Shown here: positions 1-64,000 of the stretch, in pieces
Numbering within the stretch: the stretch's first letter is position 1
How the letters are laid out: every line of letters starts with the position of its first letter
From: Desulforamulus hydrothermalis Lam5 = DSM 18033
Lineage (GTDB): Bacteria; Bacillota; Desulfotomaculia; Desulfotomaculales; Desulfotomaculaceae
NCBI RefSeq assembly: GCF_000315365.1
Contig: NZ_CAOS01000003.1
Span: 372,001 to 436,000 of the forward strand
DNA: 64,000 bases
Direction of reading: 5' to 3'
Translations under genes and position numbers: made by a program
The notes under the pieces: generated by a model
Database searches by the model: none
Told to the model about the DNA's origin: nothing
What the model saw: the letters and a program-made list of their open reading frames with translations, nothing else

Positions 1-146
1 GCTACATTCTCTTGCCATAACAAATAACTGCCTAACCCCTTCCCCCCCAGGTATTGCGCTAAAACTTCCTCCGGAATGCTTTCCGCCTGATAAAGCCGGT
101 TAGTTAAATCAATGCGCAGCAGTTTGCCGTAAAAGCCCTTCACCAT
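1..146 (-). CDS. aldehyde:ferredoxin oxidoreductase, N-terminal part
   Basis: Only the first ~48 codons are inside the window; the gene runs off the left edge. The reverse strand reads MVKGFYGKLLRIDLTN followed by a YLGGKGLG motif, the conserved start of tungsten-dependent aldehyde:ferredoxin oxidoreductases, which oxidise aldehydes to acids in the cytoplasm with reduction of ferredoxin. ATG at 146 (or GTG at 143) is preceded by a run of six G that can serve as ribosome site. It starts 20 bp after the gabT stop on the same strand, so the two are probably one operon. Inference: it could oxidise succinate semialdehyde or related aldehydes made by the aminotransferase. Confidence 0.85.
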   Translation of the reverse strand, partial: MVKGFYGKLLRIDLTNRLYQAESIPEEVLAQYLGGKGLGSYLLWQENV

Positions 147-166
147 ATAACCCCCCGTTAGAATAT

Positions 167-1501
167 CTATTTTTGGTTAACAGCTGATGTCAGGGATTCT
201 TCCAGGATATCCAGCGCTTCATTTAGTTGACCGTCAGTCATGACCAGGGGGGGGAGAAATCTCAGTACATTGCTGAAAATGCCGGCTGCCAGCACCACCA
301 GGCCACGTTTGTAACACTCTGCCACCAGCCGGGCTGTTAATTCTTGATCAGGTTCCCTGGTTTGACGGTCTTTAACAAACTCTACCGCAACCATAGCACC
401 TAAACCCCGCACATCGCCAATAGCCGGGAATTTTTCCTGCATGTCCTTCAGCCGTTCTTTAATCTGTGCGCCGATACAGTTAGCTCTTGCACAAAGATCT
501 TCCCTCTGGATCTTATCTATTACCGCCAGGGCGGCTGTGCAGGCAATCGGGTTCCCTCCGTAAGTACCGCCAATCTCACCGGGATTAGGAGCATCCATGA
601 CATCCGCCCGCCCCACCACGGCACTTATTGGAAAACCGGCCGCAATGGCTTTTGATAAGGTCATTAAATCCGGTTGCAAATCATAATGCTCACATGCAAA
701 CATTTTGCCGGTTCTGCCAAAGCCTGTTTGTACCTCATCTGCTATGAACACTATGTCATTCTCCTGGCAAATGGCTTGCAAGCCGGGCAGGAATTCCGGC
801 GGCGGCACGATAAATCCTCCCTCGCCCTGCACCGGTTCGGCAATTACGGCCGCTATTTTATCAGCCGGGCACTCGGCGGTAAAAAACCGCTCCAGTTGTT
901 CCAAACAGCGGAGGCCGCAACCAGGGTATTGCAAACCATAGTAACAACGGTAACAGTAGGCTGAAGGAATTTTATAAACATCCGGGGCAAAAGGACCAAA
1001 ACCGTATTTATAGGGTTTTACCTTGCTGGTTAAGGTCATGGCCATTAAAGTACGGCCGTGAAAACCGCATTCCAGGGAAATAATGCCGGTTTTCCCTGTG
1101 TATTTACGGGCAATCTTAACGGCGTTTTCCACTGCCTCCGCCCCGCTGTTGGCAAACATCGCCTTTTTGGGGTACTCGCCGGGCGTAAGGGACACCAATT
1201 TTTCAGCCAGGTTGACATAGGGTTCATACATTGAAACATGAAAGCATGGGTGAAGGTACTTAGCCAACTGCTCCTTAACTGCCTCAATAACATCGTCCGG
1301 GCAGTGGCCCACGTTGGTTACACCAATGCCGCAGGCAAAATCGATCAAAATATTGCCGTCTACATCGGTAATTAATGCCCCCTTGGCTCTGTCAACAAAA
1401 AATTTCCCGGTATTGCCAACCCCCCTTGCCACATACTGCCGGCGTTTTTCTAACAGCTGTGCCGATTGAGGACCCGGAATGTCGGTTTTTAATCTGGTCA
1501 T
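167..1501 (-). CDS. gabT: class III aminotransferase, probably 4-aminobutyrate transaminase
   Basis: A 444-residue fold-type I PLP enzyme that moves the amino group of an omega-amino acid, typically GABA to 2-oxoglutarate giving succinate semialdehyde. Visible family marks are NSGAEAVENAVKIAR (PLP phosphate and ring contacts), FADEVQTGFGRTG-type segment here as IADEVQTGFGRTG, and the Schiff-base lysine in TLSKAIAAGFP. Length is normal. The ATG is preceded by GGGAGG. The segment CYRCYYGLQYPGCGLRC is a cysteine-rich insert seen in many clostridial members. It is followed by an aldehyde oxidoreductase and driven by a sigma-54 promoter. Substrate could also be another omega-amino acid such as beta-alanine or ornithine. 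Confidence 0.9.
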   Translation of the reverse strand: MTRLKTDIPGPQSAQLLEKRRQYVARGVGNTGKFFVDRAKGALITDVDGNILIDFACGIGVTNVGHCPDDVIEAVKEQLAKYLHPCFHVSMYEPYVNLAEKLVSLTPGEYPKKAMFANSGAEAVENAVKIARKYTGKTGIISLECGFHGRTLMAMTLTSKVKPYKYGFGPFAPDVYKIPSAYCYRCYYGLQYPGCGLRCLEQLERFFTAECPADKIAAVIAEPVQGEGGFIVPPPEFLPGLQAICQENDIVFIADEVQTGFGRTGKMFACEHYDLQPDLMTLSKAIAAGFPISAVVGRADVMDAPNPGEIGGTYGGNPIACTAALAVIDKIQREDLCARANCIGAQIKERLKDMQEKFPAIGDVRGLGAMVAVEFVKDRQTREPDQELTARLVAECYKRGLVVLAAGIFSNVLRFLPPLVMTDGQLNEALDILEESLTSAVNQK

Positions 1502-1541
1502 ATTAATTTCCTCCCTGTGTTTTAGTATTAACTGATTGGTT

Positions 1542-1559
1542 ATGCAAGGTATATGCCAA
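1542..1559 (-). promoter_or_regulatory. sigma-54 (-24/-12) promoter of gabT
   Basis: The reverse strand reads TTGGCATATACCTTGCAT, which fits the sigma-54 consensus TGGCAY-N5-TTGCA at every conserved position with the correct GG-to-GC spacing. The predicted start point is near 1532, giving a leader of about 30 nt before the gabT ATG. Such promoters need an enhancer-binding ATPase; none is encoded in the window. Confidence 0.8.
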
Positions 1560-1631
1560 ATAAGCTAACACAACAACGGTTAATAAACTTTCCACACTAA
1601 GCTGACTGACCACGCTGCCTACCCCCCCCCC

Positions 1632-1665
1632 AAAAAAAAATCGTACCACCGGCCGGTGATACGAT
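1632..1665 (-). terminator. intrinsic terminator of the L,D-transpeptidase gene
   Basis: On the reverse strand a stem made from ATCGTA/TACGAT around CCGGCCGG is followed directly by nine T and then a run of G. It lies 63 bp past the stop of the transpeptidase gene. Confidence 0.85.
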
Positions 1666-1727
1666 CAGAATGTTCATATGAAGTTGGCCGGTGGTTTATA
1701 CGCCCCTTCAGCCCTGGCACCGATACA

Positions 1728-2495
1728 TTACGATTTGTTTCTGATTTCAACCTGCGTGCCCAGCGGCACCATACTGTACAATTCTTCTGCATCCCGGTTA
1801 TTTAAACGAATACAGCCGCCCGAAGCGTCGCGGCCGATAGAAGCCGGTTCGTTGGTGCCATGGATGCCGTATTTATGGCCAACCGGCGCTCTGGCGTCAT
1901 GGTCGGCCCGTTTATCCTTGTCATCCGGCACTGCCAAACCCATCCAACGGGTGCCGTAAAGGGAATCCTGGCCGGCCGGGAAAGATAGTTTATTGACAAT
2001 TTTAAATGTCCCTTCGGGAGTGTAATATTCCTTTTTGCCGGTAGCTACCCGGTATTTCTTGATCAACTGCCCCTGGCTGTAAAAAAACAGCAGGTTACTG
2101 TCTTTTAAGATAATAATTTTGGGTTGGTCGGTTCCCGGGTTGGGATAACCTGTTATTAATTTGATCTCCGGTTCCAACCTTATCAGGTAACTGTTTTCTT
2201 TCCCTGCAAGCAGCAAGCCCTCCTTGATATCAACATCTTTCATGGGCGGTTGCTCCGGGGTTTTGTTTTTTATTACAGCTGCCTTAAGAAAAGTATTCTC
2301 TGAAACCTGCACAGTTGTTTTTTGGAACCCTTTTTTTATGATCACCTGGTTTGCTTGCCGGTACACGGTGTATTTTGCGTCCCGGTAAACCAACTTGGCC
2401 CTGGATAACGGCTTCATGGCCGGCAGCTGCAAGTGCTGCCAGAAGAAAAAAAGCAAAAAGATAGTTAGAAATAAGGCCATATATCTTGTCTTCAT
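1728..2495 (-). CDS. L,D-transpeptidase (YkuD domain) with N-terminal membrane anchor
   Basis: Crosslinks or modifies peptidoglycan outside the membrane through an active-site cysteine. The 255-residue product begins with a hydrophobic stretch (residues ~6-20) that anchors or exports it. The YkuD domain is in the C-terminal half; the motif HGTN followed ~11 residues later by ASGGCIRL holds the catalytic His and Cys. The first ~100 residues contain a beta-rich segment with no family I recognise. The gene stands alone, with its own terminator. A spore-coat or envelope role is possible. Confidence 0.9.
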   Translation of the reverse strand: MKTRYMALFLTIFLLFFFWQHLQLPAMKPLSRAKLVYRDAKYTVYRQANQVIIKKGFQKTTVQVSENTFLKAAVIKNKTPEQPPMKDVDIKEGLLLAGKENSYLIRLEPEIKLITGYPNPGTDQPKIIILKDSNLLFFYSQGQLIKKYRVATGKKEYYTPEGTFKIVNKLSFPAGQDSLYGTRWMGLAVPDDKDKRADHDARAPVGHKYGIHGTNEPASIGRDASGGCIRLNNRDAEELYSMVPLGTQVEIRNKS

Positions 2496-2793
2496 AGATT
2501 ACCTCTGTAGTGCAAGTTTGGCTGCATTATCAGCATTATTAATTATTTGCAGCAAGCAAAAAATCCATGTAAATTTAAGAGGGGACGGTTTTGGCTGCGG
2601 CCAAAAACCGTCCCCCGCTTGCAAAAAGGGGCAGCTGCCCTCCAAGTTATTGAAGAACCGGAACTTGTGCGGAATCATAATGTATTGGGATCCGGTGCTT
2701 TTTAAATGGATTGCAGTACGTTAAGTATTTATAACTATTTGTAAACTGAAATTTTAACTTACCTTTTGGGGTTATGCCTTTTGCCCAATTCCC
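2496..2793. other. intergenic region with one large hairpin
   Basis: This 298-bp gap lies between the end of glcF and the start of the transpeptidase gene, both leftward. Besides the hairpin at 2581-2615 no gene or clear promoter was seen. Confidence 0.5.
2581..2615. repeat. GGGGACGGTT palindromic element
   Basis: Arms GGGGACGGTTTTGGC and GCCAAAAACCGTCCCC pair over 15 bp with one bulged A and a loop of four bases. There is no T tract directly after either arm, so it is not a classic terminator. GGGGACGGT-type hairpins resemble the REP-like units mobilised by Y1 (IS200-like) transposases in related Firmicutes; that link is from memory and was not tested. Confidence 0.6.
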
Positions 2794-4074
2794 TTAACAG
2801 GTTTCTTTGGCCTTTTGATACGCCATTTGCACCACTTCAATTACGTGCATTACCTTGTGCGGCATTTTTTCTTGGGCAATACCGTCTTCCAACTGCATCC
2901 GGCAGGAACCGCAGCCGGTTACCACCACGTCGGCATTGGTGCTTTGAATGTCAGCTAATTTTTTCTTTAGTATTTCAAAGGATACTTCATAGTTAGTTAA
3001 ACTGAACGATCCTGCACTGCCACAGCAACGGTTGGGCTGCTTCATGGGTTTGTAAGTAATACCCGGTATTTGGGTAAGCAATTCCAGGGGCTGGCGGGAT
3101 AAGCCCATGCCCCTGCCAATATGACAGGGCTCGTGATAGGTAAATGATATGGGAACCCGGCCCATTTTAGCAAAATTAATCTTCAGGTCATCTACCAGAT
3201 ATTCAGAAATATCGCGTATCTTGCGAGCTGTTGCTTTGGCCTTGGCGCTATAAACCGGGTCATCCGCCAGCAACTCCACATACTTTTGTTCAAAGGTGCC
3301 ACCGCAAGTACCGCATACAGTAATAATGGCATCTACATTATATTTGCTGAAAATATCAAGGTGTGATTTGGCCATCGCCTTACCCGTTTCAATGTCACCG
3401 TTAATAATAGCCGGGGCACCGCAGCAGTGTTGTTCTTTAGGAATAATAACATCTACGCCGTTCTGGTTCAGCACCTCTACCACTGCTTTGCCCACTGAGG
3501 TGTAAATATAGTTTGTTACGCAGCCGGTAAAGAAAGCTACTTTTTTGCGGGCACGGGGGGCCTTGTTTACCTCCGGCAACAGTGAGCGCAGGGGCTTATC
3601 AGCCAGAGCAGGCACCACCCGGCGCATTTCCAAGCCGATGGGAAAACGGGGGCTCATGCCGGTGGCGTTTTTCCGAAAAGCCAGGCCCTGGCATACACTT
3701 CCTAAACGCAAACCGAAATCAAACAAAAACGGTTTCTTCAGCAAATTAAAGGCAGCTTTTTTAGCAAAGGGCAACATTTTTTGCCTGGCCAGTTCTGCCC
3801 TGGCTGCCATAATGATTTTATGGGCCTTGACACCGCAGGGACAATTGGCGCTGCAGGCCTGGCATTGCAGACAAAGGTCAAACTTTTTATACAACTCAGG
3901 GGAGTATCTGGCTTCTCCTTTGAGAATCTTGGCCGCCAGCTGGATTTTCCCTCTGGCCACACCGGATTCAGACAGGGTTTCCTTGTAAACAGGGCATACA
4001 GCCTGGCAGTTACCACATTTCATGCATTTGATTATTTCTTCTTCAATTCCCTTAATGTTATCGTAAATACTCAT
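2794..4074 (-). CDS. glcF: glycolate/lactate oxidase iron-sulfur subunit
   Basis: A 426-residue protein that passes electrons from a flavin partner through two [4Fe-4S] centres to a CCG-domain redox site. The ferredoxin part shows CMKCGNCQAVCP (residues ~17-28) and CLQCQACSANCP (~68-79). Two CCG domains follow, marked by HCCGAP near residue 216 and RCCGSAGS near 351. The gene starts 15 bp after glcD with a good AAAGGAGGG ribosome site. With glcD it forms a two-gene unit for oxidation of a 2-hydroxyacid such as D-lactate or glycolate. The exact substrate cannot be read from sequence. Confidence 0.88.
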   Translation of the reverse strand: MSIYDNIKGIEEEIIKCMKCGNCQAVCPVYKETLSESGVARGKIQLAAKILKGEARYSPELYKKFDLCLQCQACSANCPCGVKAHKIIMAARAELARQKMLPFAKKAAFNLLKKPFLFDFGLRLGSVCQGLAFRKNATGMSPRFPIGLEMRRVVPALADKPLRSLLPEVNKAPRARKKVAFFTGCVTNYIYTSVGKAVVEVLNQNGVDVIIPKEQHCCGAPAIINGDIETGKAMAKSHLDIFSKYNVDAIITVCGTCGGTFEQKYVELLADDPVYSAKAKATARKIRDISEYLVDDLKINFAKMGRVPISFTYHEPCHIGRGMGLSRQPLELLTQIPGITYKPMKQPNRCCGSAGSFSLTNYEVSFEILKKKLADIQSTNADVVVTGCGSCRMQLEDGIAQEKMPHKVMHVIEVVQMAYQKAKETC

Positions 4075-4089
4075 GGATGCTGCCCTCCT

Positions 4090-5469
4090 TTAGCCCATCA
4101 TTTTGCCGGGGTTCAGCAAGTTATCAGGATCCAGGGCTCGTTTTACTTTACGCATAATTTCCACGCCCTGCTCACCAAACTCCAACGGCAGGTATTTAGC
4201 CTTAGCCATGCCGATGCCATGCTCGCCGCTGATAGTGCCTCCCAGTTCCAAAGCCGTCTTAAAGATTTCATCCACCGCCTGGTGCACCCGCTTCATTTCT
4301 TCTGTGTTGCGTTCATCCGTCAGAATGGTGGGATGTAAATTGCCGTCCCCGGCATGACCAAAGGTACCTATCATCAAATTATATTTTTTGGCAATGTTTT
4401 GCAGAGCCACCAGCATTTCAGTCAGCCGGCTGCGGGGAACTGTGGCGTCCTCCAGCACAGTTGTCGGCTTCATCTGGGCCAGGGCAGGCAAAGCGGCACG
4501 GCGGGCTGCCCACAGACCGTCACGCTCTTTATCATCTTTGGCTACTTTAATATTGCCATTGTTTTTCTCAACAACTTTAACCACAGTGGCAGCTTCCCGT
4601 TCTACCACTTCCGGAATACCGTCCACTTCAATCAACAAGACCGCCTCTGCATCAGTGGGCAGACCAACCTTGGCGAAGTTTTCTACCGTCCGGATGGTTA
4701 CCTGATCCATAATTTCCATGGTGGCAGGAATAACCTTGCTGCGCACAATCTCAGTCACCGTATTACCTGCATCTTCCAGCTTACTAAAAACAGCCAGCAT
4801 TGATTTCTTGGCTTCGGGGGCCGGAATCAGCTTAACGGTTATCTCAGTAATAATGCCAAGGGTCCCTTCCGCCCCGGTAAATAATTTTACCATGTCATAG
4901 GCGGTGACATTCTTTACGGTTTTGCCGCCGAAACGGGCCACAGTACCATCAACCATAACCACTTCCAAGCCCATCACATAGTGCTTGGTAACGCCGTATT
5001 TTAGCCCTCTCAGGCCACCGGAACATTCGGATACACTGCCGCCCATGGTGGCGGTGGCAACTGTACCGGGGTCAGGCGGATAAATCAAGCCAAAGGGAGC
5101 CACGGCCGTATTTAGGTCGTTAATCACAACACCCGGCTGTACCACGGCCACCAGGTTGTCTGCGTCAATCTCAATAATTTTATTCATTTTTTGCGTTCTT
5201 AAAACAATGCCGCCCTTTAAAGGTATGGTATCGCCGCACAGGTTGGTGCCGGCTCCCCGGGGATAGACCGGTATCTTATACTGGCTGGCAACCTTCATAA
5301 TTTGCACTACATCATCCGTGCCGCGCGGAGTAACCACCACATCAGGCATCTGGCTGGGTACATCAGCTGTAGCATCAAAGGAATAACAAACCAGTTCCTC
5401 ATGCTCGGTAATAACGTTTTCTTTGCCGATTGCCTTGACAAGTGCCTCAATAGCTTGTGCCTTGGACAT
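4090..5469 (-). CDS. glcD: FAD-linked 2-hydroxyacid dehydrogenase
   Basis: A 459-residue flavoprotein of the GlcD/D-lactate dehydrogenase type. The N-terminal PCMH FAD-binding half carries PRGAGTNLCGD and a GGSVSECSGGLRGLKYG segment. The C-terminal FAD_oxidase_C half has FGHAGDGNLHP and SGEHGIGMAKAKYL, which contain the histidines used in catalysis and metal or flavin contact. Length is normal. It is cotranscribed with glcF. No glcE and no lactate permease are nearby. Two GGT-N3-ACC palindromes upstream suggest control by a FadR/LldR-type GntR repressor. Confidence 0.88.
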   Translation of the reverse strand: MSKAQAIEALVKAIGKENVITEHEELVCYSFDATADVPSQMPDVVVTPRGTDDVVQIMKVASQYKIPVYPRGAGTNLCGDTIPLKGGIVLRTQKMNKIIEIDADNLVAVVQPGVVINDLNTAVAPFGLIYPPDPGTVATATMGGSVSECSGGLRGLKYGVTKHYVMGLEVVMVDGTVARFGGKTVKNVTAYDMVKLFTGAEGTLGIITEITVKLIPAPEAKKSMLAVFSKLEDAGNTVTEIVRSKVIPATMEIMDQVTIRTVENFAKVGLPTDAEAVLLIEVDGIPEVVEREAATVVKVVEKNNGNIKVAKDDKERDGLWAARRAALPALAQMKPTTVLEDATVPRSRLTEMLVALQNIAKKYNLMIGTFGHAGDGNLHPTILTDERNTEEMKRVHQAVDEIFKTALELGGTISGEHGIGMAKAKYLPLEFGEQGVEIMRKVKRALDPDNLLNPGKMMG

Positions 5470-5515
5470 TTGATAATCCCTCCATGTAATAATGTTGAAA
5501 TTATGATAACAAGTA

Positions 5516-5532
5516 AAGAGGTTGTACCTCTT
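5516..5532. promoter_or_regulatory. GntR-like operator 1 of glcDF
   Basis: A perfect palindrome AAGAGGT-TGT-ACCTCTT, 47 bp before the glcD start. Its core GGT-N3-ACC matches the FadR-subfamily pattern. The centre is 5524. Confidence 0.5.
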
Positions 5533-5560
5533 AGCAGCTATTCTTTAAAATGTGGTATGG

Positions 5561-5571
5561 TGGTCAGACCA
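5561..5571. promoter_or_regulatory. GntR-like operator 2 of glcDF
   Basis: TGGTCAGACCA is a perfect 11-bp palindrome with the same GGT-N3-ACC core as the downstream site. Its centre (5566) is 42 bp from that of operator 1, close to four helical turns. PdhR/LldR-type regulators bind TGGT-N3-ACCA. Confidence 0.55.
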
Positions 5572-5683
5572 ACAGAATCATTAAAAAATTCGACATTGTA
5601 AGACAATAGTTCGACAAAAATTTCTGAATTCCTTTTTCGGTTTTTGTTTTTAGTCAATAAATTTGGGTAAAAAACCGTGCAGG

Positions 5684-6127
5684 TCATATTACTTCCTCAA
5701 TCAGTTTTTTAAGCTGCCTTGCAAAATGCCGGTCGTCCTCCGCCGTACGCTTGCGGGGGCCTTTAGTTCGCCCGCCGGCCCTGCGGTGCCTGGCTTTGAT
5801 TTCCCGTTCTTCCAGCATAAAATCAATGGTGCTCTCACGGTAAATTTTGCCCCAGGGGGATATGGCCGCCGCCCCTTTGGCCAGGATGACAGCGGCCAGA
5901 CCCCAATCCTGCGTAACAACTATATCGCCCCGCCGGGTTAAATTAATAATCTGTATGTCTGCTTCCTGGGCGGCGTTGTCCACCACAATGTGGTGCTGCG
6001 AAGAGATATTGTGCTCTAAACTGGCTACCGTCAACCATGCCAGGCCAAACCGGTTGCAGGTTTGCTGCACGATGGCCAATACTGTTTTAGGACAGGCATC
6101 CGCATCAATAATAATTTGGGGCGGCAT
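5684..6127 (-). CDS. YaiI/YqxD family (UPF0178) protein
   Basis: A 147-residue cytoplasmic protein of a widespread family with a PIN-like fold. The family marks IIIDADACP at the start and VVTQDWGLAAVILAKGA in the middle hold acidic residues that could bind metal. The tail is rich in Arg and Lys (GRTKGPRKRTAEDD), also typical. Function is unproven; a nuclease role is suggested by fold only. The gene lies 39 bp after the FtsA-like gene on the same strand and may be cotranscribed. Confidence 0.88.
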   Translation of the reverse strand: MPPQIIIDADACPKTVLAIVQQTCNRFGLAWLTVASLEHNISSQHHIVVDNAAQEADIQIINLTRRGDIVVTQDWGLAAVILAKGAAAISPWGKIYRESTIDFMLEEREIKARHRRAGGRTKGPRKRTAEDDRHFARQLKKLIEEVI

Positions 6128-6166
6128 TTTTTATCAACCCTTCACTTTGCCTGGATGGGGCCGGCA

Positions 6167-8080
6167 CTACCAGGAAATTTCTATTACATCGCCATCCTGC
6201 AATAATTCTGTATACTCGGCAGCATGGCCGTTTCTCATTATACTAACCTTTCCCTTAGCCTGGCCGGGATCCAGATCGTAATAATTAAAGATATCTATTA
6301 ATATATATTCCTTTTTGCCTGTCATAACCACAGTCCGGCCGTTAACAAGCACTGTTATTGATACCTGGTCCGCCGGAGCCGCTGCAGGCCGGCGGCCTGC
6401 AGCAAAACTTTCGGCCGCCGGCAATACCTCCCGGTTAACTTCAGGCATTGAGAATTCTCTGTTATGTTCATTTGCCTGTAAAACTGCTATTTCTAACACA
6501 TCGCCTGATGCAATAAGCTGTTCCGGATCTGCCGGTTTTCCGTTAAGCAGGCATAGCTGTTGGTGCCCGGCAGCAGCGCCTTCTAAAAAATCACCCACTT
6601 TGGCTGTCGCATCCCGGCCGTTAATTGCTTTTTCCACCAGGATTACGTCACCGTCCTGCAACAGTGTCTTTAAATGGGCCGGCCGCCCGTTTACGGTAAT
6701 TGCCGCCGGTTTAGCCAGCTGGCCATAGACCGTTTTGGGTTTACCGTTCAAGGTAAATTGCAAGTCCTTCCCATGACGCCCCAGCAATTCTCTGGGGTTA
6801 AAATTCAGCCGGCTCAGTGCCTGCAGCACGGTTAGATGACCGGTATTGAACAGCGTAAAGGGCCGTCCGTTAACTGTGACAGTAATAAAATTTTGTCCCC
6901 GCTTTTTGGCAGCCAGGGCTGCAATACCTGCCACCGTTACTCCCTCAGGTCCGGTTAGATCTTTACTGCGTGTATCTGACAGGCAGTTAATGTGGGAACG
7001 ATTGCGGATTACCACCCGCTGCGGCAGCAGGCCCAGCTTATGGGCAATTTTTTCTACCAAGGACGGCAATTGAGAACCACCACCCACACACATAACAGAC
7101 TTGGGCGGTGTTTGGCCGTTTAGTTCAAGCACATGCCCGGCAATCTCTGCCGCCAAATTTTCCACAGCGGGCTCTATCATCTTGATAATTTCCGCACAGT
7201 TAACGGTCGCTTTAATACCAAGTACGTCTTGGTATTGTATATTGCCTCCCTGTCCCAGGCTGCGTTTGATTTGTTCTGCAGTCATAAAATCTACCATCAG
7301 GTTTTCCACAATTAATTCTGTGATTTCGTCACCCGCCGTTGGCACCATACCGTATGCAGTTATAGTACCGTCCCTGGAAATGGCAATATCGGTTGTTCCG
7401 GCCCCCACATCCACCAGGGCCAGGTTCAGCAAGCGCAATTGCTCCGGTATAACTACTTCACTGGCAGCTATAGGCTCCAGGGTTAAGCATAAGGGTTCTA
7501 AACCAACCCGCGCCAGTACGGCATATAAACTGTTGACCACCGATGCCGGCAAAAAAGTAGCCAGCACTTCGGCACTGATTTTCTTGCCTCGATGCCCTTC
7601 TAAGTTGGCAATGGGATAATCGTTTAAGTAATATCCCACCACACTGTGACCCACGCAATAAAATTTCTCCTCATCCCCCGGCAGGGCTTCCTCGGCCAAC
7701 AATTCTTGCGCCCTTTGTACCCCCAGCAGTTCAAGGGCATGAATCATTATGGCTTCAATCTCTAAATCCTCAACCAGTTCTTGATCAACCCGGCAACGGC
7801 AAGTTTTTAAGGAACGGCCGGCAGCGGCAATGGCTACTTTTTTCAAGGGTGCTTTTAATTTTTTCTCTAAGGCAGATTTAACTTTCAGCACCGCCTCAGT
7901 CACCCGGGGAATATCGTGGATCTGCCCGTCCAGCATGGCCCTGCTTTGATGTTCAACCATGGCCTGGGCTAATATTTTCATTTGCCCGCCCTTTGGCTCA
8001 ACCACCAGTCCGATAACCGTCCTGGTCCCGATATCTAAGGCAAAAACGGCATTGTTTTCATCGAAGGTTATCTTGGCCAT
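6167..8080 (-). CDS. FtsA-like actin-fold ATPase with C-terminal beta-grasp-like repeats
   Basis: The first ~390 of 637 residues are an FtsA/PilM-type actin-fold ATPase. Phosphate-1 is FALDIGTRTVIGLV, phosphate-2 LALVDVGAGTTDIAI, and the adenosine motif VMCVGGGSQLPSL. The remaining ~245 residues are not FtsA. They repeat a pattern VNGRP...LLQDGDVI: ITVTVNGRPFTLF, AITVNGRPAHL ending LLQDGDVILVE, LCLLNGKPAD ending IASGDVLEI, and ITVLVNGRTVVM ending LLQDGDVIEISW. This looks like several small beta-grasp (ThiS/SLBB-like) modules. There is no C-terminal amphipathic helix like that of true FtsA, and no ftsZ is nearby, so this is probably a paralogue with another scaffolding role. Confidence 0.8.
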   Translation of the reverse strand: MAKITFDENNAVFALDIGTRTVIGLVVEPKGGQMKILAQAMVEHQSRAMLDGQIHDIPRVTEAVLKVKSALEKKLKAPLKKVAIAAAGRSLKTCRCRVDQELVEDLEIEAIMIHALELLGVQRAQELLAEEALPGDEEKFYCVGHSVVGYYLNDYPIANLEGHRGKKISAEVLATFLPASVVNSLYAVLARVGLEPLCLTLEPIAASEVVIPEQLRLLNLALVDVGAGTTDIAISRDGTITAYGMVPTAGDEITELIVENLMVDFMTAEQIKRSLGQGGNIQYQDVLGIKATVNCAEIIKMIEPAVENLAAEIAGHVLELNGQTPPKSVMCVGGGSQLPSLVEKIAHKLGLLPQRVVIRNRSHINCLSDTRSKDLTGPEGVTVAGIAALAAKKRGQNFITVTVNGRPFTLFNTGHLTVLQALSRLNFNPRELLGRHGKDLQFTLNGKPKTVYGQLAKPAAITVNGRPAHLKTLLQDGDVILVEKAINGRDATAKVGDFLEGAAAGHQQLCLLNGKPADPEQLIASGDVLEIAVLQANEHNREFSMPEVNREVLPAAESFAAGRRPAAAPADQVSITVLVNGRTVVMTGKKEYILIDIFNYYDLDPGQAKGKVSIMRNGHAAEYTELLQDGDVIEISW

Positions 8081-8256
8081 AGCACAACCTCACAATGTTT
8101 CTTTTTTATGCTTGTTCGACAATTTTTATAATAATACCTTCTCCGCTGCTATAATCAGTAAAAAAACTGACTCTGGGCATGGCCGTCTCAATTACAAACG
8201 AGCAAATTTGTGCGCCGGCGCAAAGGCTGTGGCAAAAGGCGGCGTCCGCCATCAAG

Positions 8257-8284
8257 AAAAGGGACCCCTTTCGGGAGTCCCTTT
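8257..8284 (-). terminator. terminator of ridA
   Basis: Stem GGGACTCCC/GGGGTCCC around a short loop, followed on the reverse strand by TTTTCTT. It overlaps the ridA stop codon. Confidence 0.7.
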
Positions 8285-8666
8285 ACTTAATATAAACAAC
8301 AGCTTCAATTTCAACTAAAACATTTTTCGGTAAGCAAGATACCTCTACACAAGCCCGGGCCGGCGGTTCATCGCTAAAGTATTGAGCATAAATTTCATTG
8401 ACCCGGGCAAATTGGTTCATATCCTTAATAAAAACAGATGTTTTCACAACATCCCTTAAACTTGCGCCGGCGGCTTCGCAAATAGCCTGCAGGTTTTTGA
8501 TGCACTGCCGGGTTTGATCTTGAATATCTCCTGCCACTACATTGCCGGTAGCCGGATCAATAGGAATTTGGCCGGAAATAAACAGGAAATTGCCGGCTTT
8601 TACTGCCTGCGAGTACGGCCCGATGGCTGCCGGCGCCTGGTCCGTGCTAATAATTGTCTTGTTCAA
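8283..8666 (-). CDS. ridA: RidA family enamine/imine deaminase
   Basis: A 127-residue YjgF/YER057c/UK114 protein that hydrolyses reactive 2-aminoacrylate-type intermediates released by PLP enzymes. The family signature near the C-terminus is present ([19 protein letters not shown]), including the arginine that binds the carboxylate. Other family segments are [19 protein letters not shown] and the [10 protein letters not shown] helix. Length is exactly that of the family. It is a single gene with its own terminator. Confidence 0.93.
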
Positions 8667-8938
8667 CGCAAAACCCTCCCAGATATATAGTTTAATTATG
8701 TGAACAAAAAAACAGGTAAAAACCTGATAGTATATCCTTCGACACTAAACACAAATTACCTTCTAATTTATTAAAATTTTTTAGTAATGTTGCAAATTTT
8801 TTAATAACAAATCTTTAGCTGATCGAGAAGCAAAATAACAAAGGAGGAGAAATATCTCCTCCCAAACTGTCATCAAAAGATGTCAAGGTAGTTTTATATC
8901 CCCTGCCGGCGACTTGTGAAGCGCCGGCAACGATTTGT
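8667..8938. other. intergenic region between ridA and hcp
   Basis: AT-rich 272-bp gap. It holds the hcp terminator (8830-8862) and a second G+C-rich hairpin at 8905-8928 directly after the hcp stop. No coding region was seen. Confidence 0.5.
8830..8862 (-). terminator. probable hcp terminator
   Basis: On the reverse strand GGAGGAGA and TCTCCTCC pair perfectly across a 4-nt loop, followed by TTTGTTATTTTG. Confidence 0.65.
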
Positions 8939-10567
8939 TTATTTGTTTAATATAGCTGCCAGATCTTCGTCCGGGGTAGTTATAGGTTTAATGTTAAAGT
9001 TTTTCACCAGCACATCCAGCACATTGGGCGAAATAAAGGCCGGCAAACTGGGCCCCAGGCGGATATTTTTAATCCCCAGGTACAAGAGAGTAAGCAGGAT
9101 GGCAACTGCTTTTTGTTCATACCAGGACAGTATCAGAGAAAGAGGCAAATCATTAACTTCGCATTGGAAGGCATTGGCCAGGGCCACCGCAATTTGTATA
9201 GCAGAATAAGCATCATTGCACTGGCCGATGTCTAACAGCCTGGGAATACCACCGATATCGCCCAGCTTTTTATCAAAGAATCGGAATTTACCGCAAGCCA
9301 GAGTTAAAATTACTGTATCTGCCGGGGCTTTCTCCACAAATTCGGTATAGTAGTTGCGGCCGGGTTTTGCTCCGTCGCAGCCTGCCACCAGGAAAAAGTG
9401 TTTAATATCACCGTTTTTAACCGCTTCAATAACTTTACCGGCCACCCCCATTACAGTGTTGCGGGCAAATCCAACCAGAACACTGCCCTTATCTTCGTCT
9501 GAGGGAAATCCTGGCAAAGCCAAGGCCCTTTCAATCACCGGAGCAAAATCACCGTTCTTCACATGCTGCACGCCAGGCCAACCAACCTGTCCGGTGGTAA
9601 AGATGTTGTCCGTATAGCCTTGGGGATCCTGAATGCAGTTGGTAGTCATCAAAATAGCACCGGGAAATGCAGCAAACTCTTTTTTCTGGTTTTGCCAGGC
9701 TGTACCGTAATGACCATAAAAGTGCGGATACTTCTTCAATTCAGGATAGCCGTGGGCCGGCAGCATTTCGCCATGGGTGTATACATAAATACCTTTACCC
9801 TCGGTTTGCGCCAGTAAATCTGCCAGGTCTTGCAGATCATGACCGGACACCAGTATGCATTTGCCGGATTTGTGGCCAAGAGGCACTGAGGTGGGTACCG
9901 GGTGACCGAATTTTCCTGTATTGGCAGCATCCAGCAATTCCATAACCCGCAGGTTCACTTCGCCACACTTGAGAACAAGGCCAACCCAATCGTTTAAAGT
10001 AAGATCTTTATCGGTCAAGGCAGCCATACCCTGGTAAATAAAGCCATAGACAGCGTCGTCAGACTGACCAAGGATGGCGGCATGGTCAGCATAGGCTGCA
10101 ATCCCTTTGAGGCCGTAAACCAATATTTGCTGCAGGGATTGGATATCGGCATCAGCCGTATGGTCGTTAACCATTCCCACTGCCTCACCCTGTTTAACCA
10201 AACCGTCCAGATCAGCTGCCGGTTGAAAACCGGCAGACGGGTCTTCAAAAGTTACCTTGCCGCCGGCCGCTGACACTTTGGTTTTAAGTACATCCCGGTA
10301 TTCCACACACTGGTTAATTAGCGGTATAAATCTTTGGGCATCGAAGTTAACGTTGGTCAAGGTGCTAAACATGGCACCAACCGTAAATCTGTCAATGGCA
10401 GGCTCTACCACTCCCACCTGGCGTCCTGCATGGGCATAAAGGGACAAGCCTTTTAAGGCATGCAGCAGTAAATCCTGCAAAGCAGCCACATCCGGCTTCT
10501 TGCCGCAGACACCTAACACCGTACAGCCGGTACCCTTGGCAGTTTGTTCGCACTGGTTACAAAACAT
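8939..10567 (-). CDS. hcp: hybrid cluster protein (hydroxylamine reductase)
   Basis: A 542-residue cytoplasmic iron-sulfur protein carrying a cubane cluster and the Fe-S-O hybrid cluster; it reduces hydroxylamine and NO-derived species. The N-terminal cysteines follow C-X2-C-X8-C-X5-C (MFCNQCEQTAKGTGC...C). Later motifs that ligate the hybrid cluster are visible: VSGHDLQDL, TNCIQDP, VAGCDGAKPGR, LACGKFRFF and IGQCNDAYSA. The start is placed at the ATG at 10567 because MFCNQCEQ is the family start and GGGGG lies upstream; an earlier in-frame ATG would add 18 atypical residues. A CRP/FNR-like site precedes it. Confidence 0.95.
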   Translation of the reverse strand: MFCNQCEQTAKGTGCTVLGVCGKKPDVAALQDLLLHALKGLSLYAHAGRQVGVVEPAIDRFTVGAMFSTLTNVNFDAQRFIPLINQCVEYRDVLKTKVSAAGGKVTFEDPSAGFQPAADLDGLVKQGEAVGMVNDHTADADIQSLQQILVYGLKGIAAYADHAAILGQSDDAVYGFIYQGMAALTDKDLTLNDWVGLVLKCGEVNLRVMELLDAANTGKFGHPVPTSVPLGHKSGKCILVSGHDLQDLADLLAQTEGKGIYVYTHGEMLPAHGYPELKKYPHFYGHYGTAWQNQKKEFAAFPGAILMTTNCIQDPQGYTDNIFTTGQVGWPGVQHVKNGDFAPVIERALALPGFPSDEDKGSVLVGFARNTVMGVAGKVIEAVKNGDIKHFFLVAGCDGAKPGRNYYTEFVEKAPADTVILTLACGKFRFFDKKLGDIGGIPRLLDIGQCNDAYSAIQIAVALANAFQCEVNDLPLSLILSWYEQKAVAILLTLLYLGIKNIRLGPSLPAFISPNVLDVLVKNFNIKPITTPDEDLAAILNK

Positions 10568-10688
10568 TAACCAAACCCCCTTTTTTACGTACCAAGGCAG
10601 CCATACTACATACAGGCACATAAATAGACCAAATATTCTTAATATTTATTGCATTGCTCTGCACCCGCTGCCTTAGAACTATTTTCCA

Positions 10689-10740
10689 TAGCTGCATTAT
10701 ATAATACTTGACTGTCCGCAAAAGTGACATGTATCACACT
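10689..10740 (-). promoter_or_regulatory. hcp promoter with CRP/FNR (HcpR-like) site
   Basis: A perfect -10 TATAAT on the reverse strand occupies 10701-10696, with no good -35. Instead a palindrome GTGA-CATGTA-TCAC at 10724-10737 is centred at 10730.5. With the start near 10689, the centre is about -41.5, the class II activator position. HcpR, a CRP/FNR-family regulator, is known to control hcp in anaerobes with TTGTGA-N6-TCACAA-like sites. Confidence 0.65.
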
Positions 10741-10800
10741 AAAGAAAAAACTTTGAAAAATATGGGGGAAAATTAAGTCGGATTATGTCGTATTTTTTTG

Positions 10801-10806
10801 TATAAT
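10801..10806 (+). promoter_or_regulatory. -10 element of butyrate kinase promoter
   Basis: TATAAT preceded by TTTG, 35 bp before the chosen start. No convincing -35 is visible at 16-18 bp, so confidence is modest. Confidence 0.45.
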
Positions 10807-10840
10807 GAAATCAGCAAAAAATTAAACGGAGTGATTGCCT

Positions 10841-11902
10841 TTGCAAATACTGGCCATTAACCCCGGTTCAACCTCTACCAAAATCGCAGTTTTTCAAGAT
10901 GAAACCTGCCTTTGGAAGAAAGTTATTGACCATCCTGAGCAAGACATCCGTTCGTTTGCCAAAATCAGCGATCAGTTCAGCTACCGCATGGCGGCCATTT
11001 TAAAAACCCTGCAAGAAAAAAACTGCCGTTTGGCAGACTGCTGCGCCGTCGTGGGACGGGGCGGCTTATTAAACCCCCTGGCCGGCGGTACTTATCTGGT
11101 GGATGAGTACCTGGTCCAGGTATCGCATAATGCTCCCGGCGGCGAACATGCTTCCAACCTGGGCGCCATTATTGCTTATCACCTGGCGCAAAAAGTTAAC
11201 ATTCCTGCCTATATTGTGGACCCGGTAGCTGTAGACGAAATGGAACCGGTAGCCCGTCTGTCCGGCCACCCCGAGCTGCCGCGAATCAGCCTGTCCCATG
11301 CTTTAAATATGAAGGCAGTGGCCCGCAAGGTGGCACGGCAATTGGGAAAAACCTATCAGGAGGTTAACCTGGTAATTGCCCACCTGGGCAGCGGTATTTC
11401 GGTTTCCCCGCACCGCCGGGGGCGCATGATTGATGTTAATAATGCCAATAATGAAGGCCCCTTTTCACCGGAACGCTGCGGTACTTTACCTTCCGCCCAG
11501 TTGGTTAAGTTGTGCTATTCAGGCAAGTATACAGAAAAAGAAATGCTCACCGGCATCCTCAAAGAAGGCGGCATGTATGCTTACCTGGGTACCAAGGATG
11601 CCAGAGAAGCAGAACGACGTATGAACCAGGGAGACCGACAAGCAAGGCTGGTGCTGGAAGCCATGTGCTACCAGGTAGCCAAAGAGATTGGGGCTATGTC
11701 TGCCGTGTTGTGTGGGGATGTGGACCGCATTGTCTTGACCGGCGGCCTGGCCCATTCAGCTTTTATTACCGACGAAATTACCCGGCGGGTATCTTTTATT
11801 GCACCGGTAGTATCTGTGCCCGGCGAAGAAGAAATGGCATCCCTGGCCCTGGGCGCCCTGAGAGTGCTGCGTAATGAAGAACCGGCGCTGATTTATCGCT
11901 AA
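10841..11902 (+). CDS. buk: butyrate kinase
   Basis: A 353-residue ASKHA-fold kinase that converts butyryl phosphate and ADP to butyrate and ATP, or the reverse. Family marks are LAINPGSTSTK at the start, VGRGGLLNPLAGGTY, VIAHLGSGISV and VLTGGLAHS. GGAG at 10828-10831 favours the TTG at 10841 (MQILAINPG) over the TTG at 10835. No phosphotransbutyrylase gene is adjacent, which is unusual, so a partner must lie elsewhere or the enzyme may act on branched acyl phosphates. Confidence 0.93.
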   Translation: MQILAINPGSTSTKIAVFQDETCLWKKVIDHPEQDIRSFAKISDQFSYRMAAILKTLQEKNCRLADCCAVVGRGGLLNPLAGGTYLVDEYLVQVSHNAPGGEHASNLGAIIAYHLAQKVNIPAYIVDPVAVDEMEPVARLSGHPELPRISLSHALNMKAVARKVARQLGKTYQEVNLVIAHLGSGISVSPHRRGRMIDVNNANNEGPFSPERCGTLPSAQLVKLCYSGKYTEKEMLTGILKEGGMYAYLGTKDAREAERRMNQGDRQARLVLEAMCYQVAKEIGAMSAVLCGDVDRIVLTGGLAHSAFITDEITRRVSFIAPVVSVPGEEEMASLALGALRVLRNEEPALIYR

Positions 11903-12053
11903 GCCAGGCAACCGGATAAACATGATAGTACCCGCTTGCCGGCCGGCCGAACCGAGCAGGATGCTCCGGCGGCCCCAACCGGTTACGAATTACAGTGCTG
12001 TCGTTGCACAAACTGGAGTTAAACGGGATCATAACCACCGGTATGGCTTGCCA
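11903..12053. other. intergenic remnant between buk and intron
   Basis: About 150 bp with short G+C-rich inverted repeats (GCCGGCCGGC near 11938). It is the downstream flank of the intron. A leftward 80-codon open frame crosses it, but it runs into buk and matches no family I know. No terminator for buk is obvious. Confidence 0.4.
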
Positions 12054-12091
12054 ATCGAGTAGGAGGGGGTGACTAACCCCCGTCCTCTCAC

Positions 12092-12123
12092 ACCACCGTA
12101 CGTACCGTTCGGTATACGGCGGT
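12092..12123 (-). ncRNA. group II intron domain V
   Basis: A 32-nt hairpin begins right after the reverse transcriptase stop. Nine base pairs (ACCGCCGTA against TACGGTGGT) and an upper stem TACC/GGTA carry a GAAC loop. The lower stem holds CGC where most introns have AGC; a CGC triad is the class C form. Confidence 0.75.
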
Positions 12124-13536
12124 TCATGTCGTGGAACGAAGCTCGTTGTACCTTTCGGCTAAACTCCTGAGCCCTTGTTCTCGCCAGAAGGCGAGGCCAA
12201 GGGCTTTATTTAATTGTGGAGTTTTGGATAATCTCCAGTACCCTTTTCTTGAACCACTTATCAGCGATGCCCATTCCGGCGGTATTCCTAGTGCTACTAG
12301 TTTTCTTTTCTTGGTTTTTGGCTTCTTCCACTGTTTTAGGTAACACATTCGTAGCCGCCGACGTAGCCATTCGTCAAAGGCTTGAAATACGGTTTTAGTA
12401 TCCGCTAGCCTGTAATAACCAACCCACCCAATTGTGTAGGTGTTAATTTTCTCAATTCTTTTGCTCATGGGTTGACTCTTGCTGCGGCTGGTTAATTCCC
12501 GTATTTTATCTTTGAACCGCCTCTTAGTTTTGGGGGCCACTGTGATTTTGGGTTCTTTGCCAGAGGTAAATGAGAACCCGAGAAATTTTCTTCTCCACGG
12601 TCTGTCAACCGCACTTTTCTGTGTGTTGACCTTGAGTTTTAATCTTTCTTCTACAAGTCTTTTGACACTGGCCATAACCCTTTTTCCTGCCCTACTACTC
12701 TTCACATAGATATTACAGTCGTCAGCATATCTGACAAACTTGTGCCCTCTTCTCCAGAGCTCCCAATCCAATTCATTCAGCATTATATTGGCAAGAAGTG
12801 GACTTAGCGGTCCTCCCTGCGGGGTTCCTTCTTCTGTTGTAATACAGCAGCCGTTTACCATTACACCTGCTTGAAGGTATCTCCGAATAAGTAGTAATAC
12901 TCTTTTGTCTTGGACTCTTCGGGCAACTCTGGACATTAGTATGTCGTGGTTCACCTTATCGAAGAATTTCTCCAAGTCCATGTCTACTACCCAACGGTAT
13001 CCTTCTTTTATATAGTCCCGTGCCGTTTTCACTGCTGAATGGGCTCTTTTGTTGGGACGAAAACCGAAACTGAATGGTGTAAAGGTTGGTTCAAAGATGT
13101 CATTCAGGACTTGTAGTAGTGCCTGTTGGATGAGGCGGTCTAACACCGTTGGTATCCCTAGTAACCTTATTCCTCCGTCTGGCTTCGGGATTTCGACTCG
13201 ACGTACAGGTTTGGGTCGATAGGTTCCGTTTAGGAGTTGTTCTCTGATTTCTGGCCAGTGGTCTTTCAGAAATGGTCGAAGGGATTCTATCGTCATTCCA
13301 TCTATACCAGCTGCACCTTTATTAGACTCCACCCGGTGTAATGCATAGAACATATTGTCTTTTGCTACCACTCGTTCCATCAGGTTTGTACAACTTTCTT
13401 CGCGGGTCGTTTCTCTGGGTTGCGCCGGAGAAGAGCTCGGCACTCCTTCAGTCCCCCGTGTATTCACCACTTCCTCCTGAAGGTAGTTCTCATTTGAGAT
13501 TTTCTGCTGTCTTTGCTTTCCTCTCGAGCTTGCCAT
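12124..13536 (-). CDS. ltrA: group II intron reverse transcriptase/maturase
   Basis: A 470-residue intron-encoded protein. Reverse transcriptase blocks are visible: KGAAGIDGMTIE, RLLGIPTVLDRLIQQA, WVVDMDLEKFFDKVNHD, GTPQGGPLSPLLANI and the active-site YADD in FVRYADDCN. A GIIM maturase domain follows (INTYTIGWVGYYRLADT). No HNH endonuclease motif is present. The reading frame is intact and ends at the first base pair of domain V. It helps splice the intron and copy it into new sites. It looks functional. Confidence 0.95.
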   Translation of the reverse strand: MASSRGKQRQQKISNENYLQEEVVNTRGTEGVPSSSPAQPRETTREESCTNLMERVVAKDNMFYALHRVESNKGAAGIDGMTIESLRPFLKDHWPEIREQLLNGTYRPKPVRRVEIPKPDGGIRLLGIPTVLDRLIQQALLQVLNDIFEPTFTPFSFGFRPNKRAHSAVKTARDYIKEGYRWVVDMDLEKFFDKVNHDILMSRVARRVQDKRVLLLIRRYLQAGVMVNGCCITTEEGTPQGGPLSPLLANIMLNELDWELWRRGHKFVRYADDCNIYVKSSRAGKRVMASVKRLVEERLKLKVNTQKSAVDRPWRRKFLGFSFTSGKEPKITVAPKTKRRFKDKIRELTSRSKSQPMSKRIEKINTYTIGWVGYYRLADTKTVFQAFDEWLRRRLRMCYLKQWKKPKTKKRKLVALGIPPEWASLISGSRKGYWRLSKTPQLNKALGLAFWREQGLRSLAERYNELRSTT

Positions 13537-13941
13537 GAACTTCCCTCACAATCATGTTCAGCCCTTCCCTGCTTGGACGTCTCCTTGCAAGTACTATGGC
13601 CTCTGCTGACTCCTGCCGGTTCAGCCGTACATCTCTGCACGGGTTACCAATTTAATTGGCGTATCCGGCAGGTCTCCCCGGGTAAGGACGTTATCTTTTC
13701 CTCCATCTACCCGCCCCATTTACTCTCGACAGCCTTCGGTAGCATGGGCTTTGCTTTGTTGTGCAAGCTCACCCAACTGTCGCTAGCCTCACCTGGGGTT
13801 CGTGGTCCTCGGGCCGGAGGTTTGCCGCTGACTTCCTTCAGATTCCATCTCACGATGGACACCCTTGTCTTAAGCTACGGCTACTGCTACCTTCACCGTT
13901 CGGGACTTTCACCCTATAGATAACGCCCATGCCGGGCGCAC

Positions 13942-13979
13942 ACAAATATGAGGGGCGCTGCAGCGCCCCTCATATTTGT
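13942..13979 (-). terminator. terminator hairpin used as intron target
   Basis: A perfect 38-bp palindrome with 19-bp arms (ACAAATATGAGGGGCGCTG and its complement). It overlaps the last ten bases of the deacetylase gene, and the intron begins at the next base. The natural T tract has been displaced by the insertion. Confidence 0.8.
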
Positions 13980-14779
13980 TCCTTCCGGTTGTTTAGCTTG
14001 ACTATCTCGGACAGCGGTACCAATTTGATACCCTCCCGCTCAATATAGGTGATAGACTGCTTTACCCCCTGGGCTGTAATATTGCCGCCTTGCCCCACAT
14101 GACCTATAACCACCGCATAGCCCTGCCGCTTGGCAACCTGGCAGGCTTTTTTTATTTGTTTGGCAATATGTTGGCGGTTTTTTACATCATCCAAAAACAC
14201 ATCCCTTTTCACCCAAGGCACATGCATGCTTTTGGCTACAGGGATAATTTGTGATTTATACGAAGTACCGCTGTCCAGTACATACAACCCCTTCTGCCGG
14301 GCCACTTCCAGCATAGGGCTAATCTTGGCTTTACTGGCCGTTATTTTTGATCCGGTATGATTATTAAAACCAATGGCATAAGGAACAGTGCGTAAATTTT
14401 GGGCAAAGGTTTCTTTAATTTCCTGCTCACTCATATGCGACAAAATCGCACCCGGCCCCAACCAGGATGCTTTGCCATGCAAAGGCTCCATGGGCTGGTG
14501 CATAATTACTTCGTGTCCCCGGCGGTGCGCTTCTGTGGCATGGGCGCTGGAATTAATTAAATTTGGCATTACTGCTGCTGTGATTGGGCGGTCAAGGGAC
14601 ATAAATTCAGTTGCCCCGGTGCTGTCGGGCCCGCCGAAATCGTCAATGACAATGGCCATTATAGGCTGGGCTTGCTTAATGCTGGGTTCGACATTCAAAA
14701 ACTGTCCTGCGTCAAACAGCAAGCTCACGGCCATAATACCAATCACCAGAGAAACGGTTAAAACCCACCTTTGTCTCAT
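13970..14779 (-). CDS. divergent polysaccharide deacetylase family protein
   Basis: A 269-residue protein with an N-terminal membrane segment (~8-25). The NodB-like fold of the 'divergent polysaccharide deacetylase' (YibQ) group is marked by MAIVIDDFGG with the catalytic Asp pair, VIMHQPMEP, and FNNHTGSK. C-terminal VVIGHVGQGG completes the active site. It probably acts on cell-wall or spore polysaccharide outside the membrane. Its ATG overlaps the stop of the amidase gene by 4 bp (ATGA), so the two are translationally coupled. Confidence 0.88.
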   Translation of the reverse strand: MRQRWVLTVSLVIGIMAVSLLFDAGQFLNVEPSIKQAQPIMAIVIDDFGGPDSTGATEFMSLDRPITAAVMPNLINSSAHATEAHRRGHEVIMHQPMEPLHGKASWLGPGAILSHMSEQEIKETFAQNLRTVPYAIGFNNHTGSKITASKAKISPMLEVARQKGLYVLDSGTSYKSQIIPVAKSMHVPWVKRDVFLDDVKNRQHIAKQIKKACQVAKRQGYAVVIGHVGQGGNITAQGVKQSITYIEREGIKLVPLSEIVKLNNRKEQI

Positions 14780-15456
14780 CTCGCTTCACCTTCCGCTGCC
14801 CTATTAGTTGCTTTATCTTTTTCATGCAGATAATTAATGACCCCTCTGGCAATGGCCCGGGCCAGCATTTGCCGGTAGCTTTTATCCAGGAGTTTTTTTC
14901 TTTCCTGCGGGTTATTGAGATAACCCGTTTCCACAATGACACAGGGCATTGGGGTACGCCTTAATATGTAATAGTTGCCTGTCTTAACAACCCGCTTGTT
15001 CATTTGGGGCAAACCGGAAATTTCTTTTTGGATATACCGGGCCAACAACTTGCTGCGGGGTGATTGCCTGTGATAAAAAGTTTCGGCGCCGGTGCATAAG
15101 CGGCGCCCCACGTTGACATGAATACTGATGACAGCATCCGCACCAAATGTTTCAGCCAGTTCAATTCGCTTCTCGATATCGTATCTTTTAGCCTGCCGCC
15201 CATGCAGTCCGGGCACCGCAAGATTATAATCACCTTCTCTGGTTAATAAAACCCGCACATTGTTTTCTTGCAGTATTTTAACTACTTCCTGGGCAATGGC
15301 CAGGTTAACGTATTTTTCCATAACGCCCTGACGAACCGCACCAGGGTCATAGCCACCATGTCCCGGGTCAATGACAACCGCCCCCGGCATTTCTCCGGCT
15401 CGGCAGATTTGAGGACAAACCAGCCAGAAAATCAGCAGTAACAAACGAAATATCAC
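14776..15456 (-). CDS. cwlD: N-acetylmuramoyl-L-alanine amidase, CwlD-like
   Basis: A 226-residue zinc amidase (Amidase_3) that cleaves the MurNAc-L-alanine bond; CwlD makes muramic delta-lactam in spore cortex. A signal peptide (residues 1-20, ending CRAG) is visible. Zinc ligands are the His of VIDPGHGG, the Glu of VMEKYVNLA and the His of SIHVN; the catalytic Glu is in VIVETGYLNNP. CwlD needs a deacetylase partner (PdaA) in Bacillus. Here a divergent deacetylase gene overlaps it, which suggests but does not prove a similar pairing. Confidence 0.85.
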   Translation of the reverse strand: MIFRLLLLIFWLVCPQICRAGEMPGAVVIDPGHGGYDPGAVRQGVMEKYVNLAIAQEVVKILQENNVRVLLTREGDYNLAVPGLHGRQAKRYDIEKRIELAETFGADAVISIHVNVGRRLCTGAETFYHRQSPRSKLLARYIQKEISGLPQMNKRVVKTGNYYILRRTPMPCVIVETGYLNNPQERKKLLDKSYRQMLARAIARGVINYLHEKDKATNRAAEGEAR

Positions 15457-15512
15457 ATGCCCACCTCGCCTTCAAATTTATCGCCATGGCGGCATCAGGT
15501 GATTGTGATAAC

Positions 15513-18062
15513 CTAGAAATTATGCGCCCAGCTGGCCAGGGCAAGTTCAAACTTAGTTGCAAACAGGGGGTGCTGGGGCCTGATCCTGACGGTAAAACCA
15601 CAGGTTCCTTGCTCCAGGGTAAAGCCCCCTTGATAGTGATAGATCCCGTCCCCTTTTTGACCCGTCACCTGCAGGGGAGTTGTTTTAATACCAACCAGGG
15701 TATGATCCCCCTCACACCCGTGTACCACTTCGACCACCACGTTGTCCGGCTGAATGGGCCCCAGGTAAACATCGCAGGCCAGTTCCAGTGTTTCCCCGGC
15801 CATTAATTCTTTCCCTTTAATCGCATTGGCATCCACATGTTTAACAGCCACATGGTGCCAGTTATCTTTTAAATAGCGCTTAAAATCCTGCAGTTGGCCG
15901 GCAGACTGAAAATGCCGGCCAGTAAACAGTTCAGCCCGTTCAATGGCATGGCTGTAAAATCGGTCAGTATACTCTTTGACCATGCGCTCGCTGCTGAAGG
16001 CCGGTGCAATGGTTTTAATGCAATTTTTCATCATTTTTATCCAGCGGTAAGGGTAATCGTTTTTCCTCTCATAGAAGGCCGGGATAATTTGCTCTTCCAA
16101 TAATCCATACAAGTGATAAGCGTCGTCCCGATCCTGCTCTTCATCGTTTTGGTAACCAGTGTGCTGTCCAACAGCAAAACCGTTTTCACCGTTGTATGCT
16201 TCCGGCCACCAACCATCCAGCACACTGCAGTTTATCACCCCGTTGGCAGCAGCTTTCATGCCGCTGGTACCACTGGCCTCCATCGGCCAGCGCGGTGTAT
16301 TTAGCCACAAATCCACTCCCTGTATCATATGCCTGGCTACATTCATATCATAATTTTCTATAAATACAATTTTGCCACGGAAGGGCTCCTGCTGCGAAAT
16401 TTCGTAAATTCTTTTGATTAAATCCTGGCCCGGGCGGTCAGCCGGGTGAGCCTTGCCGGCAAAGATAAGCTGCACCGGTTTTTCCGGATCACTGAACAAT
16501 CCGGCCAATCTTTCCATATCTTTAAAAAGCAGGGTAGCTCGCTTGTAGGTGGCAAACCGCCTGGCAAAACCAATGGTAAAAGCCTCCGGATTAAAATATT
16601 GGTCCACTTCGGCAATCCGTTCTGCCGGTTCCTGGTTGCGAAGCCTGTGCCTTTTGACGGCCTGGCGAAAGAAGTTAATGGCTTTCTTTTTCAGGTTGCG
16701 GTGTATATCCCACAGCATTTCGTCCGGTATCTGATCAACAGCCTGCCACAGGCTTGTTTCACAAAGATTGTTTGACCAGCCGGGATGCAGGTAATTATTA
16801 AATAACGCTGCCAGTTCTTCGGACAACCAGGTTAAAGTGTGAATACCGTTCGTGACAGAGAAAATCGGTACTTCTTCCACAGGTATATGTTCGTAGAGAT
16901 AATGAAACATTTGACGGGAAATTTGGCCGTGCAGCTTGCTGACGCCGTTGCAGTACGCTGCAAAATTCATGGCCAAAATGGTCATATTATAGTTATTTTT
17001 TTGCCTATCCCACCCGAAACTCAAAAAACTGTCACGGTCCACGCCCAGTTTGTCGTAGTAGTGGTTTAAATAATAATCAACTTTATCGGCATCATAAACA
17101 TCGTGACCGGCCGGCACCGGTGTATGGGTGGTAAACAAGGTGTTGGCACGGACAACCTCTTTGGCGGTGGCCAGGGGGATACCCGACCGGACCAACTCTT
17201 GTAAGCGCTCTAAGCAAAGAAAGGCGGCATGACCTTCGTTTATATGCCAGGCAGCGGGATGAATGCCCAGTTGCCTGAGGGCCCTGACGCCGCCGATACC
17301 CAGCAACATTTCCTGCGCAATCCGGGTATCTTTATTGCCACCGTACAATTGGGCGGTCAGCTGCCTGTCTTGATGGTTATTAAGGGTAATGTCCGCATCC
17401 ATCAGGTATATGATTACTCTGCCTACCAGCACCTGCCAAACCTTTAAATAAACCGTTCTGCCAGGGAGTTCAACTTCAACGATAATTTCTTTGCCTGCTT
17501 GATCGAGAGCAGGCTTGACCGGCATTTCGTTGTAGTTTTGGTACGGGTAATGGGCCTCCTGCCAGCCTTCCCGGTTAATTCTCTGCGTAAAGTAGCCCTG
17601 TTTGTATAATAAGCCAACGCCCACCAGCGGCACCCCCAGATCGCTGGCTGCCTTGCAGTGATCACCGGCCAGCACTCCCAAGCCGCCGGAATAAATGGGT
17701 AAAGATTCATGCAAGCCAAATTCAGCTGAAAAATAAGCAACCGTTTTATCAACCAAATGAGGGTATTTATTTTTAAACCAGTCAGCATCCTTCAGATAGC
17801 GATCCAGCGCATCAAATACTTGGTCATAAAGAGCCAAATAATCCGGATCGGCCGCAGCTCTCTCGAAACTGTCGCTTTTAACTTGCAACAACAGTTTTAC
17901 CGGATTGTGATTAAATGTTTCCCAGGCCGATTCATCCAGGCGCCGAAAAAGTTCCTGTGCTTCCGGGTGCCAGCTGAACCAAAGGTTATACGACAATTCC
18001 TTTAACCTGCTGATCCGTTCGGGTATCAAAGGACTTACAGTGACGGTACGAAAATAAAACAT
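15513..18062 (-). CDS. glgP: alpha-glucan (glycogen) phosphorylase
   Basis: An 849-residue PLP enzyme that releases glucose-1-phosphate from glycogen or maltodextrin. An N-terminal DUF3417 domain (residues ~10-120) marks the shorter 'alpha-glucan phosphorylase' subfamily. Next come FSAEFGLHESLPIYSGGLGVLAGDH, HINEGHAAF and THTPVPAGHD. The PLP lysine lies in EASGTSGMKAAANG. Start ATG has GGAGGGGAAGG upstream. It is alone on its strand with no glgABC nearby; the gap of 56 bp to cwlD would allow read-through. Confidence 0.93.
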   Translation of the reverse strand: MFYFRTVTVSPLIPERISRLKELSYNLWFSWHPEAQELFRRLDESAWETFNHNPVKLLLQVKSDSFERAAADPDYLALYDQVFDALDRYLKDADWFKNKYPHLVDKTVAYFSAEFGLHESLPIYSGGLGVLAGDHCKAASDLGVPLVGVGLLYKQGYFTQRINREGWQEAHYPYQNYNEMPVKPALDQAGKEIIVEVELPGRTVYLKVWQVLVGRVIIYLMDADITLNNHQDRQLTAQLYGGNKDTRIAQEMLLGIGGVRALRQLGIHPAAWHINEGHAAFLCLERLQELVRSGIPLATAKEVVRANTLFTTHTPVPAGHDVYDADKVDYYLNHYYDKLGVDRDSFLSFGWDRQKNNYNMTILAMNFAAYCNGVSKLHGQISRQMFHYLYEHIPVEEVPIFSVTNGIHTLTWLSEELAALFNNYLHPGWSNNLCETSLWQAVDQIPDEMLWDIHRNLKKKAINFFRQAVKRHRLRNQEPAERIAEVDQYFNPEAFTIGFARRFATYKRATLLFKDMERLAGLFSDPEKPVQLIFAGKAHPADRPGQDLIKRIYEISQQEPFRGKIVFIENYDMNVARHMIQGVDLWLNTPRWPMEASGTSGMKAAANGVINCSVLDGWWPEAYNGENGFAVGQHTGYQNDEEQDRDDAYHLYGLLEEQIIPAFYERKNDYPYRWIKMMKNCIKTIAPAFSSERMVKEYTDRFYSHAIERAELFTGRHFQSAGQLQDFKRYLKDNWHHVAVKHVDANAIKGKELMAGETLELACDVYLGPIQPDNVVVEVVHGCEGDHTLVGIKTTPLQVTGQKGDGIYHYQGGFTLEQGTCGFTVRIRPQHPLFATKFELALASWAHNF

Positions 18063-18303
18063 GCCTTCCCCTCCAACCTTTGTAGGTAATCCGAATCTTA
18101 AACATACCTGTTCTGTGTCTGTTCCTAGTTTGCCTAACCATGCCGGTTAGCTATGCGTTAAACCGAAAACTTCCTCAGGCAGTTACAATTAAGATATATT
18201 TTTTAAACATTGTTTTTTTGAGAGGAATTATGGCAAGATATGACGTATTTTAATATTTTGTAATGAAATGGCGGACTTTTTACATAATATACGGAGGATT
18301 GCC
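18063..18303. other. divergent promoter region of glgP and the TPR protein
   Basis: AT-rich gap of 241 bp that must hold promoters for both directions. I could not assign them firmly. An in-frame ATG at 18268 for the rightward gene lacks a ribosome site. Confidence 0.4.
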
Positions 18304-19461
18304 ATGTGGGTTTATTGGCTTACCCTCGGGGCACTGGCATCGGTGCTATATTTTCCCTATAAAAAAATTTTCAATCAACCGGTAGCGCTCCGGGCTTCAC
18401 TCGGCACCTTTGTACTGGGCCTGGCGTACCCCCTGCTGCAGGCTAATCTGTCAGTGGCCCAAACGTTTATCTGTCTCGGCTTGCTGTTGCTGTTTTTAGG
18501 GGTTACGGCAGCCGGCCGCCACCCTGCCTGGGACAAGCAGAAGAATGCTGCAGGAGCAGATCAGGCCGGCCGGACAGATACAACCGAGTTGTCTGCCGAC
18601 GGCCCCTCTGAATCACAGCCGGCCGAACACGAAGCAACCGACCAGACAGCAGCAAAAAAAGCTGTCCTTTCGGAGTGGGATGTTAAGGAACCGGTAACCG
18701 TGACAAGTGAAACAACACCTGCTCAAATGCAACCTGAGCAAACAACAGTTGCTTGGCCGGAAGAACAGCAGTGGCAAATTATGGCTGACAGAGAAGAACA
18801 TACGGTAGAGGTTGTCGCCGCAGAAACTTTTACTTGTGAAGAAACTGACTGCTTAACAGAAACTGACACAGGGGAAAAAGACGAGGCAACAGATGCAAGC
18901 AGAGCGGTAAATGGTGCTATTGAAGAAGAAATTAACTTTGTTGCGCAAGCAGCTGCCGGCCAAACGGAAACTGCCGACCCGCCGGCACCGGATGTAACGC
19001 AAGAAAGTTTGCCCGGCCTGCAGGAGGATTTTGCGTCTGCCTTAGATCACAGCCGGCCGCCGGATGTTGGCCAGCCGGTGCCACATCAGCTGCTGGCAGA
19101 AGGTTTACGCCTGGCCAGGCATAAAAAGTATGCCCAGGCCGTCCGTTGCCTGAATCAAGTTATAGCCGGCGGGGCAGAGCCGGAACTGTTGTACCTGGCG
19201 GTCAGCCAGCTGAGCTCTATCTACCAGCATCTCGGTCTTTATCCTATGGCCTGGGAAATAATAAATGTTTTTGCCGAACACCCGTCTCTTAAAGATCATC
19301 CCGGCCAGGCCAATTTATTGCAAAAGGCAAAATTTATTCGTTGTTTGATGGATTTGCTGAACAGAGACCGCTACGGTCATATTCCCTATGAACAGGTTCC
19401 GGAAACAGTACGTAGAGAGGCTTTTGACAACTCTCTTAATATAAAATATTTAATTTCTTAA
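18304..19461 (+). CDS. membrane-anchored acidic protein with C-terminal TPR-like region
   Basis: I do not recognise a named family. The start is the ATG at 18304 because ACGGAGG lies at proper distance. The 385-residue product has two hydrophobic segments (about residues 2-20 and 30-68), then ~190 residues of low-complexity linker rich in Glu, Thr, Ala and Gln. A helical C-terminal part (~260-350) follows with a TPR-like pattern (LLAEGLRLARHKKYAQAVRCLNQV and a second helix pair). It would sit in the membrane with a cytoplasmic or external interaction domain. It starts a three-gene set with the PRC-barrel and VanW genes, suggesting an envelope role. Confidence 0.7.
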   Translation: MWVYWLTLGALASVLYFPYKKIFNQPVALRASLGTFVLGLAYPLLQANLSVAQTFICLGLLLLFLGVTAAGRHPAWDKQKNAAGADQAGRTDTTELSADGPSESQPAEHEATDQTAAKKAVLSEWDVKEPVTVTSETTPAQMQPEQTTVAWPEEQQWQIMADREEHTVEVVAAETFTCEETDCLTETDTGEKDEATDASRAVNGAIEEEINFVAQAAAGQTETADPPAPDVTQESLPGLQEDFASALDHSRPPDVGQPVPHQLLAEGLRLARHKKYAQAVRCLNQVIAGGAEPELLYLAVSQLSSIYQHLGLYPMAWEIINVFAEHPSLKDHPGQANLLQKAKFIRCLMDLLNRDRYGHIPYEQVPETVRREAFDNSLNIKYLIS

Positions 19462-19479
19462 ACGGAAGGGGTTATTTAC

Positions 19480-20223
19480 GTGAAGTTAAAAAGCCAAATT
19501 GTAGGTTTGCCCGTCATAAGCATTGTGGAGGTAGCCTCACTGGGTAAAGTTGAAGACCTGGTGATTAACCCTGACACCGGATCGGTGGATTACCTGGTTG
19601 TTGAACCCGAACAATGGTACAAAGAACGCCGTTTACTGGCTATGCAGGATGTGGCAGGTATTGGTGAAGACGCCATAACTACCGAAACCGGCACCAATGT
19701 TGTCAGTGTTTCCTCCCAACCGGCTGCAATTGAGTTATTGCAAAAGAACATCAAAATAGTCGGTTGCCCTGTGATGACCAAAAAGGGACGCTTACAGGGA
19801 ACTGTTGATGAGATATTGGTGGATGAGCAAACAGGTAAAATTGCAGCTTGCCATTGGACAGCCGGCGATAACGGCAACAACGGCTTAATCCCTGCCAATC
19901 TGGTAATAACCTACGGCAAAGAAATGCTGGTGGTGGCGGAGGATTTTGCCGCCAACCTGGTGCAAGACATGGCCGGACTCCCCACAGCCGCTGTCCGGCA
20001 GCCGGCCGAGGAAAAAGTAAAGCTGCAAGCATCGCAGGATCCGTTACAATTCTTTGAAGACAAGCAAAAACAATATTTAATCGGTCGTATCGTGACCACC
20101 GATATTTTGTCAGATGAGGGAGAAATTATTGCTGAACAGGGCCAAAGGGTTACCCAGGACATGGTTGACAGGGCTGTGGCAGCCGATAAGTTTGTGGAGC
20201 TGACATTGAATACCCGTGAATAA
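19480..20223 (+). CDS. PRC-barrel domain protein
   Basis: A 247-residue cytoplasmic protein with two PRC-barrel beta domains. The first (residues ~3-75) has GLPVISIVEVASLGKVEDLVINP, the second (~90-155) has KKGRLQGTVDEILVDE. The last ~50 residues resemble the tail of sporulation-type YlmC/YrrD proteins (DILSDEGEIIAEQG). PRC-barrels bind RNA or protein partners. Start is GTG with GGAAGGGG upstream. The last 8 bp overlap the VanW gene. Confidence 0.85.
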   Translation: MKLKSQIVGLPVISIVEVASLGKVEDLVINPDTGSVDYLVVEPEQWYKERRLLAMQDVAGIGEDAITTETGTNVVSVSSQPAAIELLQKNIKIVGCPVMTKKGRLQGTVDEILVDEQTGKIAACHWTAGDNGNNGLIPANLVITYGKEMLVVAEDFAANLVQDMAGLPTAAVRQPAEEKVKLQASQDPLQFFEDKQKQYLIGRIVTTDILSDEGEIIAEQGQRVTQDMVDRAVAADKFVELTLNTRE

Positions 20224-21583
20224 AGCAAGGCTAACTTTTTTGGTTACCCTTGCCCTGGGTTTTCAACTTTTAGTTTGTATTGGTTTGTCCAGTACGGCAA
20301 CGGTGCTTTACTACCGGGATACGATTTTGCCCGGCACCTCAGTGCAGGGGGTTGATCTTGGCGGTTTAAAGGCTGCGGCAGCCGAACAGGCGTTAAGAAG
20401 AGCACTGCCATGGCCCAGTCCGGACAGCCTGTTAATGCTGGTGGACCCGGAAGGACAATCTACACATATCCGCTACAGCGACATTAACTACCGGGCTGAT
20501 TATCAGGCCACCGTACAAGAGGCTTTAAAACAAAGCCGGCAAGCTGCTGCCTGGCACAATATCGGCGCTTTATTTGGCGCAATACACCAGGGGCACAATA
20601 TGCCCTTGGTAAAAACCTTTAACCAGGCCGCCTTTAGCAAAATACTTAATCAACTGGCGGATAAATACAATGTCCCGGCTCGCAACGCCCAGTTTGCCTT
20701 TAACGGAAACAATGTCATATTGTTTGCGGAAAGCAAGGGCAGGCAACTGGATATTCCAGGCACCCTTAAACAATTGCGGGAACTGCCGCCCGATCAGCAC
20801 AGGCTGGCACTGCAGTTCAAGACCGTTGAACCTGAAGTTGTTATTTCTGATTATAACGGGATCAACACCCGGTTAGCAATTTTTGTTACCCAGTTTGATT
20901 CCTCAAATAAAGCACGTTCTCATAATATTGAACTGGCCAGCAAATTAATTAACAACCTTATTGTACCGCCAAAACAAGTGTTTTCCCTTAATAAGGTACT
21001 CGGCCCCCGCAGCCAGGACAGGGGTTACCTGCAGGCACCGGTGATTATTAATAATAAACTAACCAGCGATTATGGCGGAGGCGTTTGCCAAGTGGCTACC
21101 ACCCTCTATAATGCAGTGGCCTTGGCGGGCTTGCAAGTAGTGGAACGGGTTCCCCATTCCCTGCCGGTTCCTTACGCCCCGCCGGGCCAGGATGCCACCA
21201 TCGCCGGTGATGCAATAGATTTTAAGTTTCTAAATAACACCGACTATCCCATCCTAATCAGCAGCCAGGTACAGCATGGCAAACTCCTGGTCAGCATTTT
21301 TGGCCACCGTCAGGGAGCATCGGCACGGCTGATAAAGATTGAAACAGAGCGCTCCATCACCAAGCCGGAGCGCAAATATGTGCAGGAGCAAAACCTGGCA
21401 CCCGGTCAGGTAGTGGTACGCCGGCCGGGTCGGGACGGTTATCAATTAAAAACCTACGAAATAACTATGGAAAACGATAAAGAAGTGGATCGCCGCCTGC
21501 TTTCGCAGGCCATAGTAGAACCGGAACCGGAAGTTATTGCTGTGGGACCGGGCATCAGCACCAAGGGACAGGTTAAAAAATAA
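20216..21583 (+). CDS. VanW family protein with peptidoglycan-binding domain
   Basis: A 455-residue protein anchored by an N-terminal membrane segment (~8-32). Next is a domain of the peptidoglycan-binding-4 type (residues ~40-200, starting near TSVQGVDLGGL). Then comes VanW (about 215-350), marked by FSLNKVLGPRSQDRGY and DYGGGVCQVATTLYNA. A short G5-like tail follows. Such proteins act outside the membrane on peptidoglycan; the precise activity is unknown. The start is a GTG inside the end of the PRC-barrel gene. The stop codon lies in the 8-bp target duplication of an ISL3 insertion, so this gene has been cut off from its own terminator. Confidence 0.9.
   Translation: MNKARLTFLVTLALGFQLLVCIGLSSTATVLYYRDTILPGTSVQGVDLGGLKAAAAEQALRRALPWPSPDSLLMLVDPEGQSTHIRYSDINYRADYQATVQEALKQSRQAAAWHNIGALFGAIHQGHNMPLVKTFNQAAFSKILNQLADKYNVPARNAQFAFNGNNVILFAESKGRQLDIPGTLKQLRELPPDQHRLALQFKTVEPEVVISDYNGINTRLAIFVTQFDSSNKARSHNIELASKLINNLIVPPKQVFSLNKVLGPRSQDRGYLQAPVIINNKLTSDYGGGVCQVATTLYNAVALAGLQVVERVPHSLPVPYAPPGQDATIAGDAIDFKFLNNTDYPILISSQVQHGKLLVSIFGHRQGASARLIKIETERSITKPERKYVQEQNLAPGQVVVRRPGRDGYQLKTYEITMENDKEVDRRLLSQAIVEPEPEVIAVGPGISTKGQVKK
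21576..21583. repeat. 8-bp target duplication, left copy
   Basis: AAAAATAA, identical to 22398-22405 on the other side of the ISL3 element. Confidence 0.85.
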
Positions 21584-22120
21584 GGCTCTATGTCAAATGT
21601 TGGGTGACAGGTGTCTACGGATACCTGTCGCCATATTTTTATGTCCAAAATTAAGCGCAGCAGTGAAGAATACGTGAGCCGGAATCTATTAAAATTTCTA
21701 AAACCAAAAGCATTACGCTTGATGACTTTAATTTTGTTGTTGTAGCCTTCAATACACCCATTTGAGTAAGGGACATCAAATGAATTTAGAATTTCAGTTT
21801 TCCAGTTTACGATTGTATTAGCCAGGTAGTAAAATTCTTTGATTTTATGTTGTTTAACGAGATTTAGCCACCGGTTAAGTTTTGATTCTGCTTCAACAGA
21901 GGAACTTGCCTTTACAAAATCCATGAACTGTTCTTTCAAAAGATAAGAAACTCTAAGTTCATCATTAAAACGAAGGATGTTGGCCAATTTGATTTTAGAA
22001 TCATCGCTTAACTTATCGGGTCTTGAGAGAAGGAGTCTACGGCTGAATTTTAAAAATCGGCGTTTTTCATAAGGTAAAGACTGCTGAACACGTTTTCTGA
22101 CCTTATCAATAGCCCAAATT
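21584..22120 (-). pseudogene. ISL3 transposase, C-terminal fragment
   Basis: The frame from about 22120 leftward reads WAIDKVRKRVQQSLPYEKRR, then NILRFNDELRVSYLLKEQF and PYSNGCIEGYNNKIKVIKR. The last holds the third acidic residue (Glu) of the DDE site. The frame runs through the terminal repeat (TCHPTFDIEP) without its own stop and continues antisense into the VanW gene to 21454. The first two catalytic Asp are gone, so it cannot be active. Confidence 0.85.
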
Positions 22121-22262
22121 ATAGATCGTAAAATAGAATTGACCCCTGATCGTCAAATAAAACTGACCCACCATATGATAAAATATCCCCCGAAAGGGGG
22201 ATGCAAAAGAGGTGGTCAGTATGTACAAATGGCAACGTATTAAAGCTCTGTATGCCCAGGTT
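22121..22262 (+). mobile_element. IS21-family left-end fragment
   Basis: Two copies of a 22-bp terminal repeat lie 24 bp apart: GATCGTAAAATAGAATTGACCC at 22124-22145 reads like GATCGTCAAATAAAACTGACC at 22148, differing at four positions. After a CCCCCGAAAGGGGG hairpin and GAGGTGG, an ATG at 22221 opens MYKWQRIKALYAQ, the first 13 codons of an istA-like gene. It then joins abruptly to the N-terminal region of the ISL3 gene. Confidence 0.75.
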
Positions 22263-22298
22263 CAAATTAATAAAATTTCTGATAGACTGAAATTGCAT
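22263..22298 (-). pseudogene. ISL3 transposase, first 12-13 codons
   Basis: Reverse-strand ATG at 22298 follows GAGGAGG and reads MQFQSIRNFINLN before meeting the IS21 fragment. It is the original start of the ISL3 transposase gene, now separated from its C-terminal fragment. Confidence 0.7.
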
Positions 22299-22397
22299 TT
22301 GGAAGAATACCTCCTCTTTGAGGGTTTGGTTTGGCGACTAAGGTATTCGACCAAATGCTTTTCTTTTTCCTGTCACCACAACATTTATTTTAGAGCC

Positions 22398-22405
22398 AAA
22401 AATAA
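22398..22405. repeat. 8-bp target duplication, right copy
   Basis: AAAAATAA directly after the ISL3 end, matching 21576-21583. Confidence 0.85.
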
Positions 22406-22446
22406 AAAACATCCCGTACCACTTTTAGTGAAACGGGATGTTTTTT
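22404..22446. terminator. bidirectional terminator between vanW and the selenoprotein gene
   Basis: AAAAAACATCCCGT and ACGGGATGTTTTTT form a stem with T runs on both strands. Before the ISL3 insertion it lay directly after the VanW stop codon, so it probably served both convergent genes. Today it ends the leftward selenoprotein gene. Confidence 0.85.
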
Positions 22447-22469
22447 ATTTATGTTTGCTGCCTTTCTGA

Positions 22470-22700
22470 TCACAGGTTAGCTGTAATTTCCTCTGCGTCG
22501 GGAAACCTGCCCAGTTCTTTTTTGGAGAATATCAAAGTGCCGTTTTTCTTAACTTCAAAAACTCCTCCGCCGGAGGGTATCAGTTCTAAGGATGAAATCC
22601 TGTTTTTGTACTTCCGCAATAAAGTTTCGGCCAGACCGACCGCTTTCGGCAGGTAACCTCAAGCCGTACAATACTCAATGGATAATTTAAGTTCACTCAT
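22470..22700 (-). CDS. SelW/Rdx-family selenoprotein (CXXU), UGA read as Sec
   Basis: The reverse strand from ATG 22700 reads MSELKLSIEYCTA, then in-frame UGA (22661-22659), then GYLPKAVGLAETLLRKYKN, and later LELIPSGGGVFEVKKNGTLIFSKKELGRFP, ending at UGA 22472. With UGA as selenocysteine the product is 76 residues. It matches the SelT/SelW/SelH thioredoxin-like family, with the redox motif C-T-A-U at residues 11-14 on the first strand-helix turn. The GVFEV-K-G-IFSK hairpin is the usual Rdx core. A ribosome site (AGGA, 8 nt) is present. A SECIS-like hairpin follows the UGA. Such proteins are small thiol/selenol oxidoreductases. Confidence 0.87.
22628..22661 (-). promoter_or_regulatory. bacterial SECIS-like element of the SelW-like gene
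   Basis: After the UGA (22661-22659) the RNA can form CGGUC/GGCCG with a GGUCU loop at 22-26 nt. The loop resembles that of E. coli fdhF (AGGUCU) and lies at the known 16-37 nt window. Folding was done by eye. Confidence 0.65.
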
Positions 22701-22754
22701 CAGGCAATCCTGGTTCAAAAAAGTTCACAATACCTAACAATAAGTTAGATTTTT

Positions 22755-23005
22755 GTTAACCCGGCCCCCCATGACCAGGCTTTACACCTCCATGAAAAAT
22801 TTTCCCTGGGGTGACAGGGGGCCTCGGCCCCGGGAGTCTCACCCGGACGGAAAAACAGTGCTTTACGGGCGCAAAACGCGGCCATATGGAAAACCACGGG
22901 GGTTTCCGTCTTGCGTTGACCGTCCGGCGAAAGCCTTGCGGCTCTGCTTCCCGCGATCTGTTAGATGCGGCCTACCGGTTGTTCCCGTACTCCGGCTAAA
23001 CGGGG
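22755..23005 (-). ncRNA. candidate omega RNA region downstream of tnpB
   Basis: The ~250 bp after the tnpB stop carry no gene but are G+C-rich with several inverted repeats (GGGGCC/GGCCCC near 22830; ACGGAAAccCCC-type pairing near 22900). In TnpB-bearing elements this place holds the guide (omega) RNA. This is placement and composition only; no covariance was checked. Confidence 0.4.
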
Positions 23006-23953
23006 TCACCTACTTGATAAAGCAAGGTGTTTCAAGTCATGCCAGACAGAGTGAAACGATTCCTGTTTGTAACGGGTCAAACCGTTGTGTACAGAAATCT
23101 TTCCGTCCAGCCGCTTGAAGAGTTGCTTCACCTTTCGGGTCATCCCTCTTCCTTCCCCAGGCAAGGAATTTACCTTTTGACTCAGCTTCTCTTTGACGGC
23201 CTGAACTTTCTGCTTTAACTCTTTGGTAATGCGCTCTCTAAAACCTATCGCCCGCCGGGCTATCACTAATGCCGCGGCGTGGTGGATAGTTATGCCGTAA
23301 CGCTCCATGTATTTGTAATAGCCGATGGTGGACGTGTGCGCCGGCCAGACTTGCTTTACACCGACGCCTTCTTTGAAGGCTTTACGGGTGACGGCCTCGA
23401 CCATCTTCTTGAACGGAAAATTGGCCGCCATGCGGTTGAATTTCCGGTTGGTGTCAAAACGGTCTTTGCCGAAGTCCAGGCTCTCTAAAGCGATGGGTTT
23501 GCCTAAAGTTTTAGCTGTGTCCACCACTACTTTGGCAAGCACGCCAATTAAGTACGTGCGCCGGAAGCCCCGGCTGTAGGACAATTCTGGTACCTTGATG
23601 TAAAGAAAACCGTTCGGGTGCATGGTTATCTGAAATTCCCCGGCGAATTTGTGCAGTGCTTTCGGATAGGGTACGGTGAAACCTTCCGGCCAGGGCGTTG
23701 GCTGTCCGGTGTAACTGACGTTGGCCAGCGCTGCTCCGTCGGGGTTGGTGTCTACACCCAGGTAACCCTGGTTGGGGTTGGTCACTAAAACGGGGGCTGT
23801 AACGGCAAAGGTGATGTGCACCCTATACCGGCTGTCCCTACCTTTGATTAGCTCCACAGTGTAAGGCACACCTGATAAGAGCAGCTCCAGCACTTTTTGC
23901 CGGTGCTTCTCAGGCAGCCAGAGCTTACCCGTTACCCGGGGGGCCCTGGTCAT
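23006..23953 (-). pseudogene. tnpB: tnpB, C-terminal part
   Basis: A 315-codon frame with the RuvC-like nuclease core of TnpB: Asp in YLGVDTNPDGAALANV and Glu in KPIALESLDFGK. The usual third Asp before the C-terminal helix is not seen; the aligned segment reads YGITIHHAAALVIARR. No CXXC zinc ribbon is present either. The frame opens upstream of its first ATG and continues the N-terminal part in a shifted frame, so the two are halves of one gene. Confidence 0.75.
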
Positions 23954-23960
23954 TATGGGT

Positions 23961-24716
23961 CTACCCTTCTTGTCTGTCCCTTTTCTGTTCGGACAGGTGA
24001 GAGATGGTCACAGACAGGGTGAACTCTCCATTATGCCAGCTTATTTTGAGATTCGGGTTGCCGCCTTTGGTCTCGTCGCCGCGGGCGTATAGCCTGTCCT
24101 GCCGGGCCTGCCGCCATTCTTCTCTCGAAACCCTGCCTCTGCACACTCGCTTCCACAGAGAGCGGCCTCCGAAAATTACTTTTGGTATGGTGCCGTTGTC
24201 CCGGTGGACCTTTAGCTCGTCCAGCTTGTCAGCCAGCTTTTTTACCCTGGCTTTGCGGCCGTGTACGGTGTGCTTAAAGTCCTCGATTTTAGCCTGATTG
24301 TTTGCTTTAACGGCCCTGTCCAGGTCTTTTTCTGCCCAACGGAGTTTCTTCTTGGCGCGGGCTAACTTTGCTTCTGTTTCTTCGCTGTCCAATTCAAGCA
24401 GCTCTGTTTGCGATTCAGTTACGGCTTTGGCTTTCAGTATGGCGTCGTCGCAATAGCGGGAGTTTATGCTGAATGTTCCTTGACCCTGCTTCTTTATCTC
24501 TGGGCGGGAATTATCTTCCTGTAACCGGTTGAAGGCCCAGCGGGTGCAGGAGCAGAACAGCCGCATCTCGGTGTCTAACGGATCCTCCATCCCGCGGCTC
24601 CACTTTTGAGAGCGGAAGGCAGGGTAAACCTCCGGAAAAAATTCGCCGCAGACGGTGTAGCTTATGTCGCCACCGGTCTTAGTCGGCTTCTTCTTGTTGT
24701 TCTTCCGTTTTTTCAC
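23961..24716 (-). pseudogene. tnpB: tnpB, N-terminal part
   Basis: A 251-codon frame ending at TAG 23963-23961. It has a Lys-rich start, a coiled helical stretch (ETEAKLARAKKKLRWAEKDL, then a Lys/Arg-rich helix) and a beta strand (KISWHNGEFTLSVTIS) that in intact TnpB leads into the RuvC part. The next frame needs a +1 shift near 23975-23995. Single-base loss or gain is the simplest cause. Its start overlaps tnpA by 38 bp. Confidence 0.75.
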
Positions 24717-25344
24717 TTTGAGATGCCTCCGCTATCAGTCCCCGAAAACCCTGCCTGACCTTCTTCCCGCCTCTGGCGCTATACAGCCGGGCCGAAAAAG
24801 ACGTTACTATTGCCAATAAGTCCCTGACCAATTCGGATTGTGCGTCTTCCGGCTCTTTTTCAGCTATGGCTACGATCTCTACGCCACAGTACCTTAAATG
24901 CCGCTCAATGTACGAATACCCGAACCGGGCCAGCCGGTCGGGATATTCGATAATTAGTTTTTTGTACTCACCCCGCTCGGCCAGCTTGAGCACGTTTGTC
25001 AGACCGTGGCGTTTTTGGTTTAAACCGCTGGCTACGTCGGTGAACTCGGCAACAACACGGTAATGCGACTCGATCACATATTGCCTCAGCCTTTCCAGTT
25101 GCCTGTTTAAGTTGCCGGCATCCGCCTGCTTTTTGGTGGACACCCGGGCGTAAAGCACAACTGCTTCTTGACTATCAGTTAATTGACCGGACTGTAAAAG
25201 CCTGTTGAGTTCGTCCATGGAATACCGGCGCTGACCGCCAGGTGAACGGACAGGCTTAATCAAACCTTGCTTTTCCCAGTTGCGCAGGCTGTTCGGATGT
25301 ACACCTAATTTCTTTGCCGCTTTGCTTATAGTTAATAGTTCCAT
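24679..25344 (-). CDS. tnpA: IS607 TnpA serine recombinase
   Basis: A 221-residue transposase with an N-terminal MerR-type helix-turn-helix (LTISKAAKKLGVHPNSLRNWEKQG, shown here in part, residues ~4-50) and a serine-resolvase catalytic domain. The nucleophile is the Ser of LYARVSTKKQ (residue ~69); the Arg-containing YPDRLARFGY motif is present. The frame is intact, so the element may still move its ends. Confidence 0.92.
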   Translation of the reverse strand: MELLTISKAAKKLGVHPNSLRNWEKQGLIKPVRSPGGQRRYSMDELNRLLQSGQLTDSQEAVVLYARVSTKKQADAGNLNRQLERLRQYVIESHYRVVAEFTDVASGLNQKRHGLTNVLKLAERGEYKKLIIEYPDRLARFGYSYIERHLRYCGVEIVAIAEKEPEDAQSELVRDLLAIVTSFSARLYSARGGKKVRQGFRGLIAEASQSEKTEEQQEEAD

Positions 25345-25491
25345 AAGTTTATTGTATTATGTTTGTTAAGTTTTATCAAGGTTTGTCGGAAATAAGGTAG
25401 CTATTACGTACCTCCCCAAGACAATTTTTTATTGATTATGATGTACAATTATTATACATATTCTTACACAATCCTTTAAAAAACTTGCCAT

Positions 25492-26442
25492 TTACTTAAA
25501 TAAATCACTGCTCAAGTATCTCAGGCCGCTGTCGCAAAGGATTGTCACAATCCTTGCTCCGGCATCGCACCAACCTGCCAGACGTAAAGCTGCTGCCACA
25601 TTGCCCCCTGAGGTATAACCGCACAACAACCCTTCTTCAGCGGCTAAGCGGCGGGCCGCCCGTACAGCTTCGCCATCGGTAACTGTTAGGTACCCGTCAC
25701 AAACCCCGGCATCCCATAACCTTGGTACTTTAGCATAACTTGATCCCTGCAGAACATGTTGGGGGTTGGTTACCGGCTTGCCGGCCAGCACGGCGGCGGC
25801 AGCCGGTTCCACCACCCAGCACTGAAGGTTGGGATCCTTTTCTTTTAATGCTTTAGCAATACCTGTAAAGGTTCCTGAAGTACCTACCACGTCAAGAAAA
25901 TAATCTATTTGTCCATCCATCTGCTGCCAAATCTCCTGGGCGGTGGTTTCGTAATGTGCCGCACAGTTACCGGGGTTGTCAAATTGATTTACCCAGAAAG
26001 CCCCTAATTCCCTTTGCAGCTGTCTGGTCCTCTCTTCTACCAAAGCCAGGTCTGCCCCGGTCACTTGACCCGGTTTTCCCCCTGCAGCCTGGGGAACCAG
26101 CTCTACCCTGGCTCCCAGAGCCTGCAAAATCTGCCGTCGTTCCGGACTGTTGCCTTCCGACATCACTGCCACAAAGCGGTAACCCTTTACGGCACAGACC
26201 ATTGCCAGGGCAATACCGGTATTGCCGCTGGTTTCTTCAATAACAATACTGCCCGGCTTCAGTTGCCCTGCTTGTTCAGCCTCTTCAATCATTTTAAGCG
26301 CAATGCGGTCTTTCATACTGCCGCTGGGATTCATAAACTCAGCCTTGGCAAATATGCGGCCCGGCAAACCCTTGCCAATCCTTGCCAGTTCCACCATTGG
26401 TGTCTTGCCAATGGATTCAATTATAGACGCACAGGTTTGCAA
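25492..26442 (-). CDS. cysK: cysteine synthase (O-acetylserine sulfhydrylase)
   Basis: A 316-residue fold-type II PLP enzyme that makes cysteine from O-acetylserine and sulfide. The PLP lysine lies in NPSGSMKDRIAL, the substrate loop is ETSGNTGIALA, and the phosphate loop is VVGTSGTFTG. Met in SMKDR is a less common residue than Val, which occurs in CysK/CysM. The C-terminal YTSGGNVAAALRLA is normal. It is a single gene. A cystathionine beta-synthase-like activity cannot be excluded. Confidence 0.88.
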   Translation of the reverse strand: MQTCASIIESIGKTPMVELARIGKGLPGRIFAKAEFMNPSGSMKDRIALKMIEEAEQAGQLKPGSIVIEETSGNTGIALAMVCAVKGYRFVAVMSEGNSPERRQILQALGARVELVPQAAGGKPGQVTGADLALVEERTRQLQRELGAFWVNQFDNPGNCAAHYETTAQEIWQQMDGQIDYFLDVVGTSGTFTGIAKALKEKDPNLQCWVVEPAAAAVLAGKPVTNPQHVLQGSSYAKVPRLWDAGVCDGYLTVTDGEAVRAARRLAAEEGLLCGYTSGGNVAAALRLAGWCDAGARIVTILCDSGLRYLSSDLFK

Positions 26443-26538
26443 ATTTACCCCTCCGTCAAATTAATCACTGCTTACTATATTTATGTGCCGTCAGCCATGA
26501 ATTAAGTCCGGTTAGGAAGCGCCCTGCGGGTAGTATTT

Positions 26539-28911
26539 TTATTTGCCGTATTGACACAAACCTGCTGCATACTGCTGCAGTTTTTGATCCACCAGGTAAA
26601 AAAGGGTGCCTGGCGGGTATCCGCCATCCGGCCGGCGCCGGCCGGCGGGCATGCCGGTTAATAATTCAATACCTTCCTCGACCCGGGAAATGGCATAGAT
26701 ATGAAACATACCCTGGGCTACCGCCTCCGTCACTTCGTGACTTAACATCAAATTATCAACATTTTGTATCGGTATGATGACACCCTGTTCTCCTGTCAAA
26801 CCTCTGGCCCGGCACACCCCGAAAAAGCCTTCGATTTTTTCCGTCACCCCGCCAATGGGCTGAATATCGCCGTTCTGGTTTACCGAACCGGTTACCGCCA
26901 GGCTTTGTTTAACGGGGACTTCCGCCAAACTGGAAAGCAAGGCATAAAGCTCTGCGCTGGAAGCACTGTCACCTTCCACTCCCTCATACAGCTGTTCAAA
27001 AGTAATCCGGGCTGACAGCGAAAGCGGTTTGGTCTGGGCAAACATGCTGCCTAAATAACCGGTTAGCGTAAGCACTCCCTTGGCATGAATACTGCCGCTC
27101 ATTTCGGTTTCCCGTTCAATATTTACCAAACCGTCATTCCCCATAAAAGTTTTGGCCGTTATGCGGGATGGTTTGCCAAAGGCATAATTACCGACATCCA
27201 ATACAGCCAAACCGTTAACCTGGCCCACCACCGCCCCTGCGGTATCCACCAGAATCTTGCCCCGTAAAATCAGCTCCTGCAGCCGTTCTTCCACCCGGCG
27301 GCTGCGGTAAATCCTTTCACTGATGGCCTGGCGCACATGTTGTCCCCCCACCAGACCGGCACCTGCCGCCCGGGCCCAGGCAGCTGCTTCTTGAATCACT
27401 TCCACCACTTCGTTAAATTGCGTGGAGAGTTTGTTCTGGTTGCCGGCCAGCCGGGAACCATATTCTATGATCTCTGCCAGGCCGGATTTGTTAAAATGGG
27501 GCAGTTTTTCCCGGCGGCACACTGAACCCACAAAGGCAACATAATTCTTTAAATTTTCCGGCGTACGCGGCATCACCACTTCAAAATCTACCATAACCTT
27601 AAACAACTTAGCAAAATCCTCGTCCAGTTGTTGCAGCAAGTGATATATTTTCTGGGAGCCGATTAAAATAACCTTGACGTTCAAGGGGATGGGTTCCGGT
27701 TTTAAACTGATGGTGGGTACCGAACGGTAATGCTCGCCTATGTTTTCCACTGTCACCTGACGGTTCTTTAACGCCTTTTTTAAGGTTTCCCAAGCATTGG
27801 CGTCTGCTAAAAGATCCTTCGCCTGCAAAATCAGGTATCCCCCGTTGGCCCGGTGTAAGGCACCCGGTTTAATCATGGTAAAATCGGTATTAACAGTGCC
27901 TAACCGGCTGCGGTATTCCACTTTGCCGAACAGATTATAGTAATGGGGGTTGGTTTCTACCACCACCGGTGCCCCCAGGGTATCACCGTGGTTGACCAGC
28001 AAATGAACCCGGTAGTTGCGGTACGGGTCATCATCCGTCTCATCCTGTTCCTGACCGGCTACTCCGCAGTTAATGTTGGCAGTTATATCCTCCACCAAAT
28101 CATTAAGATAGGCAATAATCCGGGGGTATTCCCGGTACTGCTGCTGCACTTCTTTTACCATAGGCAAGATGGTTTCCCGGATGAGTTGCTGATCCAGTTC
28201 ACGGATCACCCGGTCTGCTTCTTTCTCCATGAGCTTGCCGGAAAAGGCCAGCTCCTCCGTGCGCCCTTGCAATGTTTTTAAACGTTCTTCAAGAACCTGC
28301 TGTTCTGAACCGGAAAGCCCCTCATATTGCTCCTGGGAAAGGGGTTTGCCTTCTTGCACAGGAATAAAAAAGATTCCTTGTTCAGATACCTTCATAACGA
28401 AACCTGCTGCATTGGCATCTTCTTTCAGCTGCTCCAGGTCACGATCCAGTTTTTGCTGCAGCTCTTGCAAAATAGCACTTTTTCGCCGGCTGTATTCCTT
28501 TCCTTCAAACAACCTGGACAGGGCATTTCTCATGGCCAGGGTTAAATTGGCCATATCCTTTTGGAATTTGCTGCCCTCGCCCGCCGGCAAGGTCACTGCC
28601 TGGGGAACATCCGGATCTTTAAAATTATAAACCAGGCACCAGTCCCCGGGCGTGCTCTCCCTGGCTGCCACCTGAGTTACAACGGTTTGGGTATAAGTGG
28701 TTTTCCCGGTGCCGGCGGGTCCTGCCACAAAAATGTTATACCCATTGGCCTTCATTGTGAGACCAAACTGCATGGCCCGCACAGCTCTTTCCTGGCCAAT
28801 AAAGTCATGTAAGGGCGGCACATCGGCCGAGGTGGTGCAAAAGTCCAGTTCCGTTTCAGCGCAACGGCGTCTTATCCGCTCAATATCGACAAGCGTTTTC
28901 TTTATCACCAT
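26539..28911 (-). CDS. Lon-like ATP-dependent protease (YcbZ/LonC type)
   Basis: A 790-residue cytoplasmic AAA+ protease. Walker A is AGPAGTGKTTYTQT near residue 66; a coiled-coil insertion (~150-280) follows, with a second ATPase lobe later. The Lon proteolytic domain is C-terminal, with catalytic Ser in EGDSASSAELYAL and Lys in GGVTEKIEGFF. There is no N-terminal Lon substrate domain. The start is set at ATG 28911 since GGAGG lies six bases before it; the ATG at 28926 would precede that site. Confidence 0.9.
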   Translation of the reverse strand: MVIKKTLVDIERIRRRCAETELDFCTTSADVPPLHDFIGQERAVRAMQFGLTMKANGYNIFVAGPAGTGKTTYTQTVVTQVAARESTPGDWCLVYNFKDPDVPQAVTLPAGEGSKFQKDMANLTLAMRNALSRLFEGKEYSRRKSAILQELQQKLDRDLEQLKEDANAAGFVMKVSEQGIFFIPVQEGKPLSQEQYEGLSGSEQQVLEERLKTLQGRTEELAFSGKLMEKEADRVIRELDQQLIRETILPMVKEVQQQYREYPRIIAYLNDLVEDITANINCGVAGQEQDETDDDPYRNYRVHLLVNHGDTLGAPVVVETNPHYYNLFGKVEYRSRLGTVNTDFTMIKPGALHRANGGYLILQAKDLLADANAWETLKKALKNRQVTVENIGEHYRSVPTISLKPEPIPLNVKVILIGSQKIYHLLQQLDEDFAKLFKVMVDFEVVMPRTPENLKNYVAFVGSVCRREKLPHFNKSGLAEIIEYGSRLAGNQNKLSTQFNEVVEVIQEAAAWARAAGAGLVGGQHVRQAISERIYRSRRVEERLQELILRGKILVDTAGAVVGQVNGLAVLDVGNYAFGKPSRITAKTFMGNDGLVNIERETEMSGSIHAKGVLTLTGYLGSMFAQTKPLSLSARITFEQLYEGVEGDSASSAELYALLSSLAEVPVKQSLAVTGSVNQNGDIQPIGGVTEKIEGFFGVCRARGLTGEQGVIIPIQNVDNLMLSHEVTEAVAQGMFHIYAISRVEEGIELLTGMPAGRRRPDGGYPPGTLFYLVDQKLQQYAAGLCQYGK

Positions 28912-28986
28912 AAATATCCTCCGCATGGCTTTTTGTATATATACTATTTTTGCAGCTTAGCTCCTGCCTGCCGGTGGGTTTTTAAG

Positions 28987-29016
28987 TTGTTTTGTTTTAT
29001 TTTGTTGTGCTATGAT
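28987..29016 (+). promoter_or_regulatory. promoter of radical SAM gene
   Basis: TTGTTT, an 18-bp spacer and TATGAT, about 105 bp before the start codon. Confidence 0.4.
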
Positions 29017-29121
29017 GAATGGTAAATGTCAGCCTTGACTGTAATAGCCCGGCTGCAGCCTCTCAGTTGCCCGGCGCAAGCAGTGTTTGGCAAATATTAA
29101 AGCAAATATGAGGGATGCTGT

Positions 29122-30084
29122 ATGTATGAAAAGACAAATCGTTACCGCCGGTATTCTGACCATTTGATGAAAAAATTTGGCGAAAAAGTTTATAAACTGC
29201 CGGTTAATCTTCCCGGTACCTGCCCTAACCGGGACGGCAACGTGGGCCGGGGCGGTTGTATTTTTTGCGATGAAGCAGGAGCCGGCTTTGAGTGTCTGCC
29301 CAATACCATGAGCATTAAACAGCAGGTACAAAAAAACCGGGAATTTTTTATCAGACGCTTTAACGCCAAAAAATTTATTATTTATTTTCAAGCCTTCAGC
29401 AATACCTATATGCCATGGCAGCAATTTAAAGCTAATATGCTGGCAGCTGCCGATGAACAAGACGTGGTGGGCATCTCGATTTCCACCCGGCCGGACTGCA
29501 TAGAGGACTCTTACCTGGATTTTTTGCAGGAATTGCAAGCTGCACGAGGTTTGTCCATTAACCTCGAACTGGGCCTGCAGACGGTTAATTATCACACCCT
29601 GGTAAAAGTAAACCGCGGACATACGCTGGCAGAATTTATTGATGCTGTGCAGCGCATCAAAAAAAGAAATTTTGAAATCTGTACCCATATTATTTTAAAC
29701 TTGCCCTGGGATAACTGCCTGGACGTCATTGAAAATGCCAAGATCCTCTCGGCACTGGGGATTAATTACGTTAAACTGCATGCTCTTTATGTGGTGAAAG
29801 GAACCGTGCTGGCCCACATGTATGAGAAAAAAGAATTTTCTATTATTTCTTTAGAGGAATACATCGACCGGGTAGTTACCTTCCTGGAGTACCTGGACCC
29901 CCATATTGTAATTCAACGCCTGGTGGGAAAAGGCCCGCAGGACAACCAACTGTTTTCCAACTGGCATACCAGTTGGTGGAAAATCAAACAAGCCATTGAA
30001 CAAACTCTGGCGGAGCGAGACACCTGGCAAGGCAAGAAGTGCGATTATCTGAACGGTAAAGCTCTAAAGTTTTTTACTGCTTAG
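29122..30084 (+). CDS. TIGR01212-family radical SAM protein (YhcC/YtqA-like)
   Basis: A 320-residue radical SAM enzyme. The cluster cysteines lie in CPNRDGN and GGCIFCDE (residues ~34-55), an extended spacing typical of this family. SAM-binding region motifs FQAFSNTYMP and ISISTRPDC follow, then LELGLQT. Some relatives are implicated in tRNA or Fe-S chemistry; the substrate is unknown. It has a strong start and shares a bidirectional terminator with the ABC operon. Confidence 0.9.
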   Translation: MYEKTNRYRRYSDHLMKKFGEKVYKLPVNLPGTCPNRDGNVGRGGCIFCDEAGAGFECLPNTMSIKQQVQKNREFFIRRFNAKKFIIYFQAFSNTYMPWQQFKANMLAAADEQDVVGISISTRPDCIEDSYLDFLQELQAARGLSINLELGLQTVNYHTLVKVNRGHTLAEFIDAVQRIKKRNFEICTHIILNLPWDNCLDVIENAKILSALGINYVKLHALYVVKGTVLAHMYEKKEFSIISLEEYIDRVVTFLEYLDPHIVIQRLVGKGPQDNQLFSNWHTSWWKIKQAIEQTLAERDTWQGKKCDYLNGKALKFFTA

Positions 30085-30098
30085 GTTCCGGACAGAAA

Positions 30099-30134
30099 AC
30101 ATCCCGTTGCCCCGGCAGAAGGGAACGGGATGTT
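30099..30134. terminator. bidirectional terminator
   Basis: ACATCCCGTT and AACGGGATGT enclose a 15-nt loop between convergent genes. The arms equal those of the terminator at 22404-22446. Confidence 0.75.
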
Positions 30135-30141
30135 GTTAATG

Positions 30142-30996
30142 TTATCTGAATAACTTTTTCTGATGATTAACAGGATTTAATTGCCAACCGCTCCAGAGTA
30201 TCAGGATAACACTAACACTCAGGCAGGTGACGGCATAAATTCCCCAGTAGGGCAGCCACATCTCCCGGCCGGGACCGAAAGCAGCATCCTCCCCGAGAAT
30301 ACGCAGCATCACCAAAATGGGGTTGGTATCCTGCAGCAGCTGCACGATAAGTGGTGTCTGCTGCAGGTTAGTCATGGCCATCCGGGCCTGCTGCTGGTAT
30401 AGTTCATAAATAAACCCGCCCAAGAAAACAGTGCCTAACAGCTGAAAAAAGACAAGGCCGTAGGATGTAACGGTACTGACACCGGTTCGTTTAAAATAAG
30501 TGGAGCAGCTGACACCGATGGCCGCATAAAACAAAACTGACACCAGAAAGAAAGCCAGCACTCCCAAAATTTGCACCGGCGCCAGACCGCCGTACATGAA
30601 CACCAGGCTGTACAAAGGCAGACTGGCAAACAATAGTATTACCGTAAAAGAACAAGCGGCGGTCATTTTACTTAACACAATGCTGAGGGGACTCAGATCG
30701 GTTGTTAATAAAACGTTTAAGGTTTGCCTTTCCCTTTCCCCGCTAATAACCCCTGCCGTCAGGCCAGGCACCACAAAAGCCAGCAACCCCAGCTGGGCTA
30801 AACATAATACCGTAAAAATTTCTTTACTGCTGCCTGGTTGAAAAAACTCAGGAGCCACGCGCCAGCGCAGGTAAATAAAACCCAGAACGGCACTGCCCAA
30901 CGCCATCAAGTAAAGCACTATCACCAAAGAAGAGCGGTAAGAACGAAAACGCTGCCGCAACTCTTTGAGTAAAACCGGGTTTAATTCCCTCATCAA
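30142..30996 (-). CDS. ABC-2 type transporter permease
   Basis: A 284-residue membrane protein with six predicted membrane helices (first ~21-42, last ~250-270). The segment SGERERQTLNVLLTTDLSP in the first cytoplasmic part is typical of ABC-2/NatB-type permeases. Its ATG overlaps the ATPase stop by 4 bp. It forms the membrane part of the exporter encoded by this operon; the substrate is unknown. Confidence 0.88.
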   Translation of the reverse strand: MMRELNPVLLKELRQRFRSYRSSLVIVLYLMALGSAVLGFIYLRWRVAPEFFQPGSSKEIFTVLCLAQLGLLAFVVPGLTAGVISGERERQTLNVLLTTDLSPLSIVLSKMTAACSFTVILLFASLPLYSLVFMYGGLAPVQILGVLAFFLVSVLFYAAIGVSCSTYFKRTGVSTVTSYGLVFFQLLGTVFLGGFIYELYQQQARMAMTNLQQTPLIVQLLQDTNPILVMLRILGEDAAFGPGREMWLPYWGIYAVTCLSVSVILILWSGWQLNPVNHQKKLFR

Positions 30997-31925
30997 TATG
31001 ACACCTCCCCGGTTACTGCCATAAAAGCATCTTCCAAATTCCCTTTCATCTCAGCAAACTCCAAAACCTGCCAGCCTTCATTCATAATGTCCCGCAATAA
31101 CCGGCCCTGGGCAGCTTTGTTGCCGGCCAAAGCTACTTTGGCCCAACCATTCTCACTGTCGACGCTGACAATGTCGGGCCGTTTATGCAAATAGTCAAGC
31201 AGCTCCTCTAACTTATCCGCCACCTCGATTTTAAATACCCTGCTTCCTTGCCGGGCGGCGGTAACTTCTTCCACTGTTCCATGGGCCACCAGGCGTCCCT
31301 GTTCCATAATGGCAATATTGTCGCACATCTCTGCCAGTTCCGGCAGAATGTGCGAACTGATTAAAATTGTTTTGCTCATACGGCGCAGTTGACGAATAAC
31401 TTCTTTCATTTCCGCCCTGGCTCTGGGATCAAGGCCGGAGGCCGGTTCGTCCAAAATCAGCACAGCCGGGTCATGCACCAGGCAGCGAGCCAACGCCAGC
31501 CGCTGCTTCATGCCTCGGGAAAGAAAATCCACATAGGTATCTGTCTTGTCCGAAAGGTTTACCAGCTCCAGCAAATCTTGAATTAAGCGGGGCCGCCGGG
31601 ATACCGGTATGCGATAGGCAGCGGCATAAAAATCCAGGTACTCATTGGCTTTCAGCCCGTCATAAACGCCAAAGAAATCAGGCATATAACCAATCATCCG
31701 GCGTACCGCCGCCGGTTCCCGCACCACGTCGTGACCTCCCACCGTGGCACTGCCGCCATCCGGCGCCAGCAGGGTAGCCAAAACAGACATGGCTGTTGTT
31801 TTGCCGGCGCCGTTGGGACCGATTAAACCGTAAACCCGGCCGGTTTCAATATTAAGGGTAAAATCCCGCAAAGCATAGTTATGGCCGTATATCTTGGTTA
31901 GGTTTTTCATTTCTATGGCGTTCAC
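30993..31925 (-). CDS. ABC transporter ATP-binding protein
   Basis: A 310-residue ATPase with Walker A GPNGAGKTTAM, Q-loop YMPDFFG, signature LSRGMKQRLALARC and Walker B AVLILDEPASGLDP, then the H-loop SSHIL. The start is set at GTG 31925: it overlaps the upstream stop as GTGA and gives the family start MNAIEMKNLTKIYG. An in-frame earlier ATG at 32015 lies deep in the upstream gene. The C-terminal ~80 residues resemble those of gliding/antibiotic-type exporters. Confidence 0.9.
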   Translation of the reverse strand: MNAIEMKNLTKIYGHNYALRDFTLNIETGRVYGLIGPNGAGKTTAMSVLATLLAPDGGSATVGGHDVVREPAAVRRMIGYMPDFFGVYDGLKANEYLDFYAAAYRIPVSRRPRLIQDLLELVNLSDKTDTYVDFLSRGMKQRLALARCLVHDPAVLILDEPASGLDPRARAEMKEVIRQLRRMSKTILISSHILPELAEMCDNIAIMEQGRLVAHGTVEEVTAARQGSRVFKIEVADKLEELLDYLHKRPDIVSVDSENGWAKVALAGNKAAQGRLLRDIMNEGWQVLEFAEMKGNLEDAFMAVTGEVSY

Positions 31926-34276
31926 CGGCTTCTCACCCCTTCCACAGTCAACACAGGAAGTTCTGCCCTGTCCGGCTTGCCAAAACCGGCTATTTTTTCC
32001 AGCTTGAAGCGACATTCACCGGTGGGGGCAACAAAGCGTTTAAATTCTGCCAGATCAATCCGGTCACCGGCCTCAGGTATATCTTGCCACTTGTTTTCTT
32101 GCCAATCATAAATTTGCCTTGCAAGATTTTGATTTTCCCGGGGCAGGAATTCAAGGGCAACCGCCTTTAAATCGTGTTTGGGCAGCGGGCGCTGCAGGTT
32201 AATCTCCAAAATCAGTTTGCCTTCATAAAGTGTGTAGCCCAGGGGTGTTTGGCTAAATGCTCCGCTGCTCTCAACCACCCGAGGGAAATACATGTCGTTA
32301 GGCAATGTTATAGCCTTGTCCGCCGGGAACTGCAACGGCAACTCCTGGGTTACTAACACCAGGTTATAGTTGTAGGCTTTTTCCTGCCCAAGAATTTTAA
32401 ACATGCCCAGGGAATCCTCGCTCCAGCCGTAAAATACCGGTTCACTGCCGTAGTCCTGCAGTCTGGGCCCCAGCACCATGTCAACCATCTGTCTTTCCCG
32501 TATATAAATGTCACTGCGGCCCGGTACAGCGGGCGGCACCAGCAAATCCCTGAATTCATTGGGCCCTAAACCGCCCGGGCCTTTGGCCAGAGAGTGATTT
32601 ACCTCAACACTGCCGCCAGCCGGCAACCGGTCGATTTCAATGGCACGCCCTCCCAGCAAAATCCGGCAGTCTCTTAAATTAAGCGATGTCCGGTTGGTAA
32701 TTTTTCCTTTAAGGTAGCCGTTTTCTATAATCAAGCTGCCGCTGAGGCTGCCTATATCTTTTTTAAGGGCTGTGGCCCTGGCCTGGCGCAGCGACCAGTA
32801 TTCCACATCCGGGAAAGAAATGCGGGGAGCCGCTTCAGAATACTGGATTATGGGCTGCTTTTGTCTGGCAAAATAGGTGCTGGAAGGCCAGAGAACCGCC
32901 CCCGGAACACTTTCGATATTCAAGGTGCCGCCGCTGGGCGTAACAAAGGCTGCCGTTGCGTTAACTTCCGCCTTATTGCCATCCATAATTTCAATCACCG
33001 CCAGGGTCTGGCTGATGGGAACATGTACCCGCTGGGCAGGTGACATAAAGTAAACCACCAGGGTTGAAACAACAGCGCCGGCCGGGATTAACCACCACAG
33101 CCAATCCCGACGGTCATAACGCTTCAACAGCAGGTAAAGTCCCGGCCCAATCACCACAATATACGCCCCCCAGGCAACAGCTACCCGGGGCACCGGCGGC
33201 ATTTTAAATTGGGGCAGATAGGTAGCTGCATGCCCCAGCATATCGTTGTTGTACATCCTTTTTTCCCTGGCCGTTTGCATTTTGGCGTCCAGGCTGTTGG
33301 GTCCGGATAACTGCCCAAATACCAGCGGCCAGAAAGCAGCGGACTCCGAAGTAAGGTTCTCCAGAGGTATGCCGCTGTACACCACCCGTCCTTTACCGTA
33401 ATCCCTGGCTGCAACTACAATTACGCCGTTCACCCGGGCTAAAACCTCACCCTGTGTAAGGGAACCGGTAATAACTTCCATGCTGCCTTTAACAATCCGC
33501 AAACCGCCCAGATCAGCCGCAACCACCTGGCGGCCGGCCGCTGTTACAGGGGATATTTCCGCCAGGGGACCACCGGGATACGTCCCTGCCCCGCCGGAAA
33601 TTAACAGCATACCTCCCAAGGCTACCCAATCCTTTAATAATCCGACCTGCCTGTCAGAAAGCCGGGCGGTGGCAACATCATCCACGATAATGATATCAGC
33701 CAGCGATAATTCCAGGGGATCCTGGGGCAGATAGTCCGGCGGCATATATTTGATGGCCGTTTGACCGCCAAAGGTTTGATCCAGCCAGGCGCTAAGCCCG
33801 CCTTGCAGGGGTTTTTCCCCCAGGCTGAGAGCAATAAAACCACCGTTCACCGCCGTCCCTTGAATAAGGCCGGCGGCCACCGGCTTGCCGTCTACCAGCA
33901 GTACCAGCCGGGCTTCTTCGTTGATCAGTTCGCTGGGTACCACCAGGGTGGTTGTCAGCAACCCGCCGGCCGGTACTTTAATGGTTTTTTGATAGCGGGT
34001 ATACTGCTTTGTCTGCTCCGGATATTTATCGGTTGGTTCCACGACCAGCAAACCATTGAAGGCTTTACCCCGGTTAGCGACGGTGACAGTCAACCCGACC
34101 GGCAGACCTAGCTTGTAAATACCGCTCAGGCCAGGCTGTACCGCTATCCGAACAGGTGCCTGCTCCCCTGCTGCAGCCGCTGCCGGCTGCAGCAGGCTGA
34201 CCAGCAAACCTGTCCAGCTTAGCAGTAATCCCATGATCATAATGCTGCTCATTTGTCTCTTGGCTACCAAGCTCAT
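31922..34276 (-). CDS. large membrane protein with GATase-like extracellular domain
   Basis: A 784-residue protein with a signal anchor (~10-36), a beta-rich region (~40-140), then a domain (~145-330) whose motifs IIIVDDVATARLSDRQVGLLK and GGMLLISGGAG resemble the class I glutamine-amidotransferase-like fold without a catalytic Cys. Two membrane helices follow (about 365-385 and 390-412), then a long external or cytoplasmic beta-rich C-terminal part. Such GATase-like membrane proteins often sit beside ABC-2 exporters. No specific family name can be given. It is coupled to both neighbours by short spacing. Confidence 0.75.
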   Translation of the reverse strand: MSLVAKRQMSSIMIMGLLLSWTGLLVSLLQPAAAAAGEQAPVRIAVQPGLSGIYKLGLPVGLTVTVANRGKAFNGLLVVEPTDKYPEQTKQYTRYQKTIKVPAGGLLTTTLVVPSELINEEARLVLLVDGKPVAAGLIQGTAVNGGFIALSLGEKPLQGGLSAWLDQTFGGQTAIKYMPPDYLPQDPLELSLADIIIVDDVATARLSDRQVGLLKDWVALGGMLLISGGAGTYPGGPLAEISPVTAAGRQVVAADLGGLRIVKGSMEVITGSLTQGEVLARVNGVIVVAARDYGKGRVVYSGIPLENLTSESAAFWPLVFGQLSGPNSLDAKMQTAREKRMYNNDMLGHAATYLPQFKMPPVPRVAVAWGAYIVVIGPGLYLLLKRYDRRDWLWWLIPAGAVVSTLVVYFMSPAQRVHVPISQTLAVIEIMDGNKAEVNATAAFVTPSGGTLNIESVPGAVLWPSSTYFARQKQPIIQYSEAAPRISFPDVEYWSLRQARATALKKDIGSLSGSLIIENGYLKGKITNRTSLNLRDCRILLGGRAIEIDRLPAGGSVEVNHSLAKGPGGLGPNEFRDLLVPPAVPGRSDIYIRERQMVDMVLGPRLQDYGSEPVFYGWSEDSLGMFKILGQEKAYNYNLVLVTQELPLQFPADKAITLPNDMYFPRVVESSGAFSQTPLGYTLYEGKLILEINLQRPLPKHDLKAVALEFLPRENQNLARQIYDWQENKWQDIPEAGDRIDLAEFKRFVAPTGECRFKLEKIAGFGKPDRAELPVLTVEGVRSR

Positions 34277-34279
34277 ATC

Positions 34280-35740
34280 TCACTCTCTCTCCTTTTCCCA
34301 CCGTTCTTTAAGCGGCAACTTAAATAAAGCCACTGTGTCACCGTCCCGGCGGGCAAACAATAACCATTTACCCTCGGGGCCCAAAACCTGCCCCTCACAT
34401 TTTTGCACTTCATTTAAAACCAGTGTTTTCGGCCCGGGCAACCCGCTTAACTCTTGCTGGCGCAGCCAGTTGATTTCCAGGCTGCTGATGCGGCTTTCCG
34501 GTGCCACCAGCAGATGACTGTGGGCTAACCACCCGGCATCTTCCTTTATCTTTTTTAAGGCCGGGGCTCCGTCCTTACCCAGGTAAGCCACCCTTATTTC
34601 CGCCACCTGCTGGCGCACACTGAACTGCGGTTCCCCGTTAGGCAAAAAGGTCAGTATCCGTTCCTGTTCCTTGCCGGTACAAAAGACCAGATAACCCTTA
34701 TCACTCCACACCGGGTTTTCCCCCTGGCCCAACAGGTCAGCTCCCCCGGTTTCCATATTCACCAGCCAGAGTTCGTAACTGCCGGACCTGCCGGGTCTTT
34801 GCACCACCAAATGCTTGCCGTCCGGTGACCAGGTAGGTGCATCCCCTTCGGTTATCAGTTTTTCCTCACCGTTAGCATTGCGGTACCAAACCTCCGGCGT
34901 CTTGCCCAGGGAGGTTACCACATAAACCAAGCCTTTCCCGTCAGGCCCGTAAACCAGCCGGGAATAATACTTGGTTTTTGACTGACGGGAGGCACTGCCG
35001 TTTTCTTCCTTAGTTCCTGATTCCACAGCCGCCATAACCTTGGGCCGGCCGGCATCCATACTGCCGGGCGAGTGCAATAATAAGGAACGGGTTTTGCCGT
35101 AGGATAAAATTTCCTCAACAGACAATTGTTTTATTTCCTCGCTGTAATCTGTACTCAAAACCAAAGCCACCTGTCGGCCGTCAGGGGACCAGCTGGGCGA
35201 ACGGAAGGCCGCCCCTGCCGGCGGCTCCAGATAAGCCAGTTGCATGCCTGTGTCGGAAAGCAGCACCAGGCCGCCTCCTCTTACCACTAAAATTTTACTG
35301 CCATCAGGACTAACCGCCGGCTGCAGGTCGCTTGCTTCAGTCCAAAAACGCGTTAACTCTTGAGGCGTGCCGGCCGCTTCCAGGTACACCGTACCGCCGC
35401 TGAACCGCCAAAAAACTGCGCACGCCAGTAAAACCAGCAGAGCGGCGGCAACGGCCGCCAAGGGCCTGAACCAGGGATGCCGGCCTAAGGAGCCTGGTTG
35501 ATAGCTGCCGGCTGTATTCAATTGCCCGGCTTGCTTTTGCTGTTGCAGCTCTGCCTGTCGTTCCAGCAGTTTTTTGCGCAGTTCTGCCTGCAATCGACGA
35601 TTTACCGGCACTGCTTCCCTAACCTGACGCATATGACTTAATAATTGGGAAATGGCATCATCTCCTGTTTCCCGGACTTTCAGATAAGCCTCAATGGGGA
35701 GAACCTTATTCTCCTGATTTGAATATTTATCTTCACTCAT
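34280..35740 (-). CDS. probable anti-sigma factor with WD40/TolB-like propeller
   Basis: A 486-residue protein. Residues ~1-90 are cytoplasmic and helical, a membrane helix follows at ~93-111, and the rest is extracytoplasmic. That part contains PD40/TolB-type repeats (LQPAVSPDGSKILVV, RSPSWSPDGRQVALVL, DAPTWSPDGKHLVVQ, NPVWSDKGYLVFC). Its ATG overlaps the ECF sigma stop (TGATG), so it is very likely the regulator of that sigma factor; the propeller could sense an envelope signal. No zinc anti-sigma motif (HXXXCXXC) is visible. Confidence 0.75.
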   Translation of the reverse strand: MSEDKYSNQENKVLPIEAYLKVRETGDDAISQLLSHMRQVREAVPVNRRLQAELRKKLLERQAELQQQKQAGQLNTAGSYQPGSLGRHPWFRPLAAVAAALLVLLACAVFWRFSGGTVYLEAAGTPQELTRFWTEASDLQPAVSPDGSKILVVRGGGLVLLSDTGMQLAYLEPPAGAAFRSPSWSPDGRQVALVLSTDYSEEIKQLSVEEILSYGKTRSLLLHSPGSMDAGRPKVMAAVESGTKEENGSASRQSKTKYYSRLVYGPDGKGLVYVVTSLGKTPEVWYRNANGEEKLITEGDAPTWSPDGKHLVVQRPGRSGSYELWLVNMETGGADLLGQGENPVWSDKGYLVFCTGKEQERILTFLPNGEPQFSVRQQVAEIRVAYLGKDGAPALKKIKEDAGWLAHSHLLVAPESRISSLEINWLRQQELSGLPGPKTLVLNEVQKCEGQVLGPEGKWLLFARRDGDTVALFKLPLKERWEKERE

Positions 35741-36276
35741 CAGGCGCTTCCCCCTTCCCGCACGTATTTCTGTCTTAATTGTTTAAGGGCCCGGTGATGC
35801 AGCATGCGTACGGCTGACTCTGTTTTACCCAATACTTCAGCAATCTGGCTGAACCGCAAATCGCCGGCATAGCGCAGCGCCACCACATCCCGGTAATCAG
35901 GAGCCAGATCTCTCAACAGCTGTCGTAACCTGGCAACCTCTTCCCCCTGCAAAACAGCCGCCTCAGGGCTGTCATCCGAACCTGCCGCCAGTTCCAGCAT
36001 TACGTCATGGGTGGCGTATTCCCGGCGGCCTCGCATGTAATCCACATAAACATTATGAGCTATGCGAAAAATCCAAGCAGCAAAGGGTCCGTCCGCCCGG
36101 TATTTGCTAAAATTTTCCAATGCTTTCATAAATACAGCGGTGGTTAAATCGTCTGCGTCCCAGGTATTGTCCACCCGGTAGCGGAGATAGCGGTTTACCG
36201 GTTCAAAATAACGGTCATAAAGTTCGGCAAAGGGTAAATCCCCGTCCGGATGCCGCCGGTTAATAGCTGGCGTCAT
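35740..36276 (-). CDS. ECF RNA polymerase sigma factor
   Basis: A 178-residue extracytoplasmic-function sigma-70. Region 2 (about 16-85) has LYDRYFEPVNRYLRYR and IFRIAHNVYVDYMRGRR; region 4 (~115-170) has LAPDYRDVVALRYAGDLRFS and KTESAVRMLHHRALKQLRQ. GAGGTAG precedes the ATG. It heads a five-gene operon with the propeller protein, GATase-like protein and ABC exporter, which it probably controls. Confidence 0.92.
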   Translation of the reverse strand: MTPAINRRHPDGDLPFAELYDRYFEPVNRYLRYRVDNTWDADDLTTAVFMKALENFSKYRADGPFAAWIFRIAHNVYVDYMRGRREYATHDVMLELAAGSDDSPEAAVLQGEEVARLRQLLRDLAPDYRDVVALRYAGDLRFSQIAEVLGKTESAVRMLHHRALKQLRQKYVREGGSA

Positions 36277-36360
36277 TTTTCTACCTCATTTCACCATGAT
36301 CAGGTTAAGTGCGCTTTACTAATCATAAAGACGCAGAGAAATCATAAACGTAACAGTATC

Positions 36361-36392
36361 AATAAAAAGGCCGCCACAATTTGCGGCGGACC
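36361..36392 (-). terminator. terminator of glpX
   Basis: On the reverse strand GGTCCGCCGC and GTGGCGGCC pair and are followed by TTTTTATT. Confidence 0.8.
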
Positions 36393-36406
36393 TTCTCCGG
36401 TTTTTA

Positions 36407-37375
36407 CTACTCCATGATTAAATGGGGCTTATTGGGAATACTGTGCAAGGCCTTGATCCAGCGAACCGTTTTGGTGCGGGCCCGCATCACAAGGGAGTGG
36501 GTTTCTGCCCGGTCGTTGCCCACAAAACGCACACCCCTGAGCAGTTCCCCGTCCGTTACCCCGGTGGCAGCAAAAATAGCATCCTCTCCCCGCACCATAT
36601 CATCCATCATTAAAATCTGCTTGGGATCTTTCAGGCCCATTTTAATACAGCGATCATATTCTTCCTGGTTGGCAGGCGCCAAACGTCCCTGCATTTCTCC
36701 CCCCAGTGCTTTTATGGCGGCGGCGGAAATTACTCCTTCCGGCGCCCCGCCGATACCGATATAAAGGTCAATACCGGTTTCTTCAAAACAAGTGGCAATG
36801 GCAGCACCCACATCACCGTCACTGAACAACCTGACCCGGGCACCGGTACGGCGAACCGCTTCAATAATTTGCGCATGCCTTTCCCGCTCCAAAATCATTA
36901 CGGTGCAGTCCTGAATTCTCTTGCGGTTGGCCCGGGCAACAATCTCCAGGGTTCTCGGAATGGGGTCATCAATATGAATTAACCCGGCGGCCCGGGGCCC
37001 CACAGCAATTTTCTCCATATACATATCCGGCGCATGCAGCAAATTGCCCCGGTCAGAAATGGCCACCACCGCCAGGGCGTTGTTTAAACCTTTGGCTACA
37101 ATGTTAGTGCCTTCCAGGGGATCCACGGCTACGTCAACTTCCGGCCCGTGACCGCTGCCTACCTTTTCCCCAATGTAAAGCATCGGGGCTTCGTCCAGTT
37201 CACCTTCCCCAATCACCACTGTGCCATTTATGTTTACCGAATCAAACATGGCTCGCATGGCACTGGTGGCCGCCTGGTCAGCCTCGTTTTTCTTGCCTCT
37301 CCCCATCCAGCGTGAAGAAGCCAGGGCTGCCACCTCCGTAACCCTCACAAGCTCCAGCGCAAGCTCTCTATCCAC
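36407..37375 (-). CDS. glpX: fructose-1,6-bisphosphatase, class II
   Basis: A 322-residue metal-dependent phosphatase of gluconeogenesis. Family motifs are [18 protein letters not shown] and [15 protein letters not shown] (the metal-binding DPLEGT), then [14 protein letters not shown]. Length is normal. It is a single gene with an extended -10 promoter and its own terminator. Confidence 0.95.
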
Positions 37376-37434
37376 ATTAAAGACCTCCTTAAAATAAGCA
37401 CTGCTGATTTAAAGCCATAAAGCCTTTTAGTAAT

Positions 37435-37443
37435 ATTATAGCA
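37435..37443 (-). promoter_or_regulatory. glpX extended -10 promoter
   Basis: TGCTATAAT on the reverse strand, about 60 bp before the start codon. The TGN extension can replace a weak -35. Confidence 0.5.
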
Positions 37444-37474
37444 CCCCCGAATCGAGATAGAATGATTTTTTTCC

Positions 37475-37503
37475 TTGACACAATAGTTCATATTACCTAA
37501 ACT
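37475..37503 (+). promoter_or_regulatory. promoter of the 49-residue ORF
   Basis: TTGACA, 17 bp, then TAAACT. Confidence 0.5.
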
Positions 37504-37571
37504 TAACCCAATATTAATTACCGCTTTATTTTGGAGTGGTAATATAAAAATACCGGAAGGAGGTAACAATT

Positions 37572-37721
37572 ATGTCCGAAAAGGAAAAAGCCATTCAAGC
37601 GCTTATCCAAATTATTGCGCAAAACCAAGCCCGTCAAGAGCAGCAGCAGGAATTGAAGGAATGGTTTACCCGTTTGAACAGTGACTTAATGAAAGCGGTC
37701 AAATTCCTGCAACAGGCTTAA
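37572..37721 (+). CDS. small hypothetical protein, 49 residues
   Basis: This short gene has a perfect AAGGAGGT ribosome site 7-8 bases before the ATG, a TTGACA promoter and a T-rich end. The product begins MSEKEKAIQALIQIIAQNQ and continues as a charged amphipathic helix pair with many Gln (RQEQQQELKEWF). No Cys and no membrane segment. I recognise no family. The strong signals favour a real, well-translated gene. Confidence 0.7.
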   Translation: MSEKEKAIQALIQIIAQNQARQEQQQELKEWFTRLNSDLMKAVKFLQQA

Positions 37722-37735
37722 CAGGGCCTTTTTTT
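37712..37735 (+). terminator. terminator after the 49-residue ORF
   Basis: AGGC/GGCCT short stem followed by seven T. The stem is weak. Confidence 0.45.
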
Positions 37736-37817
37736 ATTGCCTTTTTGGACCTAGCTGTTAAAATATAAATAACGGTTTGCATAAGGTTTGAAAATTATTT
37801 ACATGGGGGACCAGAAC

Positions 37818-39023
37818 ATGCAAAGTTATGCAGAGGCCCGGCAAAAGCGGGACTTTTTTCTTTTTATTTTGGCCGGGGCTTTTTTAGGGCTGTATGCCGG
37901 CCTCTATGAACCGTCTTTTAATAACTACCTAAATGATGTATTTCATATCAGCGAGGTGGCCAGAGGTGGTTTGGAATTTCCCCGGGAGCTGCCCGGCTTT
38001 TTAGTGGTCTTTACCACCGGCCTGCTGCTCTTTCTGCCTGATGTGCGTATTGCCGTAGTGGCCAACCTGGTTCTGGCTCTGGGACTGCTGGGGTTGGGGT
38101 TTCTTTCCCCCGGTTTCACCTGGGTGGTGGTCTGGATGATGGTCTGGAGCGTAGGCGCCCACCTTTACATGCCGTTGGAAGCAAGCATCGGTGTATCTCT
38201 AGCCAAACCCGGCGAAGAAGGCAAGCGCCTGGGGCAGCTGGGCTCAGCCAAGACGGCAGCCTCCCTGGTCGGCTTTTTGCTGGTATGGCTGGGTTTTCAC
38301 TATTTTCATATAGATTACAGTTTGCTGTTTGGCTTGGCCGGGTTGTGTGCGGTGGCCGCTGCTGTCTGCCTGCTGTTGATGACACCCCGACCCAGCAAAA
38401 ATAAACGCCCAAAACTGCTTTTCAAGCGTAAATACCTGCTTTTTTACTGGCTGAATGTACTGTTTGGCGCCCGCAAACAAGTTTTTCTAACCTTTGCTCC
38501 CTGGGTATTAATAAAAATATTTGACCAGCACGTAACAACTTTTGCCGCCCTGGGACTGGTGTGCACTGTGACAGGCATCCCCTTCCGGGCTTTGCTGGGC
38601 AAAGCCATTGATAAATTTGGCGAAAGGGCGGTTATCTGCACTGAATCGCTATTGCTGGTGCTGATCTGCCTGGGCTACGGTTTTGCAAATAACCTGGGGC
38701 TTGGCTCCCTGGCCATCTGGTTGGTATTTTTATGTTATGTGGGAGACCAGCTGCTTTTTGCCTGCAATATGGCCCGAGCCACTTATTTAAATAAAATAGC
38801 CGACTCGCCAGATGACTTAACCCCTACTTTATCCATGGGCCTAACCATTGACCACGCTGTTTCTATGACCATCCCTTTCTTCGGCGGGTTAGTGTGGATG
38901 AAATTGGGCTACCAGTATGTTTTCCTGGGGGCAGCCGTCATTGCGTTGTTAAACCTTTGGGCGGCCTTAAAAATACCGGCCGGCAGTTCAATAGCCGGAC
39001 ACTTGTCGGTCAGTGCTGACTAG
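37818..39023 (+). CDS. MFS transporter
   Basis: A 401-residue membrane protein with about twelve hydrophobic helices and a cytoplasmic loop near the middle (TPRPSKNKRPKLLFKRK, ~200-215). It fits the major facilitator superfamily, though the loop 2-3 motif is weak. The ATG at 37818 has GGGGGACC at the right distance; the ATG at 37788 does not. Substrate unknown. Confidence 0.8.
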   Translation: MQSYAEARQKRDFFLFILAGAFLGLYAGLYEPSFNNYLNDVFHISEVARGGLEFPRELPGFLVVFTTGLLLFLPDVRIAVVANLVLALGLLGLGFLSPGFTWVVVWMMVWSVGAHLYMPLEASIGVSLAKPGEEGKRLGQLGSAKTAASLVGFLLVWLGFHYFHIDYSLLFGLAGLCAVAAAVCLLLMTPRPSKNKRPKLLFKRKYLLFYWLNVLFGARKQVFLTFAPWVLIKIFDQHVTTFAALGLVCTVTGIPFRALLGKAIDKFGERAVICTESLLLVLICLGYGFANNLGLGSLAIWLVFLCYVGDQLLFACNMARATYLNKIADSPDDLTPTLSMGLTIDHAVSMTIPFFGGLVWMKLGYQYVFLGAAVIALLNLWAALKIPAGSSIAGHLSVSAD

Positions 39024-39069
39024 CCGCTGCCAGGCTGCGGTGCACCCCAAGTTAAAATTGGCAGCGGCT
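39022..39069 (+). terminator. inverted repeat after the MFS gene
   Basis: AGCCGCTGCC and GGCAGCGGCT, 10 bp each, around a 28-nt loop at the MFS stop codon. No T run follows, so termination is uncertain. Confidence 0.45.
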
Positions 39070-39244
39070 AAATCTCATTATTTTAGCAACCACCTGCCGG
39101 ATAGCGAATAAAAATGAAAGAGGCCGCTTCCCCTGGTTTATACAAATGTAACATTTTACCTTTAATGTAGCGGCAGGATTTAGCCTTTGCCAGGTCTAAT
39201 TATTAAGTTTTAATCTAACTAATATACAAAAGGGGGGACCACCA

Positions 39245-39784
39245 ATGTTAGCCAATAGTCTGGCCGAAAAAAGGGAAATGATAGTCTGGTTTTTGCGTAC
39301 CAACAAGTTAAAAAAGCCCGAAGCAGCCCGAATATTGGAGTACATCAGGGATAACAAAAATTTGTTAGCCAGGGTTGCATTTACCGACAAACTGGCTGAT
39401 AAAAAGGATGCCCTGCTGGTTTCCGCGGTGTATACAAATACCTTCCCCTTTGATTTTCGCCTAAACAATGTCAGTTATGGATCAGTAGATGAAGTTCTTC
39501 ATCAGTTAAAACATAACCCGCCCAAAAAGTTGTTTGTCTGGCTTTCTTACCTTAGTCCGCCCATGTGCCGGTTATGTAACCGTTCTAACAAGAAAAATAT
39601 TAAAGCTATGTCCAATCCAATGTCGGCAGCCCGCCGCATGCTGGTAGAAGCAGTACAGGCGGTAAACCGCCGGGAAGCCCGCCGCCGGGCTTTGCTGGCC
39701 CGCATTGATAAATCTTTGGATGATAAGAACTTGCAGGAATTTAAGCGCTTAACCGAGGAATTGCAAAAACTTTCGAATGAGTAA
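39245..39784 (+). CDS. YpiB/UPF0302-like protein
   Basis: A 179-residue cytoplasmic protein. The N-terminal half follows the YpiB pattern: EKREMIVWFLRTNKLKKPEA, ILEYIRDNKNLLARVAF, then FPFDFRLNNVSYGSVDEVLHQ. The C-terminal part is a charged helix (ARRMLVEAVQAVNRREARRR and on). YpiB relatives include ReoY of Listeria, which acts in regulated proteolysis with ClpCP. The assignment is by motif reading only. GGGGGGACC precedes the ATG, and a strong terminator follows. Confidence 0.65.
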   Translation: MLANSLAEKREMIVWFLRTNKLKKPEAARILEYIRDNKNLLARVAFTDKLADKKDALLVSAVYTNTFPFDFRLNNVSYGSVDEVLHQLKHNPPKKLFVWLSYLSPPMCRLCNRSNKKNIKAMSNPMSAARRMLVEAVQAVNRREARRRALLARIDKSLDDKNLQEFKRLTEELQKLSNE

Positions 39785-39796
39785 TTACGCTGACAG

Positions 39797-39819
39797 GCCC
39801 CCTGGCAAAACCAGGGGGC
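39797..39819 (+). terminator. terminator of the YpiB-like gene
   Basis: GCCCCCTGG and CCAGGGGGC pair perfectly across CAAAA, followed by TTCAGATTGTT. Confidence 0.7.
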
Positions 39820-39977
39820 TTCAGATTGTTGACAAACCTTGACGCTCCCGCCATCCTGACATTTTTACAACTTTTGCCCGTTTTGGGGGTTAAAAAAGTT
39901 TGTTGTAAAAAAAAGGTAATCGATATTCTTTGTAGTATTAAATTAAATGTTCCATTAATTAAGTGAGAGGTTTGTTC

Positions 39978-42719
39978 ATGAAATTACCTTGTTTTCTTAG
40001 GGCATTGGTTAACCGTTTCAAGAAGTTTGCCCAACCGGTCAAGCCCAAATATGGTAAAAACGAGCTGAAGGATTATATTGACAACCTGATTACCCTTAAT
40101 GCCAAAGTGGCTCCCGACGGCACTTTACTGCTGGTTAACGAAACAGCTGCCAGTTACCTTCATAAACGCCCCGATGAGCTGGTGGGGCAAAAAATCTGGG
40201 ATACCCCCTGGTGGAACTATGACCCGCAGGTGATCCGTCAGCTCCAGCATGCGGTGCAAAGGGCGGCTTCCGGACAAACTGTTTATTATGAAGCTAAGAA
40301 TCTTATTGGCCAAGATAAGTACATTTATATCGATTTTACCCTTAACCCGGTTTTAAATGAAAATAACGAAATACTTTATCTGGTGGCAGAGGGACGGGAC
40401 ATTACCGAACGAAAATTAATGGAACAAGACTTAATGTCTGCTAACCAAGAGCTGGTGGCCATTAACGAGGAACTGGTAGCCATCGAGGAGGAGTTAAGAA
40501 ATTCCAACGAAGAAATATACCGGGCTCACCAAAAACTATACCATATATTAGAAACCATTACCGATGCTTTTATTGCACTGAACCACAACTGGGAAATTAA
40601 CTATGTTAACAGCGAAGCAGAAAAGTTACTTTCCATAAAAAAAGCTGAGGTCATCGGTAGTAACCTGTGGCAGCTTTTCCCCCAACTTGTAGATACGTTT
40701 TTTTACAAACGGCTCCATCGGGTACAGGCGGAGCAAGTTAATGCTCATTTTGATTTTTATTACCTGCCCGGCGCAAAATGGTTTAACATTCACGCCTACC
40801 CTTCCCCGGACGGAATATTTATTTATTTCCACGATGTTACCCCGTACAAACAGGCCCAGGAAAAGTTATACCAGCAAAACCAATATCTCACCTCCCTGCA
40901 CGAAACAGCCCTGGCTTTAATGAACCGCCTGGATCCGGATGAACTGTTAGCCGCCATCGCTGCCCGGGCCGCCTCTCTGCTGGGTACGGAACACGGCTGG
41001 ATTTACCTGGCTAACACGGATCGGTCGGCCATCGTGCTGCGGCTGGGCATTGGCATATATAAAAAATACACCGGTTTCCGCTTGCAAACCGGTGAGGGTT
41101 TATCCGGCAAAGTCTGGCAAACCGGCAAACCCCTTATCGTTGATGACTATTCCACCTGGCCGGGCCGTTCACTCAAATTTGACTGCCCGGATGTCCGCGG
41201 GGCGGTGGCAGTGCCGCTGAAAACAGGGCAGGAAGTAATCGGGGTAATTGGTATTGGGTTTGTGGAAAAAACAAAAAAAATGCGTACCGAACATTTAAAC
41301 CTGTTAACCGGGTTTGCTCAGTTAGCATCCATTGCCCTGGATAATGCAAGATTATATAACGCTGCCCAACAGGAACTGGCTGAACGACGGCGGATGGAAG
41401 AAATATTGCTGCATATGGCTTACCATGACGCTTTAACCGATTTGCCCAACCGTTCACTGTTCAATGACCGTCTGGCCGTGGCCATTGCCCAAGCCGCCCG
41501 TCATAAGAAGATGTTGGCCGTGATTTTTTTAGATCTGGATTATTTTAAAGTGGTGAATGATACACTGGGCCATGATATGGGTGATCTTTTGCTCAAAGGG
41601 ATTGCCCACCGGTTAACTTCCCTGCTGCGCCAGGGGGATACCATTGCCCGCATTGGCGGGGACGAATTTACTATTCTCTTAAATGATATTAACCGCCCTG
41701 CGGATGCCTCCAGGGTAGCCCAGAAAATTATTGATAACCTGCAAGAACCTTGGGTAATCGGCAACCATGAATTTCATATCACCACCAGCATCGGCATTGC
41801 CATTTACCCGACCGATGGCAGGGATGTAGAAACTTTAGTTAAAAATGCTGATGCTGCCATGTATCATGCTAAAGAAGCGGGCCGCAACAATTTTCAATTT
41901 TATACACCGGCCATGAATGACAAGTCCTTGCAACGGCTGGAACTGGAAAATAACCTCCGCCGGGCTTTGGAAAGGGACGAATTCGTTGTTTACTACCAAC
42001 CCCAGGTGGAAATTGCTACAGGAAAAATTATTGGCGCAGAAGCCTTGGTGCGCTGGCAACACCCCCATCTGGGCATGATCCCGCCCGGCCAATTTATCCC
42101 GGTGGCGGAAGATACCGGGTTAATCATTGCCATTGGTGAAAAGGTGCTGCGTATGGCCTGCACCCAAAATAAGGCCTGGCAGGACGGCGGTCTGCCGCCC
42201 ATACGGGTAGCGGTTAACTTGTCGCCCCGCCAGTTCCTGCAGCAGAATTTCGTTGACAAGGTTGCTCAGATACTTAAGGATACAGGAATGTCTCCCCGCT
42301 GGTTGGAATTAGAAATTACTGAAAGCCTGGCCATGAAAGATGTAGAACTCACGGAAAAAACTTTGCTGGAACTGCGCCGCATGGGTATTACCATCGCCAT
42401 TGACGACTTTGGTACCGGTTATTCCTCACTGAGTTACCTTAAGCGGCTGCCCATTGATACCATCAAAATCGACCGTTCTTTTGTCTGGGATCTTAGCACT
42501 GACCCGGACGACACCTCCATTGTCAGTACCATTATTATCCTGGCTCATAACCTTAAAATGAAGGTTGTGGCAGAAGGAGTGGAAACCCAGGAGCAACTAA
42601 ACATTTTGCGGCAGCAACATTGTGACGGCCTGCAAGGCTATTTGTTCAGCGGGCCGCTGCCGCCTGATGAGCTGGCCAGGCTGCTGGCAGGGGACACAGG
42701 TATCAATATCACACATTAA
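39978..42719 (+). CDS. PAS-PAS-GAF-GGDEF-EAL cyclic-di-GMP protein
   Basis: A 913-residue cytoplasmic signalling protein with no membrane helix. Order: PAS (~30-140) with a PAC end (VAEGRDITERK), a short coiled coil (ANQELVAINEELVAIEEEL), a second PAS (~185-300), GAF (~315-450), GGDEF (~470-640) and EAL (~650-900). The diguanylate cyclase site is intact as RIGGDEF, with an RXXD inhibitory site (RQGD) five residues before. The EAL site is present (GAEALVRW, and DDFGTGYSSLSYLKRLP). Both synthesis and breakdown of c-di-GMP are possible. Start ATG has GAGAGG upstream. Confidence 0.92.
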   Translation: MKLPCFLRALVNRFKKFAQPVKPKYGKNELKDYIDNLITLNAKVAPDGTLLLVNETAASYLHKRPDELVGQKIWDTPWWNYDPQVIRQLQHAVQRAASGQTVYYEAKNLIGQDKYIYIDFTLNPVLNENNEILYLVAEGRDITERKLMEQDLMSANQELVAINEELVAIEEELRNSNEEIYRAHQKLYHILETITDAFIALNHNWEINYVNSEAEKLLSIKKAEVIGSNLWQLFPQLVDTFFYKRLHRVQAEQVNAHFDFYYLPGAKWFNIHAYPSPDGIFIYFHDVTPYKQAQEKLYQQNQYLTSLHETALALMNRLDPDELLAAIAARAASLLGTEHGWIYLANTDRSAIVLRLGIGIYKKYTGFRLQTGEGLSGKVWQTGKPLIVDDYSTWPGRSLKFDCPDVRGAVAVPLKTGQEVIGVIGIGFVEKTKKMRTEHLNLLTGFAQLASIALDNARLYNAAQQELAERRRMEEILLHMAYHDALTDLPNRSLFNDRLAVAIAQAARHKKMLAVIFLDLDYFKVVNDTLGHDMGDLLLKGIAHRLTSLLRQGDTIARIGGDEFTILLNDINRPADASRVAQKIIDNLQEPWVIGNHEFHITTSIGIAIYPTDGRDVETLVKNADAAMYHAKEAGRNNFQFYTPAMNDKSLQRLELENNLRRALERDEFVVYYQPQVEIATGKIIGAEALVRWQHPHLGMIPPGQFIPVAEDTGLIIAIGEKVLRMACTQNKAWQDGGLPPIRVAVNLSPRQFLQQNFVDKVAQILKDTGMSPRWLELEITESLAMKDVELTEKTLLELRRMGITIAIDDFGTGYSSLSYLKRLPIDTIKIDRSFVWDLSTDPDDTSIVSTIIILAHNLKMKVVAEGVETQEQLNILRQQHCDGLQGYLFSGPLPPDELARLLAGDTGINITH

Positions 42720-42729
42720 GGAGGTTAGT

Positions 42730-44730
42730 ATGCAGCAAATCAGAACCAACTGCCCGCTGGATTGTTATGCCCACTGCGGTCTGGTAGCCCATATACAAGA
42801 GGGTAAAGTTATAAAAATTACCGGCGATGAAAAGCATCCGGTTAATAAAGGTTTAATTTGCTCTAAAGGCAGATTTAAGCACCTGCAGCGGCTGTACAGC
42901 AAAGAACGTATTACCACTCCATTGTATAAGACAAGTCGCGGCTGGCAACCTCTATCCTGGCAAGACGCATACCTGCTGATAGCTGAAAAATTAACTAAAA
43001 TCCTGGATACCTACGGGCCCCTCTCTGTTTTACACCATGATAACGGCGGTTCCGAAGGCATCTTAAAAAGCCTGTCGCACCGCTTTTTTAATGCTTTGGG
43101 GGGCTGCAGCCGTCCGGTTGGCAGCATTTGTTGGGGCAGCGGTTACCAGGCCCAGCTTTACGATTTTGGTAAATTGCAGTTGCACAGCTGGGAGGATATT
43201 CTGAACGCCCGGTTAATCTTGCTCTGGGGCCGGGACCCGGCCAGTACCAATATTCAGATGCTGCCTTTATTGCAGCAAGCCAAAAAACAAGGGGTCCGCA
43301 TTATTGTCATTAACCCGCTGCAAGTAGCCAGCTGTTCTCTGGCAGACTGGCACATCGCGCCCCGGCCCGGCTCGGACGGCGCTCTGGCCCTGGCCGTGGC
43401 CCATCAAATAATCAAAAATAATATGGTTAACCGTGACTATATTGAACAGTATGTTTACGGTTTTGACCGTTTCCGTGAGCTGGTCCGGAACTTCCCGCCG
43501 GAAAAGGCAGCCACCGCCACAGGAGTGCCTGCCGAACAGATTTGCCGACTGGCTGAAATGTACGGCTCTCTCTCTCCGGCCTGTATATTGCTGGGCTACG
43601 GTCTGCAGCGCTACAGCAACGGCGGACAAACAGTGCGGGCCATTGACGCCTTAGCCGCTATTACCGGTAATATCGGCCGGGCGGGAGGTGGCGTCAATTA
43701 CGCCGGGGGACACTGGAAAGGCTTATTTTCTCCTATCGACGGACGCGAACTGGCATTTACCGGCCGTAAACTGCCCTGGCCGGTATTGGCAGACGCAATT
43801 TTAGAAGCCAAGGACCCGCCTGTAAAAAGCATTTTTGTAACCCGTTCCAACCCGGTTACCCAATTGCCGCATACCGGCCGGGTGAGACAGGCCTTCGGGC
43901 AGTCAGAGTTTACGGTGGTGGTGGATATGTTTCTGACCGACACCGCTTTGCTGGCACACCTGGTATTGCCCTGTACCACCTTTTTGGAGGAAACAGACGT
44001 GGTATATTCCTCCTGGAACCATTATTTGGCCTATTCTCCCCAAGTGGTGCCTCCGGTAGGAGAGTGTCGTTCGGATCACCATATTTTTAGCGACCTGGCA
44101 CAGGTTATGGGCTTGCCTGACTTCCCCCGGCGCAGTCCTGAGGCATGGCTGACAGAAGCTCTGGCCCCGTTAGCTCCTTACGGCATTACTCTGGAACAGT
44201 TAAAAAACGGACCGGTCCGGCACCCCCTGGCCCCGGATGTGCCCTGGCAGGGCGGTGGCTTTGCCACTCCCAGCGGCAAATTTGAGTTGTATTCCCAACT
44301 GGCCGCAAGCGACGGCGTAAACCCGTTGCCCATCTATCAAGAACCGGTGGAAAGCCCGTTACGGGATACCGAACTGGCCAAGGAATACCCGCTCCATTTA
44401 ATTACAGCTCATCACCCGGATTACCTGCATTCCCAATTCTGGAACCTGTCCGAAAAGGGTCGGCAGCGGCAGCCCGTCTACCTGCATCCGGACACCGCAG
44501 CTTCCTTGCAGATTCAGCCGGGACAAACCGTAGAAGTGGCTACCAGGCGCGGCAAAGCATTATTTTCAGCCTTCCTTAGTGAAAAAATACGTCCGGATAC
44601 GGCATTAATTTATCAGGGACACTGGGCAGCTCACGGCAACGGGGTGAACCACCTGACTGCCCAATATATCCCGGACATGGGACTTGGCACTCCCTACTAT
44701 GATTGTCTTTGCCGGATCACCGCCAAATAA
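42730..44730 (+). CDS. molybdopterin-dependent oxidoreductase, cytoplasmic
   Basis: A 666-residue Mo/W-bisPGD enzyme of the DMSO reductase superfamily. The N-terminal [4Fe-4S] site is CPLDCYAHCGL with the fourth Cys in GLICSKGR. Cofactor-binding segments include GSICWGSGY, RLILLWGRDPAST, and RSNPVTQLPHT. A C-terminal MopB domain (HPDTAASLQIQPGQTVEVAT) is present. No Tat signal, so it works in the cytoplasm. No electron-transfer or chaperone partner is adjacent. Substrate is unknown; the sequence resembles the assimilatory/thiosulfate reductase-like branch. The true start is the ATG at 42730 with AAGGAGG. Confidence 0.85.
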   Translation: MQQIRTNCPLDCYAHCGLVAHIQEGKVIKITGDEKHPVNKGLICSKGRFKHLQRLYSKERITTPLYKTSRGWQPLSWQDAYLLIAEKLTKILDTYGPLSVLHHDNGGSEGILKSLSHRFFNALGGCSRPVGSICWGSGYQAQLYDFGKLQLHSWEDILNARLILLWGRDPASTNIQMLPLLQQAKKQGVRIIVINPLQVASCSLADWHIAPRPGSDGALALAVAHQIIKNNMVNRDYIEQYVYGFDRFRELVRNFPPEKAATATGVPAEQICRLAEMYGSLSPACILLGYGLQRYSNGGQTVRAIDALAAITGNIGRAGGGVNYAGGHWKGLFSPIDGRELAFTGRKLPWPVLADAILEAKDPPVKSIFVTRSNPVTQLPHTGRVRQAFGQSEFTVVVDMFLTDTALLAHLVLPCTTFLEETDVVYSSWNHYLAYSPQVVPPVGECRSDHHIFSDLAQVMGLPDFPRRSPEAWLTEALAPLAPYGITLEQLKNGPVRHPLAPDVPWQGGGFATPSGKFELYSQLAASDGVNPLPIYQEPVESPLRDTELAKEYPLHLITAHHPDYLHSQFWNLSEKGRQRQPVYLHPDTAASLQIQPGQTVEVATRRGKALFSAFLSEKIRPDTALIYQGHWAAHGNGVNHLTAQYIPDMGLGTPYYDCLCRITAK

Positions 44731-44769
44731 ATAAGCCGGCAGTTTTATCAGCCGCTGCCAGGCATTTAG

Positions 44770-44814
44770 CAAGAGGGTATGCAATGTCTATAGATGACCT
44801 GCCGTACCCTCTTG
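44770..44814 (+). promoter_or_regulatory. 10-bp inverted repeat before small membrane gene
   Basis: CAAGAGGGTA and TACCCTCTTG enclose 25 nt and end 18 bp before the next ATG. No T tract follows. It may be a terminator of the oxidoreductase gene or a leader control hairpin. Confidence 0.4.
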
Positions 44815-44832
44815 TATTACGGAGTGGTGAAA

Positions 44833-45012
44833 ATGATAAAAATAGCTTTTTACGGGTTTTTGCTTTTTGTTGTCAACTCTTTTATCGTTATCCCCAGCCT
44901 TTGCTTTGATGGTAATGTTTCTTGGGCCAGGATTAAAAAAGCGGTTTTTCTGGTTAACGGAATCATGATTGGGATTATTCTCTGTACAGAATTACTGACA
45001 AAACGGAATTGA
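44833..45012 (+). CDS. small two-helix membrane protein, 59 residues
   Basis: Starts MIKIAFYGFLLFVVNSFIVI and has a second hydrophobic segment (KAVFLVNGIMIGIILCTELL). GGAG precedes the ATG by about 9 bases. No family recognised. It lies directly before the sdpR promoter, which overlaps its stop codon, and may belong to the SdpI immunity locus. Confidence 0.6.
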   Translation: MIKIAFYGFLLFVVNSFIVIPSLCFDGNVSWARIKKAVFLVNGIMIGIILCTELLTKRN

Positions 45013-45037
45013 CAAAGGTTTTGTCTTATAATATATT
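45009..45037 (+). promoter_or_regulatory. sdpR promoter
   Basis: TTGACA, 17 bp, TATATT. The -35 overlaps the stop codon of the preceding small gene. Confidence 0.6.
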
Positions 45038-45045
45038 GTAAATAA

Positions 45046-45061
45046 TTAGATAATTTTCTAA
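45046..45061. promoter_or_regulatory. candidate SdpR operator
   Basis: TTAGA-N6-TCTAA dyad directly after the predicted transcription start, a usual place for autorepression by ArsR-family proteins. Confidence 0.45.
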
Positions 45062-45080
45062 ACATCAAAAGGTGGTGTTT

Positions 45081-45368
45081 ATGTCCGGCATTAACAGCAC
45101 TTTTCAAGCCCTTTCTGATCCCACCCGGCGTGAAATATTAAAATTACTGCGGCAGAAGGATCTTACAGCCGGGGAGATTGCCGAACACTTTCGTATAACC
45201 AAGCCCAGTATTTCACATCATCTAAATGTCCTGAAAAATGCTCAGCTGGTCCTTGATGAACGAAAGGGGCAGTATATCTATTACTCCCTCAATACCTCGG
45301 TACTGGATGAAGTAATGAGCTGGTTTGCAGATCTGCTGCAAAAAGGGGGCAAGATACATGAGATTTGA
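45081..45368 (+). CDS. sdpR: ArsR-family repressor, SdpR-like
   Basis: A 95-residue winged-helix repressor. The family pattern ALSDPTRREILKLLR and ITKPSISHHLNVLKNAQLV is clear; no metal-binding CXC motif is seen, which fits the SdpR subgroup. In Bacillus, SdpR is held at the membrane by SdpI when toxin is bound. The start is ATG 45081 following AAAAGGTGG. It overlaps sdpI by 11 bp. Confidence 0.88.
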   Translation: MSGINSTFQALSDPTRREILKLLRQKDLTAGEIAEHFRITKPSISHHLNVLKNAQLVLDERKGQYIYYSLNTSVLDEVMSWFADLLQKGGKIHEI

Positions 45369-46008
45369 CAATGAAATTAAACTTAATAAGTTAACTGTAG
45401 CATTATTAATTATTTACTGGCTGATTAGCGCTTCTTTTTACCCGGCCTTGCCTGACCTGGTGCCCACCCATTGGAATATACAAGGGCAGGTGGACAACTA
45501 TTCGCATAAAGCGGTGGCAACTTTGATTATGCCTGGATTACCTTTATTTATCTATATCTTGCTGACTGTCTTGCCAATACTGGATCCCCAAAGAAAAAAC
45601 TATCAAAAGTTCGCCCCAACATACAACAAAATCAGAGCTGCCATTGTATTGGTCATGATGCTTATTACCTTGCTTCCCCTGCTTAGTGCCCTTGGTTACA
45701 ACCTTGACATCAGTTTGTCAGTAAGGTTGATAATTTGCCTGCTGTTTATCTTTATTGGCAACTACATGGGAAAAATCCGTCATAACTATTTTACAGGCAT
45801 CAGGGTTCCCTGGACCTTGGCCAGTGAGGAGGTTTGGCATAAGACGCACCGGTTGGGAGGCAAACTAATGGTGGCCGGCGGACTGATTGCCCTGTTATCT
45901 CTGTTGGCACCGCCGACCAGCGGCTTTATCATTACCATGGCCGGCCTGTTGCTCCCTCTTGTCCTGACAATTATTTATTCTTATTTTTTGTACAAAAAAC
46001 TTGTTTGA
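45358..46008 (+). CDS. sdpI: SdpI-family immunity/sensor membrane protein
   Basis: A 216-residue protein with six predicted membrane helices. An N-terminal DUF1648-type region contains LPDLVPTHWNIQGQVDNYS, and the SdpI domain has NYFTGIRVPWTLASEEVWHKT, both diagnostic. It probably gives immunity to a cannibalism-type peptide and signals to SdpR. No sdpABC toxin genes are present, so it may protect against foreign toxins. ATG 45358 follows AAAAGGGGG inside the sdpR gene. Confidence 0.9.
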   Translation: MRFDNEIKLNKLTVALLIIYWLISASFYPALPDLVPTHWNIQGQVDNYSHKAVATLIMPGLPLFIYILLTVLPILDPQRKNYQKFAPTYNKIRAAIVLVMMLITLLPLLSALGYNLDISLSVRLIICLLFIFIGNYMGKIRHNYFTGIRVPWTLASEEVWHKTHRLGGKLMVAGGLIALLSLLAPPTSGFIITMAGLLLPLVLTIIYSYFLYKKLV

Positions 46009-46013
46009 TAAAC

Positions 46014-46055
46014 AAAGGGCAGTAACGCTGCTGTAAACGGTTACTGCCCTTTTGT
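46014..46055. terminator. bidirectional terminator between sdpI and the Dabb gene
   Basis: AAAGGGCAGTAAC and GTTACTGCCCTTT, 13 bp perfect, with T/A runs on each side. Confidence 0.85.
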
Positions 46056-46065
46056 TTATCCGATT

Positions 46066-46350
46066 TTACTCAGATTGATAATCCACAGCCACTACTGATT
46101 CCCTGACTTCGGCGATGAATTTAACAACCTCCTGGTGGGCCGGGTGAATCTGATAGCTTTGCAAATCTGCCAAAGAATCAAATTTGGCTATCAAGGCCAG
46201 GTCATAAGAGCGTTCGGTACGCAGGATATCTACCCCCACTTCCAAGTGACGTATTTGAGGTATTTTTTCTTTTAAAGCCAACAAATCATGTTTGGCCCTG
46301 TCAATATGAGCTGCATCTTTAAATTTAAAAAATACAATATGTGTGATCAT
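46066..46350 (-). CDS. Dabb (stress-responsive A/B barrel) domain protein
   Basis: A 94-residue dimeric alpha-beta barrel protein. Family marks: ITHIVFFKFKD at the start and YDLALIAKFDSLADLQSYQIHPAHQEVV in the middle (shown in part). The His in HPAHQEVV is conserved. Function unclear. Its ATG overlaps the hslO stop by 4 bp, so it is made with Hsp33. Confidence 0.88.
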   Translation of the reverse strand: MITHIVFFKFKDAAHIDRAKHDLLALKEKIPQIRHLEVGVDILRTERSYDLALIAKFDSLADLQSYQIHPAHQEVVKFIAEVRESVVAVDYQSE

Positions 46351-47249
46351 GCGTTGCTTCCCCCTTTATTTTCTTTTTCAATTCTTTCTAAGATTTTCTG
46401 TAAATCTTCACGTTGAAAACGGTACTGTCTGGCACAAAAATGACAGCTGATTTCAGCCTCCCCCTGCTCGGCCAGCATAGCAGACACTTCCTGTTTGCCA
46501 ATTCCCACCAACAAATTTTCTAATTTTTCCCGTGAGCAGGTGCAAGCAAAGCTAACCGGCCTGGCTTCCAACAACTTTACCGCCAAGCCCTCAGTAACCC
46601 GTTTTATAATATCTTCAGGGGTTTCTCCTTCTTTTATCAGAGAACTTAAACGGGGCAAACCGGCTAAATTATGCTCCAATTGTTCCAAAACTTCTTCGCC
46701 GGCATGGGGCAACAACTGCAACAACAAGCCGCCGGCAGCAGCCACTGAATTATCGGTTTCCACCAAAACACCAAGCGAAACAGCCGAAGGTGTTTGCTCA
46801 GAGACAGTTAAATAATGAGCAATATCCTCCGCAATCTCTCCGGCTACCAGTTCAACACTGCCGGTAAAAGGTTCCCGGAGCCCCAAATCCCTGGTGATAT
46901 GCAGGTAACCATGCCCCACCGCTGCTCCCACAGCTAACTTGCCGTCGGCTGTAGCGGGCAAATGCACCTGGGGTTCCTGGACATAACCTCTTACTTCTCC
47001 CTTGGCATTGGCCGTTACGATAACAGCACCCAGAGGGCCATCGCCAAGTACTCTTATGGTAAGTATGTCATCTCCTTTTAAATTGGCCCCCAGCAATAAG
47101 CCGGCTGTTAAAGTGCGCCCCAGGGCTGCCGTCGCCACCGGCCAACAACCGTGCCTGCGCCTGGCTTCTTCCACTGTTTGGGTGGTCCTGGCTGCAAAAA
47201 TGCGAAAGCTGCCGTCGGCAGCAACACCCCTGACTAAATAATCATGCAT
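46347..47249 (-). CDS. hslO: Hsp33 redox-regulated chaperone
   Basis: A 300-residue cytoplasmic holdase switched on by disulfide formation under oxidative stress. The zinc/redox site is intact: CTC (FACTCSREK, ~residue 236) and CHFC (~269). The N-terminal domain has GRTLTAGLLLGANLKG. A sigma-A promoter precedes it. The paired Dabb gene may also serve oxidative stress. Confidence 0.95.
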   Translation of the reverse strand: MHDYLVRGVAADGSFRIFAARTTQTVEEARRRHGCWPVATAALGRTLTAGLLLGANLKGDDILTIRVLGDGPLGAVIVTANAKGEVRGYVQEPQVHLPATADGKLAVGAAVGHGYLHITRDLGLREPFTGSVELVAGEIAEDIAHYLTVSEQTPSAVSLGVLVETDNSVAAAGGLLLQLLPHAGEEVLEQLEHNLAGLPRLSSLIKEGETPEDIIKRVTEGLAVKLLEARPVSFACTCSREKLENLLVGIGKQEVSAMLAEQGEAEISCHFCARQYRFQREDLQKILERIEKENKGGSNA

Positions 47250-47285
47250 GGCAATTTTTACCTCCCATGTTATGGCTACAGAGTT

Positions 47286-47315
47286 ATTCTACCAATCCGG
47301 CAGTTTCCGTGTCAA
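47286..47315 (-). promoter_or_regulatory. hslO promoter
   Basis: On the reverse strand TTGACA, 18 bp, TAGAAT, 37 bp before the start codon. Confidence 0.65.
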
Positions 47316-47393
47316 TTTTTACCCTTTACCGGGCTTGTTCAGTAATTTTATGTTTCAAAAATTACCCTGTTTTCGAACATTAATTACTTTTGC

Positions 47394-47852
47394 TTAAAAT
47401 AAATGTCCCTTATTATACGGCAGCAGGCAAAAGGTTTCCGCAAACCAGGTTAAAGCAATAAAGGCACCGATATCTACCGTAAAACTGGCTAAGTAATGCC
47501 AGTTAATGTATTCGGCGGCCGTTGTTTGTAAAATTAATAGTTCCAGAGTTAAATATAACAGTGAAATTACAACAATATTAATAACCTGAAGATATTTTTT
47601 CTTCGGCAAGTATTGGGTAAACAGTATGCCTATGACAAAAACGGGGCCAAACTTATAAAAAACAGAACATCCGGCCCAGGAAATAATTACATCGTGAAAT
47701 TTATACAAATTTAAATACTGGCCTCCCCAATCCACCAGGGAGCCAAGGGCAAGGGTAAAAAATCCCCCCCAAACAGTCCTTCTTAACAAATTTACGTCAA
47801 CCAGGAAATAGAATATAATCCATGACACAACGGCTGTGATAACCCAGGGCAT
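47394..47852 (-). CDS. CBO0543-family membrane protein
   Basis: A 152-residue integral membrane protein with four to five predicted helices. Family segments include WGGFFTLALGSLVDWGGQYL and VFVIGILFTQYLPKKKYL. Such proteins are common in spore-forming Firmicutes. Function unknown. Confidence 0.8.
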   Translation of the reverse strand: MPWVITAVVSWIIFYFLVDVNLLRRTVWGGFFTLALGSLVDWGGQYLNLYKFHDVIISWAGCSVFYKFGPVFVIGILFTQYLPKKKYLQVINIVVISLLYLTLELLILQTTAAEYINWHYLASFTVDIGAFIALTWFAETFCLLPYNKGHLF

Positions 47853-48020
47853 GCTGTTTTCACCTCACTTCTGTATGGTTTTATTGTTGCTGTTAACATG
47901 GCAACCTATGCAGTCGTACAATTCAAAAAAGGATTTGCATGGCATGATGTAGAAGTTTTAAAGTTGGCTTGTCTAATGTGCTCCTTACATACTTTGTTAA
48001 AACACGAGGAGGTCTCAAAT

Positions 48021-49346
48021 ATGGCCTGGCAAAACCGTGGACAAGTAACCGGCAATCCTGCTTTATTAAGAGATCAGTATAATGCTAAACTGGTAACCGC
48101 AGATGAAGCGGTAACCTGCATACAATCGGGCAACGACGTGGTGGTAGCCTTTGGTGTTGCAGAAACACCCATCCTGTTAGATGCCATGGTGAACCGTAAA
48201 GATGAATTACGGGATGTCCGCATTCACCAGATGATTCCCATGCGGGCGGTTAAATACTTAGAACCCGGTATGGAAGAACATTTTACCCATGTATCCTGGT
48301 TTACCAGCGGCGCCAGCCGTAACGGCGTGCAATCCGGGCGTTTTGATATAATGCCAAACTACTTTTATCTCTCACCCCGCCTGTTTGCAGAGTATATTGA
48401 GGTAGACGTTTTAATGGCTACTGTTTCCCCTATGGATAAATACGGCTTTTTTAGTTTTGGCACTTCTATCGACTACACAACTACCGTGGCTCAAAAGGCT
48501 AAGAAGATTATTCTGGCGGTAAACCCTCATATGCCGCGCACGCACGGCAATACCTTTATTCATGTTACCCAGGCAGATTACATCGTAGAGGATAATTCAC
48601 CCCTGCCCGAACTGCCGGCCAAAGAACCAGGGCCTGAGGATATAGCTATTGGCCAATATGTGGCCGAGCTGATAGAAGACGGATCAACATTGCAACTGGG
48701 TATTGGCAAAATTCCTAATGCGGTGGCCCGAGCCCTTATAAATAAAAAAAATCTCGGTATTCATTCCGAAATTCTGACCGACGGCATGGTGGATTTAATT
48801 GAAGCGGGTGCTGTTACCAACAACGCCAAGACCATTCATCATGGCAAAGCAGTTGCCTGCGCTGCCCTGGGCACTAAAAAACTATATAACTTTATTAACG
48901 ATAATCCCATGTTTGAATTACACCCGGTTTCTTATACCAACAACCCCAACATAATTGGCAAAAACATTAAAATGGTTTCGATTAACGCCACGGTTGAGGT
49001 TGATCTGCTGGGGCAATGCGCTTCCGAAACCATCGGGCCCGTACAATACAGCGGTACCGGCGGTCAGGTGGACTTTATCCGGGGCGCTGTCCAGGCTCCG
49101 GGTGGCAAAGCCTTTATTGTACTGCACTCCACCGTCAAGGGTAAGTCTAAAATTGTCCCTATGTTCAGGGAGGGGACGGTAATCACTACCAGTAAAAACG
49201 ACGTGGATTATGTGGTAACCGAATACGGTGTAGCCAAACTTTCCGGCCGAACTTTTAAACAACGGGCGGAAGCCCTTATCAACATAGCCCATCCGGATCA
49301 CCGTGCGGAGCTGCGGGAAGCTGCCAAAAAAATGGGGCTCTTGTAA
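48021..49346 (+). CDS. acetyl-CoA hydrolase/transferase family, 4-hydroxybutyrate CoA-transferase-like
   Basis: A 441-residue class I CoA-transferase. It moves CoA between acetyl-CoA and another acid such as 4-hydroxybutyrate, butyrate or succinate. The catalytic Glu is expected in VVTEYGVAKLSGRT; GGQVDFIRGA and LQLGIGKIPNAV fit the family. The start is set at ATG 48021 because GAGGAGG precedes it; the upstream 41 codons are not conserved. With gabT and buk in the window it suggests a 4-aminobutyrate or butyrate route. Substrate is uncertain. Confidence 0.85.
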   Translation: MAWQNRGQVTGNPALLRDQYNAKLVTADEAVTCIQSGNDVVVAFGVAETPILLDAMVNRKDELRDVRIHQMIPMRAVKYLEPGMEEHFTHVSWFTSGASRNGVQSGRFDIMPNYFYLSPRLFAEYIEVDVLMATVSPMDKYGFFSFGTSIDYTTTVAQKAKKIILAVNPHMPRTHGNTFIHVTQADYIVEDNSPLPELPAKEPGPEDIAIGQYVAELIEDGSTLQLGIGKIPNAVARALINKKNLGIHSEILTDGMVDLIEAGAVTNNAKTIHHGKAVACAALGTKKLYNFINDNPMFELHPVSYTNNPNIIGKNIKMVSINATVEVDLLGQCASETIGPVQYSGTGGQVDFIRGAVQAPGGKAFIVLHSTVKGKSKIVPMFREGTVITTSKNDVDYVVTEYGVAKLSGRTFKQRAEALINIAHPDHRAELREAAKKMGLL

Positions 49347-49510
49347 GAAAGGTCCTGCGCCTGGCGCAGTTATCGGTGGTTTATGATCCCCTTTGGCTCC
49401 GGTCTAGTCGCCGGCAGGGGATCATAAAACCACCTTGACATTGTTTGGCAGCCTTTGTCTACAGTCTGAGGTCCTGCGCCAAGCGCAGGACCGGATTATG
49501 ACATACCCTT
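49347..49510. repeat. cluster of three hairpins between convergent genes
   Basis: First, GGTCCTGCGC-CTG-GCGCAG at 49351-49369. Second, GGTGGTTTATGATCCCCT against AGGGGATCATAAAACCACC at 49375-49434 with one bulge. Third, GGTCCTGCGC-CAA-GCGCAGGACC at 49470-49492. The first and third share a 10-base arm. No long T runs are present, so they may be processing or repeat structures rather than plain terminators. Confidence 0.6.
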
Positions 49511-49891
49511 TTAATGATGGCAGCCGCCGCCATGATGATGGTGATGGTGCCCGCCGCCGCAGCCGCACTGAACCGGACGGGTTACCAGCGTACCGGCTGC
49601 GTATGCTTCAGCCACCTTTTCCAGCGGGCCGGCAGCTCCGGTGACAACCTTCAGACCCAGTTGCTGTAAAGCCTGTATCATATGGCCGCCGATTCCGCCA
49701 CAAATAATTGCATCTATTTTCTCATTTTTAAGCATGTTGGCAATACCGCCATGATTGTGCTGCAGACCTTCGTTAGAGATCAATTTGGTGTGTTTAACTT
49801 TACCGTTTTCCAGTTCAATAACAGCAAATTCCTGGGTTGTGCCAAAATGCTCATTCACTTGTCCGTTCCTGGCGGGGATAGCTATTTTCAT
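49511..49891 (-). CDS. NifX/NafY-like (dinitrogenase Fe-Mo cofactor family) protein with His-rich tail
   Basis: A 126-residue protein of the family that binds metal-sulfur clusters, including the orange protein of Desulfovibrio. The start MKIAIPARNGQVNEHFG and the middle VDAIICGG-type strand (here IDAIICGGIGGHMI) fit. The tail CGCGGGHHHHHHGGGCHH can bind metal. Last gene of the cluster at 49.5-53.5 kb. Ribosome site AAGGAGGA. Confidence 0.9.
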   Translation of the reverse strand: MKIAIPARNGQVNEHFGTTQEFAVIELENGKVKHTKLISNEGLQHNHGGIANMLKNEKIDAIICGGIGGHMIQALQQLGLKVVTGAAGPLEKVAEAYAAGTLVTRPVQCGCGGGHHHHHHGGGCHH

Positions 49892-50039
49892 AAGGTTTTC
49901 CTCCTTTATTGGTTTCCGTAAAATTATTAATAGGTTTTAATTTGCCGCCACAACTGCATACATAGGTTCTTATTCCTTTGCCAAAGGATTTTAAATACTC
50001 AACAGTTTTGCCACACTGTTCGCATTGATATCTTTCCAT
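49851..50039 (-). CDS. small zinc-ribbon protein
   Basis: A 62-residue ORF starting MERYQCEQCGKTVEY with a second knuckle YVCSCGGK, so four or five Cys in a rubredoxin-like or zinc-ribbon layout. A GGGAG ribosome site lies in the end of the upstream ATPase gene (coupled translation). Its last ~13 codons overlap the next gene. Position in the cluster suggests a metal-site or regulatory partner. Confidence 0.65.
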   Translation of the reverse strand: MERYQCEQCGKTVEYLKSFGKGIRTYVCSCGGKLKPINNFTETNKGGKPYENSYPRQERTSE

Positions 50040-50044
50040 TTAAA

Positions 50045-50905
50045 TCATACTCCCAGCATATTGACCACTTGCTCCCACAAATTCCGTATTGAGGATACCG
50101 CCTCACTACTCTCCAAGAGCGTTACCGGGATGCCTTTTAAAACCGCTTCAGTCACATTTGGATCAAAGGGTATTTTCCCCAGCACAGGTATGCCCATCTG
50201 TCCGGCCAAATCTTCAATGCGTTGGCAGTTGGTTTCATCCAGGTTATATTTATTTATGCAAACAGCCCTTTGACAGCCAAAGGTGCCTGCCACTTTAGCT
50301 ATTCTTGCCAAATCATGAATCCCTGATGCGGTAGGTTCTGTGACAATTAAAGCCATATCTGTACCTGCCAGTGATGAGATTACCGGACAGCCGATGCCGG
50401 GCGGACCGTCACTGAGCAACAAGGAAAGCTTTTTTTCCTTGGCTAACTCCCGGGCTTTTTTCCTTACCACATTAACCAGCAACCCGGAATTTCCCTGGGC
50501 AATACCCAGTTTGGCATGCACCATCGGCCCCCATTGGGTTTCCGACACATACCAGTGTCCGGATAAATGGTCGTGTAAAACAACTGCTCCTACCGGGCAT
50601 ACATGCTGACAAAGGGCACACCCCTCACAGGCATAAAGGTTAACCTGAAATTCTTTAATGGCCTGAAAGCGACAGAGGTCTTGACATAACCCGCACTGTG
50701 TGCAAAGCAGGGGTAATATGTCTGCTTTCTTTTCGCCGTAAAACGGATGTGTTTCTTTAATCTCCGGCCTTAGAAGAATATGCAGGTTGGCAGCATCAAC
50801 ATCACAGTCACAAATCACAGAATTACCTGCCAGTGTGGCAAAAGCCCCTAAAATACTGGTCTTGCCGGTACCTCCTTTGCCACTGATGATGGTCAATTCT
50901 TTCAC
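50045..50905 (-). CDS. MinD/ParA-like ATPase with ferredoxin insert (second copy)
   Basis: A 286-residue P-loop ATPase with Walker A SGKGGTGKTSILG and DCDVDAANLH. Two [4Fe-4S] motifs are inserted at ~68-112: CTQCGLCQDLCRF and CEGCALCQHVCPVG. The switch II region reads LLSDGPPGIGCPV. The GTG start overlaps the upstream stop (GTGA). Together with its paralogue upstream it matches the paired ATPases found beside orange-protein and NifB-type clusters. Confidence 0.9.
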   Translation of the reverse strand: MKELTIISGKGGTGKTSILGAFATLAGNSVICDCDVDAANLHILLRPEIKETHPFYGEKKADILPLLCTQCGLCQDLCRFQAIKEFQVNLYACEGCALCQHVCPVGAVVLHDHLSGHWYVSETQWGPMVHAKLGIAQGNSGLLVNVVRKKARELAKEKKLSLLLSDGPPGIGCPVISSLAGTDMALIVTEPTASGIHDLARIAKVAGTFGCQRAVCINKYNLDETNCQRIEDLAGQMGIPVLGKIPFDPNVTEAVLKGIPVTLLESSEAVSSIRNLWEQVVNMLGV

Positions 50906-51750
50906 TGCTGCACCTCCCTGGCCACCCGGTAATAGAGCCCCTTAAATTTTTCACGCCAAGCAGGATCACTTTCCACCAGGGGAATTCCTTTGGCATAGGC
51001 CCTGGCAATTTCTGTTTGAAAGGGGATTCGCAGCAATATGGGTAAACCCTTTTCCTGGCAAAACCGATCAATTATCCGGTTGCCCGGCACATCTCGGTTG
51101 ATTACCACCCCACAGGGTACTTTTAATACCCGGAGCATTTCCGCCGCCAATGACAAATCATTTAAACCAAAGGGAGTCGGCTCTGTAACCAGGATGCAAA
51201 AATCCGTATCCGATACCGCTGCCATTACCGGGCATGAACTGCCTGGCGGCCCGTCTATGATCACAACGTTATCCTTTTTCTCTTTTTGCCGAACAGCCTT
51301 TACCACCGGCGGACTAATGTGGGTTCCCAGTTTTAACATGCCGCTGACAATTTCCAAACAACCTGCTTCACTGATGCTGACACTGCCTACCTCCCTGTCC
51401 ACCGGAGCCAAAGCACCGGTGGGGCAAAGGTGCCAACAGCCACCGCAGCTATGACAAACATCCGGGAAAATAACCAGGGTTCTTTTGAGCAGGGCAATGG
51501 CTTTAAACTGGCAAACTTCCGAGCATTTACCGCAATACCGGCATTTAGAATAATCAACTCTTGGGACGGGAAGTGTTACTTTTTCTTTGCTTACGGGTTT
51601 TAATTTAAAAAATATGTGTGCATTGGGTTCTTCCACGTCACAATCCAGTAATTGCACCGGCTTTTGTTCATCCAGTAATGATAATGCCAGGCTGGTGGCC
51701 ACCAGCGTTTTGCCGGTACCCCCTTTGCCGCTGGCAACGGATATAATCAT
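50902..51750 (-). CDS. MinD/ParA-like ATPase with ferredoxin insert (first copy)
   Basis: A 282-residue paralogue of the preceding ATPase. Walker A is SGKGGTGKTLVAT, followed by LLDCDVEEPNAHIF. The ferredoxin insert has CRYCGKCSEVCQF and CHSCGGCWHLCPTG. Switch II reads IIDGPPGSSCPV. ATG 51750 (MIISVASGKGG) is preferred, with a GTG at 51759 as an alternative. Cytoplasmic. It may load or move metal clusters on the NifX-like proteins. Confidence 0.9.
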   Translation of the reverse strand: MIISVASGKGGTGKTLVATSLALSLLDEQKPVQLLDCDVEEPNAHIFFKLKPVSKEKVTLPVPRVDYSKCRYCGKCSEVCQFKAIALLKRTLVIFPDVCHSCGGCWHLCPTGALAPVDREVGSVSISEAGCLEIVSGMLKLGTHISPPVVKAVRQKEKKDNVVIIDGPPGSSCPVMAAVSDTDFCILVTEPTPFGLNDLSLAAEMLRVLKVPCGVVINRDVPGNRIIDRFCQEKGLPILLRIPFQTEIARAYAKGIPLVESDPAWREKFKGLYYRVAREVQQ

Positions 51751-51762
51751 TGGCAACACCGC

Positions 51763-52122
51763 CTAACGCCCATGGGGCCCGACATTTGGTCCGGCAGCTT
51801 CGCTTAACTTGCCGGCCCGGTAATCTTGTAACGCCTGTTGCACGCTGCCGGTGGCACCGATGAAAACTCTTATACCCGCTGCTTGGAGTGCAGTAAAAGC
51901 GTTGGGGCCAACTAAGCCGGTAATTAAGACGTCTACCCCCTGTTCATTAAGCAAGCCGGCTGTAGCAATGCCTGCTGCTCCCACCGCAAAGCGCCCGGTG
52001 TTTTCTATGGCTGTATAATGGCCGGTTTCTTCTTGATGAATAATAAAATACTCACATCTGCCCAATCGAGGGTTAAGGGCATCCTCCAGGTTCATGCCGG
52101 AGGAAGATACGGCAATTTTCAT
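51763..52122 (-). CDS. NifX/NafY-like protein
   Basis: A 119-residue protein starting MKIAVSSSGMNLEDALNPRLG, with TAGLLNEQGVDVLITGLVG and a short tail lacking the His run of its paralogue. ATG 52122 is chosen as it gives the family start and follows CAGGAAAT. It is of the type that binds a metal-sulfur cluster in orange protein. Confidence 0.88.
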   Translation of the reverse strand: MKIAVSSSGMNLEDALNPRLGRCEYFIIHQEETGHYTAIENTGRFAVGAAGIATAGLLNEQGVDVLITGLVGPNAFTALQAAGIRVFIGATGSVQQALQDYRAGKLSEAAGPNVGPHGR

Positions 52123-52172
52123 AAGAATTTCCTGCCTTTCCAACAACTTGTACCGGGTTAATTATTTAAATC

Positions 52173-53021
52173 TTAATTGGCCCTGACCTGGTTTTGGTTT
52201 TTCAGCAACTCAGGAATATCCTTAAAGGCTGCGGTATCTGTATCTTCAATTAGGCCGTTATCACACAGTCTGGTGAAAGCCGGGTCAATAGGCAATACTT
52301 CAAGCACCGGCAACCCTTCAAGGCTATCTCCCTTTTGCAACGGTTTGCCATAAATTTCAAACTTCTCACCGCACTTGGGGCAAGTCGCATAAGCCATGTT
52401 TTGGACAAAGCCCAAAATGGGCGCTTCCATAATGCCGGCCATTTTGACGGCTTTCTTCACCACCATAACCGCTAAGTCCTGGGGTGATGTTACCACCACA
52501 ATGCCGTCCACCGGGATTTGCTGCAGTACAGTTAACGGGATATCGCCGGTGCCGGGCGGCATATCCAGCAGCAGGTAGTCCAGCTCGCCCCAGTTTACAT
52601 CGGTCCAGAACTGTTTGACGGCACCGGCCAAAATGGGGCCGCGCCAGATTACCGGCTCATCTTCTTTCTCCAGCAGTAAGTTAAGAGACATAATGGATAT
52701 GCCTGTGCGGCTTTGCGCAGGCAGCAGCAAGCCTCTGCTGGCAGGAACTCTTTTAACACCAAACATCTTGGGAATACTGGGACCGGTAATATCAGCATCT
52801 AAAATTCCTACCTTATATCCCATTCTTTGCAGATTGACTGCCATAAGTGAAGTTACGGAAGACTTGCCCACACCACCTTTGCCGCTCATAACGGCAATTA
52901 CCCGTCCAATTTTACTCTGCCCGCCGGGGTAAAGTTTGGGCGGGGGACTGCACTTTTCGCCGCCGCAGGTACCTTCTTTCATTTCTTCACAACTTGCACA
53001 TTGTCCGTTGTCTTTACTCAC
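52173..53021 (-). CDS. Mrp/NBP35-type iron-sulfur carrier ATPase
   Basis: A 282-residue Fe-S carrier. Walker A is SGKGGVGKSSVTS with the deviant signature, then DADITGPSIPKMFG, LLLDMPPGTGDIPL and a CXXC in YATCPKCGEKF that binds a bridging cluster. N-terminal cysteines (CASCEE, CGGEKC) resemble Nbp35. The GTG at 53021 follows GGAGG by 9 bases and is the chosen start. Confidence 0.92.
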   Translation of the reverse strand: MSKDNGQCASCEEMKEGTCGGEKCSPPPKLYPGGQSKIGRVIAVMSGKGGVGKSSVTSLMAVNLQRMGYKVGILDADITGPSIPKMFGVKRVPASRGLLLPAQSRTGISIMSLNLLLEKEDEPVIWRGPILAGAVKQFWTDVNWGELDYLLLDMPPGTGDIPLTVLQQIPVDGIVVVTSPQDLAVMVVKKAVKMAGIMEAPILGFVQNMAYATCPKCGEKFEIYGKPLQKGDSLEGLPVLEVLPIDPAFTRLCDNGLIEDTDTAAFKDIPELLKNQNQVRAN

Positions 53022-53057
53022 GCCTAACTTCCTCCTTACTATTAACATTTTTGCCGG

Positions 53058-53459
53058 TTACTCTACCTTTGACCAGTCACTGGACTTGCAACAGGGGCAT
53101 TTGGTATGGCGCCGGCAAAATGTACCTTCCCAGGCATGGCCGCATTGATTGCACCTTAGTTTAATCAGGGTAACCCGAAAATTACCCCCCTCTACCCGAA
53201 TAGCCAGTCCGTTTATCAGTGCCTCAGCAATTTTTCTGCGCGCTCCGGCAACAATGCGGTGAAAGGTCGGTCTTGAGACTGCCATTTTTTCGGCACATTC
53301 TTCATGCTCCAGGCCCTCCAAATCCCGCAGGCGCACAGCTTCCAATTCCTCTACCGAAAGAATAACCTCAGACAGTTGGCTCATGGGAATACCCTGAGGC
53401 TTAAAATATGTAATTGCCGGCAATCTTTCCACCAGGCGGCACTTGGGAGGTCTGGCCAT
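53058..53459 (-). CDS. DUF134 family DNA-binding protein
   Basis: A 133-residue protein with start MARPPKCRLVERLP and a sigma-region-4-like helix-turn-helix (LRDLEGLEHEECAEKMAVSR then FHRIVAGARRKIAEAL). A C-terminal zinc ribbon follows (CNQCGHAW and CPCCKSSDW). First gene of the cluster; likely its regulator. A promoter with a split dyad precedes it, so autoregulation is plausible. Confidence 0.92.
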   Translation of the reverse strand: MARPPKCRLVERLPAITYFKPQGIPMSQLSEVILSVEELEAVRLRDLEGLEHEECAEKMAVSRPTFHRIVAGARRKIAEALINGLAIRVEGGNFRVTLIKLRCNQCGHAWEGTFCRRHTKCPCCKSSDWSKVE

Positions 53460-53474
53460 TTTCCCACCTCATTA

Positions 53475-53522
53475 TTGACGATTGTTCATAACCATAATAT
53501 AACCAATTTGAACATATGTCAA
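53475..53522 (-). promoter_or_regulatory. promoter and split dyad operator of the DUF134/Mrp cluster
   Basis: Reverse-strand TTGACA (53522-53517), 17 bp, TATTAT (53499-53494) is a strong sigma-A promoter. It lies between two inverted half-sites: TTGAC-N4-GTTCA (53475-53488) and TGAAC-N4-GTCAA (53509-53522), centres 34 bp apart. One half-site overlaps the -35 element, the other the start point near 53487, as expected for a repressor. Confidence 0.7.
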
Positions 53523-53668
53523 TAAAACACCAATGTTTTATATTAAATATTTTTGAGGTAAATCTATAGTATTTTTTAGTTGACAACACAATTGTTTTTT
53601 GTATTGCAACTATATTTTTCTAAGAAATAAATTTAAGTAGGCTATATGAAGCTTGCTGTTTGTCTAAC

Positions 53669-53715
53669 ACATCAGGCACCCGTCCGAACTTTTATAACGG
53701 ACGGGTGCCTGATGT
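53669..53715. repeat. long perfect palindrome, GGCACCCGTCCG type
   Basis: Arms ACATCAGGCACCCGTCCG and CGGACGGGTGCCTGATGT, 18 bp perfect, with an 11-nt AT-rich loop. It does not follow a gene end closely and has no T run. REP-like dispersed unit is the best guess. Confidence 0.7.
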
Positions 53716-53752
53716 AAGTTTTCTCACAAAAAGCGACCATATAAAAAATTAT

Positions 53753-53782
53753 TAGACAAAATAAATCTTATTCCCTTATACT
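53753..53782 (+). promoter_or_regulatory. promoter of the DUF1294 gene
   Basis: TAGACA, 18 bp, TATACT, about 43 bp before the ATG. Confidence 0.5.
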
Positions 53783-53824
53783 ATTAAGTAAGAACAAGTT
53801 GTTGAGCGGCAAGGGGGGATACGG

Positions 53825-54082
53825 ATGGGAGTATTGGCAACGTATTTAATTGGCATTAACATCTTAACGTTTATCATGTTTAATTTGGATAAGTGGTATG
53901 CTTCCACCGGGGGATGGCGTATTTCCGAAAGAAGTCTCTTAATTGCCTGTTTAGCGGGCGGAGCCTTAGGCGGCTACCTGGGAATGAAATACGCCCATCA
54001 CAAAACCAAAAAAGCCCTGTTTTCCTTTGGCCTGCCTGCTTTGGGCATTGCCCAGCTGGTTTTCCTTATCTGGATACTTTAA
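53825..54082 (+). CDS. DUF1294 family membrane protein
   Basis: An 85-residue protein with three hydrophobic segments. Family marks are FNLDKWYA, RISERSLLIACLAGGALGGY and the basic HHKTKKALF. Function unknown. GGGGGGA precedes the ATG, and a strong terminator follows. Confidence 0.9.
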   Translation: MGVLATYLIGINILTFIMFNLDKWYASTGGWRISERSLLIACLAGGALGGYLGMKYAHHKTKKALFSFGLPALGIAQLVFLIWIL

Positions 54083-54095
54083 GAAGTTTTTTCCT

Positions 54096-54128
54096 ACCCA
54101 CTGTCAAGAACAGTGGGTTTTTTGCTTT
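54096..54128 (+). terminator. terminator of the DUF1294 gene
   Basis: ACCCACTG and CAGTGGGT across a 7-nt loop, then TTTTTTGCTTTT. Confidence 0.85.
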
Positions 54129-54169
54129 TCATGTTGGCTACTGATTGAAAACATATGACTGAGTTATGA

Positions 54170-54175
54170 TATAAT
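54170..54175 (+). promoter_or_regulatory. -10 element before the asparaginase gene
   Basis: Perfect TATAAT; a TTGAAA lies 19 bp upstream (54145-54150), a slightly long spacer. Confidence 0.45.
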
Positions 54176-54229
54176 GAGAGCTTGGAAACATATTTTATAA
54201 CTGCAGCATATTGCTTAGGAGGAATTAAG

Positions 54230-55225
54230 TTGGCAGAAATTCTGGTAAAGGTTATCCGGGGTGACCTGGTGGAATCTCAGCACCGCGGTCATCTGGTGAT
54301 GGTAGACAGGAACGGTAAGGTTCTTTTCAGTCTTGGCAACCCGGGGCATGTCACCTACTGGCGTTCTGCTGCCAAGCCTTTTCAGGCGGTGCCGGTGCTT
54401 GAACGGCATGCGGTGGAAAGATTTGGCTTAACGGGACCGGAAATTGCTCTTTTTACATCTTCTCATGGCGGCGAAGAGCAGCATATCCAAGCAATTTATC
54501 ACCTGCTGCAAAAGCTGGGCCTGACAGAATCTTTTCTGGATTGCGGCGCTGCCGCCCCCATGCATGCTCCCAGCGCAAAAAAACTGACCGCATCAGGCAA
54601 AGAATTCACCGCCGTGCATAATGCCTGTTCAGGCAAGCACAGCGGTATGCTGGCACTGGCCTTACTGCTGGATGCTCCTTTGACAGGTTACCTGCACCCG
54701 GACCACCCGGTACAGCAGGAAATGTTACAAACCGTTTGCCAGTGCTCAGAGCTTACACCTGATCAGATAAAACTGGGTATTGACGGCTGCGGAGTACCGG
54801 TTTTTGGCTTACCCCTGCGCAATATGGCCTTGGCATATGCCCGTTTAGCTTTGCCCGACAGCTTTTTTAGCCCCGCCAGGACAAAGGCCCTCAACACCAT
54901 TCGCACCGCTATGACTTCCTACCCCTATTATGTAGCCGGCACCGGCCGGTTGGATACCATTTTGATGGAAGCAACTAAAGGTAAAGTGGTAGCCAAGCTG
55001 GGTTCTGAAGGGGTTTACTGCATTGGGTTGGTTGAGCGCGGAATCGGCATTGCCCTTAAAATTGAGGATGGTAATTATCGGGCCATTGACCCGGTGGTCA
55101 TTCAATTGCTGAAACAGTTTAATTACATTACTGAGGCTGAGTTTACCGCCTTACGTCACTTGTGGCGTCCCGTATTAAAAAATCACCGCGGTAACGAGAT
55201 CGGTCATTTGGAAGCAGCTTTTTAA
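54230..55225 (+). CDS. asparaginase (PF06089 family)
   Basis: A 331-residue protein of the thermolabile L-asparaginase family found in Rhizobium and Firmicutes. Motifs: SAAKPFQAVPVLE, SSHGGEEQH, NACSGKHSGMLALA (catalytic Ser-Lys region) and GIDGCGVPVFGLPL. It hydrolyses asparagine to aspartate and ammonia. The start is the TTG at 54230, which lies 7 bases after AGGAGG; an earlier TTG at 54182 has no ribosome site. Single gene. Confidence 0.88.
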   Translation: MAEILVKVIRGDLVESQHRGHLVMVDRNGKVLFSLGNPGHVTYWRSAAKPFQAVPVLERHAVERFGLTGPEIALFTSSHGGEEQHIQAIYHLLQKLGLTESFLDCGAAAPMHAPSAKKLTASGKEFTAVHNACSGKHSGMLALALLLDAPLTGYLHPDHPVQQEMLQTVCQCSELTPDQIKLGIDGCGVPVFGLPLRNMALAYARLALPDSFFSPARTKALNTIRTAMTSYPYYVAGTGRLDTILMEATKGKVVAKLGSEGVYCIGLVERGIGIALKIEDGNYRAIDPVVIQLLKQFNYITEAEFTALRHLWRPVLKNHRGNEIGHLEAAF

Positions 55226-55234
55226 TTAGGTCAG

Positions 55235-55275
55235 GAATCTTTTTCGTTAAACACCGAAAAAGATTCTTTTATTAT
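55235..55275 (+). terminator. terminator of the asparaginase gene
   Basis: GAATCTTTTTCG and CGAAAAAGATTC across an 8-nt loop, followed by TTTTATTATTTT. Confidence 0.85.
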
Positions 55276-55368
55276 TTTGCTAAAATACATAGCCACTTGC
55301 GGTGGATGCTCTGGTATAGTTACCTTTTTAAGGGGGCACATTAAAGAAAATTGTAGGAGGTGTCCCAG

Positions 55369-55611
55369 TTGACCGATATCAGTATTAGACTTAGCCGGGT
55401 GGACAGCCAAGCGGCATTACAACAGGTGGATCGTGCTTTAAACCGGCTAGGCTCTGACGATGAGTTAACCATTGTCATGGAAGCCGCAGATGCCCACCAA
55501 TCTGAGGAAATATCAAATTTGCTGGCCAAACATCACTTTGACTTTCAGCCGGTGGGCAGCCACAACGGTAACAATTATATACTTAAAGCCCGTAGAAAAA
55601 CAAAAATCTAA
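55369..55611 (+). CDS. small alpha-beta protein, TusA-like fold possible
   Basis: An 80-residue cytoplasmic protein. TTG at 55369 is chosen as it follows AGGAGG by 8 bases. The layout strand-helix-strand-helix-strand (DISIRLSRVD, QQVDRALNRLG, DELTIVMEAAD, SEEISNLLAKHHF, NNYILKARRK) recalls TusA/SirA proteins, but no cysteine is present at all. I cannot name its role. Confidence 0.6.
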   Translation: MTDISIRLSRVDSQAALQQVDRALNRLGSDDELTIVMEAADAHQSEEISNLLAKHHFDFQPVGSHNGNNYILKARRKTKI

Positions 55612-55681
55612 TTCAAGTGCAAACAAAGTTTTAAGGTCTGTCAGGACGTTTTATGGTTCCGCCGGCAACTGCGTTTAATAA

Positions 55682-55711
55682 GTAAGGAAACATATTGTCC
55701 TTACATTTTTT
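55682..55711. terminator. terminator between convergent genes
   Basis: GTAAGGA and TCCTTAC across 9 nt, then ATTTTTTTATTT on the plus strand. It overlaps the end of the symporter gene. Confidence 0.65.
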
Positions 55712-57095
55712 TATTTATCAGTTCCTTTGAGTTGCCAAGACTGCCAAGGTAAAGACTTATTAAACTAATTGCCAGGCCTAAATAAAGCGGTTCTATCCGA
55801 ACCGGCTGCCAGAAGGGCCAGATAGCCGCTACCGCCGGTGATATGGTTATAGCCACCAAGGCTGCTCTGGGCGGTACCTTGCCCTGGTAAAATACAGCTG
55901 CCATTAAAGGAAAAAATACCGTGACACCCCGCAAAGCCATAGATAAAAATGCCCATTGCAAAATCAGGGAGTTATAATGGCTTAATACTACTGTCAAAGC
56001 ACTGCTCCCCACCAGCAGGACCAGCAGGCGGGCAACCTTTAATAATTCGCTGTCACCGGCCTGTTGCCGGAACAGTTTTTGATAGATATCCTGACATAAA
56101 GTCGTGCAAACCCCCAGTGTTAAAGAAGCTCCTGTCATCACCAGGGAAATCAGCAAGGCAGCCAGGACAACGCCGCCAAACAAAGGAGGCAGGTGATTGA
56201 TGATAAACATTGGTAAGGCCATGGCAGCGTTAATTTCAGGGTAGTACGCCCGCATATACATGCCAATGAACACACTGGCCGCACCAATCAGGGGGATTAG
56301 CAGACCGCTCAGAAGTACACCGTTTCTGGCAGAACGCACGTCTTTCGCCGCAAAAACCACTTGCATATAAGTTTGGGTTGAAATAAAGCCGACCACGACA
56401 GAAAAAACTGCCGCCAATTCCTTGCTTAAGCCACCTGGAAAAAAAGTAAAATAAGGAAAATCACTCAAATGGTTCTGCAAACCGGTAATTCCGCCGGCCA
56501 TTTTTAGGCTGAAAATACCGGCAACACCCAGGGAAGCGTAAATCAGGACTGTCTTAAACAAACCCACCAGGCTGGTACCCCAAAAACCGCCAAAAAATAT
56601 GTACAGTACCATCAGGGCAGTGGCCAGCAGAGCCGCTTCCCCTGAGGTTACCGGTAAAATGACCATCAGCAGCGGAATGGCTGCTAAAATTTGGGCAATG
56701 ATTTGAATAAACATGCCAAGCGTGGTATAGACACTGGCCCAGGTAACCACCCGGGTACCGTAATATTTTCCTAAGTATTGCGGAATTGTGTCCACCTCCG
56801 CCTGCCGCAGCGGTTTTACCAAAAACAATCCCATCAGCAAACAGCCTATTCCCGCCCCCAGAGTAAACCAAATACCGCTAAGGCCGCATTGGAAAGCGAC
56901 CTGGGCTGTTCCTACAGTGGATGTTCCTCCCACAAAGGCGCCAATTAACGAGCCGCTAACCAACCGGGTAGTTAGTTTCCTTCCCCCCACATTAAAGTCT
57001 GACGGGCTTTTAATTAAACGAAAAGAATATATGCCTACCAAAGCTGTGGCAGCCAGTGTCAGAAGAAAGCTGAAATAATGCTGCAGCGTAATCAT
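55701..57095 (-). CDS. sodium:solute symporter family transporter
   Basis: A 464-residue membrane protein with 12-13 predicted helices. The SSS pattern is visible: DFNVGGRKLTTRLVSGSLIG near residue 33, GTSTVGTAQ, and YLGKYYGTRVVTW around residue 107. It carries a substrate with sodium; the substrate cannot be told. Single gene. Confidence 0.88.
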   Translation of the reverse strand: MITLQHYFSFLLTLAATALVGIYSFRLIKSPSDFNVGGRKLTTRLVSGSLIGAFVGGTSTVGTAQVAFQCGLSGIWFTLGAGIGCLLMGLFLVKPLRQAEVDTIPQYLGKYYGTRVVTWASVYTTLGMFIQIIAQILAAIPLLMVILPVTSGEAALLATALMVLYIFFGGFWGTSLVGLFKTVLIYASLGVAGIFSLKMAGGITGLQNHLSDFPYFTFFPGGLSKELAAVFSVVVGFISTQTYMQVVFAAKDVRSARNGVLLSGLLIPLIGAASVFIGMYMRAYYPEINAAMALPMFIINHLPPLFGGVVLAALLISLVMTGASLTLGVCTTLCQDIYQKLFRQQAGDSELLKVARLLVLLVGSSALTVVLSHYNSLILQWAFLSMALRGVTVFFPLMAAVFYQGKVPPRAALVAITISPAVAAIWPFWQPVRIEPLYLGLAISLISLYLGSLGNSKELINKKM

Positions 57096-57268
57096 TTGTG
57101 ATTAGACAAACTCCTAACATTATAGTTTTTTATCAAAACAGGTTGCTATATTTATTTGCTATCAAGATTAACAGACCGTCAAGGAATAGCTATGTACCCT
57201 GACGTTGGTAACCTTTTTTGTTCCTTCAGCATATTTTATCACGAAAAACGCTTAAGGAAGTGAAGTAT

Positions 57269-57451
57269 ATGATTTCACCCTACGCTCCCCCATCTGAATT
57301 GATAGAATTCTTACCTCTCATGACAAAAGATGAAATGGAACAATTGTTAAAAACCATAAACGAACTGCTAAGGTTAGAGCAGGACGGCCAAAAAATTATG
57401 CGTTTGTTGGATAACCGGGATATTTTGGAAAAAGCAATTGACAAGTATTAA
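57269..57451 (+). CDS. small hypothetical protein, 60 residues
   Basis: Start ATG 57269 follows AAGGAAGTG. The product reads MISPYAPPSELIEFLPLM, then a helical charged part (KDEMEQLLKTINELLRLEQD) and ends DILEKAIDKY. It has no Cys or membrane helix and no family I know. A strong terminator follows, supporting a real gene. Confidence 0.6.
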   Translation: MISPYAPPSELIEFLPLMTKDEMEQLLKTINELLRLEQDGQKIMRLLDNRDILEKAIDKY

Positions 57452-57511
57452 TCTTAGAGGAAGATTTCCAAGGAATGATCAAGGATCCCTGCCTGTCTTT
57501 AAAAGAGGTTA

Positions 57512-57557
57512 GGCTCAACCACCGGCCATGTCCGATGGTTGAGCCTTTTTTATTTTT
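57512..57557 (+). terminator. terminator of the small gene
   Basis: GGCTCAACCA and TGGTTGAGCC across 14 nt, then TTTTTTATTTTT. Confidence 0.85.
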
Positions 57558-57571
57558 GCATATTTCAGAGG

Positions 57572-57850
57572 CTAACTTTGGTGGCAGACTTGGAATGATT
57601 CGGGTTGCCGGAAATGAATGCTGTCTACCGTAACCCCCTGCAGTTCCTGCAGTTCTCGTTCCATTTGCCGGTATTCTTCCTCTGTGGCTTCCATAGTTAA
57701 TGTAATGATACCCCTTTCCCGGCTGGGGCTGGGGATGCCGTTACGGCATAAAATATTGCTCCCGTAGCGAGTAATCACTTGCTGTACATCAGGCGCTTTG
57801 GTGCTTCGCTCATCCACCATCAGGCCCACTACAAAAATATCCTTCTGCAC
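57572..57850 (-). CDS. TM1266-family (iron-only hydrogenase system) regulator
   Basis: A 92-residue ACT-like protein. Motifs: FVVGLMVDERSTKAPDVQQV, YGSNILCRNGIPSPS and GIITLTMEAT. The family is named for its place beside [FeFe] hydrogenase maturation genes; none are visible here. It may bind nickel or an amino-acid-like ligand. The redox operon to the right is on the same strand, 93 bp away. Confidence 0.88.
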   Translation of the reverse strand: MQKDIFVVGLMVDERSTKAPDVQQVITRYGSNILCRNGIPSPSRERGIITLTMEATEEEYRQMERELQELQGVTVDSIHFRQPESFQVCHQS

Positions 57851-57913
57851 TGAAAAAAACCCCCTTTATTCTTCTTGCTTTATTATGTCTTGTTTATACT
57901 TAAATATGAATTG

Positions 57914-57933
57914 AGCCACCCCGAGGGGTGGCT
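57914..57933 (-). terminator. hairpin after the Hdr/Mvh operon
   Basis: AGCCACCCC-GA-GGGGTGGCT lies 11 bp after the last stop codon of the operon. The following bases on the reverse strand (CAATTCATATTT) are only moderately T-rich. Confidence 0.55.
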
Positions 57934-57943
57934 TCAATTGTTT

Positions 57944-59062
57944 TTAGTGTTTGCCGGTATTAAGTTCTTCCAGCTCATGCTCTTTATAAACAGTCAAAGG
58001 TATAGGTTCATCCAGCGAGCGTCCCGGCTCGTAGGCAAAACGGTCCTGGTTGGCTTGGGACAGGGCCTGAAACATAAGACCGACGGGAATATCCATGGGG
58101 CAGGCATTTTCGCACTGCCCGCAGCCAACGCAGGAGAGACCCATATGGTTGACCCTGGTCAGGTGGAATAACACGGTATCAGTCGGTAGTTCGATGGCGC
58201 CTTTCCGCTTAGCATATTCCATGTATTTTTCACCGTTATGGTCAAAAATAGGACCGGCGGACACGCATTCACGGCAGAAGCAAATGGGGCAGGCCTGCCG
58301 GCAGTTCTGGCACTTAATGCAGGTGGCCAGTACAGCAGCCAGTTTTTCCATATCTGTCACGTTATTTTTAAATTCAGAAACAGCCTTCTCTTTGGCCTGT
58401 TTCTTTTCTTCCGCCAGCTTGGCCAATAATTTAATCCTGGTATCCGGCGTGTTGGCAGATACTAAACCATCCAGTCCGGCAAGATCAACTTCATCTCTGG
58501 CAGTTATTAACAGGTTGCCGCCCATCCCCAGCCAGCCCAAGATAATGTCAGCGTTGCCTGCTTCGGGATAGGCACATACGGTACAGGCCCTACGCTGTGC
58601 TGCTCCGGTAGGGTTTTTGCCGTCGGCAGCCATGTTGACCCATTGTTTAGCATCAAAATTATTTTCTTTAACCATGGCGGCATAATCTTTGGCCGCAAAA
58701 GTACCGGCGCAATCCACACCGATAATAAGCAAATTATCCAGCTTGGCCTGCTGCAGCTTAACCAGTTCGTACAGGGCACGCAGTTCACAGGATCGGAGTA
58801 CCACTGCAACCTTTGCCGGCAAATTACGGGAAAGGTTGGCCACTAACCTGGCTGTATTAAAGCTGTTAACCGGTGCAAAAGGATTAACCCCCTCAAACAG
58901 GGCCGGATCTTTTATTAAGACAGGTACCACATTGGTTTTTGCTGCCACCTCACGGGGGGCCAATACAGCACTAACCTTACCGGAGGTAATTAATGACTTA
59001 AAAAACTCCTGAACGGCACCCAGGGTATTCCCTCCGCCTGGTTTTAACAAGTAAGTATTCAT
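57944..59062 (-). CDS. FrhB/FdhB-like iron-sulfur flavoprotein with C-terminal ferredoxin
   Basis: A 372-residue protein. The N-terminal ~200 residues resemble the beta subunit of F420-reducing hydrogenase/formate dehydrogenase (AVVLRSCELRALYELVKL; IGVDCAGTFA). The C-terminal part holds two [4Fe-4S] motifs CIKCQNCRQACP and CVGCGQCENACP, like HdrC. GGGAGG precedes the ATG. It is the last gene of an operon after mvhD. It probably links the HdrA complex to an electron donor or acceptor such as NADH, F420 or formate. Confidence 0.82.
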   Translation of the reverse strand: MNTYLLKPGGGNTLGAVQEFFKSLITSGKVSAVLAPREVAAKTNVVPVLIKDPALFEGVNPFAPVNSFNTARLVANLSRNLPAKVAVVLRSCELRALYELVKLQQAKLDNLLIIGVDCAGTFAAKDYAAMVKENNFDAKQWVNMAADGKNPTGAAQRRACTVCAYPEAGNADIILGWLGMGGNLLITARDEVDLAGLDGLVSANTPDTRIKLLAKLAEEKKQAKEKAVSEFKNNVTDMEKLAAVLATCIKCQNCRQACPICFCRECVSAGPIFDHNGEKYMEYAKRKGAIELPTDTVLFHLTRVNHMGLSCVGCGQCENACPMDIPVGLMFQALSQANQDRFAYEPGRSLDEPIPLTVYKEHELEELNTGKH

Positions 59063-59080
59063 TCTATAACGCCTCCCACC

Positions 59081-59527
59081 TTAGATTTCCCAGTTTTTAC
59101 GCAGCGGGTTAGGTCCTAGCTGTTTCAGCTTTTGGGTCATTTCAGTGATAACTTCCCCAAAGTAGGCACCCTGGGAAGCACTGATAAAGCGCAGCCATAA
59201 CCGCTCATCGGGGATACCAAGTTGTTGGAGTACGTTTCTGGCAATGGCCACTTTACGACGGGCCTTGTAATTGCCACTACCATAGTGGCAGTCACCTTCG
59301 TGTCAACCACCCACCAAAACGGCATCCGCACCGTCAAGAATGGGTTTAATCATATAAAGTGGGTCCACCGAACCGCTGCACATTACTCGGATAATCCTTA
59401 CGTTAGGGGGATACTGGATACGGGCTGTACCGGCCAAATCCGCACCGGTGTAGGAACACCAGTTACAGAGTATGGCGATAATCTTGGGTTCGAACTCAGT
59501 TTGAATTTTTTGTTCAGGTACACTCAT
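59081..59527 (-). CDS. mvhD: MvhD-family electron-transfer subunit, selenoprotein (UGA as Sec)
   Basis: The reading frame from ATG 59527 is broken only by UGA at 59305-59303. Reading it as selenocysteine gives one 148-residue protein: CNWCSYTGADLAG near the start, VMCSGSVDP, then DAVLVGG-Sec-HEGDCHYGSGNY (Sec is residue 75), then YKARRKVAIARNVLQ, ending WEI. MvhD homologues have Cys at this position (GGCHPGDCHY), a [2Fe-2S] ligand. VhuD of methanococci also carries Sec here. It passes electrons to HdrA. Spacing to hdrA (20 bp) and the FrhB-like gene (18 bp) shows an operon. Confidence 0.92.
59272..59305 (-). promoter_or_regulatory. bacterial SECIS-like hairpin of mvhD
   Basis: After the UGA (59305-59303) the RNA forms UGCCACU/AGUGGCA, 7 perfect pairs, with loop AUGGU at 20-24 nt. 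GGU stands at 22-24 nt, the same distance as in the SelW-like gene. Confidence 0.7.
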
Positions 59528-59547
59528 TTCATTACCCTCCTTTAAGC

Positions 59548-62500
59548 CTAGCTGTTACTGGCATCCAACATGGCGATGATTTGCCCTTTCTCAAAGCCCT
59601 TTTGCTGGCAGGCACCGCTGGGACAGGTGGCCACACAGGCCCCGCAGCCCTGACATAGCACATCCAGCACTTCTGCCACGCCGGTCAGTTCATTTAGCAC
59701 TCTTGCCCCGTATGGACAAGCCTGCACACACAATCCGCATCCCTTGCACCACTTGGGGTTAACCATGGCTACATTACCCAGAGATTCCAATTTGTCCTTA
59801 GACAGCAGGGTTGTGGCCCGGATAGCGGCAGCATTGGCCTGGGCAATGGATTCTTCAATCAGTTTAGGCGAGTGGGCCAGGCCGCACAGGTATAATCCGT
59901 CAGCAGCAAAATCCACCGGCCGCAGTTTCATATGAGCTTCCAGGAAGTAACCGTCTGCGTTTAAAGATACTTTGAAGATTTGACTTAAGGTTTCCGTACC
60001 CTGGGCGGGAATAACACCGGTGCTAAGTACCAAAAGATCGGTATCTAATTGTAGTTCCCTTTTTAAAATGTGGTCGGTAACGATAACCTTTAATTTATCC
60101 CCGTCAGCCTCTGCTTTGGGTGGCTGTTCCAAGGTGTAGCGCACAAAGACCACGCCTTTTTTTCTGGCCTCGGCGTAATATTTTTCATAAAAACCATAGG
60201 TGCGAACATCCCGGTAAAGAATAAATATATTGGCCTCAGGATTTTGTTCTTTAATTTTCAGGGCATTTTTCACGGCACTGTAGCAGCAAATACGGCTGCA
60301 ATAGGGTCGCTCACTGTTGCGGGAGCCCACGCATTGAATCATAACAATGTTGCGTGCCTTGCCAAGACCGGTGCTCGCCAGCCGATGTTCCAATTCCCGC
60401 TGGGTCAGCACGCCCGGGTGTTGCCCGTAAAGGTATTCTGTGGTGGCAGCAGCCTCAGCCCCGGTGGCTATTATCACTACACCATGCTCCACCGGTCGAT
60501 CACCGCCGGGCGTATTCAAGGTGGTTTGATAATTGCCTAAATACCCTGACACTTCTTTGACAGTGGAATTAAGGTTAAGTTCAATGCCGGGATGCTTTTG
60601 CACCTCTTGCACCAGTCGGTTTACCAGCTGAGCCGGATCGCTGCCTTTCATGGTATATTTAACTTCCAGGGCATTACCACCCAGCTTATCATTTTTCTCC
60701 ACCAGGATTACTTTAAAGCCCTGGTCTGCCAGGTTAAGGGCCGCGGTCATCCCGGCGACGCCACCGCCGATTACCAGAGCCCGGCGATTGATGTCCATAA
60801 ATGAGGTGTACACCGGCTTAAGCAATTTAACTTTTGCCACCGCCATTTTAACTAAATCTTTTGCTTTTTCGGTGGCAGCATCCGGTTGATCCCTATGCAC
60901 CCAGGAGGCATGCTCCCGAATATTTGCCTGTTCAAACAGGTAAGGGTTAAGTCCCGCTTCTTTCAGGCTGCTCATAAACAGGGGAGCGTGGGTTCTGGGT
61001 GTACAGGAAGCCACTACGACCCGGTTTAACTTATGCTGGTTAATCCGTTCTTTAATTTTTTCAATACTGTCCTGGGAACAGCTGAACAGGAATTCTTCGC
61101 TGTGTACCACGCCGGGCAAGTTTGCGGCAAATTGGGCCACTTCCGGTACCCGCACGACACTGCCGATATTAATACCGCAGTTGCAAACAAACACGCCCAC
61201 CCTTGGTTCTTCCTGAGTGATATCCCGTTCCGGCGGGTATTCCTTGACCTTGCTCAGGGTACCCCGCACGGCGCTTAATAAACGTGATGCATTGGCTGCT
61301 GCTGCACTGGCGTCAACCACGGTTTCCGGAATGTCTTTGGGGGCACAAAAGGCACCGCTGGCAAATACCCCGGACCGGCTGGTCTGGCCGGGAATAAATT
61401 CTGAGGTCTGGCAAAAACCGTATTCGTCTAATTCAATACCGCAAGCCCTGGCCAGTTTGGCATTGCTCGAAGCAGGTTTTAAACCTACCGATAAAATTAC
61501 CATGTCAAATTCTTCTTCGCTAAAGGAACCGTCAGCATTGCGATAGCGGATGATCAGGTTGTGGGTGGCAGGATCTTCTTTTACCGTAGAAACCATGGCT
61601 TTTTCGTATTGTACCCCGTGCTGCAGGCGGGCCCGGTCATAATATTTTTCAAAATCTTTGCCATAAGCCCGTACATCCATATAAAAAATCTTGGTTTGCA
61701 GACCAGGTTCATGTTCCTGGGCAATAATGGCATGTTTGGTGGCATACATGCAGCAAACAGCCGAACAGTAATGATTGCCCTTGGCGCTGTCACGGGAACC
61801 AACGCATTGAATAAAAGCAATTCGCTTGGGCTCCACATGATCCGAAGGACGTACCAGGTGGCCCATGGTGGGACCGCTGGCTGAAAGCAGCCGCTCAAAC
61901 TGCAGGCTGGTTAATACGTTGGGGAAACGCCCCCAGCCAAATTCTTCCCGCAGGTTGCCGTCCATCGGTTCAAAACCCGGGCTTAAAATTACTGCACCCA
62001 CTGCCAGCTCCAGTTCGGTGTCAGCCATGCTGTGGTCAATGGCTCCTGCCGGACAGGCCTTGATACATTTGCCGCAGGCCTTGGGATTTTTGATTTTTAA
62101 ACATTTGCTTTTATCCACGGCATAAGCGTTGGGGGTAGCCTGGGCATACAATTTATAAATGGCCTTACGCTTGCCTAAACCGCCGTCAAAATCATCCTCC
62201 ACCTTCACCGGACATGCCTCAGCGCAAGCACCACAGCCGATACATTTGTCTAAACTGACACAGCGGGCCTGCTGCAGCACCTTGGCTTTAAAGTTGCCCG
62301 GCTCCCCTTCTAAGCCAACCAGCTCTGCCCCGGTAATAATTTCAATATTAAGATGCCGCCCCACATCAACCAGTTTGGGTGACATGGTGCACATGGCACA
62401 GTCGTTGGTGGGGAAGGTTTTGTCCAGCCTGGCCATGGTTCCACCGATGGCGGGCTTTTTCTCCACCAGATATACCCGGTAGCCTGCTTCGGCCAGGTCC

Positions 62501-62571
62501 AGGGCGGACTGCATGCCTGATATGCCTCCGCCCACAACCAGAACCGCACCGATTTGTTTTTTATCCGTCAT
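59548..62571 (-). CDS. hdrA: HdrA-like electron-bifurcating flavoprotein, long form
   Basis: A 1007-residue protein with two HdrA-type halves. The N-terminal half has the FAD motif VVGGGISGMQSALDLAEAGY, TNDCAMCTMSPKL, and ferredoxin motifs CIGCGACAEACP and CGKCIKACP. Near residue 480 lies another Hdr-type segment VFVCNCGINIG. The C-terminal half has a second FAD motif (VIGGGVAGMTAALNLADQGF) and a final 2[4Fe-4S] domain (CKGCGLCVQACPYG, CQGCGACVATCPSG). It is the FAD core of an Hdr/Mvh complex. The start is ATG 62571 after GGAGGAACCT; an earlier ATG would overlap the upstream gene. Confidence 0.9.
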   Translation of the reverse strand: MTDKKQIGAVLVVGGGISGMQSALDLAEAGYRVYLVEKKPAIGGTMARLDKTFPTNDCAMCTMSPKLVDVGRHLNIEIITGAELVGLEGEPGNFKAKVLQQARCVSLDKCIGCGACAEACPVKVEDDFDGGLGKRKAIYKLYAQATPNAYAVDKSKCLKIKNPKACGKCIKACPAGAIDHSMADTELELAVGAVILSPGFEPMDGNLREEFGWGRFPNVLTSLQFERLLSASGPTMGHLVRPSDHVEPKRIAFIQCVGSRDSAKGNHYCSAVCCMYATKHAIIAQEHEPGLQTKIFYMDVRAYGKDFEKYYDRARLQHGVQYEKAMVSTVKEDPATHNLIIRYRNADGSFSEEEFDMVILSVGLKPASSNAKLARACGIELDEYGFCQTSEFIPGQTSRSGVFASGAFCAPKDIPETVVDASAAAANASRLLSAVRGTLSKVKEYPPERDITQEEPRVGVFVCNCGINIGSVVRVPEVAQFAANLPGVVHSEEFLFSCSQDSIEKIKERINQHKLNRVVVASCTPRTHAPLFMSSLKEAGLNPYLFEQANIREHASWVHRDQPDAATEKAKDLVKMAVAKVKLLKPVYTSFMDINRRALVIGGGVAGMTAALNLADQGFKVILVEKNDKLGGNALEVKYTMKGSDPAQLVNRLVQEVQKHPGIELNLNSTVKEVSGYLGNYQTTLNTPGGDRPVEHGVVIIATGAEAAATTEYLYGQHPGVLTQRELEHRLASTGLGKARNIVMIQCVGSRNSERPYCSRICCYSAVKNALKIKEQNPEANIFILYRDVRTYGFYEKYYAEARKKGVVFVRYTLEQPPKAEADGDKLKVIVTDHILKRELQLDTDLLVLSTGVIPAQGTETLSQIFKVSLNADGYFLEAHMKLRPVDFAADGLYLCGLAHSPKLIEESIAQANAAAIRATTLLSKDKLESLGNVAMVNPKWCKGCGLCVQACPYGARVLNELTGVAEVLDVLCQGCGACVATCPSGACQQKGFEKGQIIAMLDASNS

Positions 62572-62590
62572 AGGTTCCTCCAACCTCCCA

Positions 62591-64000
62591 TCACAGAGCC
62601 GCATCCATCATGGCCAGCAGCTGATCTTTGGCGAAGCCTTTTTGCTGGGTAGCGCCACTGGGGCAAGCTGCCACGCAGGCACCGCAGCCCTGGCAAAGCA
62701 CTTCCCGTACATAGGCAACTCCCCTGCGTTCGTCCAGCACCCGGGCACCGTAAGCACAAGCGCTTACACAAATGCCGCAGCCCTTGCAGAGCTCCAAATC
62801 CACTTCGGCGGTAATGCCCAGCGATTCCAGCCTGCCCTTGGACAACAAAGTTACCGCACGGATGGATGCCGCATTGGCCTGGGCAATGCACTCATTAACA
62901 GTCTTGGGTCCATGGGCCAAACCGCAGAGGTAAAGCCCGTCCGCCGCAAAATCAACCGGCCTCAACTTCATGTGAGCCTCCAGATAGAAACCGTCCGCGT
63001 TTAAAGGAACTTTAAACAGCTGGCTTAGAACTTCAGTATCCGGCCTTGGTTTTATTCCGTTAGCCAGGGCTAAAATATCAGCATCAATTTTAACGGGCTG
63101 CTGCAGCACATGATCGTTTACGGTTACAGTTACTTTGTTGCCGTTGGCAACCACCTGCGGTTTATTGTCAAGACTGTAGCGGATAAAGATAACGCCCTGC
63201 CGCCTGGCCTCGGTGTAATATTCTTCTTTGAAGCCGTAAGTACGAATATCTCGGTACAGGATTACCACCTGAGCAGCCGGATTCAATTTTTTAACCTGCA
63301 AAGCGTTCTTAATGGCTTGACTGCAACAAACCCTGCTGCAGTATGGTCTGTCCGGTTCTCTCGAACCAACACAGTTTATCATAACAACTGTCCGGGCATC
63401 TCCCAGCCCCTGGTCGGCCAGTTTTTGCTCCAATTGGGTTTGGGTTATCACCGCCGGATGGCTGCCATAGAGGTAGCTGTCCGGTACAACTTCATCGGCG
63501 CCGGTGGCAATTACAACCGCCCCGTGTTCTACCTCCAGCTTGTTGCCGTCGCTTTGTACCAGAGTGGTTTTATAGTTGCCCAGATAACCGGTTACCTCTG
63601 TGACCTGGGCGTTAAGGACCACATCTATTAATTGATTGGCTGTTACATCGGCTTTCAGTTTTGCCACAAAGGCGGGTATGTCTTCGCCCTGCAGGCTGTA
63701 CCGCAGTTCGGTGGCCCGGCCGCCTAAGTTGCCGGTTTTTTCTACCAGGGTAACGGCATAACCCTGTTCCGCCAAAGACAGGGCGTTCGTCAGGCCGGCT
63801 ACGCCGCCGCCCACCACCAGCACCCGCTGATTGACATCAATAAAAGTGGTTTGCACAGGCTTTAACAACCGCACCTTGTAAACAGCCATTTTAACTAAAT
63901 CCTTGGCTTTTTCGGTTGCTTCCGCCGGATGTTCCCGGTGCACCCAGGAGGACTGCTCACGAATGTTGGCATGCTCGTACAAGTAAGGATTTAAACCGGC
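62591..64000 (-). CDS. hdrA: second HdrA-like protein, C-terminal part
   Basis: The visible 469 codons run off the right edge and correspond to the C-terminal half of HdrA. It has an FAD motif VVGGGVAGLTNALSLAEQGY, CSRVCCSQAIKNALQVK, and a closing ferredoxin domain (CKGCGICVSACAYG, CQGCGACVAACPSG). It is collinear with the downstream hdrA and about half or more identical by eye, so the pair arose by tandem duplication. 19 bp separate the two genes, so they are in one operon. Confidence 0.9.
   Translation of the reverse strand, partial: AGLNPYLYEHANIREQSSWVHREHPAEATEKAKDLVKMAVYKVRLLKPVQTTFIDVNQRVLVVGGGVAGLTNALSLAEQGYAVTLVEKTGNLGGRATELRYSLQGEDIPAFVAKLKADVTANQLIDVVLNAQVTEVTGYLGNYKTTLVQSDGNKLEVEHGAVVIATGADEVVPDSYLYGSHPAVITQTQLEQKLADQGLGDARTVVMINCVGSREPDRPYCSRVCCSQAIKNALQVKKLNPAAQVVILYRDIRTYGFKEEYYTEARRQGVIFIRYSLDNKPQVVANGNKVTVTVNDHVLQQPVKIDADILALANGIKPRPDTEVLSQLFKVPLNADGFYLEAHMKLRPVDFAADGLYLCGLAHGPKTVNECIAQANAASIRAVTLLSKGRLESLGITAEVDLELCKGCGICVSACAYGARVLDERRGVAYVREVLCQGCGACVAACPSGATQQKGFAKDQLLAMMDAAL

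Follow-up and report, generated by a model that had tools for sequence, protein, structure and literature searches.

An in-frame UGA in mvhD of Desulforamulus hydrothermalis is predicted to encode selenocysteine at a conserved cysteine position

The mvhD gene of an hdr operon in Desulforamulus hydrothermalis carries a single in-frame UGA, at codon 75, and comparative analysis strongly supports a reading in which SelB and Sec-tRNA would decode this codon as selenocysteine (Sec), the signal being an in-frame bSECIS hairpin with its loop 20 nt past the UGA. We put the probability at roughly 0.93 that mvhD is an ordinary bacterial selenoprotein gene, the whole explanation including a role of its product as an electron connector and possible ligation of an iron-sulfur cluster by Sec75. 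The gene is a confirmed instance of a selenoprotein family that is already known, in a genus for which it had been predicted. The window, i.e. the whole stretch of DNA that was analysed, comprises 64,000 nucleotides; its relevant features, together with two genes lying beyond it, are listed below.

59081..59527, minus strand: mvhD, 148 aa with one in-frame UGA (PF02662 match, alignment, PDB matches, fold)
59303..59305, minus strand: UGA codon 75, predicted to be read as selenocysteine (TGA-as-Sec translation; conserved position)
59267..59295, minus strand: bSECIS-type hairpin, with an inner 8-bp stem and UGG loop at 59290..59272, the loop 20 nt past the UGA
59548..62604, minus strand: hdrA (1018 aa), which immediately precedes mvhD and has no stop codon within its frame (ORF and domain searches)
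62591..64000, minus strand: 3' part of a second hdrA, 1481 aa, whose N-terminal region includes a GltD-like NAD(P)H domain; the whole gene, at 5592-10037 of the longer stretch L024, starts beyond the window
L024 10058-10915 and 10961-11521: hdrB and hdrC, further upstream, beyond the window
57944..59062, minus strand: FrhB/FdhB-like 4Fe-4S protein of 372 aa, encoded immediately 3' of mvhD (FrhB_FdhB_C, 27.5 bits, cut-off 23.3)

Results

The mvhD gene and its product

A preliminary description of this DNA had placed mvhD correctly at 59081-59527 and was silent on the strand, which we found to be minus; the plus strand of the same interval gives a different, interrupted reading. With TGA translated as Sec, the minus-strand frame runs for 148 aa and contains a single TGA, codon 75 at 59305..59303, in agreement with the earlier statement that this UGA is the only break in a full-length gene. 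Standard ORF calling yields a 74-aa ORF ending at the UGA, and so splits the protein in half. The product matches PF02662 (FlpD/MvhD) over residues 16-138, covering profile positions 1-123 of 123 (167.8 bits, cut-off 22.3), and scores 143.1 bits against the NCBIfam VhuD model NF045873, under its cut-off of 215. The alignment proposed for codon 75 with MvhD-family homologues was carried out on 16 proteins, with TGA entered as Cys, and places the UGA in an invariant Cys column, which in Cys homologues is the Cys of G-C-H-x-G-D-C-H. Among six distinct PDB sequence matches, all five printed alignments have Cys at this position.

A structural model built from the 16 sequences (mean pLDDT 87.3, pTM 0.82) retrieved MvhD-type chains at Foldseek ranks 1-4 (5odh_D, 5odc_D, 8rvu_F and 7bkb_F; TMq 0.83-0.85), with rmsd values of 1.1-1.3 Å and identities of 53-56%, and the predicted fold matches the MvhD fold of solved Hdr complexes. 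The MvhD of the Mvh-Hdr complex (5ODC/5ODH) resembles the model closely (53% identity, rmsd 1.2-1.3 Å); it differs in having Cys at position 75 and a [NiFe]-hydrogenase as partner.

Operon context

The genes around mvhD are arranged in the order hdrC, hdrB, 1481-aa hdrA, 1018-aa hdrA, mvhD and the 372-aa FrhB/FdhB-like gene, and ORFs and domain matches bear out the HdrA/FrhB-like operon context assigned to mvhD in the preliminary description. The GltD-like NAD(P)H region of the 1481-aa HdrA matches PRK12771 at 553.4 bits (cut-off 516); the NCBIfam HdrA2 model scored under its cut-off, and NCBIfam gave no match for the 372-aa protein. Of the 30 loci compared, 15, the window's own included, combine the same end of hdrA with a closely similar fdhB-like neighbour (at least 71% identity); D. 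putei, D. aquiferis and D. aeronauticus are represented among these 15. Just downstream of the operon, on the same strand, lies a putative TM1266-family regulator (57572-57850, minus strand; TIGR03959, 66.2 bits, cut-off 60.8). Elsewhere in the window, two regions on the minus strand contain group II intron pieces around an ORF resembling its reverse transcriptase (12054-13859) and ORFs resembling an IS607-type recombinase together with TnpB pieces (23006-25344), the ORFs in both regions being named by eye.

Selenocysteine machinery and other MvhD copies in the genome

The genome (2.69 Mb, 16 contigs, 99.94% complete) encodes the full set of sel genes that the preliminary description had proposed as a check, and absence of the Sec machinery, which would have spoken against a selenoprotein, was not what we found. 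SelA (632.8 bits) and SelB (386.7 bits), both above cut-off, are encoded by adjoining genes; the tRNA-Sec gene selC (70.8 bits, anticodon TCA), which also has an Rfam match, is located on the same contig. SelD scores 411.2 bits, above cut-off, and its own frame contains one TGA, in the stretch GUAAK. A second match to the tRNA-Sec model (49.3 bits) lies slightly above the gathering score. About 1.2 kb from the tRNA-Sec gene there is a molybdenum/tungsten cofactor riboswitch (L001 184-323, 63.3 bits).

PF02662 occurs three times in this genome. Two copies, the one in the window and one on contig C11, are stand-alone genes with one TGA each, in both cases at codon 75. The third is part of a long frame without TGA and is taken as QmoB, given its position after apr-like and qmoA-like ORFs, these ORFs being named by eye. 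The hdrA upstream of the C11 copy (L025 5025-8108, on G000:C11) shows at least five frame changes within about 1 kb, and is either a decayed gene or one affected by local sequence errors.

Conservation of the UGA

All 10 genomes of the family Desulfotomaculaceae contain PF02662, in a total of 36 rows. The 24 full-length stand-alone copies each have one TGA in the domain (24/24). The remaining rows lack TGA: eight belong to frames of 722-732 aa, a length that suggests QmoB, and four are short pieces. In the genus genome G006, a single contig of 3.6 Mb, mvhD occurs as a pair near 0.15 Mb and as a further copy near 1.43 Mb, each gene with one TGA. The closest named relatives by MvhD protein, D. 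putei (99% identical), D. aquiferis (95%) and D. aeronauticus (93%), have UGA75 as well.

These data bear on a rival explanation, in which mvhD is a Cys gene and the UGA an error of sequencing or assembly. The frame switches in hdrA of the second locus (at least five in about 1 kb) make local sequence errors conceivable in this genome; UGA75 is nevertheless shared by the independent assemblies of the three named relatives and by every full-length stand-alone copy of the family. A sequencing error, raised in the preliminary description as a possible refutation, was tested in this way and did not hold; we reject it as vanishingly improbable.

PF02662 was detected in 160 of the 398 sampled genomes of the phylum, and copies with and without TGA both occur among the matches listed. 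We inspected 179 FlpD loci by codon, leaving aside the controls (L001-L020) and the long stretches (L024-L028); 83 contain TGA, at codon 75 in 82 and at Cys24 in one, and because the set was chosen partly for having TGA, the position of the TGA is meaningful and the ratio of Sec to Cys copies is not. Among the others, 89 have Cys at all five positions conserved in the family, six have Asp at position 24 and one is partial. The single Cys24 case comes from an Eisenbacteria MAG (L201 3001-3402) and reads CNWU. Among nine TGA-containing FlpD copies read from four Asgard genomes (L235-L243; Borrarchaeum, a Borrarchaeota MAG and Sifarchaeum), two carry Sec at position 24, three at 75 and four at both.

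SelA scores above cut-off in 256 of the 398 genomes. When the tables of TGA copies and of SelA were compared by eye, a SelA match was present in 47 of 47 genomes outside the genus with a TGA copy among the matches listed, the weakest at E = 5.7e-92. Cys-only genomes among the matches listed include some without a SelA match (G015, G058, G059, G062) and others with SelA, e.g. G307; Sec and Cys versions can also co-occur within one genome, as in G013 and G060.

The frame 3' of the UGA is conserved up to the C-terminus, and changes in it are nearly all synonymous, which shows that this part of the gene is under selection. Compared with four relatives (L166-L169), mvhD of the window shows 30, 41, 54 and 60 synonymous codon differences and 1 to 10 non-synonymous ones. 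This pattern argues against the UGA being a true stop that leaves a pseudogene or a 74-aa protein, the product that standard calling suggests by ending the ORF at the UGA. Confinement of the UGA to one Cys codon (82/83, bar the Cys24 case) and the presence of both sel genes and a bSECIS hairpin likewise stand against a true stop, which we regard as very improbable; a pseudogene is rejected given the mostly synonymous change past the UGA. Together, sequencing error and pseudogene are effectively excluded.

A conserved bSECIS hairpin

The sequence UGCCACUA-UGG-UAGUGGCA begins 12 nt past UGA75 and forms an 8-bp stem without mismatch, with G as the second nucleotide of the loop. Bacterial SECIS elements are described as having a loop of 3-9 nt with G in the first two positions, a stem of 4-16 bp and a spacing of 16-37 nt (PMC13188914). 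The hairpin of the window, with 8 bp, a UGG loop and 20 nt, agrees with these rules.

Taken alone, this hairpin is unexceptional: dinucleotide shuffling gave z -1.69, with 16 of 200 shuffles equally good, and its own synonymous null gave 0.105. Since tests on the window alone are weak, we compared Sec with Cys copies and used a synonymous-codon null, requiring the bSECIS rules and a stem of at least 7 bp; the sequences are related, and p-values are therefore indicative only. Such a hairpin is present in 63 of 64 distinct Sec segments, in contrast to 2 of 89 Cys segments and none of six QmoB-type segments. When the Sec set was recoded with synonymous codons, 28 of 3200 versions had one. The sole Sec segment that failed (L093) has the stem, with a loop lacking G in place. 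Codons 80, 82 and 84 are TGC, TAT and AGT, each in 63 of 64 Sec segments, whereas Cys copies use TGC and TGT (49/40) at codon 80, TAT and TAC (47/41) at codon 82 and many codons at 84. Within codons 76-88, the window differs from L166-L169 by 0, 1, 0 and 1 synonymous changes.

In a free-energy test, the mean z was -1.21 for Sec and +0.12 for Cys segments, with 10 of 64 and 2 of 89, respectively, reaching 0.05 singly, and RNAalifold returned -10.9 kcal/mol for Sec and 0 for Cys segments. We gave no weight to covariation because the stem is nearly invariant. An Rfam search found no match over the mvhD region; to our knowledge, Rfam holds no general bSECIS model. The case for the hairpin rests on comparison, and the Sec, Cys and synonymous counts argue against a chance structure. 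The selenoprotein assignment of the preliminary description is strongly supported by the Sec machinery, this conserved hairpin and the conservation of the UGA.

Discussion

Relation to known selenoproteins

Bacterial Sec-containing FrhD proteins (MvhD family) were tabulated in 2006 for Syntrophobacter fumaroxidans, Syntrophomonas wolfei, Carboxydothermus hydrogenoformans, Moorella thermoacetica and others (PMC1794560). The same table lists two copies, without residue position, for Desulfotomaculum reducens, now Desulforamulus (PMC1794560); family and genus are those of the window, two Sec copies occur in each genome, and no difference is apparent from that table. The preliminary description had stressed that the Sec-containing MvhD is bacterial, which is real here and is not new, given the 2006 prediction that includes D. 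reducens (PMC1794560). Desulfobacterium autotrophicum HRM2 was reported in 2009 to contain four mvhD selenoproteins, mvhD1, 2, 3 and 5 (PMC2702500). These, too, are bacterial Sec MvhD proteins encoded beside hdrA or hdrL genes; they differ from the present case in belonging to another phylum and in that some Hdr proteins are themselves described as selenoproteins (PMC2702500), while the two hdrA frames of the present operon have no internal UGA.

The preliminary description had also likened the protein to VhuD of methanococci. The likeness stands insofar as both are Sec proteins of the MvhD family that feed HdrA; a shared Sec position is doubtful. A 2026 review gives CxxU as the Sec motif of the family, citing a VhuD paper (PMC13188914), and a 2022 review lists no motif. 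By the motif in the 2026 review, Sec in VhuD apparently corresponds to Cys24, as opposed to Sec75 here; the SECIS of VhuD is of the archaeal kind. The window MvhD does not show the CxxU arrangement, having Cys at 24 and Sec at 75.

In D. reducens, six proteins encoded by Dred_1325-1330 rise under sulfate reduction, the MvhD Dred_1329 with log2 changes of 0.75, 4.6 and 4.1 versus pyruvate, Fe(III)-citrate and Fe(III)-oxide, respectively; a bifurcating complex that would feed DsrC is proposed in that study (PMC4759654). The word selenocysteine does not occur in the main text of that paper (PMC4759654). Gene order is the same as in the operon described here, namely HdrC, HdrB, a large HdrA with NADH-binding domains, HdrA, MvhD and a formate-dehydrogenase-like protein, the match being made by gene order and names in Table 4 and the text rather than by D. 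reducens sequences (PMC4759654). Based on homology and this operon, the 148-aa MvhD would act as iron-sulfur connector in a soluble HdrC-HdrB-HdrA-HdrA-MvhD-FdhB-like complex. During sulfate reduction it may relay electrons towards the HdrA flavin, their source being a module of the NAD(P)H or FrhB/FdhB-like kind.

Role of residue 75

MvhD is stated to bind a [2Fe-2S] cluster, which in Mvh-Hdr lies more than 30 Å from the flavin, the hand-over being unexplained (PMC6019823, PMC12350162). FlpD/MvhD proteins have five conserved Cys, at positions 21, 24, 50, 75 and 80. The [2Fe-2S] cluster is presumed to have four ligand places. Our model has its first three strands at residues 16-21, 43-48 and 69-74, and each of the five residues either closes one of these strands or sits in a loop that follows them, so that any four could hold the cluster. 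Sec75 lies in these loops, where the cluster is expected, and is a possible iron ligand. The six QmoB-type copies have Asp at 24 and keep Cys at 21, 50, 75 and 80; this loss of Cys24 mildly favours Cys75 as a ligand. The preliminary description had treated residue 75 as a cluster ligand at which Sec would change the redox behaviour of the cluster; ligation is plausible, and with somewhat better than even confidence we suggest that Sec75 may be an iron ligand.

MvhD could instead be a selenoprotein in which Sec75 does not bind iron and lies next to the cluster, either in its second shell or as a redox-active residue, a realistic if clearly less than even prospect. The surplus of five conserved Cys over a presumed four ligand places points in this direction, as does Sec at both 24 and 75 in four of the nine Asgard TGA copies; the QmoB-type copies, which drop Cys24 and keep the other four, speak against it, the cluster in the QmoB-type domain being itself putative. 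Since the Asgard copies have Sec at 24, at 75 or at both, the Cys24 and Cys75 places would both accept Sec.

A literature search, in which subscription journals were scarcely covered, found no biochemical test of Sec in a bacterial MvhD. Given that Sec and Cys versions of MvhD coexist in nature (G013, G060), Sec ligation of the cluster is a testable chemical question. Tentatively, and a little short of even odds, we propose that Sec75 is a direct iron ligand, giving a selenolate-ligated [2Fe-2S] cluster tuned for the hand-over from MvhD to the HdrA flavin; if so, the hdr pathway would depend on selenium, because a Cys version is absent from the two stand-alone mvhD genes of this genome. Given that both stand-alone copies have Sec, the Hdr complex, with its presumed role in sulfate reduction in these bacteria, probably needs selenium.
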